From Methanoplanus limicola DSM 2279 (GTDB taxonomy: Archaea > Halobacteriota > Methanomicrobia > Methanomicrobiales > Methanomicrobiaceae), in assembly GCF_000243255.1 (NCBI RefSeq), contig NZ_CM001436.1, positions 2,959,175 through 3,023,174 on the forward strand: 64,000 bases of DNA, read 5' to 3'. Both the position numbers and the translations under genes were made by a program. Positions 1 through 64,000 of the stretch are shown piece after piece (the first letter of the stretch is position 1; each line of letters begins with the position of its first letter). Under the pieces are notes generated by a model. It saw nothing but the letters and a program-made list of their open reading frames with translations, had not been told where the DNA came from and searched no databases.

Positions 1-122
1 TTTCATTTAACAAAACCCCATCCGAAACACCTTTGCCTGATTTAAAGATCTATCCGGATCATATTAAAATTATGTTATATTTACAAAAAAGTAAATGAAG
101 TAAAATTCACCTGAGGAATATA

Positions 123-716
123 TCAGATATTATTCCAGACATGAACAAAACGCTGAATAGCTGTAAAATGCCCAAGCAGACCGAATATCACCATCAGCCA
201 GCCAAAGGCATTCAGGCCGGCAATATAACCCGGAAATGCAATAAATATTATCCCGGCTGCTATTGTAAGAACCAGCCTGTCAGCCCGTCCTAAAATTCCA
301 CCATAAAAACGGCCCGCACCAACAGCCTGTGCCTGAGTGCCCAGATATGATGACATAATTACGCCTGTAAGCGCAAAAACGCCCACCGTCCAGGGCGCAA
401 GACTGCCTGCGAAGATTCCGCAGATCATCACAATATCAGCATACCTGTCAAGGACATGATCAAGGAAATCCCCTTTAAGGCTTGCAATATGCATCTCACG
501 GGCAATAGCACCGTCAATCGCATCAAAAAAGGCATTCAGGAAGACAAATATCACACCCGCAAATACAGCCGAGAGATAAAAGGCATATCCGGCAACCACT
601 GAAGCAATGAAAGCGATAACTGTGCACGTATCCGGCCTCAGGCCGATACGGACAGATACCCTCGCCACAGGTTCAATAATTCCCTTCACCTTTGGTCTGA
701 AGCTGTCAAGTGTCAT
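123..716 (-). CDS. CDP-alcohol phosphatidyltransferase, probably archaetidylinositol-phosphate synthase
   Basis: Integral membrane enzyme that moves a phospho-alcohol head group onto a CDP-activated lipid. The family signature D-x2-D-G-x2-A-R-x8-G-x3-D-x3-D is complete: D65, D68, G69, A72, R73, G82, D86 and D90. About five hydrophobic helices follow or flank it, and 197 residues is normal for the archaeal archaetidylinositol-phosphate synthase group. It is last in a four-gene minus-strand operon (argD, hisC, AK6-type kinase, this gene) and its ATG overlaps the stop of the kinase gene by 4 bases, so translation is probably coupled. The head group (inositol phosphate versus serine or glycerol) is inferred from the short length and cannot be proved from the motif. 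Confidence 0.82.
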   Translation of the reverse strand: MTLDSFRPKVKGIIEPVARVSVRIGLRPDTCTVIAFIASVVAGYAFYLSAVFAGVIFVFLNAFFDAIDGAIAREMHIASLKGDFLDHVLDRYADIVMICGIFAGSLAPWTVGVFALTGVIMSSYLGTQAQAVGAGRFYGGILGRADRLVLTIAAGIIFIAFPGYIAGLNAFGWLMVIFGLLGHFTAIQRFVHVWNNI

Positions 717-1225
717 AACAGTGTACCTATATAATCCGACCAGTCAGTATTCCCAAAGGAATAACCCCTTTTTCCGGCCAGAAACTCTTCAATAATATCC
801 ACTGTCTCTTCAGGCGTCAGAAAAGTACAGTCAATCTCAAGAATATGTTCTTCCGGATGTATATCAAGTGTTTCGATTAATACTGTATCCAGGCATTCGG
901 CTTCAAGGTTCTCACGAATCTTCTCATCCGGATACCCACGGGACTTCAGCCGTTCTGAAAGGATATCCGGCCTGAGCCTTAAAATAACAATACGGTCTGC
1001 ATCAAGAATATGTGTCAGATGCCCTTCAACGACCGCATCGGGTTTTCCAAACTCCTCATACCACTTATCCTCATCAATGACATCTGCATCCCTCTCAGAG
1101 TCTCTCTCAATGATATAGGGTTTAATGGTATCATTCTGCCGAATGACAGAATACCCGCGTTTCCTGAGAATATCTGCAACGGTTGACTTGCCCGTTCCCG
1201 GAGTCCCGGTAACAGCTGCCATCAT
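713..1225 (-). CDS. Adenylate kinase-like NTPase of the AK6/Fap7 family
   Basis: Small P-loop kinase (170 residues). The Walker A motif GTPGTGKST lies at residues 7-15, immediately after the start, as in eukaryotic Fap7/hCINAP and archaeal AK6. In eukaryotes the family acts in late 18S rRNA and 40S maturation; archaeal members bind ribosomal protein uS11. Residues EGH near 68 and the RLRP/LKSRGY region fit the NMP-binding and lid parts. It overlaps hisC upstream by 4 bases and the CDP-alcohol transferase downstream by 4 bases, so it is within a coupled operon of unrelated metabolic genes. The ribosome-maturation role is family knowledge, not visible here. Confidence 0.8.
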   Translation of the reverse strand: MMAAVTGTPGTGKSTVADILRKRGYSVIRQNDTIKPYIIERDSERDADVIDEDKWYEEFGKPDAVVEGHLTHILDADRIVILRLRPDILSERLKSRGYPDEKIRENLEAECLDTVLIETLDIHPEEHILEIDCTFLTPEETVDIIEEFLAGKRGYSFGNTDWSDYIGTLL

Positions 1226-2277
1226 AGCGAGTTAAACACCTCCAAAAACCTCTCACACTCCCAGTCTTTCCCTATACTGACACGAATGTAGTTATCACCC
1301 AGTCCCGGAAAACTGGTGCACGATCTGACAACAACTCCCTTCCCTGCAAGCATCTCAACCATCTCATCGCCTTTGTATGGAGAGACATCAAACATAACAA
1401 AGTTTGCACCGCCCGGCACTGAATTAAACTTAGATTCGGTCTCAAACCTCTTCTGCCACATCTTTACAGATGATACATAACCCTCAATATATGCTGGATC
1501 TTCAAGGGCACCGGTTGCCGCTGCCGCCGATACGGAGTTAATCACAAAAGGTGTCTGCGCCCTGTTATAGTACTCCTCAAACCATTCCGGGATGAAGGCA
1601 TAGCCGACCCGCATACCTGCAAGACCATATGCCTTTGACATCGTCATTCCGATTATGAGGTTGTCATATTTCTTCATCAGATAGCGGTAGTCAGTATCAC
1701 AGAAGTCCACATAGGCATTGTCTAAGAAGAGCAGTCCGTCAATACCCTCAAGGATCTCCTCAACTGTTTCAGGAGGTGTCACTGTTCCGGACGGGTTATT
1801 CGGAGTGCATAAAAATGAGACCTTGCAGCCCTCAGATTTCCGGATGAATAACCCAGGATCAACCGTAAAATCATCCTCTCTCCCGATACCGACAGACTCA
1901 CCGCCCTGCGCCTTCACTGCAAGACCATAAAAAGAGAATGTCGGAACTGAGACCGACACCCTGTCACCCGGATCTATGAGTGCCCTTAAAGTGGTCTCTA
2001 TTACGCCATCCATACCAACCCCGGTTACGAATGTGTAATCACCATGCCTCCTGACAAGTGCATCCTTTAGCTCCCTCATCTTCTCATCAGGATAACGGTT
2101 GCACCCCTCAAGAGCCGCATTGGCTTTTTTTATCGCAAGAGGAGAAGGAGGATATGGATTTTCATTGCTGGCAAGCTTTGCAGGATTTTCATAACCGGCA
2201 CTGCGGGCTATATCTGCCGCTTTTGTTGCAAAGACATATCCGCCTTCAGAATAAACTTCCCTAATCAAATGACGCAT
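1222..2277 (-). CDS. hisC: Histidinol-phosphate aminotransferase
   Basis: PLP-dependent fold-type I aminotransferase converting imidazole-acetol phosphate plus glutamate to histidinol phosphate. Visible landmarks are the substrate loop around LASNENPYPPSP, the nucleotide-loop NNPSGT, the D-x-AYVDF region and the PLP-lysine motif MSKAYGLAGMRVGY. The longest open frame starts 30 bases earlier at 2307, inside argD. I prefer the ATG at 2277, which has GAGG about 7 bases upstream, leaves a 17-base overlap with argD and gives about 351 residues, usual for HisC. It lies between argD and the AK6 gene in one operon. hisD lies alone at 13.6 kb, so the histidine genes are scattered here. Confidence 0.9.
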   Translation of the reverse strand: MRHLIREVYSEGGYVFATKAADIARSAGYENPAKLASNENPYPPSPLAIKKANAALEGCNRYPDEKMRELKDALVRRHGDYTFVTGVGMDGVIETTLRALIDPGDRVSVSVPTFSFYGLAVKAQGGESVGIGREDDFTVDPGLFIRKSEGCKVSFLCTPNNPSGTVTPPETVEEILEGIDGLLFLDNAYVDFCDTDYRYLMKKYDNLIIGMTMSKAYGLAGMRVGYAFIPEWFEEYYNRAQTPFVINSVSAAAATGALEDPAYIEGYVSSVKMWQKRFETESKFNSVPGGANFVMFDVSPYKGDEMVEMLAGKGVVVRSCTSFPGLGDNYIRVSIGKDWECERFLEVFNSL

Positions 2278-3400
2278 TAATCGCCTCAGCAGCAATATCG
2301 ATCTCACTGTCAGATATTGTCAGCGGCGGAACAAGCCTTAGATTGCCATGTCCTGCACAGTTGACAAGAACGCCCTTCTCCTGGCACCTCTGCTGCACTC
2401 CCGGGCATTTGTCCTCACCGGCCGATATGCCAATCATAAGCCCTTCAACACGGGGGTTCAAAGCGGAGAGGCTGTTTCTGAACCGCTCCGACTTCTCCGG
2501 AATCCGGGGAAGGATCTCCTCGATTACACCTATGGTTGCAAGAGCTGCTGCGCATGCTACCGGTCCGCCGGCAAAGGTGCTGCCATGCTCACCCGGATTA
2601 AAGGAGAGGCCCTCACGTGCAACTATAGCACCCATCGGAAATCCGCTGGCAATGCCCTTTGCAATGGTGACAATATCCGGGTTTACTCCGGCATTCTGGT
2701 ACGCAAACCAGCTGCCGGTCCTTCCCATTCCGGTCTGGACCTCATCCGTAATCATAAGAGCACCGGTATCATCACAGATCTCCCTGATTCCCTTAAGGAA
2801 ACCTTCAGGTGCCGGAATAACTCCTGCCTCGCCCTGGATGCATTCGACAAAAATACCCGCAGTATCCCTGCCTGCCAGTTCTTTTAAGGCTTCAAGATCG
2901 CCATAATCCACAAAGTCGCAGTACGGCTGAAGAGGCCCGAAGGGTTCACGTATAGCCGGCTTGTGGGTCACTGCAAGTGAAGCGCAGGTTCTTCCGTGAA
3001 AACCATCCTTAAATGAGATGAACTTACTCCTGCCGGTTCTGATTCGTGCAAGCTTTAAGGCTGCCTCATTAGCCTCAGCGCCGGAGTTTGCCATAAACAC
3101 ACGCCCGCCTTTAAGCCCGGAGATCTCCACAAGCTTTTCTGCAAGTTCGCCCTGATTGGGGACATAATATAGATTGGAGACATGAATCAGCTCCTTTGCC
3201 TGACTGCATATCGCCTCGACAACCTTCGGGTGGCAGTGCCCCGTACTGCATACGGCAATGCCTGCAACACAGTCAAGGTATTTTTTCCCTTCATCATCCC
3301 AGACATATGAGCCACTACCTTTAACGATCTTCAGATTGCGCTTAAATGCCTGCATAAAGTAGCGGCTGTCGAGTTCCTTTGAGTCCGGATTATTTGTCAT
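2261..3400 (-). CDS. argD: Acetylornithine aminotransferase
   Basis: Class III PLP aminotransferase (379 residues) of arginine biosynthesis, interconverting N-acetylglutamate semialdehyde and N-acetylornithine. Family marks include the glycine-rich NSGAEANEAALKLAR phosphate-binding segment, KDGFHGRT, the aspartate motif ITDEVQTGMGRTG and the PLP lysine in IAKGIASGFP, followed by GEHGSTFAGGP. It is first in an operon with hisC, an AK6-type kinase and a lipid head-group transferase. An AT-rich TATA-like stretch lies just upstream. Archaeal ArgD enzymes can also act on lysine or LysW-bound substrates, but methanogens usually use this one for arginine. The arginine assignment is by family and length. 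Confidence 0.92.
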   Translation of the reverse strand: MTNNPDSKELDSRYFMQAFKRNLKIVKGSGSYVWDDEGKKYLDCVAGIAVCSTGHCHPKVVEAICSQAKELIHVSNLYYVPNQGELAEKLVEISGLKGGRVFMANSGAEANEAALKLARIRTGRSKFISFKDGFHGRTCASLAVTHKPAIREPFGPLQPYCDFVDYGDLEALKELAGRDTAGIFVECIQGEAGVIPAPEGFLKGIREICDDTGALMITDEVQTGMGRTGSWFAYQNAGVNPDIVTIAKGIASGFPMGAIVAREGLSFNPGEHGSTFAGGPVACAAALATIGVIEEILPRIPEKSERFRNSLSALNPRVEGLMIGISAGEDKCPGVQQRCQEKGVLVNCAGHGNLRLVPPLTISDSEIDIAAEAINASFD

Positions 3401-3420
3401 TCATGATCACGACTGAATAA

Positions 3421-3440
3421 TTATATAGATATATTTTAAA
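3421..3440 (-). promoter_or_regulatory. Candidate TATA box for the argD operon
   Basis: On the minus strand an unbroken AT-rich run (TTTAAAATATATCTATATAA) ends about 20 bases before the argD ATG. Position and composition fit an archaeal TATA element with a very short leader. There is no experimental support and the exact 8-mer cannot be fixed. Confidence 0.35.
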
Positions 3441-3616
3441 TCCCGGAATATTATCTGTTCCGGTGTTCATTCCAATTCACATCAGATATGGATTAAATTT
3501 TGGTTAAACATCAGTTAAATTTTGACAGGGCTATTAATTGAAACCGAAGTCCGGATAACATTCCGGACATCAACCCCGCACATAAAGAGAGAAAATAGCG
3601 GATATAATCCACATAT

Positions 3617-4534
3617 TTACTCGTATTCAATCGTTGCGGGCGGTTTTGGAGTGATATCATAGACAACCCTTGACACGCCCGGAATTTCGGATGTGATCCT
3701 GCTTGCAATACGATGCAGTGTCTCCCAGGGCACCTCCACAGGGTCTGCTGTCATGGCATCCCTTGAATATACAGCCCTTACTGAGACAATCCATCCATGA
3801 AGCCTTACGTCACCTTTAACACCGGTTCCAAGACCGATTACTGCTGCAAGGCACTGCCAGGGCCTGAACTTCTCAACAAGTTCCTCCTCGGCAATTGCGT
3901 TTGCCTCCCGTACAATCTCAATCTTCTCTTCAGTAATCTCACCTACACAGCGCACTGCAAGGCCGGGCCCCGGGAAGGGCATCCTGTGCTGAATTTCAAG
4001 AGGAAGCCCAAGGGCACCTGCAACATCCCGGACTTCGTCTTTATAGAGATCAATCAGAGGTTCGATGAGGCCCTCAAATGCAATATCATATGGCAGTCCT
4101 CCTACATTGTGGTGACTCTTAATACCGCCCTCACTCTCAATGACATCAGGATATATCGTGCCCTGAAGAAGATATTCAGCCTCTGTCTTCTTAGCCTCGC
4201 GCTCAAAGATCCTGATGAACTTCTCACCAATGATCTTTCTCTTAACCTCAGGATCACTGACACCCCTAAGGGCATTGATAAATTCATCCCCGGCATCGAC
4301 CACATCGAGATTGAGATCAGAGAAGAGAGTCTTAATTCTCTCAGTCTCCCCTTTTCTCATAAGTCCGGTATCGACATATATCGAGATGAGGTTTTCACCG
4401 ATTGCACGCCTTGCAAGCTCAGCACATACCGATGAATCTACCCCCCCGGATAGCGCCATCACAACTTTTTTTCCGTCTGCTTTCTCACGGATTTCCTTTA
4501 TTGCACTTTCAATGAATTTTTCTGTATTTACCAT
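3617..4534 (-). CDS. guaAb: GMP synthase (glutamine-hydrolysing), ATP-pyrophosphatase subunit B
   Basis: Carries the PP-loop SGGVDSS at residues 29-35, followed by the C-terminal dimerisation domain ending [10 protein letters not shown], which is the typical GuaA terminus. It amidates XMP to GMP. With 305 residues it lacks a glutamine amidotransferase domain. As in most archaea, that activity must come from a separate GuaAa subunit, which is not in this window. It sits 48 bases downstream of pyrG on the same strand, so purine and pyrimidine nucleotide amidation genes are probably cotranscribed. Confidence 0.93.
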
Positions 4535-4582
4535 AATTATTCTCCGGTATTTTTCTATTCAGGTTATTTTCAGGAAGACCTT

Positions 4583-6265
<1,683 letters not shown>

Positions 6266-6434
6266 TTAAATCTACTCATAGATATGATTTTTTTTACAGA
6301 TAAATTCGTTGATGAACCCATCTGAAATAAGAATTTCCGGGCAGATAGAATCATAAAAATGTCACAATATTCATGAAATAATCCATGTACCCGCAGGAAT
6401 GAATCCGGAAAAAATAACAGAGTATTGTCAGATA

Positions 6435-6854
6435 TTAGCCCGTAATCAGAAAAGAAGCTGAAGTCCTTGAATATACTGTACTGCCATCTTCAGAGCATGT
6501 TACACCCTCAGCAAAGATAATTTTCCTTGTCCGCTTAATAATTCTGGCCTTCGCAGTCAGAACTCCGCTGTTCAGGCCTTTGTAATAATCTGTGGACTCA
6601 GATACAGTGGCAATGCCTTTTCCTTCCTCAAGTTCGGTGAATATCGCAAGCGCCATTGCCTCATCTGCCAGTGAGACATATACTCCACCCTGAAGCCACC
6701 CTGCACCGTTTAACATATCTTCCCTGACTTCCATGGCAAGTTTCGCCTCCCCGCTGCCAAAATCCTGCACATTTATACCCATCAGGCCAAAATACGGATT
6801 TGCAGCACTGCCTTTTGATTTAATATCTTCAATATATGACATATAGTAAACCAT
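6435..6854 (-). CDS. Hotdog-fold thioesterase of the PaaI type
   Basis: Short acyl-CoA thioesterase-like protein (139 residues). The segments MLNGAGWLQGGVYVSLADEAMALA and TVSESTDYYKGL fit the PaaI/YdiI group, in which the residue after the GG pair region binds CoA and an acidic residue in the helix is catalytic. The substrate is unknown. The first ATG (6854) abuts GGGAGAG with no spacing; a second ATG at 6842 gives a more likely 135-residue product. It is transcribed away from the plus-strand genes across a 94-base gap that should hold both promoters. Confidence 0.75.
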   Translation of the reverse strand: MVYYMSYIEDIKSKGSAANPYFGLMGINVQDFGSGEAKLAMEVREDMLNGAGWLQGGVYVSLADEAMALAIFTELEEGKGIATVSESTDYYKGLNSGVLTAKARIIKRTRKIIFAEGVTCSEDGSTVYSRTSASFLITG

Positions 6855-6948
6855 CTCTCCCGGATCATTATATTCCCGGATAAAATGGCATTTTCGGTTG
6901 ATTCCAATAAAATAACAAACCGGAAATTTATTTCCCGGACAGGATTAT

Positions 6949-7185
6949 ATGAAAATTATGAATGACGAAGAGAGACAGATGCTTAAAGATCTGCTGTGGC
7001 TCAATTCAGTTATCGCAACCGAACTGATTCAGATAACCGAAAACACCTCACAGATACTGAGAAAGGCCGATGTACCGGAGGCGTGCAGGACTGAACACAA
7101 TGAACTGAGGCAGAGGGCACTTGAGATTGCCGACAGATGCAAACCTGACACAATGCTCAGGCAGCACCTGGAGAAACATCAGTAA
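6949..7185 (+). CDS. Small helical protein of unknown function
   Basis: A 78-residue, charged, apparently all-helical soluble protein with no signal peptide and no motif I recognise. AGGA lies a few bases before the ATG. It ends 32 bases before the PfpI-like gene in the same direction, so the two may share a transcript. Codon use resembles its neighbours, so I take it as real. Two cysteines (in EACRTEH and ADRCKPD) are present but form no metal motif. Confidence 0.55.
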   Translation: MKIMNDEERQMLKDLLWLNSVIATELIQITENTSQILRKADVPEACRTEHNELRQRALEIADRCKPDTMLRQHLEKHQ

Positions 7186-7217
7186 TATTATACTTTTTTA
7201 AGCCTCACATTTCCTGT

Positions 7218-7733
7218 ATGAAATTGCTGATGGTGGTAGCACCTAAGAGATACAGGGAAGAGGAATTTGAAACACCTGCAAAAATGTTTGAGGAGGCCGG
7301 AATTGAGTATGATGTAGCATCAACGAAGGCCGGGGAATGCGAAGGTATGATGGGGGGAATCATTGAGGCAGGACTTGCGATTAAGGACGCAAAAGAGGGA
7401 GATTACGACGGACTTGTAATTACAGGCGGACTTGGTGCGAGTGATTTCCTCTGGTCGGATGACAACCTGAAAACCCTCACTGAAGAGTTTGGAAAATCAG
7501 GGAAGGTTGTTGCCGCAATATGCCTTGCACCGGTGATTCTGGCACGCGCAGGACTCCTGAAGGGCCGTCAGGCAACAGTCTTTGAGTCACCTGCATCATT
7601 AAAGCTCATCGAAGAAGGCGGGGCAAACTACCTCAAAATTCCGGTAGTCTTAGATATGAATATAATAACAGCAAACCATCCGACAGCCTCAAAGGAATTT
7701 GCCGAAGCAATTATTGAAAAACTCGGCTGCTGA
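7218..7733 (+). CDS. DJ-1/PfpI family protein
   Basis: Class I glutamine-amidotransferase-like fold of the DJ-1/PfpI superfamily (171 residues). The nucleophile-elbow cysteine is C102 in AAICLAPV. GDYDGLVITGG forms the preceding strand and NIITANHPTAS the region where PfpI proteases place the His. Members include glyoxalase III, deglycase-type and putative protease proteins, and the sequence does not separate these. It is preceded by the small 78-residue gene and followed 15 bases later by a glycosyltransferase, suggesting one transcript. Confidence 0.78.
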   Translation: MKLLMVVAPKRYREEEFETPAKMFEEAGIEYDVASTKAGECEGMMGGIIEAGLAIKDAKEGDYDGLVITGGLGASDFLWSDDNLKTLTEEFGKSGKVVAAICLAPVILARAGLLKGRQATVFESPASLKLIEEGGANYLKIPVVLDMNIITANHPTASKEFAEAIIEKLGC

Positions 7734-7748
7734 GTTGAAAGAAAACTT

Positions 7749-8459
7749 ATGCAGAATATTAAGGCCAAAGAATGCACAATCATTGTTCCGGCATACAATG
7801 AAGAGAAGAGGATTATGCCTTTTCTTAATTCATTATCATCTTTCAAAGGCACGATAATCTTTGTCTGTGACGGAACTGACAGGACACCTGATGTTATCAG
7901 GAGTTTTTCAGAGAGGAGAAAAGAGAGATCACCGGAGATCATCTGCCTCGAGTACAACGAAAGGCTTGGAAAAGGCGGGGGCATAACTGCCGGAATCCTG
8001 AACTCAGAGACGCAGTATGTCGGATTTACAGATGCCGATGGTTCTACCTCCGAAAGTGAGATGATCCGGCTCTTTTCATATCTCTCAGATTACGACTGTG
8101 CAATTGGATCGAGGTGGATGAAAGATTCGGATGTTGTTGTAAAGCAGCCACTTTCGAGAAGAATTCAGAGCCGCCTTTTCAATATTGCAATAAGACTGAT
8201 TCTGAATATAAGTTTCAGTGACACACAGTGCGGCGCCAAGGTATTCAGAAGAGAAGCACTGAATGATGTTCTGCCTGATATGAAGACAAAAGGATTTGAA
8301 TATGATGCAGAACTGCTCTGGTGGCTTAAGAAGAAGGGATACAGCATAAAAGAAGTCCCCATTGTCTGGGAGAACCGGGAGGAGACTTCAGTCGGACGGG
8401 CAGACGGTGCGGGAATGATTATAAGGCTCTTTAAGATGAGGCTTGGATTATCTCCATAA
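7749..8459 (+). CDS. Family 2 glycosyltransferase, dolichyl-phosphate-sugar synthase type
   Basis: GT-A fold protein (236 residues) opening CTIIVPAYNEEKRI, the nucleotide-sugar binding start of GT2 enzymes. The metal-binding DxD appears as FTDADGST, and later CGAKVFRREAL and WWLKKKGYSIKEVPIVWENR fit the dolichyl-phosphate glucose/mannose synthase group. There are no C-terminal membrane helices, so it is a short soluble or peripheral form. It probably charges a lipid carrier for archaeal N-glycosylation or surface polymers, but donor and acceptor are unknown. Confidence 0.8.
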   Translation: MQNIKAKECTIIVPAYNEEKRIMPFLNSLSSFKGTIIFVCDGTDRTPDVIRSFSERRKERSPEIICLEYNERLGKGGGITAGILNSETQYVGFTDADGSTSESEMIRLFSYLSDYDCAIGSRWMKDSDVVVKQPLSRRIQSRLFNIAIRLILNISFSDTQCGAKVFRREALNDVLPDMKTKGFEYDAELLWWLKKKGYSIKEVPIVWENREETSVGRADGAGMIIRLFKMRLGLSP

Positions 8460-8521
8460 AATTAGTTACCCAGACTGATCTGCACCAGAAATAAATCCGG
8501 ATAAAAAGGAAAAGATCAGCA

Positions 8522-9586
8522 ATGAAAAATATCTATATTGAAGAGATAACGGTTGGACAGAAGATAGATTCACTTTTCCTCATCGAAAATCCGTCCATTA
8601 AATCAAAAACCGGCGGACTTTTTATAACATGCACAATATCAGACAGGACAGGAACCAGAGACTGCAAGATCTGGGGCAACAGGGGCAGCAGTGAGGAAGA
8701 GATAGAAAGATATTACGAACTGATTGTTGAGGGAAATATCTACAGGATTGCCGGGGAAGTGAGGGAATATAACGGTGCAATGGAGATTCATGTAAATTCC
8801 GGCATAGAATTTCTGGCATACACGGAGAACGAAAATAACCTTAATATCAGGGACTATATCTATTCGCCCGTGGATCCGGATGAGACAAAGAAAAAGCTTG
8901 AAAAGCATATCTCCGGCATAAAGGACAGCGGGATAAGAAAGATAGTCAGAGAAGCCATAAAAACGTCAGATGGCTTTTATGAAAAACCGGCGGCGAAGAA
9001 GAACCACCACGCCTACTATGGAGGACTTGCCCACCACACCCTCGAGGTTGTGGAGATAGCAGCCGGAATTACAGACTCGCTGCCCGGAATTGATATCGAC
9101 AGGGACATCGTCATCGCCGGAGCGCTCATTCACGATATAGGAAAGGCAGATACATTTGAGAAGTCAGGCATCTCATATAAGCCATGCCCCGCATATTCAC
9201 TGATCGGGCATATCAGCCCCGCAATAGAGAGAATATCAAAATTCAGGACGTACACAGATGAAGACGCATTTTACCATCTCCTGCATATAATCCAGTCACA
9301 TCACGGCACATACGGAGATGTACTGCCGCAGAGCACCGAGGCGTGGACTGTCCACCATGCCGACAATATCAGTGCCATGTTAAATGAGGTCAGTTCAACG
9401 CTCAAAGATATTAAAGAGGGTGAATTCGGGTGGTGCAAGCCTGTGAATTCAAACCTCTACAGATTTCATAAAAAAAGAGATTCAGTTACAGGGAGAACAA
9501 TAAAACCGGACGATAAGAGTCCGGCGCACAATAAAGAAGAACCGGATGACAATAAACCAAATAAAGGTCAGTCAAGCCTTTTTTAA
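8522..9586 (+). CDS. OB-fold plus HD-domain phosphohydrolase/nuclease, YhaM-like
   Basis: The N-terminal third (about residues 1-110) is an OB-fold nucleic-acid-binding segment (GGLFITCTISDRTGTRDCKIWG). The middle is an HD domain with metal ligands in AKKNHHAYYGGLAHHTLEV and ALIHDIGKADTF and a downstream HIIQSHHG. This is the order of YhaM/CBF1-type 3'-5' exoribonucleases. The C-terminal 30-40 residues are polar and probably disordered. Bacterial YhaM trims RNA and ssDNA; the archaeal role is inferred. It stands alone between the glycosyltransferase and the beta-propeller gene. Confidence 0.78.
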   Translation: MKNIYIEEITVGQKIDSLFLIENPSIKSKTGGLFITCTISDRTGTRDCKIWGNRGSSEEEIERYYELIVEGNIYRIAGEVREYNGAMEIHVNSGIEFLAYTENENNLNIRDYIYSPVDPDETKKKLEKHISGIKDSGIRKIVREAIKTSDGFYEKPAAKKNHHAYYGGLAHHTLEVVEIAAGITDSLPGIDIDRDIVIAGALIHDIGKADTFEKSGISYKPCPAYSLIGHISPAIERISKFRTYTDEDAFYHLLHIIQSHHGTYGDVLPQSTEAWTVHHADNISAMLNEVSSTLKDIKEGEFGWCKPVNSNLYRFHKKRDSVTGRTIKPDDKSPAHNKEEPDDNKPNKGQSSLF

Positions 9587-9726
9587 TTAAAAATATCCTG
9601 CTTTTTACGCCCAAAAAGAGAACCTGACCCCCATAACTTCCGGAATTTTCGAAGTCAAAGCCAGATTAATTACCGGAAAGATCCATAAGATACCTCAACA
9701 GATCAGTGCAGGAGTGAGACAGAATT

Positions 9727-11754
9727 ATGGAAAAGAAAACGGGATTTAAAATTGTGATGATACTTCTCATTGCAGGCATAATTGCAGTAGCAGGAATATT
9801 TGCATATGTCCTTCTCTTCTATCCGGGGCCATACGGTGATGATGAGAACGGCCTCATCAGAGTTACAGATGAAGACGGACTGAAAAAATATCTTGAAGAA
9901 TACAGCCAGGATTATTCATACAGCAGATACGAATATCCAGATAGGGTCTTCTTTGCTGATGACGTAATGGCCGAAGAATCCTTATCATCAGGCAGAATGG
10001 ATTCAGGAGATTCGATGATAAAATACGCAGTGCAGGATACAGTGCCGCCGGCAGTCGCTCAGAGCCTGCCCGGCACAGTTGCGGGCGGAAGCGGCGCATC
10101 CGTTTACTCGGAGACAAATGTACAGGTCAGAGGGGTTGATGAAGCTGATTACCTCAAAAATGACGGGAAGTACATCTACATTCTAAAAGACAGCCTTCTG
10201 ACAATAGTTGATGCATATCCGGCAGAAAAATCAGGCATATTATCGGAGACAAAAATCCCCGGATACAGGACTGCCGATCTCTTCCTAAAAGGTGACCGTC
10301 TTGTGGTCTTTGCAGACGGTTATGAAGAGGAATGGATAACGCCTGAGGGCAGTTCCGTCCCGGTACCTGTGACAGAGGATGCAGCAAAGGCATACATCTT
10401 CGACATATCAGACCGTTCTGCACCGGAAATTTTACATGAGATAACAATGCCCGGAAGCTACAGCGATGCGCGTATGACAGACGGATGGATTTACGCGGTA
10501 ACAAAAAAGCCTGTAAACAGGTATGACTCTAAAATGCCGGTTGTCAAAGTGGACAGTACAGCTGTATCCAGACCGGAGATCTGGTGCCCCCCGGTTCCGT
10601 ACAGCAGCTTTGTGATGTACACCATAACATCCTTCGATACTTCCGGCAGTGAAGTTGCAGATACGGAATCCTTCCTTCTTGGATGGGACGATACGATGTA
10701 TGTCTCAGCTAAGAACATCTACCTGAGCTATATAAAGAATACACCATACTACCGCGGCATGCTCGCAGACGGTGAAACCGGGAGCAACGGCCCTGAAAGT
10801 GTCATACACAGGTTTTCAATCGGAAAGGGAGACATTGAATATAAGTCCACCGGAACAGTGGCGGGCAGGCTTTTAAACCAGTGGTCACTGGATGAATACA
10901 ACGACAACCTCAGGGTGGCTGCCACAGTAAACAACTACGGCGGAGGAGAGATCAGCATGTACAACTCTGTCTATGTCTTAAACCCCGAACTGGAGATAAG
11001 AGGCAGACTTGAATACATTGCACCTGATGAGAGGATATACTCAGCAAGGTTTGCAGGAGACAGGCTGTACCTTGTAACATTTAAGGAGATGGACCCATTC
11101 TTTGTAATCGACCTGTCAAACCCGGATAAGCCCGGAATTCTGGGCGAACTGAAGATACCCGGATATTCAGACTATCTCCACCCCTATGATGAAGACCATA
11201 TTATCGGCATAGGAAAATCCGCTGAAAAGAACGAGTGGGGAGGTGTAAGTGCAACAGGACTGAAGGTTGCATTATTCGATGTAACGGATGTCAACAGTCC
11301 GGCACTGACCGACAGCGTTGAGATCGGTGATTATGGTTCTGATTCAGAGGCTTTAAGGGACCATAAAGCACTCCTCTTTGATAAAGAGAAGAATATCCTC
11401 GTCCTCCCTGTATGGGAGATTGCAGATGTCCCGATAGATGAGAGTATGTACGGGAACTATGAGAAGTCATATACAAGGGAGATATTCAACGGGGCGTATG
11501 TATTCGGAATATCCCCTGAAAGTGGTTTTATCCTGAAAGGAAAGGTAAAGCAGGGTGATTCTGAAATTAATTCATATTACCGGAGCGGCCCGGAGGTTGT
11601 CAGAAGGTCACTGTACATGGACGATGTACTGTACACAGTCTCAGATGAACTGATAGTTATGAGCAGTCTGAAAGATCTGAGCATAAAAATAAACGAGGTC
11701 ATGCTCAGGGACAATACTGAATACACAAAACCCCATTACAATATAGTGCGCTGA
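9727..11754 (+). CDS. Membrane-anchored C-terminal beta-propeller protein
   Basis: 675 residues with one N-terminal hydrophobic helix (about residues 9-31) that serves as uncleaved anchor or signal peptide, then a large extracytoplasmic part. The segments VQVRGVDEADYLKNDGKYIYIL, FDISDRSAPEILHEI, FVIDLSNPDKPGILGELKIPGYSDYLHPY and VALFDVTDVNSPAL are repeat blades of the Beta_propel family of secreted proteins distantly related to WD-40, common in methanogens. The spacer after the helix is acidic and rich in Asp, Ser and Tyr. The ligand is unknown. The next gene encodes another membrane protein in the same direction after about 100 bases. Confidence 0.8.
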   Translation: MEKKTGFKIVMILLIAGIIAVAGIFAYVLLFYPGPYGDDENGLIRVTDEDGLKKYLEEYSQDYSYSRYEYPDRVFFADDVMAEESLSSGRMDSGDSMIKYAVQDTVPPAVAQSLPGTVAGGSGASVYSETNVQVRGVDEADYLKNDGKYIYILKDSLLTIVDAYPAEKSGILSETKIPGYRTADLFLKGDRLVVFADGYEEEWITPEGSSVPVPVTEDAAKAYIFDISDRSAPEILHEITMPGSYSDARMTDGWIYAVTKKPVNRYDSKMPVVKVDSTAVSRPEIWCPPVPYSSFVMYTITSFDTSGSEVADTESFLLGWDDTMYVSAKNIYLSYIKNTPYYRGMLADGETGSNGPESVIHRFSIGKGDIEYKSTGTVAGRLLNQWSLDEYNDNLRVAATVNNYGGGEISMYNSVYVLNPELEIRGRLEYIAPDERIYSARFAGDRLYLVTFKEMDPFFVIDLSNPDKPGILGELKIPGYSDYLHPYDEDHIIGIGKSAEKNEWGGVSATGLKVALFDVTDVNSPALTDSVEIGDYGSDSEALRDHKALLFDKEKNILVLPVWEIADVPIDESMYGNYEKSYTREIFNGAYVFGISPESGFILKGKVKQGDSEINSYYRSGPEVVRRSLYMDDVLYTVSDELIVMSSLKDLSIKINEVMLRDNTEYTKPHYNIVR

Positions 11755-11856
11755 TTTTCACAGAAAAAAATATCCGTCACATTTTTTTACATAGACCTGT
11801 GCATAACCGGTGATCAGAAAATGATTTAATTCAGTCTGCCGTAATTTCCTTCTGTA

Positions 11857-12732
11857 ATGTCTTCGGTATCAGATTTTATTGAAATGTCTGAAAGGGAAGT
11901 TACTGTACGCCAGTACGGCCCGTTCAGAATGGCATATCCTCAAAAAGCCGCCTCATATTTAGCCCTGACAAATAAAAGGCTGATTCTCTTCGCACAGAAC
12001 AGAAGTGCAGCAAAAGAGGGGAAAATTTCCCTTGCCGCAGAGATGAACATCCATGATGTAAAAAGCATAGAATCAAAGACACTGGGTGCAGCATCTCTTC
12101 CGGGAATAATTGCAGGCCTGTTATTCATTGCCGGTGCAGCGTACCTGTATTTAAGGCCATATTCTTCCGCATATGCACTCATTGAAAAGATAACGCCGCC
12201 TGTACTCCCGGTATATGTCCTTCCTGCCGTCATAGGAATAATACTGATTATTATCCCGACAGTCTTCTCCAGGGGCAGGTTTGAAGTGAGAATTAATGAA
12301 ATTCCGGGCGATAAAAGCAGCTCCATTCTCTCAAAAGGAGTAATATTTTACGACCGCAGGAAAATCTCAGAGATTATCGGAGATGTCGGTGCGGCAGTAA
12401 TAAAGATACAGGAGAATAACAGGGAATCGAAGATGCCTGTATATTCAGGCACAATGCATAAGGAAGAATACCCTGCACCATTCCCTGCCAAAATTCCGGA
12501 TGAAATCAGTACCGGTGCTGAAGCTGAAGATACCGGTTATGCTGATTATGCAGATGAACCGGACAATGAGAGAGAATATCAGCCAGAGAGAGAACCAAAG
12601 AGCAGGGGGAATGACATTTACGGAAATTCAGCAGTCAGAGAAGAAGAGGAAGAAGGATCAGATGACGATTTCAGTGAGTCACTTGAATACCTTGAGGAGA
12701 AAAAACGAGAGAAGGACGATTACCTTTTTTGA
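11857..12732 (+). CDS. Membrane protein with PH-like N-terminal domain and acidic tail
   Basis: Not recognised as a named family. Residues 1-80 (REVTVRQYGPFRMAYP...SYLALTNKRLILFAQ) look like a bacterial PH-like domain. Two hydrophobic helices follow (about 84-104 and 120-142), then a second short beta-rich part (FEVRINEIPGDKS...) and a long, very acidic, low-complexity tail from about residue 190 rich in Glu, Asp, Tyr and Lys. The tail is probably cytoplasmic and disordered. It lies behind the beta-propeller gene and may be a partner, but this is only context. Confidence 0.6.
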   Translation: MSSVSDFIEMSEREVTVRQYGPFRMAYPQKAASYLALTNKRLILFAQNRSAAKEGKISLAAEMNIHDVKSIESKTLGAASLPGIIAGLLFIAGAAYLYLRPYSSAYALIEKITPPVLPVYVLPAVIGIILIIIPTVFSRGRFEVRINEIPGDKSSSILSKGVIFYDRRKISEIIGDVGAAVIKIQENNRESKMPVYSGTMHKEEYPAPFPAKIPDEISTGAEAEDTGYADYADEPDNEREYQPEREPKSRGNDIYGNSAVREEEEEGSDDDFSESLEYLEEKKREKDDYLF

Positions 12733-12809
12733 AAGAATATACAACAAAATATTTTTTAGCCGGACTATAGTTTCAGACCCTGACTGAAAGAAATAAACTG
12801 ACGTCAGCA

Positions 12810-13133
12810 TCAGACCTGATATAGTATTTTTCCGTCTTTAAGGGCGTTTTTGGCAACCGGATTATCAAGCTCATCTTCTGTATAAGGAAATATGTCCACC
12901 GCTATGCCCATATCTGAAAAAATCTCCTGATAATCTTCAATTCTGGGAATTAGCTTCTTATCACTTTTCTTCAGTACAATAAGAATATCAAGGTCACTTC
13001 CCGGTACTGCTCTTCCGGTTGCAAATGAACCAAAAAGCACAATTTTTCTGACATCAGCATCTTTAGAGAGGAGATCAACTCTCTCCTGTAGCCTTTTTTC
13101 AATCAGAACATGATTCAGAGAGAATATCTCCAC
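12810..13133 (-). CDS. MNT-type minimal nucleotidyltransferase (HEPN partner)
   Basis: Carries the nucleotidyltransferase core GSFATGRAVPGSDLDILIV with the GS and DxD metal pair. MNT proteins of this kind AMPylate and neutralise HEPN RNase toxins. The open frame runs upstream to 13223 through the HEPN gene, but that part resembles no MNT. A GTG at 13133 gives 107 residues, the family norm, with a 35-base overlap with the upstream HEPN gene. No convincing ribosome-binding site separates the options, so the start is uncertain. HEPN first and MNT second, overlapping, is a standard arrangement. Confidence 0.75.
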   Translation of the reverse strand: MEIFSLNHVLIEKRLQERVDLLSKDADVRKIVLFGSFATGRAVPGSDLDILIVLKKSDKKLIPRIEDYQEIFSDMGIAVDIFPYTEDELDNPVAKNALKDGKILYQV

Positions 13134-13503
13134 AGAACCGTATGATCTCTTCTGCACAACTGACTGCATCTTCTGCGTCCACCTCATCGAAATAGTCTGC
13201 CGGAATTCCACTCTCAAACCCATCAGGATACCTTGCCGGAATATAAAACCTGTCTAAAAGCCGGGCACTCCTGACAATATTTTTCGGAATATCTCTCTCC
13301 TCATTCAGTGCCCTGAATAGATCAGAAACTGAGAGACCCCATGCGTTTTTGTTGTATCTCTGAAAGACCGCCTTTACTGCTTTTTCTGCTGCCTGCTGGG
13401 ATATAAAGCATGTCCATTCAAAATAGCCGGATTTCAGCGCTTCCGATGCCATCCCCAGATCACGCTCTGCCTGTGAAAACCAGTCTCCGGATCTTTCAGC
13501 CAT
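13099..13503 (-). CDS. HEPN-domain protein (putative RNase toxin of an MNT pair)
   Basis: Helical HEPN protein (134 residues). WFSQAERDLGMASEALKSGYFEWTCFISQQAAEKAVKAVFQR matches the conserved first half, including the Q-x2-AEKAxKA helix. The catalytic R-x4-6-H of toxic HEPNs is not clearly present (no RxxxxH in the second half), so this may be the substrate-binding, non-toxic subgroup. Its stop lies inside the MNT gene, giving a coupled pair. It could act as a toxin-antitoxin module or as a small nucleotide-transfer complex. Confidence 0.75.
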   Translation of the reverse strand: MAERSGDWFSQAERDLGMASEALKSGYFEWTCFISQQAAEKAVKAVFQRYNKNAWGLSVSDLFRALNEERDIPKNIVRSARLLDRFYIPARYPDGFESGIPADYFDEVDAEDAVSCAEEIIRFCGDILSESCSD

Positions 13504-13577
13504 AATTCAAAACTCCAGCCATTTAAAAGATATAATTGTGTCAGATCATTATCTGACTTTCGGCATACAGATTATTT

Positions 13578-14834
13578 TTATTTCCGGAGCTTTAAACGCT
13601 CACGGACTGAATCGGCATGGGCATGAAGGCCTTCCGCCTCTGCAAGATTGATCACAATATCACTGATTTCCGTAAGGCCTTCCCTGTCAATCATCTGAAC
13701 TGTGGAGGTCTTGCAGAAATGCGAGACATTAAGCCCGGAATAAACTCTGGCATACCCAGCTGTCGGCAGAACATGGTTTGTGCCTGATGCATAATCCCCG
13801 CATGCAACCGGAGTATTCGGACCGACAAAGATAGAACCGGCATTCCTGACACGGTTTAACACAGACATGGGATCGCGTACCTGAATAGAGAGATGCTCAG
13901 GTGCAATCATATCGGAGAGTGAGACCGCATCTGCCAGATCGTCTGCAATAATATATCCTGAATTTTCAAGAGCCGCAAAAATTATCTCTTTTCGTGGAGA
14001 TATACCCGCTTTTGCTTTTAATTCTGCAATGGTAGCCTCAGCAGTACCTCTGTCTGTGGTGATCAATACACAGGCCGAATTCGGGTCATGCTCCGCCTGT
14101 GCAAGTATATCAGCTGCCAGGAATTCAGGCACTGCCGAGTCATCCGCAATTATGCCGATCTCAGACGGCCCTGCCGGAAAGTCAATCTCTGCATAATCAC
14201 GAAGCATCATCTTTGCAGCTGTCACAAAGGTATTGCCCGGCCCCACAATCTTCTGTACAGGTTTAATACTCTCGGTGCCGAGCGCCATTGCAGCTATAGC
14301 CTGTGCTCCGCCAACCCTGTAGATCTCATCAACACCTGCAATATCAAAGGCAACAATTGTTAGGGGATTTCCCGGCGGAGGCGTGCATGCGCAGATCTCA
14401 GAGACTCCTGCAACCCTTGCCGGCACGGCTGTCATAAGTGCGGTTGACGGATAAGATGCTCTTCCTCCCGGTACATAGCAGCCGATCCTCTCAAGAGGTG
14501 TTGTCTTAACACCGAGCACAATTCCGGGCTGAACCTCCCTAAGCCAGAGATCCTCCCTCTTCTGAAGTTCATGAAATTCCGAGATTCTTGCCTCTGCCTC
14601 AATCAGGAATTCAACAAGCCTGCCATCAGCCTCTTCGTATGCAGAGTCGATCTCCTCCCGGCTTACACATATATCTTCAAGATCTATCTTATCGAATTTT
14701 TTTGCATATTCATAAAGGGCAGAGTCACCGTTATTCCGTACATTCTCAATAATATCCCTTACAGGGGCACTGACATCATCAAGACTGCTCCGGCGCTCAC
14801 TGACCCACGAATCTGCATCAAGCTCTTTTAACAT
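13578..14834 (-). CDS. hisD: Histidinol dehydrogenase
   Basis: Zn-dependent, NAD-linked enzyme doing the last two steps of histidine synthesis (418 residues). Landmarks in order are VPGGRASYPSTALM, VGGAQAIAAMALGTESI, KIVGPGNTFV, FPAGPSEIGIIAD, AQAEHDPNS, the catalytic IAPEHL segment and the C-terminal GDYASGTNHVLPT with its His, then SGLNVSHFCKTSTV. It stands apart from hisC (about 11 kb away). The frame is full length and the ATG lies within a short 84-base gap to the next gene upstream. Confidence 0.95.
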   Translation of the reverse strand: MLKELDADSWVSERRSSLDDVSAPVRDIIENVRNNGDSALYEYAKKFDKIDLEDICVSREEIDSAYEEADGRLVEFLIEAEARISEFHELQKREDLWLREVQPGIVLGVKTTPLERIGCYVPGGRASYPSTALMTAVPARVAGVSEICACTPPPGNPLTIVAFDIAGVDEIYRVGGAQAIAAMALGTESIKPVQKIVGPGNTFVTAAKMMLRDYAEIDFPAGPSEIGIIADDSAVPEFLAADILAQAEHDPNSACVLITTDRGTAEATIAELKAKAGISPRKEIIFAALENSGYIIADDLADAVSLSDMIAPEHLSIQVRDPMSVLNRVRNAGSIFVGPNTPVACGDYASGTNHVLPTAGYARVYSGLNVSHFCKTSTVQMIDREGLTEISDIVINLAEAEGLHAHADSVRERLKLRK

Positions 14835-14918
14835 ATCCAGCAGAATTTTTGGTTTGCAGAATCAATTAACCTTTGCAGAAAATCTCCAAAAGGAATGTAT
14901 TTCTTAAGCCCGGTACCG

Positions 14919-16334
14919 TCAGGGATTTATCAGAGATGAAGCGATCTCAGTCATATGCCGGTGCAGCCTCTTCCTGTATTCATCAACCAAAATTCCGTCC
15001 GCACGATGGTTATTGAATCTCATTATCCTGTCAGAATGTGCAATCAGAAGGTCCATGGTGGCCGCTGCAAATATCAGCGAGGTGCCGGAGAAGATTTCCC
15101 TTCTCTCCCTTAAGAGATCAGTCAGGGTACTGACATCCTCACACTGGATGCAGTTTGGCACAAGAAGATTTGTTGCCGACCTGTCCTCATCAAAGAGAAT
15201 ATACGGTGACTGCTTTGAAAGGGCCTCTGAAAAACCTGCTGCCATAACCATAGATCCGCTTCCCGTGCCGGAGACACGCTTTGGAGTGCCCGAAATTCCG
15301 GGCGGCAGCGACTTAAAAAAGAGGCTTATATCAGACCCGCTTATATCCCTGCCTCCGGTCTCAACAAAACTTCCACGCCCGACCGTAACTATTCCCTCCC
15401 TCCCGTCTCCCGGGAGATGGTCGTCAGTCCCTGAGATAATGCCCTGAAGGAATGTTGACTTGCCTTCGGCATTTGAACCTACAACTGCAAAAACCTCACT
15501 CTTCTTTATGCCAAGCCCTGAAAGGGTATAACCTGATTCTTTATATTCAATCTCTATGGGAGAGAGGTTTTTTGGGCACCTGAAAGCGATATTAACGCCG
15601 TATTTCGGGCCTGCAAGCCGGAAATTTGACCTGTGATCTGAAAAATGCCTCGCCGGGAGCGAACCGTCAGCAATGAATGAGACAAGACCGAGATCAGCGA
15701 GCAGTGAACGGGCCTTCTTCTGGTCAACCGAGATACTGACGGCTTCTTCAGCTTTCTCTACCGGAATTCCGGCTACAGCATCAGGCAGGCCGTCCACCAG
15801 CGAGGCCACAGTCTCTTTAAGATCTCCGGAATATCCGGACGACTGCCTGAGGGCACGGTCACTGCCCGGAACCGCTGCCGGCAGAGCACCGCGTACAGTC
15901 AGATGAAGCCCTTTTTCATCCGTAAAATTATCCGCACCGGCCATCCAGAGCCTCTGGCCAGAACCATGGCTGGTCTTTATGACTGTCACAGGTTCAGTAT
16001 TGACAGAATAATGAGCAGGATGAACTGTATCAAGGCCGCCAAGTGCCCTCAGTCTTTCGTCTTTTGGAACAGATCTCTTGATATGCTCAATTACTGATGC
16101 TGTAAAACCGTCATAACCCTCAGGACTGAATCCGTAAAATTCCGGAATAAAACCCGGTTTTACCAGAATAGGCAGTGAAAACTGTACAGATGTCTTATCA
16201 AAGGAGAGAACACTGTAAATGTTTGCTCCCGGCCTGAACCTTATCTTATCCGGGATACACCCGGAATTCTGAGGAATGTCAGGGACCAGATCAGAAAGTC
16301 CGGGAACTTTTGCCGGTTTCACTGATATGAACAT
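14919..16334 (-). CDS. Predicted ABC-class P-loop ATPase (COG3044-like)
   Basis: 471-residue soluble ATPase. Walker A is GSNAEGKSTFLQGI, the signature-like region is KRVSGTGSGSMVMAAGFSEAL and Walker B is ILFDEDRSATNLL. The DED-xSATN Walker B and the placement of a single ATPase domain in the C-terminal half are typical of the 'predicted ATPase of the ABC class' family, known in bacteria and archaea and in trypanosomes as the RNA-binding MRB1590. No transporter partner is encoded nearby, so a transport role is unlikely. The function in archaea is unknown. It is divergent from the small membrane protein genes. Confidence 0.72.
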   Translation of the reverse strand: MFISVKPAKVPGLSDLVPDIPQNSGCIPDKIRFRPGANIYSVLSFDKTSVQFSLPILVKPGFIPEFYGFSPEGYDGFTASVIEHIKRSVPKDERLRALGGLDTVHPAHYSVNTEPVTVIKTSHGSGQRLWMAGADNFTDEKGLHLTVRGALPAAVPGSDRALRQSSGYSGDLKETVASLVDGLPDAVAGIPVEKAEEAVSISVDQKKARSLLADLGLVSFIADGSLPARHFSDHRSNFRLAGPKYGVNIAFRCPKNLSPIEIEYKESGYTLSGLGIKKSEVFAVVGSNAEGKSTFLQGIISGTDDHLPGDGREGIVTVGRGSFVETGGRDISGSDISLFFKSLPPGISGTPKRVSGTGSGSMVMAAGFSEALSKQSPYILFDEDRSATNLLVPNCIQCEDVSTLTDLLRERREIFSGTSLIFAAATMDLLIAHSDRIMRFNNHRADGILVDEYRKRLHRHMTEIASSLINP

Positions 16335-16387
16335 TGGTATTTATAATATTTGAATACAGATTGTCAGTCTAATCAGAAGAGGCAGAT

Positions 16388-16564
16388 ATGGAAGATATAA
16401 TTATAGGACTGGCCGCAGTGATTATCTTCTTTATTGTGGGATTCATCGCAGGGTATTACATAATGTCTTATTACTTCAGCAGACGCTTCAAATCCGCAAT
16501 AGAGAGGTGCAGGGATGACGACTCGTTTGAACCGATTATAGATGAAATGCAGGAGATTGCCTGA
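16388..16564 (+). CDS. Single-helix membrane microprotein 1
   Basis: A 58-residue open frame below usual gene-calling limits. It begins MEDIIIGLAAVIIFF, has one membrane helix (about residues 4-27) with GFIAG, then a short cytoplasmic tail with RRFKSAIERCRDDDSFEPIIDEM. The next gene encodes a gapless paralogue: GFIAG/GFLSG, two basic residues, then A-x-x-x-RC and a P-x-x-x-E motif line up. The stop is 10 bases before the next ATG. Conservation of such a pair, rather than length, is the argument for it being real. Confidence 0.65.
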   Translation: MEDIIIGLAAVIIFFIVGFIAGYYIMSYYFSRRFKSAIERCRDDDSFEPIIDEMQEIA

Positions 16565-16574
16565 GGAGGAAAAA

Positions 16575-16763
16575 ATGGACAGTATAGGCTTTATCTTTCT
16601 GGGAGTTGTAACATTGTGCTTTGGTTTTCTGTCGGGATTTCAGATGGCACATATCCACTACAACAAAAAGCTTGCCGCACTTGTGAAAAGGTGCATACAT
16701 TCAGGGACCATAGCCCCTGTTCTTGTGGAACTGGTCAGACTGGGGATAGATAAGAATGAATAA
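16575..16763 (+). CDS. Single-helix membrane microprotein 2
   Basis: 62 residues from the ATG at 16575, which has GAGGAGG about 6 bases upstream. A longer frame from 16542 would overlap the previous gene and lacks this site, so I reject it. One N-terminal helix (SIGFIFLGVVTLCFGFLSGF) is followed by KKLAALVKRCIHSGTIAPVLVEL. It is a paralogue of the preceding 58-residue protein: the helix ends in the same GFxxG pattern and the tails align without gaps. No function is known to me. A metallo-beta-lactamase gene and DNA ligase follow in the same direction. Confidence 0.68.
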   Translation: MDSIGFIFLGVVTLCFGFLSGFQMAHIHYNKKLAALVKRCIHSGTIAPVLVELVRLGIDKNE

Positions 16764-16871
16764 CCACGGTTCAGTGGAGAAAAGAGACATAATACCATTC
16801 ATACAGGGAAGAACAGGAAATTGTTCCGGAATGAGATCAGTTTTGTAATCCTGTGACAAAGTAATAGAGGA

Positions 16872-17651
16872 ATGAAGATCACCGTCCTTGCGAGCGGAAG
16901 CAAAGGGAACTGTACATATATAGAGGGAGATTCCGGGGCGATTCTGGTCGATGCCGGGCTGAGTGCAAAAGAGACATTTAAGAGGCTTGAGGAGTCCGGC
17001 TGCAACAGAGACCTGATTGAAGCAATTATTGTGACTCATGAACATTCGGACCACATAAAAGGAGTCGATGTGTTATCGAGGAAACTCAGCATTCCCGTAA
17101 TAGGGACACAGGGCACACTGTGGGAGTATGATGAGAAGAGAAAGTCGGATAAAAAACTGGATTACGAGACAATAAAAACCGGGGAAATAAAATCAGTGAG
17201 CGATTTTGAGATCGAGGCCTTCTCCACCTTCCATGACGCAATGGATCCATGCGGATACCGGATAAAATACGGCGATCTCACCTTCGCACTATGCACAGAT
17301 ACAGGAAAGACTGACGCAAGAATAGGCGGATATCTCAGTACTGCCGATGCACTTGTCCTTGAGAGCAACCACTGCCCGGAGATGCTTAAAAACGGCCCGT
17401 ATCCTGCATTTTTAAAGGCAAGAATAGCCGATGCAAAGAGAGGCCATCTCTCAAATACCGCCGCTGCGGAATGCATAAAGAAATACTGCCGCGATTCAGG
17501 AAATATCATCCTTGCCCACCTCTCAGAGGAGAACAACAAACCGGAAATTGCCCTTGAATTGGCACAAAATGCAGCTGAAGAGAACTCCTGCAATGCAGGC
17601 ATAGGAATTTCCCACCAGCACTGCCCGGCAGAGACAATAAAACTGAATTAA
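16872..17651 (+). CDS. Metallo-beta-lactamase fold hydrolase, YycJ/WalJ-like
   Basis: 259 residues beginning MKITVLASGSKGNCTYIE, the usual start of this subgroup. The metal motif THEHSDHIKGV supplies the H-x-H-x-D-H ligands; DTGKTD and HLSNTAAAE provide later ligands, and HLSEENNKPE is the characteristic end motif. Bacterial YycJ is linked to mismatch-repair-like 5'-3' exonuclease activity. The gene ends 10 bases before DNA ligase, so a shared DNA-processing role is a fair inference from context. Confidence 0.82.
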   Translation: MKITVLASGSKGNCTYIEGDSGAILVDAGLSAKETFKRLEESGCNRDLIEAIIVTHEHSDHIKGVDVLSRKLSIPVIGTQGTLWEYDEKRKSDKKLDYETIKTGEIKSVSDFEIEAFSTFHDAMDPCGYRIKYGDLTFALCTDTGKTDARIGGYLSTADALVLESNHCPEMLKNGPYPAFLKARIADAKRGHLSNTAAAECIKKYCRDSGNIILAHLSEENNKPEIALELAQNAAEENSCNAGIGISHQHCPAETIKLN

Positions 17652-17661
17652 ATAAATTGCC

Positions 17662-19311
17662 ATGAATTTCATTGATTTTTCAGAATTCTGCGACACCCTT
17701 GAATCAATTTCCGGAAGGCTTGAGATGATAGATCTCATCGCAGAAAAACTGCCAGGCCTTTCAGATGAGGACATGCCTGTGTTTCTCAGGTTTATCACAG
17801 GAAGGGTTTTTCCGGATTACAGTCAGGATAAGATCGGCATCGGCCCGAACCACGTCTATGAATCGGTGGCATATGTCATCGGAAAAAACAGGGACTATGT
17901 CATCAGGAAAATAAACACCGGAGGGGATGTAGGAAAAGCGGTAGAAAACCTTCTTGCAAAGAAAGAGCAGACCTCATTTTTCAGTGACACACTCGAACTT
18001 TCAGGTGTTTTTTCTGATTTCAAAGCCATTTCAGAGGTAAAAGGCTCCAGGTCCCAGAAGGAGAAACTGAAATTTGTAAAGCGCCTTTTTGCCAATGCAA
18101 AACCGATTGAAGGGCGTTATCTTGCAAGAATTATGCTTGGTGAGATGAGAATAGGGGTTGGTGACGGAAATGTCAGGGAGGCCGTTGCAAAGGCATTTTC
18201 TGTTCCGGCAGCGCTCGTTGAACACGCATACCAGGCGGTGAACGACCTTGGAGAGGTCGCCCTTCTTGCAAAGAGAGGAGAAAAGGCGCTTGAGGAGGTT
18301 AAGATTGAACTCTTCCGTCCTGTAAAGATGATGCTTGCAAAGCAGGGCACCATCGCTGAGATGATCCGGGAGCAGGGCAGTATTGCCGCCGAGTTCAAAT
18401 ATGACGGGACAAGGTTTCAGTTTCATAAAAGAGGGGATGAATTTAAGATCTACTCCAGAAAACTTGAGGAGGTCACCGATGCAATGCCTGACATATCAGA
18501 ACTCCTGATGAACTGTACAGAGCATGATGTCATCCTTGACGGAGAGATCATTGCAGTTAAAGACGGAAAACCGATGCCGTTTCAGTATGTCCTTAAAAGA
18601 TTCAGACGCAGACATGATATCGAGGCCCATGTTGAAAATATCCGTCTGATTCCAAACGTCTTTGACATTCTTCTGCTTGACAACGAATCCTTAATAGAGA
18701 AACCGTTCACCGGGAGAAGAAGGATTCTTGAGGAGAATGTGAGGGAATATATCGCTCCGCAGATTGTATCCGGTGACATTGCAGAAGTAGAGGAATTTTA
18801 CAGAGATGCACTTGACGAAGGGCATGAAGGCATAATGGTCAAGTCGCTCTCAGCCGCCTACACTCCGGGGCAGAGGGTCAGGGAGTGGATTAAGATAAAG
18901 CCGGAGGTTGATACGATCGACCTTGCTGTAATCGGTGCTGAATGGGGCGAAGGTAAGCGCGCAGGCCTCTTTGGTTCATTCCTCCTTGCGTGTCGGGATG
19001 AGAACGACGAACTGTATCCGGTATCAAAGGTCGCAACCGGAATTTCTGATGAGATGCTGGCTTTAATTTATGACAGCCTTAAAGAGAGTGTCATCTCAGA
19101 ATCAGGCAAGTTCGTCAGGTTTGAGCCGGAGATTGTATTTGAAGTAGGATATGCCGAGATTCAGAAGAGTGTCAATTATGAATCAGGCTATGCCCTGCGT
19201 TTTCCGAGGTTTATCAGAGTGCGTGATGACAAAGGTATAGATGAGATCGAGACGATCTCTTCCATCAACGAAAGATTCACAGTACAGAATGACAAACGTG
19301 GCATAAAATAA
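17662..19311 (+). CDS. lig: ATP-dependent DNA ligase (archaeal LigB/Lig type)
   Basis: 549-residue replicative ligase. It has an N-terminal DNA-binding helical domain (about 1-230), then the nucleotidyltransferase core with motif [11 protein letters not shown], adenylated lysine K246. Motif III/IIIa region [11 protein letters not shown], motif [10 protein letters not shown] and motif [10 protein letters not shown] follow, and then the OB-fold with [12 protein letters not shown]. It seals nicks in replication and repair using ATP. It probably forms an operon with the metallo-beta-lactamase gene. Confidence 0.95.
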
Positions 19312-19377
19312 TTACCCGGAACATAACGGGGTATATTAATACCAAATCACCTCTATTTTAATTCAGGAGAAATTCTC

Positions 19378-20211
19378 ATGATTAAAAGCAGCTTAATAAA
19401 GGCATTTCTGGTCGCAGCAGTTGCATTGTTCTGCCTTACAGGCAACGCATCAGCTGTAATTCAGGAAGTCAACGGGATGGGCACCATAACCTCAATGGAC
19501 AAAAGTGCCGGAACCATCAATATAAGTTCCCAGTATCAGTTCACCATATCCTACACAGGTTCAACACCAAACGAACAATGGATACCGGCAACCGAGACCG
19601 AAGTAACAGGCAATGCTCCGGATTCAAAAGCCTTTGAGATCTTTGAAACCGGAGATCCGGTCAGGTATATAATTCTTGGCGGCACAGGCGGTGATTACCT
19701 CGGCATTGCAAAGATAGACAAAATCTCAGGAGATGCAGAGATCAGTGCAATAGTCGGTGACATTGACAGGATGATATTCAAACCGCTTGCAGACGGATTT
19801 GCAGTGACAGCAGAGCCTGACCCCAACTGTGCGGAATGCAGCGGCACAACATGCACAGCATCATCAGCTGCAGTTACAGTCTCAAAAGACGGGAATATCC
19901 TGTCAGAGTCCACTCTTCTTCCGGGACATTTTGCAGATGTGACCGATGAACCAAAGACTTTTGAACTCTACATAAAGTTTGTAAAAGGCGAGGGTTTATC
20001 ATCCACATGCAACCCTGATGCACCTATGATGATGGGCGGCCCTCAGGCAGTATCCACCTATATATTAGAGGTAAACCCGGTTGCTGCTGCACCGGTTCAG
20101 GAGACCACAGCAGCAGAGGCAACCCCGACAGCGACACCACAGTCAGGGATTGCAGGAATAATCTGCCTGATAGGCGTACTTGCGGCAATGGCCGTTATCT
20201 CCAGAAAATAA
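19378..20211 (+). CDS. Secreted protein with C-terminal membrane anchor, unknown function
   Basis: 277 residues. A signal peptide covers roughly residues 1-26 (ALFCLTGNASA). The exported part contains a paired-cysteine stretch CAECSGTTCTASS and a later lone Cys. The end has a Thr/Ala/Pro linker (EATPTATPQSG), one hydrophobic helix and a basic tail (SRK), the plan of archaeal PGF/PEF-CTERM-like anchored surface proteins, though the PGF tripeptide is absent. The middle (MGTITSMDKSAGTINI) looks beta-rich. Ligand and function are not recognised. Confidence 0.6.
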   Translation: MIKSSLIKAFLVAAVALFCLTGNASAVIQEVNGMGTITSMDKSAGTINISSQYQFTISYTGSTPNEQWIPATETEVTGNAPDSKAFEIFETGDPVRYIILGGTGGDYLGIAKIDKISGDAEISAIVGDIDRMIFKPLADGFAVTAEPDPNCAECSGTTCTASSAAVTVSKDGNILSESTLLPGHFADVTDEPKTFELYIKFVKGEGLSSTCNPDAPMMMGGPQAVSTYILEVNPVAAAPVQETTAAEATPTATPQSGIAGIICLIGVLAAMAVISRK

Positions 20212-20276
20212 CCTTTTTTTAATTCCGCCAGCATATAGCAAAAAAGTTACCACAGGAATTCGCCGGAAATTTCCGG

Positions 20277-21437
20277 TCAGAAATCAAAAAGTGTCTTCTG
20301 GGTCTTAATCTCAGGAATAAGACTGCTGTAAGGGAGCCATTTATCGCCGCCGGATAAACTGCTGATAATGTTTATACCTTCACTGAGATCCGCCGGAGTC
20401 ATATAATTCCCCTTCATTGCCTTCCTTGCAGCCTCACGTATAACCCATGTGCCAAGCGGCGCCCAGTACTCCCCCGTAACTCTCCTTACAGCTATAACGC
20501 GGGCAGACCTTCTGACCGACTCAAGATATTCAAGCACAGCGAGGCGGGCAGAGTAGTAGGCCCCTGCAATCGGGGAATAGCCCTGTTTTCTCTTTTTCCC
20601 TTCAGAGTCGGAGACTATTGTTGCAGATTCACTCCCTGACCAGAGACTGCTCTTCTCCCATATTTCAGTCATCTCATAGCGCCAGTCACCGGGAATGAGC
20701 ATAACCGCCATATTATTGCCATGAATGCACCCGTTAAAAACCCTGATCTCTTCGAGGGGCAGGTAACCGGAAATATTCTTTTTGAGAACTCCGGAGATGG
20801 TATCATCAACTGCGGTTATGCTCCATCTTGTCGGAACGATACGCCTCTTAACCCCTAAAAGTCCTGACGAGAGAAGATTCTGGATATAATGCAGATCAGT
20901 GCCACCCCTGTACAGTTCAGCGATGGCGTCATTAGCCTTCAGGTCAGTATCCGAGGTAATTCTGTCAACAACCCGGGGGACAAGAGCGTTGTCAATGACA
21001 GACATATCAGATACAACACCTGAAAGTCCTACAGGGGCCAAAACACCATCAAAGCGGAGATCAAAACGGACAGGTTTTACAAAAGCCACCTCAACATCAA
21101 CCGGCCTTGACGAGAGGGCGATCTCCTGAATTGAACCGCTGAGGTTTTTCTCACCGGAATTACCCCTGATTGTCCCGGATCTTATCCTGACAATGTCATC
21201 TATTGAGTAATTGCCGGAGACCCAGTGCTCAGGGTTGTCATTCTCACGCGAGAGCAGAGGGCCTCCGGAGACATCGGGATAATTCTTTGAACCTACAAAG
21301 ACAGACGGGCTTTCACCCATATACTCTTTGACAGGTTTTGTATCTCTCCGGGCATAAAAACGGCTCATTACAGGACATTTCGAGAGGCCGCAGAGACCTT
21401 TGCCCTTGCACTTTATGCAGAGATTCGCTGATTGCAT
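20277..21437 (-). CDS. nreA: Archaeal DNA repair protein NreA
   Basis: 386 residues. The N terminus has a four-cysteine zinc-binding motif (C7, C10, C16, C21 in LCIKCKGKGLCGLSKCP). The body has the Nre family segments SPSVFVGSKNYPDVSGGPL and GNNMAVMLIPG. The protein ends TQKTLFDF, a PCNA-interacting peptide, as in the experimentally studied haloarchaeal NreA, which acts in repair of alkylation or mitomycin-type damage. The match of zinc motif, body and PIP tail makes the assignment firm. It is cotranscribed with the unknown gene that precedes it. Confidence 0.88.
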   Translation of the reverse strand: MQSANLCIKCKGKGLCGLSKCPVMSRFYARRDTKPVKEYMGESPSVFVGSKNYPDVSGGPLLSRENDNPEHWVSGNYSIDDIVRIRSGTIRGNSGEKNLSGSIQEIALSSRPVDVEVAFVKPVRFDLRFDGVLAPVGLSGVVSDMSVIDNALVPRVVDRITSDTDLKANDAIAELYRGGTDLHYIQNLLSSGLLGVKRRIVPTRWSITAVDDTISGVLKKNISGYLPLEEIRVFNGCIHGNNMAVMLIPGDWRYEMTEIWEKSSLWSGSESATIVSDSEGKKRKQGYSPIAGAYYSARLAVLEYLESVRRSARVIAVRRVTGEYWAPLGTWVIREAARKAMKGNYMTPADLSEGINIISSLSGGDKWLPYSSLIPEIKTQKTLFDF

Positions 21438-21452
21438 ACCTGAGTTCCCAAA

Positions 21453-22586
21453 TTATCTCTCATCCACGACTATATCGGCAAAATTACCCAGAAGTCCGGC
21501 AACAAGAGAGCAGAGTTCGTCCCATGAATATTCCCTTTCAAGGTCCAGTTTTCTGCCAAGGTATCTGCCGGCATCGTCATCACGCATACCCCTGCACCTG
21601 AATATAACTGAATTTTCCGGATAGTTATGCCCGATGATCCCGTCTGAGTCACCGTCAGTGATGCCGATAACCGGAATTCCAGGATATGAGCATATATTCC
21701 CGCATACTGCCGTTGTGTCGTCCCCGACTGTAATCACACCGCAGATTTCCCCGTCCCTGATCATTCTGTACAGAGCTGCGGCATCGTGATCAATCAGAAT
21801 AATTTTGCCAAAACTTCTTCCTGTACCGCCTTTTAGCGGCTTTTTGGTGCGGACAGGCCCGCTCTTTACCCATGCATCCCCAAGCCTGAAACCGGGTTCA
21901 GGCTTTAGCTTTTCGATACCATGCGCTTTGAACTCAATGCCCGATACTGCCGTCAGTTCTCTGCCGTCATAACTGATCACAGCCTCAGTACGGGTTGCAC
22001 GGCCGATCACAGTTCCGTTCAAAAATACGGGTTCTCCGGGAAGAAGCCCGCGAATGACCCTCTCCTCCGGAATTTTCTCCGGATGCAGATTATCGGAGCC
22101 GGAGAGAGGCCTTTCCGTATAAACTGTATTACCGGAAACTGAATCCACAGGGGCAGGTGTTAACGGTTCTCTTTTCATTACCGGAAATCCGGTCAGGGAT
22201 GAGAGCCGCCCGGCAGTCTCTTCATCGCCGCCGCCCCAAATATATACAATTCCCGGCGTGCACTCGGCCTGGATAAAACCCCTGCCTCCGAGACGGCCGG
22301 ATATTATTTCGCCAAATACTCTCCCTGAGGTTTCACATTTTGCACGGTTGAGAAGAAATACACCTGGTTTTTCTGATATGCCATCCAGAATTTCAGAAGG
22401 TTTCTTACCCGGCCACTCATATTCAAGCCCTGACTCTTCCGCTGCTGTGCCGGCCATAACTCCGGCAACGACAACTCTCACCGGATAATCTCCAATAAGG
22501 GAGATTATCTGCGATACATCACCCCGGTCAAAGGGTTCAGGCCCGTGAACTATTATAAGATATCCGTCATCAGGTAAAATGGACAT
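21453..22586 (-). CDS. Conserved methanogen protein of unknown function, DUF2117-like
   Basis: 377-residue soluble protein beginning with YLIIVHGPEPFDRGDV and VRVVVAGVMAGTAAEESG, Rossmann-like strands. I associate this with the DUF2117 family found in methanogens, from memory only. The C-terminal half has a second set of nucleotide-binding-like strands (ICGVITVGDDTTAVCGNI, IPVIGITDGDSDGIIG) resembling TOPRIM- or ribokinase-type acidic turns. It ends 15 bases before nreA and starts 11 bases after the secreted-protein gene, so three genes form one transcript. No function can be assigned. Confidence 0.55.
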   Translation of the reverse strand: MSILPDDGYLIIVHGPEPFDRGDVSQIISLIGDYPVRVVVAGVMAGTAAEESGLEYEWPGKKPSEILDGISEKPGVFLLNRAKCETSGRVFGEIISGRLGGRGFIQAECTPGIVYIWGGGDEETAGRLSSLTGFPVMKREPLTPAPVDSVSGNTVYTERPLSGSDNLHPEKIPEERVIRGLLPGEPVFLNGTVIGRATRTEAVISYDGRELTAVSGIEFKAHGIEKLKPEPGFRLGDAWVKSGPVRTKKPLKGGTGRSFGKIILIDHDAAALYRMIRDGEICGVITVGDDTTAVCGNICSYPGIPVIGITDGDSDGIIGHNYPENSVIFRCRGMRDDDAGRYLGRKLDLEREYSWDELCSLVAGLLGNFADIVVDER

Positions 22587-22596
22587 AATTAAAGGG

Positions 22597-23271
22597 TTAG
22601 ATTATTTTATAGTCACCGATTCCGGCCACCAGATCTCCGGATGACGGGTACCATCCTTTCACAGGCGGGTTCAGGCTCAGGCTTACAGTATCGGTGAAAG
22701 AATTGGACTTTTCAGAGAAGAAGTCCCAGCTATTCTTTCCGGTAAGCTCAATCCCAATGTCAATCCTGGCATCTGAACCGGAGCTGCATTCTGCATAGAT
22801 GTAAGTATTGTATTTTATTGCGGATCCAAAGACCTCAATATCCTCTTTCGGTAAAAGGGTATATGCAGAACCTACCGGATTTTCTGTATCAATCAGACTT
22901 CCGGCAGAAACTTTTATTCCAAAATCAGTTGTTCTTAACTCATCAGCCGTTATCTTAAGCATAGTACTACCTTTGGAGCCGAAGAGTTCGATATCCCATC
23001 CGGCAGGAATACCTGTCCCTTTACCTTCAAGTATTGCCGCACCAACAGGAGATCTGTCACTCAGTGAAGGGAGAGGTATGAATAACTCAACGTCTTCAGC
23101 CACTGCCCCGCCAGTATCTATCGAGACGGTGTATTCATATGTGCTCTGCGGAGTTATGCCCAGAATATGAAAACCTCCGGGGTAGATGAAACCTGCGAGC
23201 ATAATTATCAGAAGCGATACAGCCGTCAGTGATGCTATTGTAATTAGTAAATATCCGGAATCCTTATTCAT
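22597..23271 (-). CDS. Membrane-anchored exported protein, unknown function
   Basis: 224 residues with one N-terminal hydrophobic helix (about 8-29, ITIASLTAVSLLIIMLAGFIY) and an exported beta-rich domain. The pattern YEYTVSIDTGGAVAEDVELFIPLPS suggests an immunoglobulin-like or DUF11-like fold. It contains a single Cys and no metal motif. It is first in the transcript leading to the DUF2117-like gene and nreA. I do not recognise the family. Confidence 0.55.
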   Translation of the reverse strand: MNKDSGYLLITIASLTAVSLLIIMLAGFIYPGGFHILGITPQSTYEYTVSIDTGGAVAEDVELFIPLPSLSDRSPVGAAILEGKGTGIPAGWDIELFGSKGSTMLKITADELRTTDFGIKVSAGSLIDTENPVGSAYTLLPKEDIEVFGSAIKYNTYIYAECSSGSDARIDIGIELTGKNSWDFFSEKSNSFTDTVSLSLNPPVKGWYPSSGDLVAGIGDYKII

Positions 23272-23354
23272 AGAGAACCATTATCCTATGCCGGATAAGT
23301 AAATATATCCGGCAGCATGTTATTATTGAGAACCGGCAGGAGATAAATATGCCA

Positions 23355-24452
23355 TCAGCCCCTCTTTTCCATATTTGCAATGAGGACGTGGATGTTGTGC
23401 TTACCGTCCTGTTCAGCAAAGATTGAGCTGTAGTTAGGGGCAGTCATGCCAAGCGCCCGGTCTATTGCCTCATTAAGCCTTTCTTTTGTGAGTTTATTGC
23501 CCTCGATGATGATTCCTGCCCCAATCTCCTCAATCTTACGGGCGTTATTCCACTGTTCCGGGTGGTAAGGATCGATTATCATCACACAGGGTTTTCTGAA
23601 TAAAAGAGCCTCGTGAAGGGTTGTCAGGCCGCCGTGAACTATTGCGATTCTTGCCTTTGAGAGGTGTTCATAGATGTCAGATACATAACCGAATGTTTTG
23701 AAGTTATCAGATTCCTCAGGAAGACCGTCGGAAGTGGAAAATACTTCAAAGGTCTGAAAGGGCCTCTCCTCCGCAATTTCCTTTAAGATACTGTACATCG
23801 GAATCTTAAACGGCTCTCCGCCGAATGAAGCAAATATTGTTCCGTTTGAGAAGCTGTAATCCGAAAGCTCAATGTCCATTAGAGGACCGACGAATTTATA
23901 GCGGTCTTTATCCTCCTCTTCGATCTCAAGGTTGTAACCGGAGATGGTATGCGGCGGTGCAAAATCCGGAACAATAACGCTGTCAGGGATTTCAAGATAT
24001 TTCTCAATGATCCTGCCAAGGACGCTCCAGTATGTTGAATTGTTGTCAGATGCGGTTGCAAACCGGTTCTGGTTTGTGATGAAGAGCGAATGCACCCTCT
24101 CAAGCCTTGCAGCAGTCAGGGCCGCATACATTGTGTCAGAGATGACAAGGTCAATGGAATTGTCGATGATCAGTTTTCTGACATGCCTTAAAGAACGTGC
24201 GAGAGCAATTGGTACACTTTTTGAGGACCATAATGTCTTTGAAAGGCTGAAATACCCGTTTTCACCGTCAAGCTCAACTTCCCTGAAGGTCTCTATGACG
24301 TGGAACTCACCCTGATTTTTTATAAATTCATAGGCTTTGCCATATGAAGCAAGATGACATTCATGCCCGAATCCTTTCAGGTAGCGTGCAAGTCTTGATG
24401 AACGGGAGGCATGGCCGAGACCCTCACCGCAGATTACAAAAAGTATCTTCAT
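23355..24452 (-). CDS. UDP-glycosyltransferase of the MurG/UGT (GT-B) type
   Basis: 365 residues with the GT-B two-domain layout. The N-terminal GEGLGHASRSSRLARYL is the glycine-rich acceptor-side start seen in MurG- and UGT-like proteins. The C-terminal HGGLTTLHEALLFRKPCVMI followed by DPYHPEQWNNARKIEEIGAGI is the nucleotide-sugar signature. Archaea lack peptidoglycan, so it more likely glycosylates a lipid, surface polysaccharide or cofactor. Donor and acceptor are unknown. It stands alone between short gaps. Confidence 0.8.
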   Translation of the reverse strand: MKILFVICGEGLGHASRSSRLARYLKGFGHECHLASYGKAYEFIKNQGEFHVIETFREVELDGENGYFSLSKTLWSSKSVPIALARSLRHVRKLIIDNSIDLVISDTMYAALTAARLERVHSLFITNQNRFATASDNNSTYWSVLGRIIEKYLEIPDSVIVPDFAPPHTISGYNLEIEEEDKDRYKFVGPLMDIELSDYSFSNGTIFASFGGEPFKIPMYSILKEIAEERPFQTFEVFSTSDGLPEESDNFKTFGYVSDIYEHLSKARIAIVHGGLTTLHEALLFRKPCVMIIDPYHPEQWNNARKIEEIGAGIIIEGNKLTKERLNEAIDRALGMTAPNYSSIFAEQDGKHNIHVLIANMEKRG

Positions 24453-24576
24453 TTGATCACAGATTAATTGTATATTCGTGGTCTATCCCGATTGGCGGGA
24501 TTAAACCTCATATCTGAAATATATATGAAGGCATTATCAAAAAAGCCTTTTTAATGGATATTATATATGGATGATC

Positions 24577-25530
24577 TCACCGCATAACTGTGATCTCCGG
24601 TTTCCATGAAGGATCTACATATGAAAGGATTACTGCGTTTTTATTCCCGGAATTACGGTATGACTTCGGGCAGTCTGACGGGACATATACAGCCTGACCT
24701 TCATCTGCGCATATTTCAATGCCTCCGGAACTATTCAGGCAGATGCTTCCGCTTACGACATATATCAGTTCTGATGCACCTAAAAGTGTATTCTCATCAA
24801 TTCTTCCGCCCGGAATTAATTCTGCATATGCAAGGCTGTAATCCACAGGGAGGTCAGGGTGCCTGTCTGCCATTAGTTCTGCATTAAATATGGTGTATAT
24901 GAGTGTTCCGGAGTCATAGTCCCATTCTATTCCTTCAGAGAGATCGGTAACTATAATCCCGCCAGCACCTCCGGAAGAGTCCTTTTCATCATTCCGGGCT
25001 TCAACGGGCAGTTCTGTTTCCAGGACCTCATTTTGAGGATCATATACCGGTTCTGTTGATGTCAGATAGACAAGATCTCCGGATTTATTGTTGTAAACCG
25101 ACTGGAGTGTGCCTTCCCTGATAAGTACCGCATCTCCGGTATTCACCTCAGTAGCAGAACCGGGAGTTTTTATGAGCGCAGTTCCTCCGGTAACAAAGAT
25201 CATCTCAGATGTATTCATAAGCCTGTGTGGCGGTGTTCCTTTTCCCGGAGGTATAGTTACAAGGCCGAGGCTGAAGTTGCTGCTGACATAATACCCCAGA
25301 TTCATAATATCCTCCGGGTGAAAAATCCGGATAACAGAACCTTCGTCTGAAAATAATGGCGTTGAAATCGTATTTGATAAGTCAAACCTGTACAGGCCGC
25401 CTATAGTTTTCAGGCCGGCGTCCGGAGATTTAGCATATGTATTATCGGCTGTCTTTTCTGAGATACACCCACAGGCGGTGATCATCAGGAAGAGGCACAT
25501 AATAAGAAAAAACCCGAACTTTCCATCCAT
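24577..25530 (-). CDS. Double-cupin lipoprotein
   Basis: 317 residues. The N terminus is a lipoprotein signal (LFLMITACGCIS) with C20-22 as the likely anchor. Two cupin domains follow: the first has FSLGLVTIPPGKGTPPHRLMNTSEMIFVTGGTALI, the second has YAELIPGGRIDENTLLGASELIYVVSGSI and EGQAVYVPSDCPKSYRN. The metal-binding histidines are reduced (one His in the first domain, none clear in the second), so it may bind a ligand rather than a metal. It would face outside the membrane. The role is unknown. Confidence 0.7.
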   Translation of the reverse strand: MDGKFGFFLIMCLFLMITACGCISEKTADNTYAKSPDAGLKTIGGLYRFDLSNTISTPLFSDEGSVIRIFHPEDIMNLGYYVSSNFSLGLVTIPPGKGTPPHRLMNTSEMIFVTGGTALIKTPGSATEVNTGDAVLIREGTLQSVYNNKSGDLVYLTSTEPVYDPQNEVLETELPVEARNDEKDSSGGAGGIIVTDLSEGIEWDYDSGTLIYTIFNAELMADRHPDLPVDYSLAYAELIPGGRIDENTLLGASELIYVVSGSICLNSSGGIEICADEGQAVYVPSDCPKSYRNSGNKNAVILSYVDPSWKPEITVMR

Positions 25531-25733
25531 GTATTTCTCTTATACCGGATTGGAAATAAGACTTACATAATCTAAAACAGGAAATGTGTGCAATTAACTT
25601 CAGAAATGTAGAGAATTTTCGGTGCATATAAATTCAGGCATCCGACAGTCCGGAATGCAGAACAGAAAGATAAAAGAGATCAGGGGATGTACAATTTTAG
25701 AACTGAAAGAAAAATCAAAAACAGAAATGTTAG

Positions 25734-25808
25734 TGGGCTCGTTGAGATTCGAACTCAAGACCTCCGCCGTGTCAAGGCGACGTCATAAACCAGCTAGACC
25801 ACGAGCCC
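25734..25808 (-). tRNA. tRNA-Val (anticodon GAC)
   Basis: A full cloverleaf can be folded on the minus strand. The acceptor stem is GGGCTCG pairing with CGAGCCC, with a D-arm starting GTCTAGCTGG. The anticodon stem is TCGCC/GGCGG with loop TTGACAC, giving anticodon GAC, and the T-arm is TTGAG-TTCGAAT-CTCAA. The discriminator is A and CCA is not encoded. There is no intron. It lies alone in a 497-base space between the cupin lipoprotein and the next gene. Confidence 0.95.
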
Positions 25809-25850
25809 TGCTTTAACACCGTGGTGCTCTATAATATCTGTATCCGGATC

Positions 25851-25858
25851 TATATAAA
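25851..25858 (-). promoter_or_regulatory. TATA box of the tRNA-Val gene
   Basis: TTTATATA on the minus strand, a consensus archaeal TATA element, centred about 46 bases before the tRNA 5' end. That allows a start site with a leader of about 20 bases. Confidence 0.55.
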
Positions 25859-26027
25859 CAATTCTTTTTTAATCCGGAATTTTGGCAGGAAAAACACATC
25901 CGGAGGGATTAACTGCAACATTCAGAAATACGCAGATATTCTTTTAAATACTAAAAAATAACCCAATAATAATGAAATTCATGGAATTAAAGAATAATAA
26001 GCAGCATAAAGTATACAGGATGGTCTC

Positions 26028-26549
26028 TTGACAGACGATTTTTTAACAGACGGCATATGCCTAAGGAGGCAAAAACACGCGAGGGAAGACGGGTGGCTCT
26101 GTGAACTTGTCTCAGATATATATGATGACGAACCTTTCACCGGCATTCATACATATATTGTTTCAGTCAGTCCGGGAAGGTCGAGGGCCAACCATTACCA
26201 CAGAAAAAAGGAGGAATGGATTGCCATCACCTCCGGAAAGATTATTCTCTCTCTCGAATGGATTGACAAAGAAAGAGAAGAAGTAGAAGAAGAAACTGTA
26301 AGAAAAGTAAGTACCGGTAAAATTACGGAAGAAAATAAGATTGGGGATAAAATTAAAGAGGAGAGAGAAAAGATGAGAGCTGACATTATTCTGGATGCTG
26401 ATGATAAATCCGGAGAATGCAGATTAATCCACATAGAGCCGTTTGTTGCCCACAGTATAACAAACATCGGTGACAGAAATTCATCCGTTGTTGTATTCAG
26501 CAGAAATCCGGAGGACAAAGAGGATACAATACCCCATATAATCAGATAA
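26028..26549 (+). CDS. Cupin-fold protein, WxcM/FdtA-like, with a charged insertion
   Basis: 173 residues from a TTG start preceded by AGGATGG; no in-frame ATG lies near. The strands YIVSVSPGRSRANHYHRKKEEWIAITSGKIILSLEWID and RLIHIEPFVAHSITNIGD supply cupin motifs 1 and 2 with the HYH and AHS histidines, as in sugar-nucleotide isomerase-like WxcM and FdtA proteins. Between the motifs is an insertion of about 45 residues rich in Glu and Lys that looks like a helical hairpin. It converges on the membrane protein gene downstream. The substrate is unknown. Confidence 0.6.
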   Translation: MTDDFLTDGICLRRQKHAREDGWLCELVSDIYDDEPFTGIHTYIVSVSPGRSRANHYHRKKEEWIAITSGKIILSLEWIDKEREEVEEETVRKVSTGKITEENKIGDKIKEEREKMRADIILDADDKSGECRLIHIEPFVAHSITNIGDRNSSVVVFSRNPEDKEDTIPHIIR

Positions 26550-26571
26550 AAAAGCGAATTCAGCCCCGGGA

Positions 26572-28008
26572 TTATATGCAGATCCAGAAATACTTCAGGT
26601 ATTCGGGAGACTTAAGTACCCTCCAGTCAGACGGAATATGGATATGATTCCCTTTAAAGAACTCATATCCGGGTTCACCGCATTCGTACACAAACCCGCA
26701 CCTGTTATACCCGGAATCTCTGTCAATGCTCTCGACAAAGTAGCTCCTTACAACCTCCGCCGTTCCTATGCTGTCATACCATTTCAGCGTATAACTGAGA
26801 TATCCCAGATCACCAAGTGTCATAACAGCATCAATCGCTGTCACAACACCGTCCCTGAAGGTGTCATTCCTGAGATTATGGGCATAAACCTCAACTGAAC
26901 CATAATTATAGATATTCGTCCTTCCCTCAATGATAACCCGCGGAATGATAACCCTGCCCCCGTTCTCATCCTTTCGCATAATTTCGGTTCTGAAAACCTC
27001 ATATCTCTCCTCCAGTTCATCCGGACTTACCCTCACCATTCTAAGAATTGCACCCTCCTTCCACGGGTACTCATCCATTCTCTGGTAATTTATCTCTCCA
27101 AAAGGGACAGATGTATAACCGCCGTCATAATATCCCTCATACCACCAGTTCCTGCTCCCTTTAAGAGAATCTATTACATTTGTCTCCATCTCCGGGTCAT
27201 AATGATACTTCAGATCAAGCCCTTTCTTGTCAGAAACCATTACAAGAGCATCAAACATGGAATACTTACCCTCCTGAAAGATGTCAGGCCTTGACTGTGA
27301 CATTAAGAGAGAATCGACACTGTAAACAACCCCGTCGATCTGAACAGAATTACCCGGCTCTTCAGTCAGATTATACACAAAACCGGATTCAAACGCAAAC
27401 GCTGCAAGAAGAAGAGCCGCCAGGAACAGAAATGAAGAGAGGTTCTGAACAAAGGAGGATTTTTTCTTTCTGTGCAGTAACAGTTTTAGGCCCGCAGCCA
27501 TATGAACGGAAAATGCTATATAAAAAATATTGTCAGCAATAACATGATTTGAAAGGCTGAATGGTTCCTTCAAAACAAAATAATAGTCAAATCCGCTTAT
27601 AAATACAAATAAACCTGAGATTAAAATAATTATACCCGACACTCTCAATACCAGGATAATAAAAGAAATCCCTGATATTTTTCGCACTAAAAGAGAATTA
27701 AAGCCCTTTTTCCAGTTATATTTTACAAGGAAAGTATATACATAAACATGATACAGAAGCAGTACTGCAAATAAAACTGAGAGAATCACATGAACAACTG
27801 TTGGAACAGGCTGACTTTCGGTTCTTGTGAGCAGATATCCGGTGACAAACGCAAGAAATGTCATTACAAATAAAAGCCATGAAAATTTTCTGTCCGCAAG
27901 AATCAGCTTTTTCCTGAAAGAACTTCTTCTCCGGAATACTCCAATCTCTTCTTTTTCCTTTGATTCAGATAAGTTATTACTCCGGATTCCACGCATCTTT
28001 CCCTTCAT
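26572..28008 (-). CDS. Putative bis-heme cytochrome b-like membrane protein with exported domain
   Basis: 478 residues with five hydrophobic helices in the first 210. The second helix has H73 and H87, the fourth H155 and H169; each pair is separated by exactly 13 residues, the spacing and B/D helix placement that bind two hemes in cytochrome b and formate-dehydrogenase-type subunits. The last 260 residues are a soluble, probably extracytoplasmic domain rich in Tyr and Trp (NWWYEGYYDGGYTSVPFGE) that I do not recognise; it vaguely resembles DUF4430-type ligand domains. Heme binding is inferred from spacing only. No redox partner gene is adjacent. The ATG has GGAGG 12 bases upstream. Confidence 0.55.
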   Translation of the reverse strand: MKGKMRGIRSNNLSESKEKEEIGVFRRRSSFRKKLILADRKFSWLLFVMTFLAFVTGYLLTRTESQPVPTVVHVILSVLFAVLLLYHVYVYTFLVKYNWKKGFNSLLVRKISGISFIILVLRVSGIIILISGLFVFISGFDYYFVLKEPFSLSNHVIADNIFYIAFSVHMAAGLKLLLHRKKKSSFVQNLSSFLFLAALLLAAFAFESGFVYNLTEEPGNSVQIDGVVYSVDSLLMSQSRPDIFQEGKYSMFDALVMVSDKKGLDLKYHYDPEMETNVIDSLKGSRNWWYEGYYDGGYTSVPFGEINYQRMDEYPWKEGAILRMVRVSPDELEERYEVFRTEIMRKDENGGRVIIPRVIIEGRTNIYNYGSVEVYAHNLRNDTFRDGVVTAIDAVMTLGDLGYLSYTLKWYDSIGTAEVVRSYFVESIDRDSGYNRCGFVYECGEPGYEFFKGNHIHIPSDWRVLKSPEYLKYFWICI

Positions 28009-28201
28009 ATGTGATGAAGACCTCCCACCAGATTTCGGAATTTTCTTCCTTCAGATGAGATAATAGCCCCGGAGACAATTAAAAGATACACATTACTGTC
28101 GGGAAATGATCAAATAAAATTAAGCAGATGCACAATATTAGCAATCAGAAAAAACAGCTGCACCCGGCTCATCAAAATTCCGGATACAAATTTTTTGGAA
28201 T

Positions 28202-28250
28202 TCAGATAATTAATTATCTGATTTTCAAAAACTAAAAAAATATTTTTTAG
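28202..28250 (-). terminator. Likely terminator after the mtr operon
   Basis: Just past the mtrH stop, the minus strand shows a T-rich tract (ATTTTTTTAG then TTTTTG) followed by a perfect 20-base palindrome, TCAGATAATTAATTATCTGA (28202-28221). Oligo-T tracts terminate archaeal transcripts; the palindrome may stabilise the 3' end. Confidence 0.5.
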
Positions 28251-28254
28251 GGTT

Positions 28255-29277
28255 TTATACCAGATGGAAGAGTGGATGTGTATCCACCTGTGGCTCAAGG
28301 CCAAACTCCTTGGCTGCCTCAGCAAGTACGATATCTGAGAATGCGATTGCAGTGGATGCACCTTCACAGTTCTCGATAGGTCCGTACATGATAAGATCTG
28401 CACCAAGGGTTGCAGCCATAATGTTACAGCCAATGTCAGGTGCTGCCCATGCAGTCTGCCTGATACCCTCGAATCCGCCAAAGTGGTGGTGTGACATCTG
28501 TTCCATAAGAAGATCTTTGCCGACATACTGCTCAGCAAGAACATTCTTTCTCCAGCGCTTAAGCCATGTCCATGACACTGTCATGTTGTGGTATGCACCG
28601 CCGGTTGGGAGACCATGGATTGCCTTGCATGCAAGAATCTCACGGAATGAACCGCCTGAACCAATACCGAGCGGTGTTGCTGCGGTATCAAGAATAGGGC
28701 GTGTAATTCCGCACTCTTCTGCAATCTGAAGCATGGATTTTTCCTGACCTGCAACGCCACCCTCTGCAAGTACTGCCTCACGTCCCCTGACGGTTGGGTC
28801 ACCAGGGTTGAATGCAAGAACAATAGCTGCATTGACATCACTGTTCTTTAAAGCCTCGATATTCTCAGGGCCGATTGAACCGTTGATGGAGTTGTAGATT
28901 GCACGGTCTGCAAGACCGACTTCTGTTACATACTCACATGCATGTGCAAGTGCCGGAGGATTTGAAGAATCCATTAAGAACGCGGTCTTGTTGTCAACTG
29001 AATCAAACCAGCTGAAATAGCTCTCAAATGCTTCCGATGTCTCAGAGATGATCTGGATAAAGTGTGGAACTCCTGTAATATCAGAGAGTTCAAGACACCT
29101 GTTCCAGAGAGCCTCTGCACGATCCTTGTCAATTATTCCCTTCTCATCATCAATAACTGTCTCGTGCTTGTTATAAAAGATGGAAGCGCCGAGCACCCTC
29201 GGATATTCTCCGGGCTGCCCGCCGATCTTGGTACCATTAAAGTCGTGTACCGTCTGCTCTTTCTCGAATTTGAACAT
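28255..29277 (-). CDS. mtrH: Tetrahydromethanopterin S-methyltransferase subunit H
   Basis: Catalytic subunit that moves the methyl group from methyl-H4MPT (or the sarcinapterin form) to the corrinoid on MtrA. The sequence begins MFKFEKEQTVHDFNG and contains IGGQPGEYPRVLGASIFY and the TIM-barrel segment FLMDSSNPPALAHACEYV, all typical of MtrH. A GTG three codons upstream is possible, but ATG at 29277 follows AGGAGGAGTGACAAAA and gives the standard N terminus. It is the last gene of the operon, 15 bases after the MtrA-MtrG fusion, and is peripheral to the membrane complex. Confidence 0.95.
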   Translation of the reverse strand: MFKFEKEQTVHDFNGTKIGGQPGEYPRVLGASIFYNKHETVIDDEKGIIDKDRAEALWNRCLELSDITGVPHFIQIISETSEAFESYFSWFDSVDNKTAFLMDSSNPPALAHACEYVTEVGLADRAIYNSINGSIGPENIEALKNSDVNAAIVLAFNPGDPTVRGREAVLAEGGVAGQEKSMLQIAEECGITRPILDTAATPLGIGSGGSFREILACKAIHGLPTGGAYHNMTVSWTWLKRWRKNVLAEQYVGKDLLMEQMSHHHFGGFEGIRQTAWAAPDIGCNIMAATLGADLIMYGPIENCEGASTAIAFSDIVLAEAAKEFGLEPQVDTHPLFHLV

Positions 29278-29292
29278 TTTTGTCACTCCTCC

Positions 29293-30033
29293 TTATATCA
29301 TTGCCATAAGTTTCGGGAGTAATACCAGCAACATCATGAATACAATCAAACCTGCGACAAGACCGTAGAGGATACCGATATCCCTTCCGACTTTACGGCC
29401 TACACGCTGTGCAATTTCCGCGTCTGCGAACTCAAGCCTCTTCTCAATCTCATTGAGGCGTGATTCGACTTCAAGGAACTGTGGATTTGCGGTTGCAGCA
29501 AGTGCACCGTCTCCGCCGGCACCATCCTCTTTGACCTCGATAACTATCGGGTCGCCGTCGAATGCGCCAGGATCTCTTCCTTTCAGCTCTTCAATTTTTG
29601 CTTTGATTGTACCCATGTCCTCAGATTCCATGATGTCGACTATCTCGACCTGCTCACGGAAACGCTGGACCCCTTCATCAGTAAGGTTCTCGATGAACGG
29701 GATAGCTCCCTTTGCACCGACAATCTTTCCGCCTTCAAGACCATTTGCGTGAAGCGCAATAAGGCACTGGCCGGAAAGGTGACCCTTAACCTCAGTTCCA
29801 CAGGTGATAATAAACCTGATATTAGGGTTTGCAATTACATTTGCAACGATCTTTTCAAGACCGAGGTTCTCTGTCTTACAGGAACCGCACATTGCAGCAC
29901 CTGCATCACAGACGGCCTGTTCATCAAGATGTGAACCGACAGTTACCACAACAACAGGACTTTCCGCATCACCAGCGTGATAATCACCCTGGATCTTTGG
30001 CCATCCTGAAGCAGGAGATTTCTTGTCAGCCAT
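29293..30033 (-). CDS. mtrG: Fusion of a second MtrA corrinoid domain to MtrG
   Basis: 246 residues in the operon position of mtrG. Residues 1-170 are a copy of the MtrA corrinoid domain, with 22 differences from the intact MtrA in those 170 positions by my hand alignment; the cobalt-ligand His is kept (H85 in EVKGHLSGQ). A short Gly/Ala linker follows, then residues about 187-246 are MtrG: the motif [26 protein letters not shown] and one membrane helix. The normal MtrA tail and helix are gone from this copy. Frame and spacing are clean (TAA, then mtrH 15 bases on). It probably forms part of the Mtr complex, perhaps with two corrinoid sites. Whether the fused domain is active is unknown. Confidence 0.88.
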
Positions 30034-30034
30034 C

Positions 30035-30247
30035 TTAAATGCCTCCCATCAGAAATACCGGTACAAGTACAAGAACAAGTGAAATGATAAGACCCACACC
30101 AAAACCAACTCCTCCGGAAGTCATAATACTTGACTCGAGTTTGTTGGTTCTGGCAAGTACCTGAGCCTTGAATTCAATATCTTCCATCATGTCCTTAATT
30201 GCCGCCATTCTGATTGTTGCCGGACCTGAATTTTCTTCATCTGACAT
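30035..30247 (-). CDS. mtrF: Tetrahydromethanopterin S-methyltransferase subunit F
   Basis: 70-residue membrane subunit. The segment [22 protein letters not shown] followed by one C-terminal helix ([19 protein letters not shown]) is the MtrF pattern known from Methanosarcina (S-IRYRAQLIARNQKL). It lies between mtrA and the MtrA-MtrG fusion, the standard F position in mtrEDCBAFGH. The gene order and motif together distinguish it from MtrG, whose signature (GRDIGILYG) is on the neighbouring protein. Confidence 0.88.
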
Positions 30248-30252
30248 TTATA

Positions 30253-30978
30253 TCACCCCATTAAAAGGAAGCCCAGCAGGGCAAATGACACGATCAGACC
30301 GATCATGAGTCCTTCAACCTTACCTGAATAGACACCCGCTGCAAAGCGGTTGCGGTATCCAATGTCTGTGACCATCATCTGGATTGTCTTGAGTCTTGCA
30401 TGAATGAGAGCAAGCTCTGCGGTCATTGGTGTCTCTACGCCACCTTCTCCGCCGGCTGCACCGCCATCATCTTCCTTGACTTCAAGGACAATAGGTTCAC
30501 CATCAAATGCGCCCGGATCTCTGGCTGTAAGCTCATCGATCTTGGCTTTGATTGCACCCATGTCTTCAGATTCCATGATGTCAACCATCTCAATCTGGTC
30601 ACGGAAGCGCTGGATAGACTCATCAGTGAGGTTTTCAATGAAAGGAATAGCACCTTTTGCACCGACAATCTTTCCGCCTTCAAGACCGTTTGCATGAAGA
30701 GCGTGGAGACACTGACCGGAAAGGTGACCCTTAACCTCAGTACCGCAGGTAACCATGAACCTTATGTTCGGGTTTGCAACCACATTTGCAACGATCTTCT
30801 CAAGACCGAGGTTCTCTGTCTTACAGGAACCACATATTGCAGCGCCTGCGTCACAGATACCCTGCTCATCAAGGTGTGATCCAACAGTAACTACAGCTAC
30901 AGGGCTTTCTGCGTTGCCTGCATGATAGTCACCCTGGATTTTTGGCCATCCGGATGCCGGAGCTCTTTTATCTGCCAT
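30253..30978 (-). CDS. mtrA: Tetrahydromethanopterin S-methyltransferase subunit A (intact)
   Basis: Corrinoid-bearing subunit (241 residues). The Rossmann-like cytoplasmic domain covers residues 1-170 with H85 in EVKGHLSGQ as the lower cobalt ligand. A Gly-rich linker ([11 protein letters not shown]) leads to the true MtrA tail, [16 protein letters not shown] ... [16 protein letters not shown], and a single membrane helix. This tail marks it as the canonical copy. It precedes mtrF by 5 bases. The first 170 residues are nearly duplicated in the downstream MtrA-MtrG fusion. Confidence 0.95.
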
Positions 30979-30989
30979 TTTTTTTCACC

Positions 30990-31274
30990 TCAGAGCAATG
31001 CAAGTGCAACCACACCTGCAATAAATAATCCAACTGCTATACCGTACCACATTGCAGTCACACCACCGGCATAGATAAGGGACTTTTCCCTGTTCGGGAA
31101 AGACGAAAGGAATGAACCTTCTCCGGAGAGCATGTTAACCACATCATCTGTGATCTTCTCAAGTCTCTCAACCTCATCAATAACCGGTCCGAGTGATGCG
31201 CCTGCGGTAGTCACAAGACCTATAATGGGGTCCGCAACAAGACCATATTCAGGGAGAACTTGTACGTATCCCAT
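30990..31274 (-). CDS. mtrB: Tetrahydromethanopterin S-methyltransferase subunit B
   Basis: 94 residues, close to the normal MtrB length. It starts MGYVQVLPEYGLVADPIIGLV, has a helical middle part (VDEVERLEKITDDVVNML region) and one C-terminal membrane helix after KSLIYAGGVTAMWYG. It sits between mtrC (2-base gap) and mtrA (11-base gap), the standard position. MtrB is a small structural subunit of the Na+-pumping complex. Confidence 0.92.
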   Translation of the reverse strand: MGYVQVLPEYGLVADPIIGLVTTAGASLGPVIDEVERLEKITDDVVNMLSGEGSFLSSFPNREKSLIYAGGVTAMWYGIAVGLFIAGVVALALL

Positions 31275-31276
31275 TT

Positions 31277-32149
31277 TCAGGCCTCCTTCTTCTCACGAAT
31301 AGGCTGTGCATCAAGCCACATGAATGCATCACGCTTTGAAAGGACAAGATACTGGTTGTATGTATAAACCCATCCGATTACGGAAACGATAAATGAAACA
31401 ACTGCTGCCGTCATTGAGATGAATGCAAAAGACATAATTGACACAGCAATCATGCTTAAAAATCCACACTCCGCTGCAAGCATAAGTGTCCTGTCCTGTG
31501 ATTCATTAGGTCCGAGACATGCATTGAATGCATGCTGAACTGCAATACCACCGAGCATGAATATTACTGCAATGACTCCTCCGCCAATTACAGATGCCTG
31601 ATAGTCAGGGACTGCAACACCGAAGAATTCCTTTGAGCCTGTGATAAGATCTGCAAAGACAAAACTTCCGCCAGCCATTGCTGAAAGGCCAAGAACTGTG
31701 ATAGCACCGACAATACAGAGTTCGGCGAGTGATACAACCATCACAGGAATATTCATATTCACAATATTATTTGCAATGTATCCGAGAACTGCACCAAGAA
31801 TTGCTGCAACTATTACACATCCGACAGGGATGATAAGCGGAGATGATACAAATCCCATTGCGCTCAGTTTTGTACTGAGTACCATTGCTATTACACCTGA
31901 ACCAAGTGCAATCATACCTGCTGAAGGGACACCAGTACCAAGACCATAACTGCAAAGGTGCTTGATAGTGTCTGTACCCCACCATAGTGCAAGTACTGCT
32001 GCGATTCCGCCAAAGAATGAAAACATCTCTGTTCCGGCCATCTGATTCAGGTATGTAAGATAAAGACAGACTACTGCACCGACAAGACCGATCATCATGA
32101 CCTTGTTGTGCGGCATTCCACCTTCACTGGCTGTAATTTCTACTGACAT
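31277..32149 (-). CDS. mtrC: Tetrahydromethanopterin S-methyltransferase subunit C
   Basis: 290-residue polytopic membrane protein with about seven hydrophobic helices; the central GADTIKHLCSYGLGTGVPSAGM-like region (here GTDTIKHLCSYGLGTGVPS) is the family hallmark. With MtrD and MtrE it forms the membrane core where Na+ is moved. It lies in order between mtrD and mtrB with gaps of 10 and 2 bases. A few extra N-terminal residues (MSVEITASEGGMPHNK) make it slightly longer than usual. Confidence 0.93.
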   Translation of the reverse strand: MSVEITASEGGMPHNKVMMIGLVGAVVCLYLTYLNQMAGTEMFSFFGGIAAVLALWWGTDTIKHLCSYGLGTGVPSAGMIALGSGVIAMVLSTKLSAMGFVSSPLIIPVGCVIVAAILGAVLGYIANNIVNMNIPVMVVSLAELCIVGAITVLGLSAMAGGSFVFADLITGSKEFFGVAVPDYQASVIGGGVIAVIFMLGGIAVQHAFNACLGPNESQDRTLMLAAECGFLSMIAVSIMSFAFISMTAAVVSFIVSVIGWVYTYNQYLVLSKRDAFMWLDAQPIREKKEA

Positions 32150-32159
32150 ACTTCATACC

Positions 32160-32993
32160 TCACATTACTGCTACCAGAATTGCCAGAAGACCACAGACTG
32201 CTGAAGCAACTGCGCATCCAATGACTGCACGCGGGAATCTCTTAAACTTAGGGTCATGAGGACCTTCGATTGTACCTGTAATATTGTATGCTGCAATTAC
32301 AGCATTTACAAGGAACATACCGATTGCAAAAACTCCTGCCATACTTACTGCGAGCGGAAGAATCTGCTCAGCAGGCGCATTGAGCGCAGTTGGAAGGAAT
32401 TCCTCATAGACTGCGAGAAGTTCGAGATAGATGAGTGTTCCGCCAAGACCACCGAGAGCACCGCCGATGACACCACCGACGTATGAAATGAACGGAAGAC
32501 CGTGTCCTTCAGTTCCCTGTGACTTGTATGCTTCAAAAGTGTCTCCTGTGATTGGGTCCTTTGCAACCTTACCGGATGCGGCTGGAATACCCATTGCATA
32601 GACGTAGACTACATTGACCATCAGACATGTGATAGCCATCATAAGACCGCCGCCTATTGCACCACCGGCAAGAGCAACGCCTAAACCAAGCTCTGCCGCC
32701 CATGCTCCGCCAAAGAGGCCTGCAAGACCTGCACCGGCTGCAAGCATGGTAACACCGGTTGCAATACCGGGTGACTGACCCATAGCTGCCGGAGCTCCTC
32801 CGACAGGAACAAAGTGGACACCAAAACCGATGAGAAGACCGCCGATAATAACTCCGATAAGAGACATCAGTGCCATCCCTGGTGATACAATGAAAATTAT
32901 TCCGACTGAGAGAAGCAGAAGTACAATACCGACTACTGTTCCTACAGGATTAATTCCCTCTCCACCACCGGAACCTCCGCCAAGTGCGCTCAT
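32160..32993 (-). CDS. mtrD: Tetrahydromethanopterin S-methyltransferase subunit D
   Basis: 277-residue membrane subunit starting with a Gly/Ser-rich stretch (SALGGGSGGGEGINPVG) and then about six helices. The segment FGVHFVPVGGAPAAMGQSPGIATG, with its loop, is characteristic of MtrD, as is ITGTIEGPHDPKFKRFPRA near the end. Its ATG overlaps the mtrE stop in ATGA. MtrD is part of the Na+-translocating core. Confidence 0.94.
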   Translation of the reverse strand: MSALGGGSGGGEGINPVGTVVGIVLLLLSVGIIFIVSPGMALMSLIGVIIGGLLIGFGVHFVPVGGAPAAMGQSPGIATGVTMLAAGAGLAGLFGGAWAAELGLGVALAGGAIGGGLMMAITCLMVNVVYVYAMGIPAASGKVAKDPITGDTFEAYKSQGTEGHGLPFISYVGGVIGGALGGLGGTLIYLELLAVYEEFLPTALNAPAEQILPLAVSMAGVFAIGMFLVNAVIAAYNITGTIEGPHDPKFKRFPRAVIGCAVASAVCGLLAILVAVM

Positions 32994-33895
32994 GATGAGG
33001 CCTCCTCGGATTTCTCTTCAGTGTATGGTCCATAGGTCTTGCGTGCCCATGTCTCGACAAATCTGTCAATGATCATAAAGATCAGAATAAGCACGATACC
33101 GGCAATTACTGCACCCCACCCTGCTGCGAATTCTTCAAAGAAGATTGTACGCCACAGTTCAAGGAACACAATAAGTCCGAAACAGACACCCGATGCCGGG
33201 CCGCCCATCTTAGATGTAAACCAGCCGTTGTCAAGCGAACTGCGCTGTCCTGCCTCTGCATACCGGACAATGTTACCGGATGCTGAGATAGGTACACCTG
33301 CTCCAAAGGCCTGTGTCTGGTACTGGCGCTCTTTTCCGTAGAACGGATTTCCGGTTGCAGAACCTGCTGCACCGAGAGCGATACCCCAGACAAGTCCCAG
33401 CAATGGAAGCGGGAACGGATGTCCAAGTGCGTTTACCATAAGGAAACACATTGATACGCATGTAAAGATAGCAACGAATGCATGCGCCATAGTCACGGTT
33501 GTAACCGACTTAATAAGGTCGATGTAAACCGGCTGTTCAAACTTTGCCAGACTTGCAGTCCTTCCCAGATATGCTGTAGTTGCATACACACCCTGTACAA
33601 ATACAGCTATAGCTGATCCTAAGACTATCGCAAGTACCGGATTATAATTTATCGCCATCAAAGCCCAAGCAAGGCCTGCTCCAAGAGCGCACCAAAGTCC
33701 GTATGCTGGGGGTTCACCGGATATAGCTTTACTATATATACGGTGAATATATCCCATCTGCGGAGCGAGCTGAACCTGTGAATTCGGGTCACCCTGTGAA
33801 CCGATATCAGACTCAGTATCTTCCGCAGCACCGGAAACGGTGGCCAGAGCGCCTGCAACGGCACTAATGCCGATACCAAACAGTAACTCTTCCAT
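32990..33895 (-). CDS. mtrE: Tetrahydromethanopterin S-methyltransferase subunit E
   Basis: 301-residue membrane subunit and first gene of the mtr operon. The family segments SDIGSQGDPNSQVQLAPQMGYIHR and GNPFYGKERQYQTQAFGAGVP are present, with about six helices and a short charged tail. The ATG at 33895 has AGGAGG 8 bases upstream. A TATA-like run lies about 80-90 bases upstream in a long intergenic space after mcrA. Confidence 0.95.
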   Translation of the reverse strand: MEELLFGIGISAVAGALATVSGAAEDTESDIGSQGDPNSQVQLAPQMGYIHRIYSKAISGEPPAYGLWCALGAGLAWALMAINYNPVLAIVLGSAIAVFVQGVYATTAYLGRTASLAKFEQPVYIDLIKSVTTVTMAHAFVAIFTCVSMCFLMVNALGHPFPLPLLGLVWGIALGAAGSATGNPFYGKERQYQTQAFGAGVPISASGNIVRYAEAGQRSSLDNGWFTSKMGGPASGVCFGLIVFLELWRTIFFEEFAAGWGAVIAGIVLILIFMIIDRFVETWARKTYGPYTEEKSEEASS

Positions 33896-34531
33896 TCAGG
33901 CATCCTCCTGAGTGCCACATGCACCAGAGATACACGTATACACGAAACCCTTTTGGATTCAAATTAAAGTCGTTTAGTATTTAATTAAAGGTTTCGAAAG
34001 AATTGCCGGAAAAAATAAGCAAAATATGAGTATTTGAGGAAAATAAAAGAATACACCTGACTTTTTTGTTTTAATTCAAAGTTATTTGAGCAGAAATTTA
34101 TGCTCATACAACCCCATTTTACAAAAAAATCTGCGCTTTTTTTACAATCCAAAACCGTCCCGGGAGATAAAATATTATGTGATTAAATTCAGGTAAATTA
34201 AAACCGGAATAATATCCAGCCACACAGATAAAAGAGCGCAAAGAGAAAGACAATTTAAAAATCCGGAATACACAGGCATAGAACACCCTTGCAAAGATTG
34301 AAAATTATAGACTTATACAAAACTTTCAGGAATTATCCGGAAAGTTTGCTTAAAGATTATGTAGTGCGATCAGAATCCACGCTTAGAAATAATCTCCATT
34401 TCATTCCGGTTATTCCTAAAGTAAGGTTATGCATTATAAAATAATCTGAAAATTCCATGAAATAATAACAATATAATTAATTCCGGAAATAACCGGAATA
34501 AAAATAAATTAAAAAAATATTCGGGGTGATC
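33896..34531 (-). promoter_or_regulatory. 636-base spacer between mcrA and mtrE: mcr 3' end and mtr promoter
   Basis: No known gene. On the minus strand it opens with a T-rich run right after mcrA (oligo-A on plus at 34511-34517), a likely termination region. Near the mtrE end is CGAAACC followed by TTTAATTAAATA (about 33976-33995), which resembles a BRE plus TATA box with a leader of about 60 bases. The middle is AT-rich. One open frame of 51 codons with a TTG start (34289-34444, plus strand) reads like protein but has no ribosome-binding site, and I do not claim it as a gene. Confidence 0.45.
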
Positions 34532-36238
34532 TTACCTTGCAGGTATGATCAGTGAGCGCTCGCCGGCTGGCATGAACTCGCGGATTGCTCCCTTTGCGAA
34601 TTCCTTACGTGGCTCTGCGAAGTCGAAACCGAGTGATGGATCTGCAAAACAGATCTTAACAAGCGGGTTGAAACAGAATGCATCTTTGCGTCCGTAGTGA
34701 GCTGCACCTACAATAGCTGCATACTCTCCCTGGTGACCGACGTTCATTGCATAGTTTGGATAGTTTGGTCCACGCAGTTCTCCAATGAGACCACGGTCTG
34801 GTTCCATTGAGAGTGAGTTTGCTGAACCGCACTGGTCCTGAAGATCGTATCCGAAGAATCCGAGACGTGACCATCCTTCCTTGTGCATGAGCATTGAAAG
34901 GTACCATCCGTTCAGACCTGCGTTTGAGTTTCCGGTTGCGATGGATGTGGACAGACCACATGCTGCTGCCATAACACCGGCACGCTGTGAACCACCGAAG
35001 TGATCTTCCATCATGGTTGGGAACTGTTCGTACTGTTCCATTGCATTGAGGTTAACCTCGGATGCGATATCGTTTACAACTTCCTGTGTTGGCTTGACAA
35101 GCTTTGCGGGGTCAGGGTTGGTGTAGTCTACGCCGTATTTGTCCTTTATGTAGTCCATACCATAGTATGTGAATTCATCGAGGATGTTATCAGTGTATGC
35201 TGCTGTTGCATACTGTGTAAATCCGACACCGCCGGACATGTATGATCCGAGCCAGATCTGGTCGAAGAGCATTGTACCTGCACCGACTACCTCAAGGGAT
35301 GCCTTTGCAGGGTCGTTTGGATGGGTACGGTTTGTCTGGATGATATCAGAGAAGAGACCGAACTTAATTCCACCAGGCTCGTTTGGACCACGTGCACGGC
35401 GTGCAGGAAGGTGGGATGCCATCTGAACAACACCGGCGTGTTTTGCTGCGAATGAAAGATCTGCGACTGCTGCTTCACCTGCACACATTCTGTATGCTGC
35501 GATGAATGACATTCCGATCTGCATTGCTGACCATCTGGAGGTTGTACCACCGTCGCATGTCCTTGAGACAATTGTCGGGATGTGGATTGCCTGGTACATT
35601 GACTTGCCGACCTCTGCCTTGAGAACTTCTGCCTGCTCAGCAGGGAAGAGCTTCTCAACGTTAATGAGGAACTGTGGCTCAATGTCGTCAGCCATCTCAT
35701 CGTCACCGGTGAATACCTTTACGTAACAGTCATCGACAAGACCAGGGTGTGTCTCAACCATGTGTTCCTGAACAACTGCTGCACCAGGCATTGCGTGGTT
35801 TAAGATGTGGAGGTACTCGTTGATTGTCTCAGGAGTAACTTCCTTTCCGAGACGCTTCTGGAGTGTTGCGTGTGCAAGGTCCATTCCGACAATAACTGTC
35901 CTGCGGATGTTATCCCAGAACTGCTGCATTGCAGCGTTGTTGACGAAGTGAAGATCATCACCCTCTACGAATGTTCCTGTACCGGATACTTCGTAGGTCA
36001 TGAGCTGTCTCTGACCCATTGGCAGACCACCAAGGTGGCAGTGCTCTGGATCATACATGGCCATTCCACGCTTTGCTTCGACAGCCTTTGTTGCTTCCAT
36101 GAACTCACGCTTACGTGGGGACTGGCGGACACCGTCAAAGTTGTAGAATGTTGTCTTTACTGATTCTACGTCTTCTCCCTGGAACTTCTGTTTAAGTGCA
36201 TCAAGGAAAAGTTTCTGTGATCTCTCAATTTTACCCAT
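34532..36238 (-). CDS. mcrA: Methyl-coenzyme M reductase subunit alpha
   Basis: 568 residues, full length. It holds the segment [19 protein letters not shown] used for mcrA phylogeny, followed by the EFTYYGMDY stretch. [22 protein letters not shown] with [12 protein letters not shown], and [24 protein letters not shown] cover the usual sites of N-methyl-His, 5-methyl-Arg and thioglycine/S-methyl-Cys changes. The F430 nickel ligand Gln lies in [11 protein letters not shown]. It forms methane from methyl-CoM and CoB. Last gene of mcrBDCGA; presence of mcrC marks the mcr rather than the mrt isoenzyme operon. Confidence 0.98.
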
Positions 36239-36243
36239 CTAAA

Positions 36244-37005
36244 TCACTCCTCCTTTGGCATAAAGCCGTATTTTGTTCTAAGTGCATGGATACGCTGAAT
36301 ATATTCAACATATTCTGCATCATCACGGTATGCGACACCAACAAGTGAGTGGAAGATTGTTGAGTGTGCTTTAAGCCATTCCTCGTCCATTGGCTTGCCG
36401 ACATCGACTTCACGGTCGAGTGGCTCTCCAATCTGGTCTTTGACGTACTTGACAGAGCCATCTTTTAAGATACAGCGCTGGAGCATATCAAACATAAGAC
36501 CATCTTCTGCAAGACGCAGTGAGTGTCCGTGAACTGTTGCACCACGGCAGCTTACAAGTGCCGGGTCAAACATCTCTGTCTCCATGAGGAGTTTTGAGTA
36601 CTGTTCAAGGTCACGCTCACGGCACTCTACAATCTGACGTCCTGAGAGTGTACCCGGGTCAATGCCACGGAAGCGGTAGCACTCTGAGTATGTGCGCTGG
36701 TATGGCTGTGATGGTGCGTTAAACATTGAGTCAGCAAACTGAATGTAACGTACGCGGTCTCCTGCCTTTGCACCCTCTGTTGGTGCAACAATCTTTCTGA
36801 TTGGGCAGTCTGGTTCCTGCTGCTCTGCAAGTGGTGGGTGTGCTGTCGGGTATGCTGATCCTGGTGCACGGTGACCAAGGATAAGAACAATATCTTCGTC
36901 AGTAACCTCACGAACCTTCTCAAGCTGGACTGCAGGGTTCATCTGCTTGCGCCTGTTTTCAGCGACAATAGATGTTCCTGGCCCATACTGTGGTGTATAT
37001 GCCAT
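36244..37005 (-). CDS. mcrG: Methyl-coenzyme M reductase subunit gamma
   Basis: 253 residues beginning MAYTPQYGPGTSIVAENRRKQM, the standard MCR gamma start. ILGHRAPGSAYPTAHPPLAEQQEPDCPIRKIV and SDSMF-type QFADSMFNAPSQPYQRTY are core motifs lining the active-site channel. It sits 5 bases before mcrA and 18 after mcrC. Forms the alpha2 beta2 gamma2 enzyme in the cytoplasm. Confidence 0.98.
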   Translation of the reverse strand: MAYTPQYGPGTSIVAENRRKQMNPAVQLEKVREVTDEDIVLILGHRAPGSAYPTAHPPLAEQQEPDCPIRKIVAPTEGAKAGDRVRYIQFADSMFNAPSQPYQRTYSECYRFRGIDPGTLSGRQIVECRERDLEQYSKLLMETEMFDPALVSCRGATVHGHSLRLAEDGLMFDMLQRCILKDGSVKYVKDQIGEPLDREVDVGKPMDEEWLKAHSTIFHSLVGVAYRDDAEYVEYIQRIHALRTKYGFMPKEE

Positions 37006-37023
37006 ATTAATTTCACCTTTAAA

Positions 37024-37644
37024 TTATTGTTTCATTGATTTCATTACAGCCGAAATAACTTCTGCCAGTTTCTCCCTTGTGGGAGTCTGTCCCCTTGTAA
37101 CTCCGCTGACGATGCGGACGACCCTGCCTTTTGTCTTCACCATTTCAGGTGACGGCATCACATAAGCGGTTTTTACACCTGCTTTTGCGAGGTCTTCATA
37201 ATCTACAGGCGCCTGAGATACAACAATTGCATCAGTATCACATCTCTCGAGAATAAAGCGAACCTTCTCCACGACATGAGATCTCACATTGCCGTGATGA
37301 AGAATTGCGACCTTATGCTGCTCAATCTGTGCAATCTCCTTAGAATTCAGGCCGAAATATGCCCCCAGAACCGAACCGGCTATCGCCGGGGCATCCGGGG
37401 GTACGCCGCTTCCGGCGTTTAAGACAAGAGTGCTGACCGAAAACTCAACACCCTCTCTTCTAAGGCCTGATGTTATATCGCAGACAGGTTTTGTTACGTG
37501 TCGCCTTCCCGGAGACATGCCAACGACTATTACATCCGGATGGCGGCACTCGGATATCGTACCTCTCTGGGCAAGGCCGCCACCTTTGCCCATACCCATA
37601 CTTTCGCGGCAGTCAACAATCTGGGTAACACGACCTATAGGCAT
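37024..37644 (-). CDS. mcrC: Methyl-coenzyme M reductase operon protein C
   Basis: 206 residues. It begins MPIGRVTQIVDCRESMGMGKGGGLAQRGTISEC, typical of McrC, and carries the NSGVPPDAPAIAGSVLGAYFG-like segment (here GSGVPPDAPAIAGSV). McrC proteins belong to an ATP-linked activation complex that reduces nickel in coenzyme F430. The start codon directly follows the mcrD stop (TAAATG). It is not part of the mature enzyme. Confidence 0.95.
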   Translation of the reverse strand: MPIGRVTQIVDCRESMGMGKGGGLAQRGTISECRHPDVIVVGMSPGRRHVTKPVCDITSGLRREGVEFSVSTLVLNAGSGVPPDAPAIAGSVLGAYFGLNSKEIAQIEQHKVAILHHGNVRSHVVEKVRFILERCDTDAIVVSQAPVDYEDLAKAGVKTAYVMPSPEMVKTKGRVVRIVSGVTRGQTPTREKLAEVISAVMKSMKQ

Positions 37645-38118
37645 TTATTTTAAACCCTGTATAATTACCGGCCCGTCTTTCCTCGGGTCGGAAAGTCCGA
37701 CCATCTTTTCGTCAGCATCAGGACCATATTTACAGTAATCAGACAGTGTCGGAGATGTTTTCATATATTTTCCGACCTGAAGCTGATATGGGAACTTTGT
37801 GAATACTTCATCACAGACAGCCCTGATATTCTCAGTTACACCTTCATCCTCAAGTTCAAAGACAAACATTCCTGCCTGCACCCTGAGTTCAACCTCAGAG
37901 TCGCCGACCTGAATTGTTCTCCGGTTGGTGTTGGGATTGGGTTTTCCGCGTGCAGGACCGTAAGGAACGGTTTTTGGAAGAGAAGGACCGTTTATGGTCA
38001 TCCTTCTGATTCCTTTGACCTTTACCACCTTATCAAGAAAGATTTCAGTGGTATCAGGCGACAGCATGCGGAGAGGGACTACCCTGCATTGTGGATATAC
38101 TTTCTGGCTTTCAGTCAT
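37645..38118 (-). CDS. mcrD: Methyl-coenzyme M reductase operon protein D
   Basis: 157 residues with the McrD segments QCRVVPLRMLSPDTTEIFLD, RRMTINGPSLPKTVPYGPARG and ELRVQAGMFVFELED. Thought to act in assembly or F430 delivery; not in the final enzyme. It lies 22 bases after mcrB and is joined to mcrC by a TAAATG junction. Confidence 0.95.
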   Translation of the reverse strand: MTESQKVYPQCRVVPLRMLSPDTTEIFLDKVVKVKGIRRMTINGPSLPKTVPYGPARGKPNPNTNRRTIQVGDSEVELRVQAGMFVFELEDEGVTENIRAVCDEVFTKFPYQLQVGKYMKTSPTLSDYCKYGPDADEKMVGLSDPRKDGPVIIQGLK

Positions 38119-38140
38119 TCCAAACCTAAATGTGATCTAT

Positions 38141-39445
38141 TCAGACTCCGTTTGCGATCTGATCCATTGGTTTGTTGAACTCAGGGATCTGACCGTATGT
38201 TTCGCCCATAACTGCTGATGTTCCCTCTGCGGTGAACATCTGTGTACCTGCATCAAGTGCACATGCTGCAACTACACATGGGATTGCACAGCCGTTTGCG
38301 TGGCGTGTGACAACGTGGTTTCCGTTGAAGATACCTGGACCTCCACCACCGTAGATTGAGTGGCTGAAGAATGAGAAACCGACAGCTGTACCCATTACAC
38401 GACCGAAATCGGTTGATGGGAGACCGGTCTCGTGCTCGAGCAGGTCGTTGAAGTAGAGCAGTGTTGATGAAACTGCCTGTGCGAAACGTCCTGCACCACA
38501 GTTGACCATGGTTGCTGCAAGTGTACCTGCTGCTGCATATGCATTCCACAGCATTGGATCCTTTGTGTCATAGAACTGGAAGTATCCGCCCTTCTTTCCC
38601 GGGACGATGACTTTGTCCTCAATTGCCTTCTCGACAAGTGACTGGACAACAGTTCCTACTGTTCCTGTCTGACCATTCTCCTTTACGAGGTCATATACAA
38701 GGTTGTTTGCGTTAAGACCCTGGTATGCGTACTGGAGAAGCATGTGGCGCTCGAACGGACCGATTGCACCGCCCATCTCGAACTCTCCTGCTGTCTCAAG
38801 GGTTGATGCAAGTGCTGCACCCTGCATTGCATTTCTTCCTGTCATCATAACGAAGTGGTTTACACCGATGTTACGGAGTGAGAAACCAAGACCTTCATTG
38901 TTCTGCGGGTTTGCAAGAACTGATGATACAAGTGCACCTTCCATATCCATTGTGTGTGGGTATGCACCGAATGTTGCTGCCTTGACAGCTGATGCATCGA
39001 ACATATCAACGCCGAATTCATCGACAATTGCGTATGTTGTTGCTGCTGCAACTGCTGTGATTGATGCATCGTATGTGGATGCTGCATTCAGGCGTGCCTT
39101 TGGTACTTCAACAAGAAGCAGGTTTCCGCCCTTGAATTCGCGGATTGTTGTCTCTTCGCCTTCAACATCCACGTATTCCTTAATTTTTGCAATGACTGCG
39201 TCCTTGTTTGCCATAATTGGCAGATCAAGTTCACGTCCGAGAATCTTGCCGCCCTTTCCGAGTTTACCGGATTTAAGAGCTGCCTCGATACCACCGAGGT
39301 TAACTGCAATGCTTCTCTTTGTCAGGTCGATGAGCTTAAGAGTTGCCGGATTTACAAGCGGACTTATCTTATTTAACTCAACGCCACTCTTCAGAAGTTT
39401 ACCATCGTCTGAATAAAGATCAATTGTGTCGGAATATTTTGCCAT
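38141..39445 (-). CDS. mcrB: Methyl-coenzyme M reductase subunit beta
   Basis: 434 residues, first gene of the operon. It starts MAKYSDTIDLYSDDGKLLKSGV and contains FSFFSHSIYGGGGPGIFNGNHVVTRHANGCAIP, the highly conserved active-site region with F-S-x-SIYGGGG, near the coenzyme B site. ATG is preceded by a clear AGGAGG. The upstream space of 459 bases holds the promoter. Confidence 0.98.
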   Translation of the reverse strand: MAKYSDTIDLYSDDGKLLKSGVELNKISPLVNPATLKLIDLTKRSIAVNLGGIEAALKSGKLGKGGKILGRELDLPIMANKDAVIAKIKEYVDVEGEETTIREFKGGNLLLVEVPKARLNAASTYDASITAVAAATTYAIVDEFGVDMFDASAVKAATFGAYPHTMDMEGALVSSVLANPQNNEGLGFSLRNIGVNHFVMMTGRNAMQGAALASTLETAGEFEMGGAIGPFERHMLLQYAYQGLNANNLVYDLVKENGQTGTVGTVVQSLVEKAIEDKVIVPGKKGGYFQFYDTKDPMLWNAYAAAGTLAATMVNCGAGRFAQAVSSTLLYFNDLLEHETGLPSTDFGRVMGTAVGFSFFSHSIYGGGGPGIFNGNHVVTRHANGCAIPCVVAACALDAGTQMFTAEGTSAVMGETYGQIPEFNKPMDQIANGV

Positions 39446-39904
39446 ATTTTTCCTCCTATACCCTATAAGTGCAATGCATTACTTTCACTGAACAACGACG
39501 GATTGTTACCCGCCGGAAATTGATGATATTCACTACTGCACGTCCCCGCATGGGACAATCGTACATTAACATATCTCCGGATATAAGCATTCCTAATAAT
39601 TACCAATATAATTTTTAAAAAATACAATCCAGATCAACTAAATTTTAATTAATAAAATCTATATCATTGAGATTTGAGGGTAAGTGGTACTATTTATGCT
39701 ATATAGTAATACTCTTTATGACAATGAAAAGCGTTAAACTGAAAAACACCATGCGCTCATAAAAAAAATAACCATATATCCATTATTCCAGGAAAATAAG
39801 CAGAAAATACAGGATTTTCAAGCAGTTTCTTCAGCAGACAAAGCAGTAATGACAATAATCAGGTAATTCATTTTTTATTCCGGCAGACATACAGTAATGA
39901 ACAG
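39446..39904. promoter_or_regulatory. 459-base divergent region between mcrB and mobB-moaE
   Basis: No gene seen. Toward mcrB (minus strand) there are AT-rich candidates: TTTTTTAAAAATTATATTGG (about 39603-39622) and GCTTATATCC nearer the gene, followed by a leader of roughly 100-150 bases. A long 5' leader is common for mcr. Toward mobB-moaE the 100 bases before the ATG are AT-rich but have no clear consensus. A strong SD (AGGAGG) lies just before mcrB. Confidence 0.4.
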
Positions 39905-40696
39905 ATGAAAATAATTCACATCGCGGGATATTCCAATTCAGGAAAAACAGTACTGATAAAAAAACTTGTAAAAATTCTTGAGGATAAATACCCCGGAAAG
40001 ACAGGCGTCATAAAGCATCTCGGACACCACACCTACGACTTAAATCCCGGAAAGGATATGACCGGGCATTTTGAGAACGGAGCAAAGTTTGTTGCAGGAA
40101 TAGACAGTAATAAATCAGTAACATACTCTGGTGAAAATGACCTGTATAAAATACTCGGACATTATTCTGATGCAGGAATAAAATATGCGGTCATTGAGGG
40201 CTTTAAAAAGTTCAGTTTCAGAAAGGTCTGCCTGGGAGAACTCAACGCGGAAAACTGTATACTCAAAAATCCGGATGTATCAGAGATTGTAAAATCCCTT
40301 GACAGATTTGATGACTTCTTCACTATGCAGGGAATTATCAGGGATTTAAAGGAAAATACCGAACTCCCGAAAACAGGCTGCATAATTACATTCAACGGAA
40401 TTGTCAGGGAGATTACCGGAGAAGAAAAAACACCCTTCCTTGAATTTAACGATACAGATAAACTTAAAAGAATAATCTCAGGTGTGACTGAGGATATTAA
40501 AAGCAGAAAAGGGATACTAGGTGCCCGCATTCACCACAATTCCGGCAGAATAAATGCCGGCGATGACATCACATACATCGCTGTCGCGGCAGAACACAGA
40601 GTAGAAGGTTTTGCGGCGGTTCAGAATGCGATTGACAGAATAAAATCAGAACTGCATGATGGAGAGAACCGCATTCAAAAATTCACATATCCCTAA
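39905..40696 (+). CDS. MobB-MoaE fusion for molybdopterin cofactor synthesis
   Basis: 263 residues in two parts. Residues 1-140 are MobB: the P-loop GYSNSGKTVLIKKLV at residues 8-22, then KTGVIKHLGHHTYDLNPGKD and a G-A-x-x-V segment, all of the GTPase that helps load guanine dinucleotide. Residues about 155-263 are MoaE, the large molybdopterin synthase subunit: TFNGIVREITGEE, RIHHNSGRINAGDDITYIAVAAEHRVEGFAAVQNAIDRIK. The fusion ties dithiolene formation to nucleotide attachment. It opens the Mo/W island, divergent from mcr, which fits the need for Mo- or W-bis-MGD in formylmethanofuran dehydrogenase. Confidence 0.85.
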   Translation: MKIIHIAGYSNSGKTVLIKKLVKILEDKYPGKTGVIKHLGHHTYDLNPGKDMTGHFENGAKFVAGIDSNKSVTYSGENDLYKILGHYSDAGIKYAVIEGFKKFSFRKVCLGELNAENCILKNPDVSEIVKSLDRFDDFFTMQGIIRDLKENTELPKTGCIITFNGIVREITGEEKTPFLEFNDTDKLKRIISGVTEDIKSRKGILGARIHHNSGRINAGDDITYIAVAAEHRVEGFAAVQNAIDRIKSELHDGENRIQKFTYP

Positions 40697-40772
40697 AAAA
40701 TTTTTATAGCTAAAAATAAGTCCGGAATTCAGGAGAGACAAATCCACCCATCTGGATTCCGGAAATTCAGGA

Positions 40773-41579
40773 TCACTGCCGGATTACTGTTCCAACCTTC
40801 TCGCCGTTCAGAACTTTTGTTATATTGCCCCTTACATGACCGTTTATTATCTTTACCTCATGGAGATTCTTGGAATACCGGAGCATATCGACTACAGCCT
40901 CTTCAAGCACGAGATCTTCAAGATTCATCTCAAGGACTTCTTCTGCCCTGATGTCTTCAATCAGCTCCGCATCATCGTACATAAGTGGATTTTTATCAAA
41001 AAGCCCGTCAACATTCTTGACAAGAATGCAGTTCTTTGCTCCCATTACCTCAGCAGCAAGGAAAGCACCTGTATCGGTTCTGTGGCTTGGAATCGGCCCA
41101 ACCGCGGAAGGGGTTTCATAGAAACTGTAAATTGGCGTTCCCCTCATAACCGGAACCTGTCCAAGACTTAAAAGCATTGGGATGTCCAGAAGATCATCAT
41201 TGCTTATTTTAACTGCATTATACTTTGCCATAAGAACAGAGAGCATAAGAGCATTCTGTTCGCTTATCGTTCCGGAAAGCTCAGCTAAAATTCCGGTGGG
41301 CATCCCAAGATCAATGCCAATGTCCATGATATGCCTGACCCTTACTCCCCCTCCGGTAACAACAAGCATCTGGTGCTCACGCGAGAGTTCACCGAGTTCT
41401 TCAACAATTGGTATAACTACCTCTTTGCCAAAGTCAATCGTACCATGCCCCCCGATTTTAATGACATTGAGCTCAGGTGTAATCCTGATAGTTTCAACCC
41501 CGGATCTCTCATGCATCAGACCCTTGCGTACCAGGGTCTCACCCTGGAGTTTGTTTTTAATCTCCTTTCTCTTACTCAT
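40773..41579 (-). CDS. Amino-acid-kinase fold protein, molybdenum-storage (Mos)-like
   Basis: 268 residues from the ATG at 41579 (a TTG three codons upstream is less likely). The fold is of the UMP kinase/amino acid kinase type: VIKIGGHGTIDFGKE at the start, VVTGGGVRVRHIMDIGIDLGMPTG, and THRTDTGAFLAAEVMGAKNCILVKNVDGLFDKNP. The closest match I recall is the alpha/beta subunits of the bacterial molybdenum storage protein (MosAB), which pack polyoxomolybdate or tungstate using ATP. The setting among Mo/W uptake genes supports that. A role as a plain kinase cannot be excluded. It is divergent from the 72-residue gene. Confidence 0.7.
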   Translation of the reverse strand: MSKRKEIKNKLQGETLVRKGLMHERSGVETIRITPELNVIKIGGHGTIDFGKEVVIPIVEELGELSREHQMLVVTGGGVRVRHIMDIGIDLGMPTGILAELSGTISEQNALMLSVLMAKYNAVKISNDDLLDIPMLLSLGQVPVMRGTPIYSFYETPSAVGPIPSHRTDTGAFLAAEVMGAKNCILVKNVDGLFDKNPLMYDDAELIEDIRAEEVLEMNLEDLVLEEAVVDMLRYSKNLHEVKIINGHVRGNITKVLNGEKVGTVIRQ

Positions 41580-41663
41580 GTGATACAAATATTAATATAC
41601 TACAAAAGATAAGTAATGTTCTGTAAACCAGCTGATATATCAGCTGATAAAGGAGGTAAAAAA

Positions 41664-41882
41664 ATGAAAATCTATGTCCGCGAGAGACAGAAAGTTGGTG
41701 AAGGCGTCAAACAGCCAAGATTCAGAATTATGGCACTTGTAGGCGAAGACAATCCAAAAGTAAAATTCCTTGCAAGCCACTACAGGAAAGCCGAAATCGA
41801 ACAGATGGCAAAGGAAATTGGTGCTGAAATTGTGTACCTGGAACCTATGGAGGATTCAGAGCACGGCAGCATGAAACACTAA
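41664..41882 (+). CDS. Small conserved basic protein of unknown function
   Basis: 72 residues from the ATG at 41664, which follows AAAGGAGGTAAAAAA; an ATG 16 codons earlier has no such site. Sequence MKIYVRERQKVGEG...RFRIMALVGEDNPKVKFLASHYRKAEIEQMAKEIGAEIVYLE looks like a compact alpha/beta fold. I recall similar short proteins in other methanogens but no named function. It is followed after 12 bases by a winged-helix protein gene, and the two probably form one operon, divergent from the Mos-like gene. Confidence 0.65.
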   Translation: MKIYVRERQKVGEGVKQPRFRIMALVGEDNPKVKFLASHYRKAEIEQMAKEIGAEIVYLEPMEDSEHGSMKH

Positions 41883-41894
41883 AACCCTTTTTTT

Positions 41895-42245
41895 ATGTCG
41901 GATATCAACAGTGAAGTAATATTAAATGCCTCAGCAGAAATTATAGCAGATAAAAGAACAATTCAAATAAAAACAGAATATAAGGAGATAAAATTAAAAT
42001 TACCAACCACAAGGGAGGTAGCAGAGAGACTGCACGTGCCTCATTACTATGTGCTTCCGGCACTCTCCGGTATGGAAGAATCAGGGATTCTTACAAGGGA
42101 AGAGAGAGTCGGCATATGGACGACAGATAAAGGCACAAAAATTCTGATCAGGCTTATGACTGAGAAATTTTCGGAAAAATGTGGTGAATTTATAAATCCT
42201 GATATTCTGAAAGCTCTCACCAATTATTCCGTTGAGCCATTATAA
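41895..42245 (+). CDS. Small winged-helix DNA-binding protein
   Basis: 116 residues. After an N-terminal beta-like segment, residues 36-82 (LPTTREVAERLHVPHYYVLPALSGMEESGILTREERVGIWTT) form a helix-turn-helix and wing: a first helix TTREVAERL, a recognition helix VPHYYVLPALSGMEESG, and a wing REERVGIW. It may be a regulator of the adjacent Mo/W genes, but its targets are not visible. It converges on the Mod ABC operon. Confidence 0.6.
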   Translation: MSDINSEVILNASAEIIADKRTIQIKTEYKEIKLKLPTTREVAERLHVPHYYVLPALSGMEESGILTREERVGIWTTDKGTKILIRLMTEKFSEKCGEFINPDILKALTNYSVEPL

Positions 42246-42285
42246 TCCGTAGATTAACCTCTACTTTTGGTTATGAATTCATTCC

Positions 42286-43359
42286 TTATTTATCACAGGG
42301 AATGATATGAAGGGCTTCATATGAAAATACTGCATATGCCGAATCGCCGGCAGAGAGATCCATTCTTAAAAAATCCCTCTTCATCATAACAGCCTTAAGC
42401 TTTATTCCCGCGTCGATGGTAATCCTTACAAAACCCCCGCTGTCACGGATCTCTTCTATAATTCCTTTAAGCATATTGCATGGTTCTCCCCCGCCGGGTA
42501 ATTCAGATGTGACAATAACATCCTCCATCCTGAGGATTGCAGTGACATCGTTACCTGTGATCGAAGACTCATGCGACTCCGAGATCAAATCCACACCGTC
42601 AATGTTCACAGACGCAGAACTGCCATCTTTTAACCATTTACAGGGATAAATATTCTCAAAACCAACAAAAGATGCAATAAACTCTGATTTTGGTTTTCTG
42701 AAGACCTCATCAGGGTCACCAATCTGGAGTATTTCACCATCATTCATGATGACAACCCTGTCTGCAAGTGAGAATACCTCCTCATAATTGTGAGTAATAT
42801 GAATAAAGGTAGTATTAAACATCTTATGGAGCTTCTTTAATTCACTCCTCAGGTTCTCCCTCGTCCGGGTATCAAGAGCACTAAGGGGTTCATCCAGAAG
42901 AAGAATATCAGGTTCCATAAGTATTGCACGGCAGATTGCAGTCCTCTGTTTCTCCCCTCCGCTGAGTGTTCCCGGATAACGGTGAAGAAGGTGATCTATG
43001 CCCATAACAGACGCTATATCCTTCACCTTCTCCTCAATCTCAGGGCGTGGCACCTTCCTGCTCTTAAGACCAAATCCGATATTCGCCGCCACAGTAAGAT
43101 GCGGAAATAAAACAAAGTCCTGATAGACCATTGCAATATTTCTGTCCTTTGGCTGCACATCGGTAATATCCCGGCCACTCATAATCACCCTGCCGGAGTC
43201 CGGCGGATATATGCCTGCAACGGTTTCAAGAAGAATTGTCTTACCTGCACCAGTAGGGCCGATTATAACCATGTATTCGCCTTTTATGACCTCAAGATTT
43301 GCATTGTCGATACGGAATTCACCGAGGTTTTTTGATATATTTTCAAGTTTAAGCATCAT
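42286..43359 (-). CDS. modC: Molybdate/tungstate ABC transporter ATP-binding protein (system 1)
   Basis: 357 residues. Walker A GPTGAGKTILLE, Q-loop VYQDFVLFPH, signature LSGGEKQRTAICRA, Walker B ILLLDEPLSALD and the switch His in FIHITHNYEEV are all intact, so it should be an active importer ATPase. The last 120 residues form a TOBE-like (MOP) domain that can bind oxyanion and inhibit transport. It is last in the operon modA2-modA1-TrmO-like-modB-modC. Confidence 0.88.
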   Translation of the reverse strand: MMLKLENISKNLGEFRIDNANLEVIKGEYMVIIGPTGAGKTILLETVAGIYPPDSGRVIMSGRDITDVQPKDRNIAMVYQDFVLFPHLTVAANIGFGLKSRKVPRPEIEEKVKDIASVMGIDHLLHRYPGTLSGGEKQRTAICRAILMEPDILLLDEPLSALDTRTRENLRSELKKLHKMFNTTFIHITHNYEEVFSLADRVVIMNDGEILQIGDPDEVFRKPKSEFIASFVGFENIYPCKWLKDGSSASVNIDGVDLISESHESSITGNDVTAILRMEDVIVTSELPGGGEPCNMLKGIIEEIRDSGGFVRITIDAGIKLKAVMMKRDFLRMDLSAGDSAYAVFSYEALHIIPCDK

Positions 43360-43368
43360 TAAAACCCC

Positions 43369-44166
43369 TTATAGTTTTGCAGATCCACCATAGATCTCAA
43401 AAACATACAGTGAGACAATCGAGATTGCTATCAGTATGATTGCCGCAGATATAGCCATCTCAAGATCTCCGCATGACATATTCAGAAACAGAGAGATCGG
43501 AAGTGTCTCAGTCTTGAGCCTTGTAGCGCCGGCAAGCATGAGTGCGGCACCGAATTCACCTATTCCCTTCGCCCATGTAATCACTGCACCGGCAAAAAAA
43601 CCGTTTGCAGCCATAGGAATTGTAACCCGGATTATGCTCTCAGCATTGGTGCACCCAAGCGTCCGGGCGACATACTCATACCTGGGACTGATCCCCTCAA
43701 ATGTGGATCTCATAATCCTGAGCATAAACGGGAGATTTACAAAGAACTGTGCTATTACAATTCCAAGCGGTGTGAAGACAAATACAAGCCCTATACTCTC
43801 AAGTGCATCGCCGAATGCTGTTGTCCCGAAGAAGAGCAGCAGTCCCACACCGGCAACAAGCGGAGGCAGTGCAAGTGGAAGGTCAAGAATCATATTGACA
43901 AAACTCTTCCCGAAGAAATTATACCTCGCAAGCCCGTATGCTGCCGGCACTCCGATAAGAATACACAACAGGGTTGATGCTATAGAGGTTGCAAGACTCA
44001 GGTATATTGCAAACTGGATCTCCTCAGTCATCAGGGATTCCAGAACGCATCCGGGATTAGGATGAGTTACAATCAGAATCAGCAGAGAAACAATAAATGC
44101 AGTTAAAATAAGAGCGGCTGAGATGGAAAATACCTTTACAGCATCCCAGCGTGTGATATTCTTCAA
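43369..44166 (-). CDS. modB: Molybdate/tungstate ABC transporter permease (system 1)
   Basis: 265 residues and six hydrophobic helices. The coupling motif EAA-like region YEYVARTLGCTNAESIIRVTIPMAANGFFAGAVITWAKGIGEFGAALML is present, the standard contact site for the ATPase. The frame starts with TTG overlapping the upstream stop (TTGA), with GAGG 8 bases before it. It is followed after 9 bases by modC. Confidence 0.87.
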   Translation of the reverse strand: MKNITRWDAVKVFSISAALILTAFIVSLLILIVTHPNPGCVLESLMTEEIQFAIYLSLATSIASTLLCILIGVPAAYGLARYNFFGKSFVNMILDLPLALPPLVAGVGLLLFFGTTAFGDALESIGLVFVFTPLGIVIAQFFVNLPFMLRIMRSTFEGISPRYEYVARTLGCTNAESIIRVTIPMAANGFFAGAVITWAKGIGEFGAALMLAGATRLKTETLPISLFLNMSCGDLEMAISAAIILIAISIVSLYVFEIYGGSAKL

Positions 44167-44705
44167 ATATTTGTCCTCTGCTTATCTCTGAGGCCTTTTG
44201 GAGTGGCATTCCACTCACCGATTTCATCAGTGTGTGATGCATCAACCCACCCGTTCTTTACCTCATCGCGGTGATCAAACTGATATACATAGGGCTTTAT
44301 GTCAATAAGGGGTGTGCCGTCAAGTATATCCACAGCACCGATCTCAAGCCTGTTGCCCTCTACTGAGAGAAGATCCACAATTGAAAATCCTACAGGATTA
44401 GGCCTGTTAAAATGCCGTATAGAGAATATTCCCCTCTCCTTCTCCTCATCAAGGAATGGTTTTCGGACAATCTCACATCCGGTGGATCTGTCAAAGTGAT
44501 AAAGCAGTATCAGGTGTGAAAAACTCTCAATGTCCTTTAATCCGGGAGTATATTCGTCAAAAACTTCGATATAACCCTTTGAAGGATTGAATATTCCCTG
44601 AATAGGAGTGTCTTCCTGGACTGTGTGCTCCGAATGAATGACGCCGATTGGGCGGTAGCAGATCTCCATCTCCTTAACTTTTTTAATATCCTCTTCTAAA
44701 GCCAT
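44163..44705 (-). CDS. TsaA/TrmO-family protein inside the Mod operon
   Basis: 180 residues of the TsaA (YaeB/VirR/TrmO) family. Marks are YRPIGVIHSEH, QGIFNPSKGYIEVFDEYTPGLKDIESFSHLILLYHFDRS, GIFSIRHFNRPNPVGFSIVDLLSVEGNRLEI and LDGTPLIDIKPYV. E. coli TrmO uses S-adenosylmethionine to N6-methylate t6A37 in tRNA-Thr. Here the gene is coupled to the permease gene by a 4-base overlap and follows two Mo-binding protein genes. Why a methyltransferase family member is in a metal-transport operon is unclear; tRNA modification is a family inference only. Confidence 0.8.
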   Translation of the reverse strand: MALEEDIKKVKEMEICYRPIGVIHSEHTVQEDTPIQGIFNPSKGYIEVFDEYTPGLKDIESFSHLILLYHFDRSTGCEIVRKPFLDEEKERGIFSIRHFNRPNPVGFSIVDLLSVEGNRLEIGAVDILDGTPLIDIKPYVYQFDHRDEVKNGWVDASHTDEIGEWNATPKGLRDKQRTNI

Positions 44706-44740
44706 AATAGCACCAAAAAATAGTTTAATTTAATTTTAAT

Positions 44741-45577
44741 TTAAAGTTCTGAATACTTATCACATGGATAAGTGTCAAAACCTGCTTCCTCAAAGTAGGC
44801 CTTCCCGGCATCTGAAGATACGAAATCAATAAATTTCTTTGCTGTATCCTCTTTCTCTGTAAATGTCAGCATTCCAACCGGAACAACTTTTACGAAACCG
44901 GAACTTACAGGAATATCAACCTTCTCCATATTCTCTTCATTCAAAAGGTCTTCCCAGATGATTACAGCATCTGTCTGACCCATATTAAGATAGACAAGCA
45001 GTTCATTTACTGTTCCCGACTGAACAACGATATTGTCCTGAATGTCCTCCCACAGACCATTCTTGTCAAGGAGCTTCTTGGCCGCACTTCCAACCGCAGG
45101 GCCGTCAGGTTCGCCAATTCCAACTCTGACACCTTCATTTGTGAGATCCTCAAGGCATGTAATATTCTTAGGGTTGCCCTTTGGAACTGCTATTGTCATT
45201 ACATGATAGACAACATCATTGCTATCAGATACAAAACCCTTGTCTATAGCAGACTGTATGTAGGATCTTGCACCCGGCATGTAGGCATCCCCTTCCTGCA
45301 GGAGTTCAATCTGTGAGAGGAGCTGGGCAGATCCACCATAGGTAAACTTAATCTTAACATTCTCCTGCTCTTCAAAATCCGCTGCTATATTGTCCATCGG
45401 CTCACGAAGACCGGCGCCGCAGTAAACAATAAGTGACTCTTCAGATACTCCTTCGCCACCGGAGGCCTGTGCCCCCACATCCTTCTCATCTCCGGAATTT
45501 CCGGAGACACAGCCTGCACCAAGAATCAGTGCAAAGGCTGCAAAAACAGTAAAAACCAATAATAGCTCTCTTTTCAT
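44741..45577 (-). CDS. modA: Molybdate-type ABC transporter substrate-binding lipoprotein 1
   Basis: 278 residues from the ATG at 45577 (GGAG nine bases before; ATG at 45592 lacks a site). It has a lipoprotein signal ending ALILGAGC and a ModA-like body: SLIVYCGAGLREPMDNIAADFEEQ, TYGGSAQLLSQIELLQEGDAYMPG, VGIGEPDGPAVGSAAKKLL, QSGTVNELLVYLNMGQTDAVIIWEDLL. The oxyanion is molybdate or tungstate. A very similar gene lies just upstream. Confidence 0.86.
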   Translation of the reverse strand: MKRELLLVFTVFAAFALILGAGCVSGNSGDEKDVGAQASGGEGVSEESLIVYCGAGLREPMDNIAADFEEQENVKIKFTYGGSAQLLSQIELLQEGDAYMPGARSYIQSAIDKGFVSDSNDVVYHVMTIAVPKGNPKNITCLEDLTNEGVRVGIGEPDGPAVGSAAKKLLDKNGLWEDIQDNIVVQSGTVNELLVYLNMGQTDAVIIWEDLLNEENMEKVDIPVSSGFVKVVPVGMLTFTEKEDTAKKFIDFVSSDAGKAYFEEAGFDTYPCDKYSEL

Positions 45578-45691
45578 AATTAATTTCTCCATTAAAACTT
45601 TAAAAATCTTTTACACGCACCACACAATTAACCAAATTCAATTAACACAGTAAATAATCTGACCTGATATCCACACTGACAAAAAAGTAAA

Positions 45692-46513
45692 TTACTGGAC
45701 TCCCGCATACTTTTCACAGGGGTATGTATCAAAACCAGCATTAGTGAAAATCTCTTTTCCTTCATCAGACGATACAAATTCCATGAACTTTACCGCATTC
45801 TCAGGATGTTCACTGAACTCAAGCGTTGCAATAGGTACAACCTTTACAAAACCCTCCTTAACCGGAATATTGACAATTTCCATATCTTCCGGATTTAAAA
45901 GATCTTCCCAGATTACAACCGCATCAGCCTGATCCATCTTAAGGAATACAAGCAGTTCATTGACAGTGCCGGACTGGACAACAATATTGTCCTGGACACT
46001 CTCCCACATTTCATTCTTCTCAAAGATCTTCTTTGCAGCTTTTCCGACCGCAGGGCCGTCAGGTTCACCGATACCAACCCTTACGCCATCACGGGTCAGG
46101 TCTTTAAGGCATGTAATATTCTTAGGATTGCCTTTCTCCACTGCTATTGCTATAACATGGTACACGACATCTCTGGTATCCGAGATAAAGCCCTTCTCTG
46201 CCGCGGAGTCAAGGTATGCCTTTGCACCCGGCATGTAGAGGTCTCCTTCTCCTAAAAGTTCCATCTGTGAGAGCAGCTGTGCCGCACCCCCATATGAATA
46301 TTTGATCTTTATACCGTCCTTCTCCTCAAATACCTCCGCAGCGGTCTCCATTGGAACACGGAGTCCTGCACCGCAGTAAACTATCAGTGACTCTTCCGAA
46401 GCAGATCCAGTATCTGCCCTGTTATCCTTCGCTTCACCTGATGTACAGCCACAGACCATAATAACAGCAATTAAAAGTGCAATTGCTGAATACCGGATTA
46501 AACCCTTTCTCAT
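45692..46513 (-). CDS. modA: Molybdate-type ABC transporter substrate-binding lipoprotein 2
   Basis: 273 residues from the ATG at 46513, giving a typical lipoprotein signal (RYSAIALLIAVIMVCGC). A frame from 46549 adds 12 poorly fitting residues. The body parallels the neighbouring ModA closely (SLIVYCGAGLRVPMETAAEVFEE, YGGAAQLLSQMELLGEGDLYMPG, GIGEPDGPAVGKAAKK), so this is a recent tandem duplication. It is first in the operon; the 263-base gap to the MOT1 gene holds possible operators. Confidence 0.86.
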   Translation of the reverse strand: MRKGLIRYSAIALLIAVIMVCGCTSGEAKDNRADTGSASEESLIVYCGAGLRVPMETAAEVFEEKDGIKIKYSYGGAAQLLSQMELLGEGDLYMPGAKAYLDSAAEKGFISDTRDVVYHVIAIAVEKGNPKNITCLKDLTRDGVRVGIGEPDGPAVGKAAKKIFEKNEMWESVQDNIVVQSGTVNELLVFLKMDQADAVVIWEDLLNPEDMEIVNIPVKEGFVKVVPIATLEFSEHPENAVKFMEFVSSDEGKEIFTNAGFDTYPCEKYAGVQ

Positions 46514-46575
46514 CAATAAATTTCTAAAAAAACACCATAATAAATACATTGTTACAATTTTTTTAAAATTAATTA

Positions 46576-46588
46576 GGTTAAGTTAACC
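46576..46588. promoter_or_regulatory. Palindrome GGTTAAGTTAACC between modA and the MOT1-type gene
   Basis: A perfect 6+1+6 inverted repeat in the divergent gap. The sequence TTAACCAAATT follows from it and reappears upstream of the other modA copy (45629-45639), so it may be a binding site for a Mo/W-responsive regulator. No consensus is known to me. Confidence 0.4.
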
Positions 46589-46776
46589 AAATTAACATTA
46601 TAAAAATAAAAATTAAAAAAATATACCATAATAAACTAAAAACCTAAAGACTGGCATTAGTGAATAACAAACTCCACGCACTAAACCACAAAATGTTAAA
46701 TTAGAACAAATAATATTTATCGCGGATGAATGAAAAATGAAAAAATACACAGGGTACAGATCCGGGAGGAGAAATA

Positions 46777-47901
46777 TTGCTGAATAAAATCAAAGGGATC
46801 AGATTTAATCTGAACGAGGCAGCAGGCTCTGTTGGTGACTTCGGCACAATTCTGCCGATAATATTCGGTGTTGCAGTAGTAACTGACATAAATCTCGGCA
46901 CAATATTACTCTTTTTCGCCGTCTGGTACACTCTGGTCGGGATATTATACCGGCTTCCCGTGCCTGTCGAACCGATGAAGGCTATAGGTGCAATAGTTAT
47001 TGCCGAAGGGCTGACATCTCCTGAGATTGCGGCATCAGGAATAATAATCGGAATAATATTCATTGCAACAGGATATCTGAGGGGAATGTCAAAGGTACAG
47101 AAATGGATTCCAAAAAACGTAATCAGGGGAATTCAGGCAGGGCTTGCACTTCTGCTCCTTAAAACATCCCTGAATTTTGTTGTAAACGATATCTTCTATT
47201 CAGCAGTTTCAGTCATTATAATTCTCATATTCCTCCTTATAACAATGAAGACCGCATTTCCTGATCTCTCGGCACTGATAGTGGTCGGAATCGGAATTGC
47301 AGCAGGAATCCTGACAGCCGGAATTCCGGAAATGAGCTTTATTACACTTCCGCAGATAATAATTCCGGATGTAAACGACTTTGCATTCTCATCATGGAAT
47401 CTTGTCATACCCCAGATCCCGCTTACTCTTACCAATGCAATTCTTGCAACATCGCTGCTGGCACACGATCTCTTTAAGAAGGATATTAATCCGGATAATT
47501 TATCAAAAACGATAGGTTTTATGAATCTGATATCCTGCCCTCTGGGAGGATTTCCAATGTGCCACGGGGCAGGAGGAATGGCGGCAATGCACCGCTTCGG
47601 TGCAAGAACGGGAGGCAGCAATATAATTGCCGGAGTAATTTTCCTTGCCATGGCACTTTTTTTTGCAAAGCCCGAGATGCTTGGCATAATTCCTTTAGGG
47701 ATATTTGGAGGACTGTTAATCTTTGCCGCAATTCCGCTTCTGAAGGCATCGGCAAATACAGACTCCGTGATGGTGACTGCAATAACAGCAATTCTTGCAC
47801 CATTTGCCGGAATGACCGTTGCGTTCATCACCGGAATGCTGCTTGCGTATATTGAGATATACAGAAAGAAAGGTATTAAGCAGTCAGATACAAAGATTTG
47901 A
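46777..47901 (+). CDS. MOT1-type (SulP-related) molybdate/sulfate permease
   Basis: 374 residues with about ten membrane helices, starting at TTG after GGGAGGAG. The first helix region NLNEAAGSVGDFGTILPIIFGV and the loop PVPVEPMKAIGAIVIAEGL are the two motifs of the MOT1 family of high-affinity molybdate transporters known from plants and algae. CHGAGGMAAMHRFGARTGGSNIIAG is the third block. No STAS domain is present. Substrate is inferred from family and from placement amid three Mo/W ABC systems; sulfate is possible. It is divergent from the Mod operon. Confidence 0.82.
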   Translation: MLNKIKGIRFNLNEAAGSVGDFGTILPIIFGVAVVTDINLGTILLFFAVWYTLVGILYRLPVPVEPMKAIGAIVIAEGLTSPEIAASGIIIGIIFIATGYLRGMSKVQKWIPKNVIRGIQAGLALLLLKTSLNFVVNDIFYSAVSVIIILIFLLITMKTAFPDLSALIVVGIGIAAGILTAGIPEMSFITLPQIIIPDVNDFAFSSWNLVIPQIPLTLTNAILATSLLAHDLFKKDINPDNLSKTIGFMNLISCPLGGFPMCHGAGGMAAMHRFGARTGGSNIIAGVIFLAMALFFAKPEMLGIIPLGIFGGLLIFAAIPLLKASANTDSVMVTAITAILAPFAGMTVAFITGMLLAYIEIYRKKGIKQSDTKI

Positions 47902-47958
47902 AAAATATCTGCGATAAATCATCCGAAGTATTTACGAAAGAAAAAAGTAAAGATTTCT

Positions 47959-49029
47959 TTAAGATTTTCTGGCAGATGTAATATGAATGTCATCCGGACT
48001 GAAGGTCAGGTAAACCTCCATTCCCGGTTTTAAACTTCTCGTGGCCATTTCTCTTGGAGAGAGGGAGGAATAAACAGATATGCCGCAGTCAATAACTATC
48101 CTGAAATAATTATTTCTCTGAAATATTCCCTCAATTTTACCTTCTAAAATATTACATCCGGAATTCTGAGGCATCTCCCCGCTCAGGATTATATCGGATG
48201 AGTGAATGTAGAGATTTACATCATTACCCACATATCCTGAATACGAGGCCCTTAAGCTGACGCCTTCAATGTCAATTGTGCAGGTGCCGTCACCGCCTAA
48301 ATCTGTAATAATTCCGTCAAATATATTGTCAATACCAGCCATTCTGGCAACAACAGGAGAAGCAGGCGTATTAAATACCTCAGCCAGACTTCCGGTCTGC
48401 TCAAGCCTCCCGTCGGCAATAACTGCAATTCTGTCTGCAAGGGCTATCGCCTCCTCTCTTGAATGTGTCACCTGAACTATGGTTATTCCAAACTCTTTGT
48501 GAATGCTGTCAAGGTCTTTAATAAACCGGTCACGGTTCACAGGGTCCATTGCAGAGAGCGGTTCATCCAGGAGCAGAATTTCAGGATTTACAATAAGTGC
48601 CCGTGCAAGGGCAACCCTCTGCTGTTCACCGCCGCTCATGGTAAGAGGTTTTCTTTTACTGAGGTGGCTGATTCCAAAATGCTTCAGCATTTTATCAACG
48701 GATTCCTTAACCTCTGCCTTACTCTTCTTCGCCATCCTGAGCCCGAAAGCGACATTGTCAAAGATGGTCATATGCGGGAAGAGGGAATAGTCCTGATATA
48801 CAAGAGCGATATCCCTCTTCTCCGGAGGTTTTAAGAAGACATCCTCACCCCTTATCAGAACCCTTCCTGAATCGGGCAGGTGAAGTCCGGCTATGGTCTC
48901 AAGAAGAATTGTCTTACCTGCACCTGAAGGTCCGATTATAAAGAAATATTCGCCTTTATTGATCTTCATTGAGACATCATAGAGGCTGAAACTGCCAAGT
49001 GAGAGGTTTACATTATCAAATTCTATCAT
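47959..49029 (-). CDS. wtpC: Molybdate/tungstate ABC transporter ATP-binding protein (system 2)
   Basis: 356 residues with intact Walker A (GPSGAGKTILLETI), Q-loop (VYQDYSLFPH), signature (MSGGEQQRVALARA), Walker B (EILLLDEPLSAMD) and switch His. A TOBE-like C-terminal domain follows. In the undisturbed order it would follow wtpA and wtpB. The insertion sequence in wtpB lies upstream, so its expression may depend on readthrough or a promoter in or near the element. Confidence 0.86.
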   Translation of the reverse strand: MIEFDNVNLSLGSFSLYDVSMKINKGEYFFIIGPSGAGKTILLETIAGLHLPDSGRVLIRGEDVFLKPPEKRDIALVYQDYSLFPHMTIFDNVAFGLRMAKKSKAEVKESVDKMLKHFGISHLSKRKPLTMSGGEQQRVALARALIVNPEILLLDEPLSAMDPVNRDRFIKDLDSIHKEFGITIVQVTHSREEAIALADRIAVIADGRLEQTGSLAEVFNTPASPVVARMAGIDNIFDGIITDLGGDGTCTIDIEGVSLRASYSGYVGNDVNLYIHSSDIILSGEMPQNSGCNILEGKIEGIFQRNNYFRIVIDCGISVYSSLSPREMATRSLKPGMEVYLTFSPDDIHITSARKS

Positions 49030-49409
49030 GATATTTTCCTCTTCATTCTCTCAGACTCTCTCATCATACCCCTCCAAGCGTTTTATCAGCAGTCTGAGTG
49101 TTGCAAAGACAACAAAGCAGATTACAATTATAATAAATGCAATAGTGCTGCTCTCCTTTAAGCCGCTTGTTGTGAACCGGTAATATATGAGCGTTGAGAT
49201 TATCATCGGATAATATGCTATCATTATTACTGCTGCAAACTCCCCTATCGCCCGGCCCCAGGCAAGAACACTGCCGCTGAAGATGTGCCTTACACTTAAC
49301 GGAAGGACAATCTTCCTGAATGCTGCAAATCTCGTTGCCCCAAGTGTCCGGGCCACATTCTCAAGATGTACGGGCACCTTTTCAAAACCCTCCCGGACTG
49401 TGTTTATGT

Positions 49410-49414
49410 AATAC
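49410..49414. repeat. Left copy of the 5-bp target-site duplication (AATAC)
   Basis: AATAC directly left of the element end at 49415. It matches 51152-51156 on the other side. This is the signature of staggered-cut insertion and is typical of the ISH3/IS4-type elements. Confidence 0.85.
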
Positions 49415-49427
49415 CAGTACTTTAAAC
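49415..49427 (+). repeat. Left terminal inverted repeat of the IS
   Basis: CAGTACTTTAAAC, the perfect complement of the right end. Confidence 0.88.
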
Positions 49428-49650
49428 ATTTCCTGAAAAACCCCATTTTTTGCTCAGAGTATTTCTGCCCAACTTGAGAAAGTTAAGTACTTCTCTATTT
49501 TAATGACAAACCGCATGGACTACTGCGCGTAATACTGCGCGTTTACCCCAATATCGCCAAATTCTTTTAGAATTTAGCCAGAATTTACCTTATTTTTTTG
49601 ACGTACGCCTGATTTATGGTGGGGTTTATATACTCTCAAAAACCCCTCAT

Positions 49651-50817
49651 ATGGCAAATAATTGTCAAAATATAGGCAAATCAGAGCTTAATAAAGAAAA
49701 TAAGCTTGGAAACCTTGAACCGATATGCGCTCTTGTTGAGGGGAATGTAACCTTAACAGGTGGCAGAAACTATGATAGTCTAACGTTGATTCGGGGAGCT
49801 ATCGCTACGGCATGTTCTAATAACTCAATATCCGGTTTTGCAAAAATGACGGAAGGACTACCGTCCCATACGACTTGTCTAAAAAAACTTCATGGCCTTA
49901 ATATGGAGGAATTGACACTAAATACTCCAAAAATGCTTTTAAAAGCGGGAAAAGGAATCCTTAAGAAAGGTCAGAAGTATGATTTTGCAATTGATATAAC
50001 GCTAATTCCATATTATGGGAAAAAGGATAAAGAAAATCCTAAATCTCCAATTGTAGGTGGAAAAAGAAAGGCATCGACAAATTATTTTGTTGGATACCTG
50101 ACATTCTCGGTTGTAAATATGGATAAGCACCTTATACTTCAGGTTATTCCTTTGTTTAGAGATTCCACTAACCTCACCGCAATAAAGAATTGTGTTGATT
50201 TAATTTATGGATATGGATTCAAGATCAAATCTCTGATGCTTGACCGTGAGTTTTACTCTGCTGAAATCTTCAGTTACCTTAAGGAATCTGAAATTCCTCA
50301 CATAGTGCCTGTTAAGAAGAACAGTGATGAACTCAAAAGGCAGCTGAAGGGAAAGAAATCAAAATCATTTGAATATGTTATAAACGCCAAATCGAAGAAT
50401 AAGCTAAAATGTAAGGTGAAAATTGTTGATCGTGTCATTTACATGAAAGGTAAAAAGGGTAAAAAAGGTGCTCTTCATCGTGCTTTTGTTGTGTACAAAA
50501 TTAATACTTCCCCACAATCAATTAGTGAGCGATACAGGCATAGATTTGCCATTGAATCAACATATGTCATTAATAATAAATTCAAAGTAAGAACATCCAC
50601 CAAAGATCATGTGGTGAGATTTTTTTATTATCTAATTGCATGCATAATTCAGAATTTTTGGGTTTTAACAAAATGGAAGCGATTTGCAAAGATTCAGAGA
50701 GGACCAAAAGTAATAGACAGGGACAAATTCCCCTTAAATCATTATCTTGCCATCATATTTGAAGAAAGTATGACTCATTTTCGTATATTAAGGATTGATG
50801 AAATTGCTATAAGCTGA
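49651..50817 (+). CDS. Transposase, IS4 superfamily, ISH3-like
   Basis: 388 residues. The DDE acid motif is visible: the first Asp in FAIDITLIPYYG, the second in SLMLDREFYSAE and the Glu in YRHRFAIESTYVINNK, which matches the Y-(2)-R-(3)-E signature of the IS4 group. The C-terminal end is helical and basic. The frame has no stops or shifts, so the element may still be mobile. Composition is more AT-rich and Lys-rich than neighbours, suggesting a foreign source. Confidence 0.88.
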   Translation: MANNCQNIGKSELNKENKLGNLEPICALVEGNVTLTGGRNYDSLTLIRGAIATACSNNSISGFAKMTEGLPSHTTCLKKLHGLNMEELTLNTPKMLLKAGKGILKKGQKYDFAIDITLIPYYGKKDKENPKSPIVGGKRKASTNYFVGYLTFSVVNMDKHLILQVIPLFRDSTNLTAIKNCVDLIYGYGFKIKSLMLDREFYSAEIFSYLKESEIPHIVPVKKNSDELKRQLKGKKSKSFEYVINAKSKNKLKCKVKIVDRVIYMKGKKGKKGALHRAFVVYKINTSPQSISERYRHRFAIESTYVINNKFKVRTSTKDHVVRFFYYLIACIIQNFWVLTKWKRFAKIQRGPKVIDRDKFPLNHYLAIIFEESMTHFRILRIDEIAIS

Positions 50818-51138
50818 CATTCTGACATCTCAATGAACGGAATATGCAGCTGCGACCGATTTAGCGGTAGCTATCTATAATTTTGTAACTTTTTCACTGG
50901 AAACAATACAATTTCAATTCAAAGATACTCTTTTCAGATTGATCTCGATGAGAAATGGAAGAATTTAATGAGGCCTAAATGGGGATGAGTGATGTTAATC
51001 AAAATAGGTTTACAAAATGTGCCTTGTGACCTCTGTGCAAAAAAACGGGGAATTTAGGACCAATACTGTGATTTGGGCAATTTAAGAGAGTATTTTAAAT
51101 TTAATATTGTAGGTTCGAACATATTAATGATCGTCTAA
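50818..51138. other. Noncoding 3' part of the insertion sequence
   Basis: About 320 bases between the transposase stop and the right inverted repeat. I see no open frame, tRNA or clear second gene. A GGTTCGAAC string near 51112 recalls a tRNA T-loop but has no matching stems. Confidence 0.6.
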
Positions 51139-51151
51139 GTTTAAAGTACTG
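51139..51151 (-). repeat. Right terminal inverted repeat of the IS
   Basis: GTTTAAAGTACTG on the plus strand, complement of the left end. Inner sequences diverge directly after 13 bases. Confidence 0.88.
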
Positions 51152-51156
51152 AATAC
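51152..51156. repeat. Right copy of the 5-bp target-site duplication (AATAC)
   Basis: AATAC directly right of the element. Together with the left copy it defines the exact insertion point inside wtpB and the phase of the broken codon. Confidence 0.85.
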
Positions 51157-51624
51157 GGCGAGGAGACAAAGAACATGGCAGCAACAATTCCCGGGTATGC
51201 ATCCTCAAAGACAAAGCCAAGCGTTCCGAGAGGCTCACCGATAATTCCCCTCCTCATAAAGAGAATATATACAAGAATCCCTGCAACCGTATGGGGAAGC
51301 ATTATCGGGAGATCAACAAGGCCTTCAATAAATCCTTTGCCCCTGAAGTTTACTCTTGCAAGGACATATGCAAGCGGTGTTCCAAAAATCAGCAGCAGTA
51401 TTACCGTATTCAGACCTGCACCAAGGGTGAGAAGGACAGAGTCAATCACCTTTGACTCAGAAGCAACGGAGATGAGATACGGAATATCACCCAGCTGTGC
51501 AAGGGAGATATTGAGAAGGGAGAGAACTGTCAGGAATACAACAAGCCCGCCGATGAGTGAGAAAGAGATTATGCAACTGTCCGGGCGGGGAAATTTCGCA
51601 GACATGATAAAAAAAGAATTTGGT

Positions 51625-52725
51625 TTAGCTGCTCATTTCAACAAGTGCTGAAAGTGAGGAAGGAATATCAAGGAATCCTGTTGCAGGAACAATCGGAGGC
51701 TGTCCTGCATCTTTCATGATCTTCTGTCCGGTCTCACCGATGAGCATAGCAACGAATTTATCTCCGTTTTCAGGCTGATCTGCGGTTGTTGGAACAGTAG
51801 CACCATATACAATAGGCTTTCCTACCATCATTCCGCCTTCGGTCTCGATCTGAACCTTTGCATATGCATCTGCATAGCTGATGGATGAGAGATCGATTGC
51901 TTCCGGAAGTTCAATGTATTTAACACCGGAATCTGCATTCTGTTCTGCAACGCTCATGTATTCCCATGCATAGTCAAGGTTTCCTGCCTCAAGTCCTGCA
52001 ATGAGGTTTACACTCTTCTCATCTATTGAGAGCGGATAAACAGGTGCCGGATCTTTTGCATGGATAGTGGCCACTCCGTCTTCAAATGAGTGTGAAATGC
52101 CGCTTCTCGCTCCGACAAGGTTGTCAAAGATCATATCGTCATTGTAGTTTACCTCAGCAAGCTGAATTACCATAAGTGACCTGTAACCGCACGGGTCAAG
52201 GTTTGGATCTGAGAATGCCCATGCGACATCGTCCTTTCCGAGAATCTCATACCAGTTGTCAGCAGTTACTTCATCTGCATATTTGCTCTTGTCCGTATAA
52301 CAGAGAACCATTCTGTTCTTTGCAAATGTAACATACCAGTCTGCATAGTCAGGGACCATCAGGCCCGGAATTAATGAATAGTCAGCAGATGCATAGACAT
52401 CAGCTACCTTTCCAAGCTCGACTATCTCCTTTGCAAGCTTTGTGCTGCCGCCGGAGTAGAGCTGCACATCAACATCAGTATATTCAGCCTCGTAAGCCGC
52501 TTCCATCTGCTCCATAGGGCTTGCCAGACTTCCGGCATGGAATACCTTAAGAGTACTCTTTTCAGATGTCTCCTGTGCAGCGGTTGGCTGCGCAGTTGCC
52601 TGTGCCGTTGATGCCTCTGTGGGTGTCACGGCCGGAGTGTTATCTCCTGTGCCTGTGCATCCACACATCATGACTGTTGCACATATCAGTGCAGCAACCA
52701 GAAAAAATCCCATAAACTTTTTCAT
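51625..52725 (-). CDS. wtpA: Tungstate/molybdate ABC transporter binding lipoprotein (WtpA)
   Basis: 366 residues from the ATG at 52725 (a 20-codon longer frame lacks a signal peptide). Lipoprotein signal with Cys in MMCGCTG, then a Thr/Ala/Pro linker. The mature part begins LKVFHAGSLASPMEQ, the typical WtpA start, with YSGGSTKLAKEIVELGKVADVYASADYSLIPGLM. The WtpA family binds tungstate and molybdate tightly. First gene of the wtpA-wtpB(IS)-wtpC set, and 20 bases upstream of the interrupted permease start. Confidence 0.88.
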   Translation of the reverse strand: MKKFMGFFLVAALICATVMMCGCTGTGDNTPAVTPTEASTAQATAQPTAAQETSEKSTLKVFHAGSLASPMEQMEAAYEAEYTDVDVQLYSGGSTKLAKEIVELGKVADVYASADYSLIPGLMVPDYADWYVTFAKNRMVLCYTDKSKYADEVTADNWYEILGKDDVAWAFSDPNLDPCGYRSLMVIQLAEVNYNDDMIFDNLVGARSGISHSFEDGVATIHAKDPAPVYPLSIDEKSVNLIAGLEAGNLDYAWEYMSVAEQNADSGVKYIELPEAIDLSSISYADAYAKVQIETEGGMMVGKPIVYGATVPTTADQPENGDKFVAMLIGETGQKIMKDAGQPPIVPATGFLDIPSSLSALVEMSS

Positions 52726-52812
52726 GATGTAAATTTTAGATTGTTTACCAATTATATACTTTTTATTCAAAATTTTTTGAAACAATGTTACAGTGGGATA
52801 AATGGGGCATAT

Positions 52813-53904
52813 TCACACCTTACCCATAACAAAAACGGACCTCGGTTTAAATGAGATCATAACTTCATCTCCTTCTTCAAATCCACTGCCCTCATACTGT
52901 TCCCAGGTTACCATGGCACTGATTCTTATCCCGGCATCAATATCAGCGTACATCATTCTTCCCTGCCGGTGAATGCCGGAAATTTTCCCGGCCAGTATAT
53001 TCCTGCCCTTTACAGGTTCTGCCCTGTGATTATGAACAGTGATCTCTTCAGGCCTGATGCAGAATGCTACCCTGTCACCGAATTTAAATTCACTTTTAAC
53101 GATAAGACTCACATTTCCGGATTTTAAGATGCCATTGACCCCGTCGCCGTATTTTTCCCTGACAGTCCCGTAAAAGACATTATTTATTCCAATAAAACGT
53201 GCAACATTCTCATTGCCAGGTCTTGAAAATATCTCATCCGGAGCTGCAATCTGGAGGAATCTTCCATCCATCATAACACCGATTCTGTCTGAAAGTCTCT
53301 GGCCCTGGAGCATGTCATGGGTTGACATGACAATCGTGGTGCCATATTCCTTATTGTAGTGCAGGATCAGGTCCTCGATCTTCTCGGTATTTACAGGATC
53401 AAGGCTTGCAGTTGGTTCGTCCAGATAGAGAACATCCGGTTTTGAGACAATTGCCCTTGCAAGGGCAACTCTCTGCATCTCCCCTCCGGAAAGTGTTTTA
53501 GCACTTCTCCCGCCATACCCTGACAGTCCAATCTCATCAAGTGCCCGGTTTACAGTTTCATTGATGTCGGTTTTACTGTAACCTCGATATTTAAGCCCGA
53601 TTGCAATATTATCAAAGACATTCATATCAAAGACAGCAGTCTTCTGAAAGACCATAGACATACGCCTTCTTACTTCCACAGGCGTTTTTTTTCCGGAAAA
53701 AAGGTCGTTGCTGTCAAAAAAAATCTGACCGGACGTTGGCCTTTCAAGAGTATTGAGAATTCTTAAGAGTGTTGATTTTCCCTGACCTGATGGACCGATT
53801 ATTGTGAATATTTCACCCTTATTTATATCGGCATAAACACCTTTTAAGACATTATTGGCCTCAAAACTTTTATGGATATTATCAATCTCAATCATATTGT
53901 TCAA
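52813..53904 (-). CDS. tupC: Tungstate ABC transporter ATP-binding protein (TupC-like)
   Basis: 363 residues; Walker A GPSGQGKSTLLRILN, Q-loop VFQKTAVFDM, signature LSGGEMQRVALARA, Walker B VLYLDEPTASLD, switch His in STHDM. A TOBE-like domain is at the C terminus. Overlaps the permease gene by 4 bases, the last gene of a TupABC operon. Confidence 0.87.
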   Translation of the reverse strand: MNNMIEIDNIHKSFEANNVLKGVYADINKGEIFTIIGPSGQGKSTLLRILNTLERPTSGQIFFDSNDLFSGKKTPVEVRRRMSMVFQKTAVFDMNVFDNIAIGLKYRGYSKTDINETVNRALDEIGLSGYGGRSAKTLSGGEMQRVALARAIVSKPDVLYLDEPTASLDPVNTEKIEDLILHYNKEYGTTIVMSTHDMLQGQRLSDRIGVMMDGRFLQIAAPDEIFSRPGNENVARFIGINNVFYGTVREKYGDGVNGILKSGNVSLIVKSEFKFGDRVAFCIRPEEITVHNHRAEPVKGRNILAGKISGIHRQGRMMYADIDAGIRISAMVTWEQYEGSGFEEGDEVMISFKPRSVFVMGKV

Positions 53905-54587
53905 CTCTGCTGAAATCTGGATACAATCATTGTGACAGTCAGTGCAATAAGCAGGAGAATAATTCCGAGTGCAACTGAGAGTGAAAAATTGCCTATATTG
54001 GTTTCAAGTGTAATTGCAGTAGTAAGAATTCTTGTGTGGCCCTTTATATTGCCTCCAATCATTATTGCGGCACCGACTTCTGATATCGCACGTGAAAAAC
54101 CCATAATTACGGCGGACATTATTGCAAATCTTGCCTCAAGAATCATTGATGAGAAGAACTGACCTGTAGTTGCGCCAAGGGAGACTATTGTGTCACGGAT
54201 TGTTGAGTCGAGGTTTGACAGGGCAGATATTGTAAGTCCGGTAATTATCGGAAGGATCAGTACAACCTGACCAAGCATAACACCTGTAGAAGTGAATAAA
54301 AGGTCAAGAAACCCCAGAGGGCCGTTATTGGAGAGGATCATGTACATCACAAGACCAACAACAACTGTAGGCAGGGCATATAATGTCTGGATGACACTGA
54401 TCAGAGTTTTCCGGCCATAAAACTCATTAAAGGCAATATAAATTCCAAGCGGGATACATAATATCGAGGCAATAAGGGTTGCACCAAGCGTTATCGTCAG
54501 TGTCCTGATTGTGATATCCACTACTTCAGGATTCAGGGTGATAATCAATACAAAGGCCTGATAAATACCCTCAATAATATAATTCAT
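53901..54587 (-). CDS. tupB: Tungstate ABC transporter permease (TupB-like)
   Basis: 228 residues and five to six helices. Segments ITLGATLIASILCIPLGIYIAFNEF, YALPTVVVGLVMYMILS, and the ATPase-contact loop RDTIVSLGATTGQFFSSMILEARFAIMSAVIMGFSRAISEVGAAIMIGGN are typical of the TupB/PstC-like permeases. It overlaps tupC by 4 bases and lies 90 bases after tupA. Confidence 0.87.
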   Translation of the reverse strand: MNYIIEGIYQAFVLIITLNPEVVDITIRTLTITLGATLIASILCIPLGIYIAFNEFYGRKTLISVIQTLYALPTVVVGLVMYMILSNNGPLGFLDLLFTSTGVMLGQVVLILPIITGLTISALSNLDSTIRDTIVSLGATTGQFFSSMILEARFAIMSAVIMGFSRAISEVGAAIMIGGNIKGHTRILTTAITLETNIGNFSLSVALGIILLLIALTVTMIVSRFQQS

Positions 54588-54677
54588 ATAATCAGCCCTC
54601 TTAATTCAGTAAAACACCAGAGAATATTAATATATTCCAGGAAAAAAATGATTTTCCGGAAATTCCGGAATCATTGT

Positions 54678-55709
54678 TCAGGCAATCGGTGCGGAGATCT
54701 CGTCCTGTGTTACACCTGAAGGTGAGAGCACATCCAAAGCGCCCATTGCAGGGAAGAAGAGTGGCTGACCGTAATCTTTTACGCCAAATACCTTAATTTC
54801 GTCCTGAACATCATCAGTAATCAGGTAGTTAACCCAGTCCTTTCCGACTTCAACATTGGTGTCAGGATATTTATCCGGATTTACAAGTATAGCGCCGTAG
54901 ATGTTAATCAGGTCATCGCCTTCATTTACAAGTTCTGCAAGGTTGATAGTTCCGTCTCCCTGATATTTAAGGTAGGTTCCGATATCGGTTAGAGTGTAAG
55001 CGTCCATCTCGTCTGCCATTGTGAGTGTACCGCCCATTCCTGTGCCGGCCTCAACATACCAGTCTTCTTTTACCCAGACAGGTTCATACTCGGCATAGTC
55101 ATAGCCTGCTACAGACCAGAGTGCCTTCTCTTTGCCGTGTGTTCCTGAGCTGTCGCCACGGGAGACAAACTTCACGCCTTCAGCGCCTTCACTGCCTTTT
55201 GCAAGAATTGTTTCAAGAGCCTCTGTCGGGGCCATGCCTTTAATTCCGGCAGGGTCACTCTCAGGGCCTACGATTTCAAAATAATTGTAGCCAAATACCC
55301 TGCGGTCAGTGCCTGAGCCGTCTTCAATAAATGCGTTTTCTCTTGCACGGTCGTGGACCATAATGAGATCAACATCACCGTTTGCACCGTATTCAAGGGC
55401 TGTTCCGGTGCCTACTGCTGTGATCTTAATGTCAACGCCGGTATCGTTCATGAACTCTCCTGCGAGCTGATCAAGAAGACCTGTTGCATAAAGACTTGTT
55501 GTGGTTGCAATAAGCAGTTCGTTGTCTGCGTACTCTTTCTGGGCAGCTTCGGCCGGAGCCGGAGTTGCTGCTACAGTCTGCTCTGCGGTTGCAGTGGGAT
55601 TTGCAGTCTGTGCTGAACCATCAGTTCCTGTACATCCTGCTGTAAGCATCACACATGCAAATGCAGACAGAAGAAGAATTGCCAGAACCTTAAAATTCTT
55701 AATCTCCAT
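54678..55709 (-). CDS. tupA: Tungstate ABC transporter binding lipoprotein (TupA-like)
   Basis: 343 residues. The signal ends in MLTAGCTG (lipobox Cys). The mature part has NELLIATTTSLYATGLLDQLAGEF, ITAVGTGTALEYGANGDVDLIMVHDRARENAFIEDGSG and FVSRGDSSGTHGKEKALW, which are the TupA hallmarks for tungstate. An upstream GTG at 55712 is possible, but the ATG at 55709 is preferred. First gene of the tup operon. Confidence 0.9.
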   Translation of the reverse strand: MEIKNFKVLAILLLSAFACVMLTAGCTGTDGSAQTANPTATAEQTVAATPAPAEAAQKEYADNELLIATTTSLYATGLLDQLAGEFMNDTGVDIKITAVGTGTALEYGANGDVDLIMVHDRARENAFIEDGSGTDRRVFGYNYFEIVGPESDPAGIKGMAPTEALETILAKGSEGAEGVKFVSRGDSSGTHGKEKALWSVAGYDYAEYEPVWVKEDWYVEAGTGMGGTLTMADEMDAYTLTDIGTYLKYQGDGTINLAELVNEGDDLINIYGAILVNPDKYPDTNVEVGKDWVNYLITDDVQDEIKVFGVKDYGQPLFFPAMGALDVLSPSGVTQDEISAPIA

Positions 55710-55949
55710 CACCTGAATATTTGATTATAAGTACTTAATATTTGTTTTGAAAAAAATTGAAACATTAATGAAACCTGATTAACATTGAGAAGGAAAAGAG
55801 AAAAGTTCACAATAAATAATTATAACTAATAATTAATATTTAAAGCACACATACATATAAAATTACCAGCCAGACTGCACATTAATGGCAGCACAATTCT
55901 CAGATAATAAAATAACAGAAAAAACCCGTATATTACCCTTAAAAAAAGA

Positions 55950-58535
55950 TTATATGTCGAGAGTTGTATTATAAACGGTTATTCCGGATTTCTCATACGG
56001 CTCAACAGTTACAATACTTTCCTTAAAGACTATGCGGTTATACACGATCCCAACATTATAACTGCCAATCGGAATATATTCAAAATCATGTGGTGTTTTA
56101 ACCCCAGTATAACTTCCTTTCAGATAGATCATGCTTCCGGGAGGATTGCTGTCAATAAACAGGCTGCCGTATGAATATTCGTCAAGTATAAAATCATATT
56201 CGGAATCTCCCGAATCTCCGGTGTTTACGAACCGGAATTTCTTACACTCTGGATAATGGCCGGCTTTTGATACCACAAGAGTATGATGGCCTTCTGTAAT
56301 ACCTCCAATTGTGCAGGGAGTTTTTAATCCGGTATTCTGCCCGTCTATTGTAACAGAAGCACCATCGGGTTCTGTTGTTACAGAGATACTGCCGGCAGTA
56401 TCTCCTGAGCCGGAATTCCCAATATTAATTACTGAATTCTCTTCCCGGTATCCGGTATTGAATGTATAGAATACTCCGTCCTTCTCTGTGGTAATAAATG
56501 TCCCGCTCTTTTCGATATTTACTTTGGACGGGTATGTGTACCCCGGATATTCACCCTCAATAAAGAATTCAGAGTCCTTAAAGTACTTTGACTGGATTGT
56601 CACCGGAATTTTCTGCGTAAAAACCTCAGGCTCAAGCTTTACATAACCATCCTCACCTGCAATGATAAATACACTCTTCTGTACTGATTTTGCTGCATCA
56701 GAGGGAACAGTCACCTGCACTTTATGCGAACCTTCCTTAAGTCCGTAAAAATAATGCGGGGTTTTCACATCTGTCTTTACACTATTAAGGGTAATGTCAA
56801 GATTATCCGGATAAGATGTCACATAAAGACCGCCTGTGTCCCCGGACGGCAGATTCTCACCCGGATTTTGATCTGAAGGAGTTGCCGGGTCTGTTATATC
56901 TGCTATCTCTACTGATTCAGGCACTTCCTGCACTGCATCAACCGCAGAGGCGTCGCCTTTAAGCCCTGCCGGTTCAGATGGTTCATCTGCTTTGTCAGTC
57001 GGAGCAGAGAAGAACCCTCCGAAGAGTTCGTTAATGAAGCTGAATATACCGCCATCACCCTCTTCTCCACTTATGCTGTCTGTTTCAGCCGGAAGATTAC
57101 CTGAACGGGGGGAGACATCAGGTATGACACCTGATTCTGTGGCACCGGAATCTCCGCCAGATGTGCCTGTCATCTCCGGTGCACCGCCTTCATTTCCGAA
57201 GATAAATTCCAATTCTGATCTCTGATTCATCCTTATGCTGACATTGGAAGACTGCGGTTCGTAGCCCTCTCTGTAAACAGTAACAGTATGATTTCCGGAT
57301 TTGACATCAGTTATAAGGGAGTCGGTATGCCAGAGGGTATCCTTTCCGTCTATGAAGACGTCAGCACCATCCGGAGTGGAGGAGATGAAACATGAGCCGG
57401 ACCCACGGGTCATGTTAAATCCCTTTTCAACGATATACCCACTCTTGACAGTTACAGTATTTGGCCCTGCGATCTCATATTCGTCAAGTTCAAGGGTTAT
57501 GACGTAATCCCCTGCCGGAAGATCAACAAATGATGCATTTGTCTCCTGTCCGGAATACACCCCGTCCAGGTAAACTTTAGCGCCCTGTGGGACGGAGGAG
57601 ATGTTGAGATTTCCGACTTTGGGCTTCCAGCTCTCTGATGAACCTGAACGGTCAGAGCCGTAATCAAGTTTTCCGGAGGAAGAACCTCCCTCACCACCGC
57701 CTGAACCGATGATATTTACCACATATCCGCTGGAACCGTCACCTGAAACTCTGTTTGTCCACGATATGCCTTCTCCCTGGTTTGCCTGGTTCTCAGCACA
57801 CCAGCCGTATGTGTTAAACGCGACAAGACCTGAATCCAGATTCTCAATGGTGTATTCGACCTTCACCATACCGTTGTCCGTAAGTCCGGTCAGTCCGCAG
57901 TTCTCACCCAGTGCTCCAACTTTCAGGTCCACGAAAAATATGTAGAACTCCTCATCGTCCGACATATCCTGATCTCCGTATATCGGATAGTTCAGGGGGT
58001 CGTTATTTCCTGCCGGCTTCCACTTCTGGGGGCCGTAGGAGAATGAACTTAATGTGAATGCCTGATCCACCGCCCCGGAGACATATTCAGTATTTTCGGC
58101 TGTGGGAGGCATGTTCAGTATGCCTGTAGAAGGCCATTTATATCCTGATGACCGGATTTTAATTCTGAAATCATCAGGAATCTGTTCTTCATCATCAGAT
58201 GGTTTTCTAAGGGCAATCATAAGCAGCATATTATTGAAAAAACCCCTGCCCCCCGTATCTGAGACGTAAAACGTTCCGCTCTGCATCGAGGTGGTTGTAA
58301 GCTGCCCATAGTAGTCAGATGTACTTGTGGTCAGGTGAAGAGCATTTAAGCCGCCTCCGTCGAACTTTATGTAATATCCACCCGAATTTGCGGTATTGAT
58401 ATTTACATGCATTTCACCGGCAATAGGATTTGAGGGCAGATCTGCGGCAGATACACACTGAACAGCCGCAAATGCAAGAAGCAGCAGAAGAAAGATTTTG
58501 CTGTATCCGGCCACGTTACTTTTTTTATTTTTCAT
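55950..58535 (-). CDS. Secreted DUF3344/PEGA-repeat surface protein
   Basis: 861 residues. Residues 1-31 are a signal peptide (LLLLLAFAAVQCVSAA). Residues about 40-270 hold a beta-rich part of DUF3344 type (INTANSGGYYIKFDGGGLNALHL ... FNTYGWCAENQANQGEGISW). At least four PEGA-like modules follow (GNLNISSVPQGAKVYLDGVYSGQETNASF, CFISSTPDGADVFIDGKDT, ISVTTEPDGASVTIDGQNTGLKTPC, GSLFIDSNPPGSMIYLKGSYTGVKTPH). These are separated by acidic Ser/Pro/Glu linkers. No C-terminal anchor is seen. It lies 8 bases after the EcfT gene, in the same operon. It may capture a substrate at the cell surface for that transporter, which is an inference from context. Confidence 0.75.
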   Translation of the reverse strand: MKNKKSNVAGYSKIFLLLLLAFAAVQCVSAADLPSNPIAGEMHVNINTANSGGYYIKFDGGGLNALHLTTSTSDYYGQLTTTSMQSGTFYVSDTGGRGFFNNMLLMIALRKPSDDEEQIPDDFRIKIRSSGYKWPSTGILNMPPTAENTEYVSGAVDQAFTLSSFSYGPQKWKPAGNNDPLNYPIYGDQDMSDDEEFYIFFVDLKVGALGENCGLTGLTDNGMVKVEYTIENLDSGLVAFNTYGWCAENQANQGEGISWTNRVSGDGSSGYVVNIIGSGGGEGGSSSGKLDYGSDRSGSSESWKPKVGNLNISSVPQGAKVYLDGVYSGQETNASFVDLPAGDYVITLELDEYEIAGPNTVTVKSGYIVEKGFNMTRGSGSCFISSTPDGADVFIDGKDTLWHTDSLITDVKSGNHTVTVYREGYEPQSSNVSIRMNQRSELEFIFGNEGGAPEMTGTSGGDSGATESGVIPDVSPRSGNLPAETDSISGEEGDGGIFSFINELFGGFFSAPTDKADEPSEPAGLKGDASAVDAVQEVPESVEIADITDPATPSDQNPGENLPSGDTGGLYVTSYPDNLDITLNSVKTDVKTPHYFYGLKEGSHKVQVTVPSDAAKSVQKSVFIIAGEDGYVKLEPEVFTQKIPVTIQSKYFKDSEFFIEGEYPGYTYPSKVNIEKSGTFITTEKDGVFYTFNTGYREENSVINIGNSGSGDTAGSISVTTEPDGASVTIDGQNTGLKTPCTIGGITEGHHTLVVSKAGHYPECKKFRFVNTGDSGDSEYDFILDEYSYGSLFIDSNPPGSMIYLKGSYTGVKTPHDFEYIPIGSYNVGIVYNRIVFKESIVTVEPYEKSGITVYNTTLDI

Positions 58536-58543
58536 AGAACACC

Positions 58544-59377
58544 TTAAATTAACAGATAATTTGAGAGAATGATTACAGTTAAGAGAAATAATGCTATGAT
58601 AAAAATAGCAGTATAGTCATATGCCCCCGTAACAGGGGCATTGTACACCGTTGGTCTCTCTGCACTGCCATAACCACGGCACTGCATGGCATTTGATACC
58701 TGATTTGATCTGTTCAGCATTATAACCGTTAATGGTATGAATAATGAGAGAAGTTTATCAGTTTTTTTGAGAACAGAGCCCTTTTCAAACTCAAGCCCTC
58801 TTGATCTCTGGGCATCTAAAACATTATTTGCATCCCTGGAGAGGGTCGTTGTAGAACTGAGGGCATATCCGAGAGAGAAGGAGATTATTGGAGGAACCTT
58901 CAGCTTATGAAGACTTTTTACAAAATCGCTGTACTTCGTCGTTATGATGAAGAGAAATGAGATGCCTGCAATGATAAGGAGCCGTATTACCATGGCAGAT
59001 GAAAAGCAGAGGCTACCTTCGGTTGCATACAACGGGATAAATCCAATCTGTGCCGAAATTAATTCAAAGCCTGAATTTTCGCGGCTGAAGAAGAGATCAA
59101 TTATGAATACAAATATGATCAGGGGGAGAATAAGTCTCAGTGAATGAATCCATTTTGTAAATAACCCGGACTTACGGGCCAGAACTGCGATAAAAGCAAA
59201 TATAAGAGTCATTATAATGAGATTTGTAGTCAGAAAGGACATGATGCTGAACACTACGAGCATCAGGAGTTTTGTACGGGGATCAAGGCAATGAATAACT
59301 GAATCTCCGGGGATGTAGATTAAACCTTTCTTATTTTTTTTCCCTCTGCCGCCAGCCATAATCTGCTCATAATACAC
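58544..59377 (-). CDS. Energy-coupling factor transporter transmembrane protein (EcfT/CbiQ-like)
   Basis: 277 residues with six or so helices. The ECF T-component hallmarks are DPRTKLLMLVVFSIMSF at the start and the two Ala-Arg-Gly motifs DAQRSRGLEF and AMQCRGYGS that contact the ATPases. Neither an EcfA ATPase nor an S component is next to it. The preceding side is the decayed 59.4-60.0 kb area. The substrate is unknown; cobalt, nickel or a vitamin are typical for the family. Confidence 0.82.
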   Translation of the reverse strand: MYYEQIMAGGRGKKNKKGLIYIPGDSVIHCLDPRTKLLMLVVFSIMSFLTTNLIIMTLIFAFIAVLARKSGLFTKWIHSLRLILPLIIFVFIIDLFFSRENSGFELISAQIGFIPLYATEGSLCFSSAMVIRLLIIAGISFLFIITTKYSDFVKSLHKLKVPPIISFSLGYALSSTTTLSRDANNVLDAQRSRGLEFEKGSVLKKTDKLLSLFIPLTVIMLNRSNQVSNAMQCRGYGSAERPTVYNAPVTGAYDYTAIFIIALFLLTVIILSNYLLI

Positions 59378-59647
59378 TTAGAATTTAGAAGATAAAATAG
59401 TTATTAAAAATATTATGTAAACTAAATTAAATTGACATAATTAACATTTGAACATGACTCCCGACCATAAACACAAAGAGATACAGCCAGATAAAATCCG
59501 GTTTTCATCATTAAACAGCACATGTCAGGCTCCAAAAACAGAGCTGCAATATCTGATCAGAAATCATAATCCGAATATATTTCAGAAAAACAGGAATCTT
59601 CTAAAATTCTAAAAAGAGATTTTAAATTTTAAAAAAGCCTTTCCGGC

Positions 59648-59716
59648 TTATTTCTTCTCCGGCATCTTAAACCGGTAAACAACACCACATACCACAATTA
59701 TCGCATAGACTGCAAT
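59648..59716 (-). pseudogene. Surface-protein C-terminal fragment (decayed copy)
   Basis: On the minus strand the frame reads AVYAIIVVCGVVYRFKMPEKK then stop, nearly identical to the true end of the surface protein at 62114 (AVFAIIAVCGVVYRFRKPENK). Only the final membrane anchor is left. It is cut at a 10-base sequence shared with the ATPase gene start (AGACTGCRAT). Confidence 0.8.
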
Positions 59717-59830
59717 CTGAGATCATATACTGCCAATATTGATTTTCATAAATATTCATCATTAGTAATGTATTATCCTCAATCTGTGACTCTCAGCAAT
59801 ATTGCCGATTAGGAAACCGGCAAAGTTAGA
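59711..59830 (-). repeat. Partial duplicate of the ATPase 5' end and upstream region
   Basis: Matches 61791-61921, the start and leader of the DUF4143-type ATPase gene, with an internal loss of about 10-30 bases. The first few codons (QYMISD) are kept, then the sequence leaves into the surface-protein fragment. Confidence 0.75.
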
Positions 59831-59983
59831 ATATAAACATCTGAAAATTTACGGGGCTCACCCAGGGTGTAAAATCTAAAATTAGCCATAATATTTAGCC
59901 TATACGGTGAGTGCAGAATAAATGGACTGTTTAAATAATATTAAATATGATTTATGAAATTTAAATAAATTAGTGATATAGAA

Positions 59984-60208
59984 ATGAGTGTAAAAAGCTT
60001 CAGCATTTCCGATGACATCTATGAAAAATACTCTTCTGAATGCAAACGACTGGGCTTAAACATGAGTAAACAGATTGAGAATTTTATGAAGTTCCAGCTT
60101 GAAGAGGAGTTTGTAGTGAGAGAAGAATATACTAAAAAAATCCGGAAAATCAGAAAAGAAAAATTCATTCCGGTTGAAGATTTTGATAACCAGTTTGATA
60201 TTTCCTGA
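59984..60208 (+). CDS. Putative antitoxin, ribbon-helix-helix-like
   Basis: 74 residues: SVKSFSISDDIYEKYSSECKRLGLNMSKQIENFMKFQLEEEF has the short beta strand and two helices of a CopG/RHH DNA-binding protein. The C-terminal half is basic and charged, as expected for toxin binding. The next open frame begins like a RelE/ParE toxin but is broken, so this is probably an orphan antitoxin. Confidence 0.6.
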   Translation: MSVKSFSISDDIYEKYSSECKRLGLNMSKQIENFMKFQLEEEFVVREEYTKKIRKIRKEKFIPVEDFDNQFDIS

Positions 60209-60558
60209 CAATAACTTTGAGGTTTTTTAATTGTACAGCCTGTATGTATCCGAAACGCTTGAAGCCAAACTTGAGAAGCTGAAGAAAGGAGACAAAGAAA
60301 TTATTCTGCCTCTATGTACTGGTAGATTCACCTGACTTTCAGATACAGTTCCGACTTTTTTTTGATATTCTGAAGGTTTAAGTGCCTTCTTGGGGCCGAG
60401 TATCAAACCCGGGCCATATGTAATCCTATAATATCGGAGAAGAGCTATGAAAAATTAAATCTTCCTGAAACAGATGAAGGAATATTCAGTCAGATTTGTG
60501 GGAGTCCATTATTTACAGTTCAGGATCAGTAAAAAGTATAAACTGACTGAAAAGATTC
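60209..60558. other. 350-base degraded region after the antitoxin gene
   Basis: Begins with the truncated toxin remnant at 60231-60335. At about 60410-60532 another frame (plus) reads KSYEKLNLPETDEGIFSQ... to a stop and looks like a lost protein end, of unknown family. Nothing else is recognised. The convergent ATPase gene ends at 60559. Confidence 0.5.
60231..60335 (+). pseudogene. Truncated RelE/ParE-type toxin remnant
   Basis: A TTG-started frame gives YSLYVSETLEAKLEKLKKGDKEIILPL then stops after 34 codons. The start matches the family pattern (Y-x-hydrophobic strand, L-x-K-L-x-KL-KK-x-DK-E), but the rest of the toxin, including the catalytic part, is missing. It follows the antitoxin by 22 bases, the usual gene order. 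Confidence 0.5.
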
Positions 60559-61848
60559 TCATCTCTCAAGCAGCCACCGCCATGCCGGCATTACATATAT
60601 TATCTTTCCATCTTTATCTGCAATTTCTTCTTCCTGATTGTATGTAAGAATGATTCCGGACTTAAGATCCAGTGATGCCATTGCTTTGCGCAGTCCTTCA
60701 GTTTCCCTTTTGAGATTATCTCCGTTAAGTTCATATGAAACCTGTATTGCAGAGGTGACATGCCCACCTTCACAGATTATAAAATCACATTCATTCTTTT
60801 CCCTGAAAAAGAAGAGCTCCGACTCTCTTCTCTTCAGTTCAATCAGTATCATGTTCTCTAAGAGCCGTCCGGTATCTTTTGAGAACCGGAAAGATACTGT
60901 ATTTCTCATTCCGTTGTCAATAACATACATCTTCTTCTGCCCGGAATACTGCCTTTTAAGGGAGGCATCATACCGGTACAGCTCAAAAACCAGATATGCT
61001 TCTTCAAGAAAACCAATATAGTCACGGACTGATACCGGGCTTTTTAGGCCAACAGCTTTTGCAAGTGATGCATAGCCTGCATCTTTGGCTGCATTTGTAT
61101 TGATATACTGGACCAGCAGCAGGAAGGATTTTACTTCCCGTATCCCATGGCGTGCTATAATATCCCTGTAAATGATGTCATCATATGATCTTTTCAGGAA
61201 CTCAGTATCACCGTATTTGAGGAATTCAGGGAATCCTCCGTTTTCGAGATAATAATCAAAGCATTTGATAATATCAGCCTTTTTCTCCGATGTTATCCTG
61301 GATGGTTCAATACCTCTAAAATCAAGAAATTCAGAAAATGAGAACGGATACAACTCAACTTTTGTATATCTGCCTGTAAGATGCGTACCAAGTTCTGAAG
61401 AGAGCAACCGTGCATTTGAACCGGTGATAAATATTTTGTAACCTTCATCATGGATGCGGCGGACAAACCGCTCCCAGCCCTCTATGTTCTGGATTTCATC
61501 AATAAAAATAGTTCTGACATTTTTCATAATCTTTTTAAAGATGACCATCAGCCGTGAGAAGTCGGAGACCTTAAAATTAATCAGACGCTCGTCATCAAAA
61601 TTAATGTAATAATATTCCTCATAATGATCTGCGAACTGTCGCATGAGAGTGGATTTTCCACACCGTCGTACCCCGGATATGACCACAATCTGATTGTGCC
61701 GCATGTACCGGAGATGATCTATCTCTCTTTTCACACCCGGATCTTTTGTCACGAAAACTTCATGCTGATCCAGGATCAGTTCTTCAAGACTGCGATCTGA
61801 GATCATATACTGCCAATATTGATTTTTAAAATATTTGTATATTTCCAA
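60559..61848 (-). CDS. AAA-type ATPase with DUF4143-like C-terminal domain
   Basis: 429 residues. Walker A GVRRCGKSTLMRQF, Walker B TIFIDEIQNIEGWE and sensor-1 FITGSNARLLSSELGTHLTGRY are all intact. The pattern YYINFDDERL between them is typical of the AAA_14/DUF4143 ATPases widespread in archaea. The C-terminal half has an LxxMILIELKRR ... FFREKNECDFI segment of PD-(D/E)xK nuclease type as in DUF4143. Function unknown; sometimes seen as mobile or defence-linked. The start region is duplicated at 59.7 kb. Confidence 0.82.
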   Translation of the reverse strand: MEIYKYFKNQYWQYMISDRSLEELILDQHEVFVTKDPGVKREIDHLRYMRHNQIVVISGVRRCGKSTLMRQFADHYEEYYYINFDDERLINFKVSDFSRLMVIFKKIMKNVRTIFIDEIQNIEGWERFVRRIHDEGYKIFITGSNARLLSSELGTHLTGRYTKVELYPFSFSEFLDFRGIEPSRITSEKKADIIKCFDYYLENGGFPEFLKYGDTEFLKRSYDDIIYRDIIARHGIREVKSFLLLVQYINTNAAKDAGYASLAKAVGLKSPVSVRDYIGFLEEAYLVFELYRYDASLKRQYSGQKKMYVIDNGMRNTVSFRFSKDTGRLLENMILIELKRRESELFFFREKNECDFIICEGGHVTSAIQVSYELNGDNLKRETEGLRKAMASLDLKSGIILTYNQEEEIADKDGKIIYVMPAWRWLLER

Positions 61849-62113
61849 TATCGATATTTGTAAATAATCATCATCAGTAATGTGTTATTCTTAATCTGTG
61901 ACTCCCGGCAATATTGCATTATTTAGGAATTTGGGAGTTCTTTGTTCAGGTTCCGGCTAAATATCACCGGAGCTCCCATATGATCGATTATTAGGTTGAT
62001 AATTTCTATAATTATCTGAGTAAAACAAAACCTGTAAAAAAAAGAATTTAAATTTCTTGGATAGGCCTTCCCAGCCTTTTACTTATTTATTTATTCCTTT
62101 TTTTTTCAGCAGC

Positions 62114-64000
62114 TTATTTATTCTCCGGCTTTCTGAACCGGTAAACAACACCACATACCGCAATTATCGCAAAGACTGCAATTACTGCAAATACAACACT
62201 GCTGCCGGATGCTTTTGCAGGTGTATCTGCACCGTTTACTGTCTGCTCGACATTGGTCTGCGGTCCTGAGCTTATTCCGGAATCCGGCTCTGCGGATGGA
62301 GTTGTTCCGGATGAAACAGCGGAGGAAGATGCCGCTCCCTTCTCAGCCGTTACTGCAAAGAGGCTGAATGAAGGTGTGTCTGCGAAGAATTTATAACCGG
62401 AATCTGTCTCGCCGTTTGCTACGGTTGAGAGCATGACCCAGGTCTCGGAGTCTTCGTCATAGCGGTACATCTTAACCCCTGAATCTGAAGAGCCGACAGA
62501 TGAGAGCCACCCCTTGTCAACGCTGAACTTCAGGGTTGCCATCTGCATGCTGCCTTCAGGTGCAAGATATTCATTAATCTGTATGTACTGGTAAACCTCA
62601 CCCGGAGCTTCGTCAATTCCGGACGGCTTTGAGACCTTTTCGGATGTGAGCATCATCTCAGGAATTTCAGCGGATGCTAGAAGCTCAACTGATGAGATTG
62701 CAGTCTCACCAAGGGTAAATACTCCGGTTTTCCCTGCTCCGATGCTGTCAATACGGCTTGTGCCGATTGAGCTTGAGCCTCCGCCGCCTGATGACGAGGA
62801 AGAGGAGGAAGAACCGGTTGATGTTCCCGGGGACGGTGTTGACGCCGTACTTGTAGCTGAGAGACCAAATACCGACAGGCCGTTTGGTGATACTGCCTCA
62901 AAGGTCTCCATTACACCGTCAAATGCTATGGATTTCGTATCCAGGATCTCTTTTGTCCCGTCTTCTGCACAGCGGATAATCTTTATGGATTCATTTCCGC
63001 CGTGTGCATCAACCCATGCCTTATCTGCTGAAAGGCGTATTACTGCCGATTCAACATCGTTTCCGTTTGCGAGGTTCTGCCTGACAACTGTTAATGTGCA
63101 GGCGACCGCATCAACCTTAAGCCCGTCTCCGGAGGCGGCAAGCTGGAATGCAGCATTCTGGTCTGATGTAGCTCCGTCCATTAAGGAAGAATCCACACCT
63201 GCCCCGTCAGGGATATCATTAAGATTTACAACCAGAGAACCGGACACATTTCCTGCACTGCAGTTGCATTTCATGAGATTTTCGGTTTTAAGCTGAACGG
63301 ATTTGACTGTTCCGGTGATCTGGTCTCCGGTTACTGCCATGTCGCTGTCATACTCAATCACGAGATCGTAATTTGCACGTGAGATTGTGACATTGTTGCC
63401 GTTCTGAGTGGTTTCAGTCAGGGTAGTGTTAACCGTTGCAGTCTGTTTTCCGCCTGCACCGGTTTTCACACCAAGACCCTTAAAGTTCAGGGTTGTGTTC
63501 TGTGATTCCGGTGCAACTTTACCTTCGGAAATAATCCTGTAATCGGAGTATGTACCTGTCAGCGGGTGATAGTCATATACTCCGTCTTCCTCAAGCGGTG
63601 TCTCTCCAATACCGTCACCATTGGTATCAAATCCTGAATAAATGTTGTAACTGTTACCTATGAAATCGGTGAAAGTCTCACCATTGTATTCATAGGTGTA
63701 CTGTGTGGTTGAATTGAGGGTTGGAATTGCAGCATAAAGAAGACCCCCAGTATTCAATTCATTGATTGTAATATTATTGCCATAAATATCAATTTTTGAT
63801 TTAATAGAACGCAAATATAGCACATAAGGTGCACTAGATTCAATTAAATCATTACCATGTATTGAAATATCCCCAGTTGGTGCATATACCATAATGATAC
63901 CATATTTACCTCCGCCACTCAATTTGTCTCCTGATATTTCAATGTCACTACCGGTTCTAAAGATCTTTATAGAATCTGTAGTGGAATAAATTGTATTGTT
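62114..64000 (-). CDS. 3' part of a large surface protein with beta-helix repeats and membrane anchor
   Basis: The frame is open to the window edge, so the true start is outside. The visible part (629 codons to 64000) begins with NosD-like right-handed beta-helix turns (GDISIHGNDLIESSAPYVLYL, KIDIYGNNITI). Next is a dockerin-free beta domain, a Ser/Gly linker (GTSTGSSSSSSSSGGGGSSS), a repeat of PGF-pre-PGF-like type (VYQYIQINEYLAPEGSMQMATLKFSVDKGWL), and a final helix with a basic tail (VFAVIAVFAIIAVCGVVYRFRKPENK). This plan marks an S-layer-anchored archaeal surface protein. A copy of its last codons survives at 59.65 kb. Confidence 0.82.
   Translation of the reverse strand, partial: NNTIYSTTDSIKIFRTGSDIEISGDKLSGGGKYGIIMVYAPTGDISIHGNDLIESSAPYVLYLRSIKSKIDIYGNNITINELNTGGLLYAAIPTLNSTTQYTYEYNGETFTDFIGNSYNIYSGFDTNGDGIGETPLEEDGVYDYHPLTGTYSDYRIISEGKVAPESQNTTLNFKGLGVKTGAGGKQTATVNTTLTETTQNGNNVTISRANYDLVIEYDSDMAVTGDQITGTVKSVQLKTENLMKCNCSAGNVSGSLVVNLNDIPDGAGVDSSLMDGATSDQNAAFQLAASGDGLKVDAVACTLTVVRQNLANGNDVESAVIRLSADKAWVDAHGGNESIKIIRCAEDGTKEILDTKSIAFDGVMETFEAVSPNGLSVFGLSATSTASTPSPGTSTGSSSSSSSSGGGGSSSIGTSRIDSIGAGKTGVFTLGETAISSVELLASAEIPEMMLTSEKVSKPSGIDEAPGEVYQYIQINEYLAPEGSMQMATLKFSVDKGWLSSVGSSDSGVKMYRYDEDSETWVMLSTVANGETDSGYKFFADTPSFSLFAVTAEKGAASSSAVSSGTTPSAEPDSGISSGPQTNVEQTVNGADTPAKASGSSVVFAVIAVFAIIAVCGVVYRFRKPENK

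Follow-up and report, generated by a model that had tools for sequence, protein, structure and literature searches.

The DUF4405 cytochromes (PF14358) are built from a two-helix unit carrying an HX13H motif, with four central His in the full bundle, and heme b has been shown in vitro in purified DUF4405 proteins, including one of an Oscillospiraceae bacterium (PMC11334425). FdnI and the cytochrome b of NiFe-hydrogenases (PF01292 superfamily) are bis-heme four-helix membrane carriers that serve an outer enzyme, and in MsrPQ (YedYZ) a membrane heme protein is paired with an outer molybdoenzyme. The HX13H spacing is found in two helices of the cytochrome b of bc1/b6f as well. Encoded in the window, the stretch of 64,000 nt analysed here (G000:C1:2959175–3023174 of a single-contig genome of 3.20 Mb), is a protein that is best seen as a known kind of cytochrome in a new architecture, with a tandem DUF4405-type bis-heme module joined to a tandem transcobalamin-beta-like outer domain. 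The gene product is most likely a two-heme membrane electron carrier with an unclassified outer domain, predicted to fold like a doubled beta domain of the vitamin B12 carrier transcobalamin, and it provides a concrete candidate for a b-type cytochrome in an order of methanogens that is commonly regarded as having no cytochromes.

The open reading frame (478 residues, ATG start) occupies 26572..28008 on the minus strand, as do all parts listed here. Helices 1 and 2 form the first two-helix unit (residues 40–97; 27718..27891) and helices 3 and 4 the second (residues 110–180; 27469..27681). Connecting the bundle to the outer domain is a fifth helix (residues 185–206, 27391..27456; helix 185–214 in the AlphaFold2 model). 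The outer domain comprises repeat 1 (residues about 221–348; 26965..27348) and repeat 2 (residues about 353–478; 26575..26952).

The membrane part of the protein has His at positions 73, 87, 155 and 169 only, plus H179 at the cytoplasmic border. In the full-length AlphaFold2 model (mean pLDDT 79, pTM 0.61), H73 and H87 lie inside helix 2 (67–94) and H155 and H169 inside helix 4 (152–180), each pair having 13 residues between its members (14 apart), just as the original prediction had read them. That prediction had allowed for the spacing arising by chance, which is not borne out: with four His placed randomly over 128 membrane-helix positions, HX13H in both helix 2 and helix 4 is expected with p = 2.0e-5, and, a stronger argument still, the counterparts of helices 2 and 4 contain exactly one HX13H each in all eight fused homologues of other phyla. 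When ten fused proteins are aligned, no residues of the membrane part are invariant except T56, G57, H73 (codon 27790..27792), H87 (27748..27750), H155 (27544..27546) and H169 (27502..27504). The invariance of the four His in this alignment, together with the HX13H pairs of all eight homologues, is strong sequence-based evidence that they are functional.

The N terminus and the loops between helices 2 and 3 and between helices 4 and 5 are rich in Lys and Arg, from which we infer a cytoplasmic N terminus and an extracytoplasmic outer domain. With this topology helices 2 and 4 would run parallel, with H73 and H155 close to the outside and H87 and H169 nearer the inside. Four conserved His, arranged as two pairs on two parallel helices, are what characterizes a bis-heme b membrane cytochrome.

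The window protein itself falls below the Pfam gathering scores of DUF4405 (PF14358; 16.1 bits, cut-off 26.7) and of prokaryotic cytochrome b561 (PF01292; 16.7 bits, cut-off 30.1). Among family members, seven of ten match DUF4405 (best E 6.3e-13) and nine of ten match cytochrome b561 at E up to 1 (best 1e-7). Compared by hhalign with 13 aligned DUF4405-type proteins from Methanomicrobiales, the first unit scored 97.0% and the second 96.4%, with the His aligned, and the two units scored 96.1% against each other; two Mtr membrane subunits used as single-sequence controls, one of them MtrC, reached at most 0.6%. Judged by these profile comparisons, helices 1–2 and 3–4 are two copies of a DUF4405-type unit. 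The first match of the family profile in the PDB, and its best solved relative, is the FdnI cytochrome b556 (E 2.9e-4). A PDB search with the single window sequence gave nothing useful, and PHROGs held no match to the protein. Foldseek with the full-length model returned no significant match; among the plausible ones, hydrogenase cytochrome b and FdnI ranked best.

Because its halves are of the DUF4405 type, a family for which heme b has been shown elsewhere, and because FdnI is its best solved relative, the membrane part would be a bis-heme-b-type cytochrome and not a canonical cytochrome b. Assignment to the latter was rejected: despite the shared HX13H spacing, the Pfam family of bc1/b6f cytochrome b is matched by neither the window protein nor its homologues. 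The proposal of a bis-heme, cytochrome b-like protein is therefore retained as a bis-heme-b-type four-helix module, on the strength of the conserved HX13H pairs, the DUF4405, b561 and FdnI relations and a heme operon in the genome (below), and dropped as regards cytochrome b proper. The protein resembles the DUF4405 cytochromes in its two-helix units, both of which match, and in the four central His of the bundle, but differs in its sub-threshold Pfam score, its fifth helix and its large outer domain; no flavinylation gene was noted beside it. Unlike FdnI and the hydrogenase cytochrome b, it is encoded without adjacent formate dehydrogenase or hydrogenase subunits.

In the mechanism that we propose, the two tandem DUF4405-type units would build a bis-heme-b membrane cytochrome in which H73 and H155 hold the outer heme and H87 and H169 the inner heme, the two hemes lying about 20 Å apart along the parallel helices 2 and 4. 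Electrons would pass through the cytoplasmic membrane, exchanged between a partner in the cytoplasm or on the membrane side and whatever substrate or partner protein the outer domain binds, a role comparable to that of MsrQ or FdnI in serving their outer partners.

The outer domain comprises about 260 residues and is rich in Tyr and Trp, in agreement with the large domain of this composition that had been noted after the helices. No Pfam model matched it, those of DUF4430 and transcobalamin included, and literature searches on the domain found nothing relevant. Its halves are related in sequence (hhalign 84%, E 8e-6). Modelled alone with 29 sequences (pLDDT 88, pTM 0.86), it matched transcobalamin beta domains in Foldseek (best E 7e-4, probability 1.00), with a TM-score of 0.71 to 5no0, normalised to 5no0, and of 0.60 to 3u7z, a putative metal-binding protein. 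The domain is thus predicted from its model to be an internal repeat that folds like two transcobalamin beta domains. It shares this predicted fold with the transcobalamin beta and DUF4430-type beta-grasp domains, but differs from them in being a tandem repeat, in having no Pfam match and in being joined to a putative heme module. A near-invariant Cys pair in repeat 2, C437 and C477, may form a disulfide.

Within 150 Methanomicrobiales genomes the full protein is encoded in two, the window genome and that of its sister species (85% identity). A 33-residue piece of the outer-domain C terminus, probably a gene remnant, lies in another genus of the family (L003:1498–1617, minus strand). When 393 genomes of the phylum were searched with a profile, further genomes proved to encode the outer domain in lipoprotein-like proteins that lack the membrane bundle. 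In the GTDB species genomes no locus was found with the two-sequence full-length alignment as query, and 40 were found with the outer domain alone. Going by the record labels, some of which may be wrong (many of the records are metagenome bins), these belong to Methanosarcinaceae, Syntrophomonadaceae, Halanaerobiaceae, other Firmicutes, Bathyarchaeota, Undinarchaeales, Thermoplasmatota and Loki-, Heimdall- and Thorarchaeota. The domain is highly conserved: outside the genus, outer domains from methanogens, Asgard archaea and Firmicutes are 44–51% identical to that of the window protein.

The fused architecture of the window protein recurs in 8 of the 40 loci, seven of them Asgard (Loki-, Thor- and Heimdallarchaeota) and one Thermoplasmatales. 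Because so uncommon a fusion is shared with Asgard archaea, the joining of membrane bundle and outer domain marks a real conserved family. In a tree of outer domains, midpoint-rooted for drawing only, the window pair stands alone on a long branch, and fused and unfused forms are not cleanly separated. The outer domain constitutes an extracytoplasmic family without a Pfam model, which is found joined to a putative heme module and also, in many anaerobes, as a separate lipoprotein, often encoded beside arsenosugar-type genes; knowing what it binds would account for a conserved step that takes place on the outside of the membrane in many anaerobes.

Three kinds of gene context accompany the outer domain elsewhere. 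Eight loci, of which seven carry bacterial labels and one is Undinarchaeales (L032, L038, L041, L043, L045, L046, L048 and L050), encode the lipoprotein form close to a radical SAM gene of the ArsS type. Several of these also contain TIGR04282/TIGR04283 arsenosugar-type glycosyltransferases and a MerA/dihydrolipoamide-dehydrogenase-like FAD reductase, and the Undinarchaeales locus, checked for this, a VTT protein. In two Bathyarchaeota (one is L055) a small membrane gene with one HX13H is followed by the outer-domain gene, and in the Thermoplasmatales locus (L030) the fused gene follows that of an MsrP-like Oxidored_molyb lipoprotein (E 4e-34). This last arrangement recalls MsrPQ, but it was seen in L030 only and is absent from the window, where no MsrP-like molybdoenzyme gene lies beside the cytochrome-like gene.

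The window genome also contains a katA-ahb operon (G000:C1 about 1646341–1651042; L021:6342–11043), in which a catalase gene comes first and the genes of the AhbA/AhbB siroheme decarboxylase stand between two radical SAM genes of the NirJ/Ahb type. AhbB scores 139 bits against a curated cut-off of 125; AhbA and the radical SAM proteins remain below theirs. The window genome thereby encodes a heme source, whose absence the original prediction had named as a refutation, but the same does not hold for the sister species despite its 85% identical protein: it lacks AhbB and catalase as well as an AhbC/D-like pair. AhbB was likewise found in none of ten other carrier genomes, in which the few AhbD-like profile matches are below cut-off and indistinguishable from other radical SAM proteins. 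Because AhbB is missing from the sister species and these ten carriers, heme in several carriers would have to be scavenged, or another cofactor used.

The original prediction presumed Methanomicrobiales to be cytochrome-free, which is too strong, because DUF4405 proteins are encoded in 70 of the 150 genomes of the order and AhbB over cut-off in 50 of the 150, and because split ahbA/ahbB (PMC11237513, 2024) and HdrDE (PMC9478090, 2022) are recorded there. None of 32 Methanomicrobiales surveyed in 2021 had the complete AhbABCD set (PMC8351635). Across the order, the presence of DUF4405 shows no association with that of AhbB (25/70 versus 26/80, p 0.73). The small DUF4405 proteins of the 150 genomes are mostly two-helix proteins with one HX13H (examples L068–L087). 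In the window genome a two-helix DUF4405 gene adjoins that of a secreted protein which weakly matches FmdE (L107:5585–6654, minus strand), and in both genomes of the genus an MsrP-like gene is followed by that of a 76–77-residue membrane protein with one HX13H (L105:5073–6028 and L106:5788–6741).

For a two-heme carrier speak the conserved HX13H pairs, the Pfam, hhalign and PDB relations, the katA-ahb operon, the MsrP-like neighbour in Thermoplasmatales and the HX13H neighbour in Bathyarchaeota; against it count the sub-threshold Pfam scores, the carriers without AhbB, the lack of association between DUF4405 and AhbB and the absence of a significant full-length Foldseek match to a cytochrome. 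The four His might instead bind another metal, as the original prediction had allowed, or be structural, the bundle having kept a cytochrome fold without heme. The absence of AhbB from the sister species and ten other carriers would fit such a bundle, as would the independence of DUF4405 and AhbB within the order; heme auxotrophy is, however, known in methanogens, and several carrier genomes are MAGs. The strict conservation of both HX13H pairs, at the very spacing of bis-heme ligation, also opposes a bundle without heme, as does the heme b of DUF4405 proteins, that from the Oscillospiraceae bacterium among them (PMC11334425), and we regard heme-free His as quite unlikely. A bis-heme-b membrane cytochrome, carrying electrons across the membrane to or from a substrate or partner bound by the outer domain, is the probable identity of the protein.

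Such a cytochrome might be an MsrQ-like donor to an extracytoplasmic molybdoenzyme of the MsrP/sulfite-oxidase type, with the outer domain docking the enzyme or binding its substrate; the Thermoplasmatales locus, with its Oxidored_molyb gene ahead of the fused gene, and the MsrP-like protein encoded in both genomes of the window genus are consistent with this. The MsrP-like gene of the genus, however, lies far from the cytochrome-like gene and has an HX13H membrane neighbour of its own, and the Asgard loci lack a molybdoenzyme neighbour, which makes this role unlikely. The predicted transcobalamin beta fold points in another direction, to a receptor-reductase in which an arsenic compound or a molecule resembling cobalamin would be bound by the outer domain and reduced by the hemes, and the lipoprotein form in the eight arsenosugar-type clusters and the near-invariant Cys pair can be read in the same way. 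A shared fold does not imply a shared ligand, however, and the DUF4430 and transcobalamin models of Pfam are unmatched; the Cys pair may be a disulfide, and no ArsS over cut-off, and hence no arsenosugar link, was found in either genome of the window genus. We consider a corrinoid or metalloid receptor doubtful, and similarly speculative is a scheme uniting all forms, in which a trans-membrane bis-heme reductase of the methanogen genus, Asgard archaea and Thermoplasmatales would reduce a small molecule, such as a corrinoid or a metalloid, bound in the new tandem transcobalamin-like extracytoplasmic domain, and the lipoprotein form would serve arsenosugar-type clusters in other anaerobes.

The position beside the mtr operon, which the original prediction had pointed out, is confirmed: the cytochrome-like gene, which starts at 28008, lies downstream of mtrH (28255–29286) on the same strand, and the two species of the genus share this order. 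Such a place might suit a regulator or subunit of the Mtr methyltransferase complex, but the protein is found in only 2 of 150 Methanomicrobiales genomes, with the 33-residue fragment in a third, in an order in which mtr is, to our knowledge, general; homologues in other phyla have no mtr genes beside them. A part in the Mtr complex is accordingly very improbable. A functional link to mtr was rejected on the same distribution, and the adjacency, shared only within the genus, is probably incidental.

In the sister species a gene for an Mrr-type restriction endonuclease lies between the cytochrome-like gene and a cupin gene (L002:2997–3914). The mtr operon of the window itself contains two MtrA genes, both on the minus strand. 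The first copy (30253–30978) has a weak MtrF-like tail, and the second (29293–30033), in the place of mtrF/mtrG, is an MtrA–MtrG fusion.
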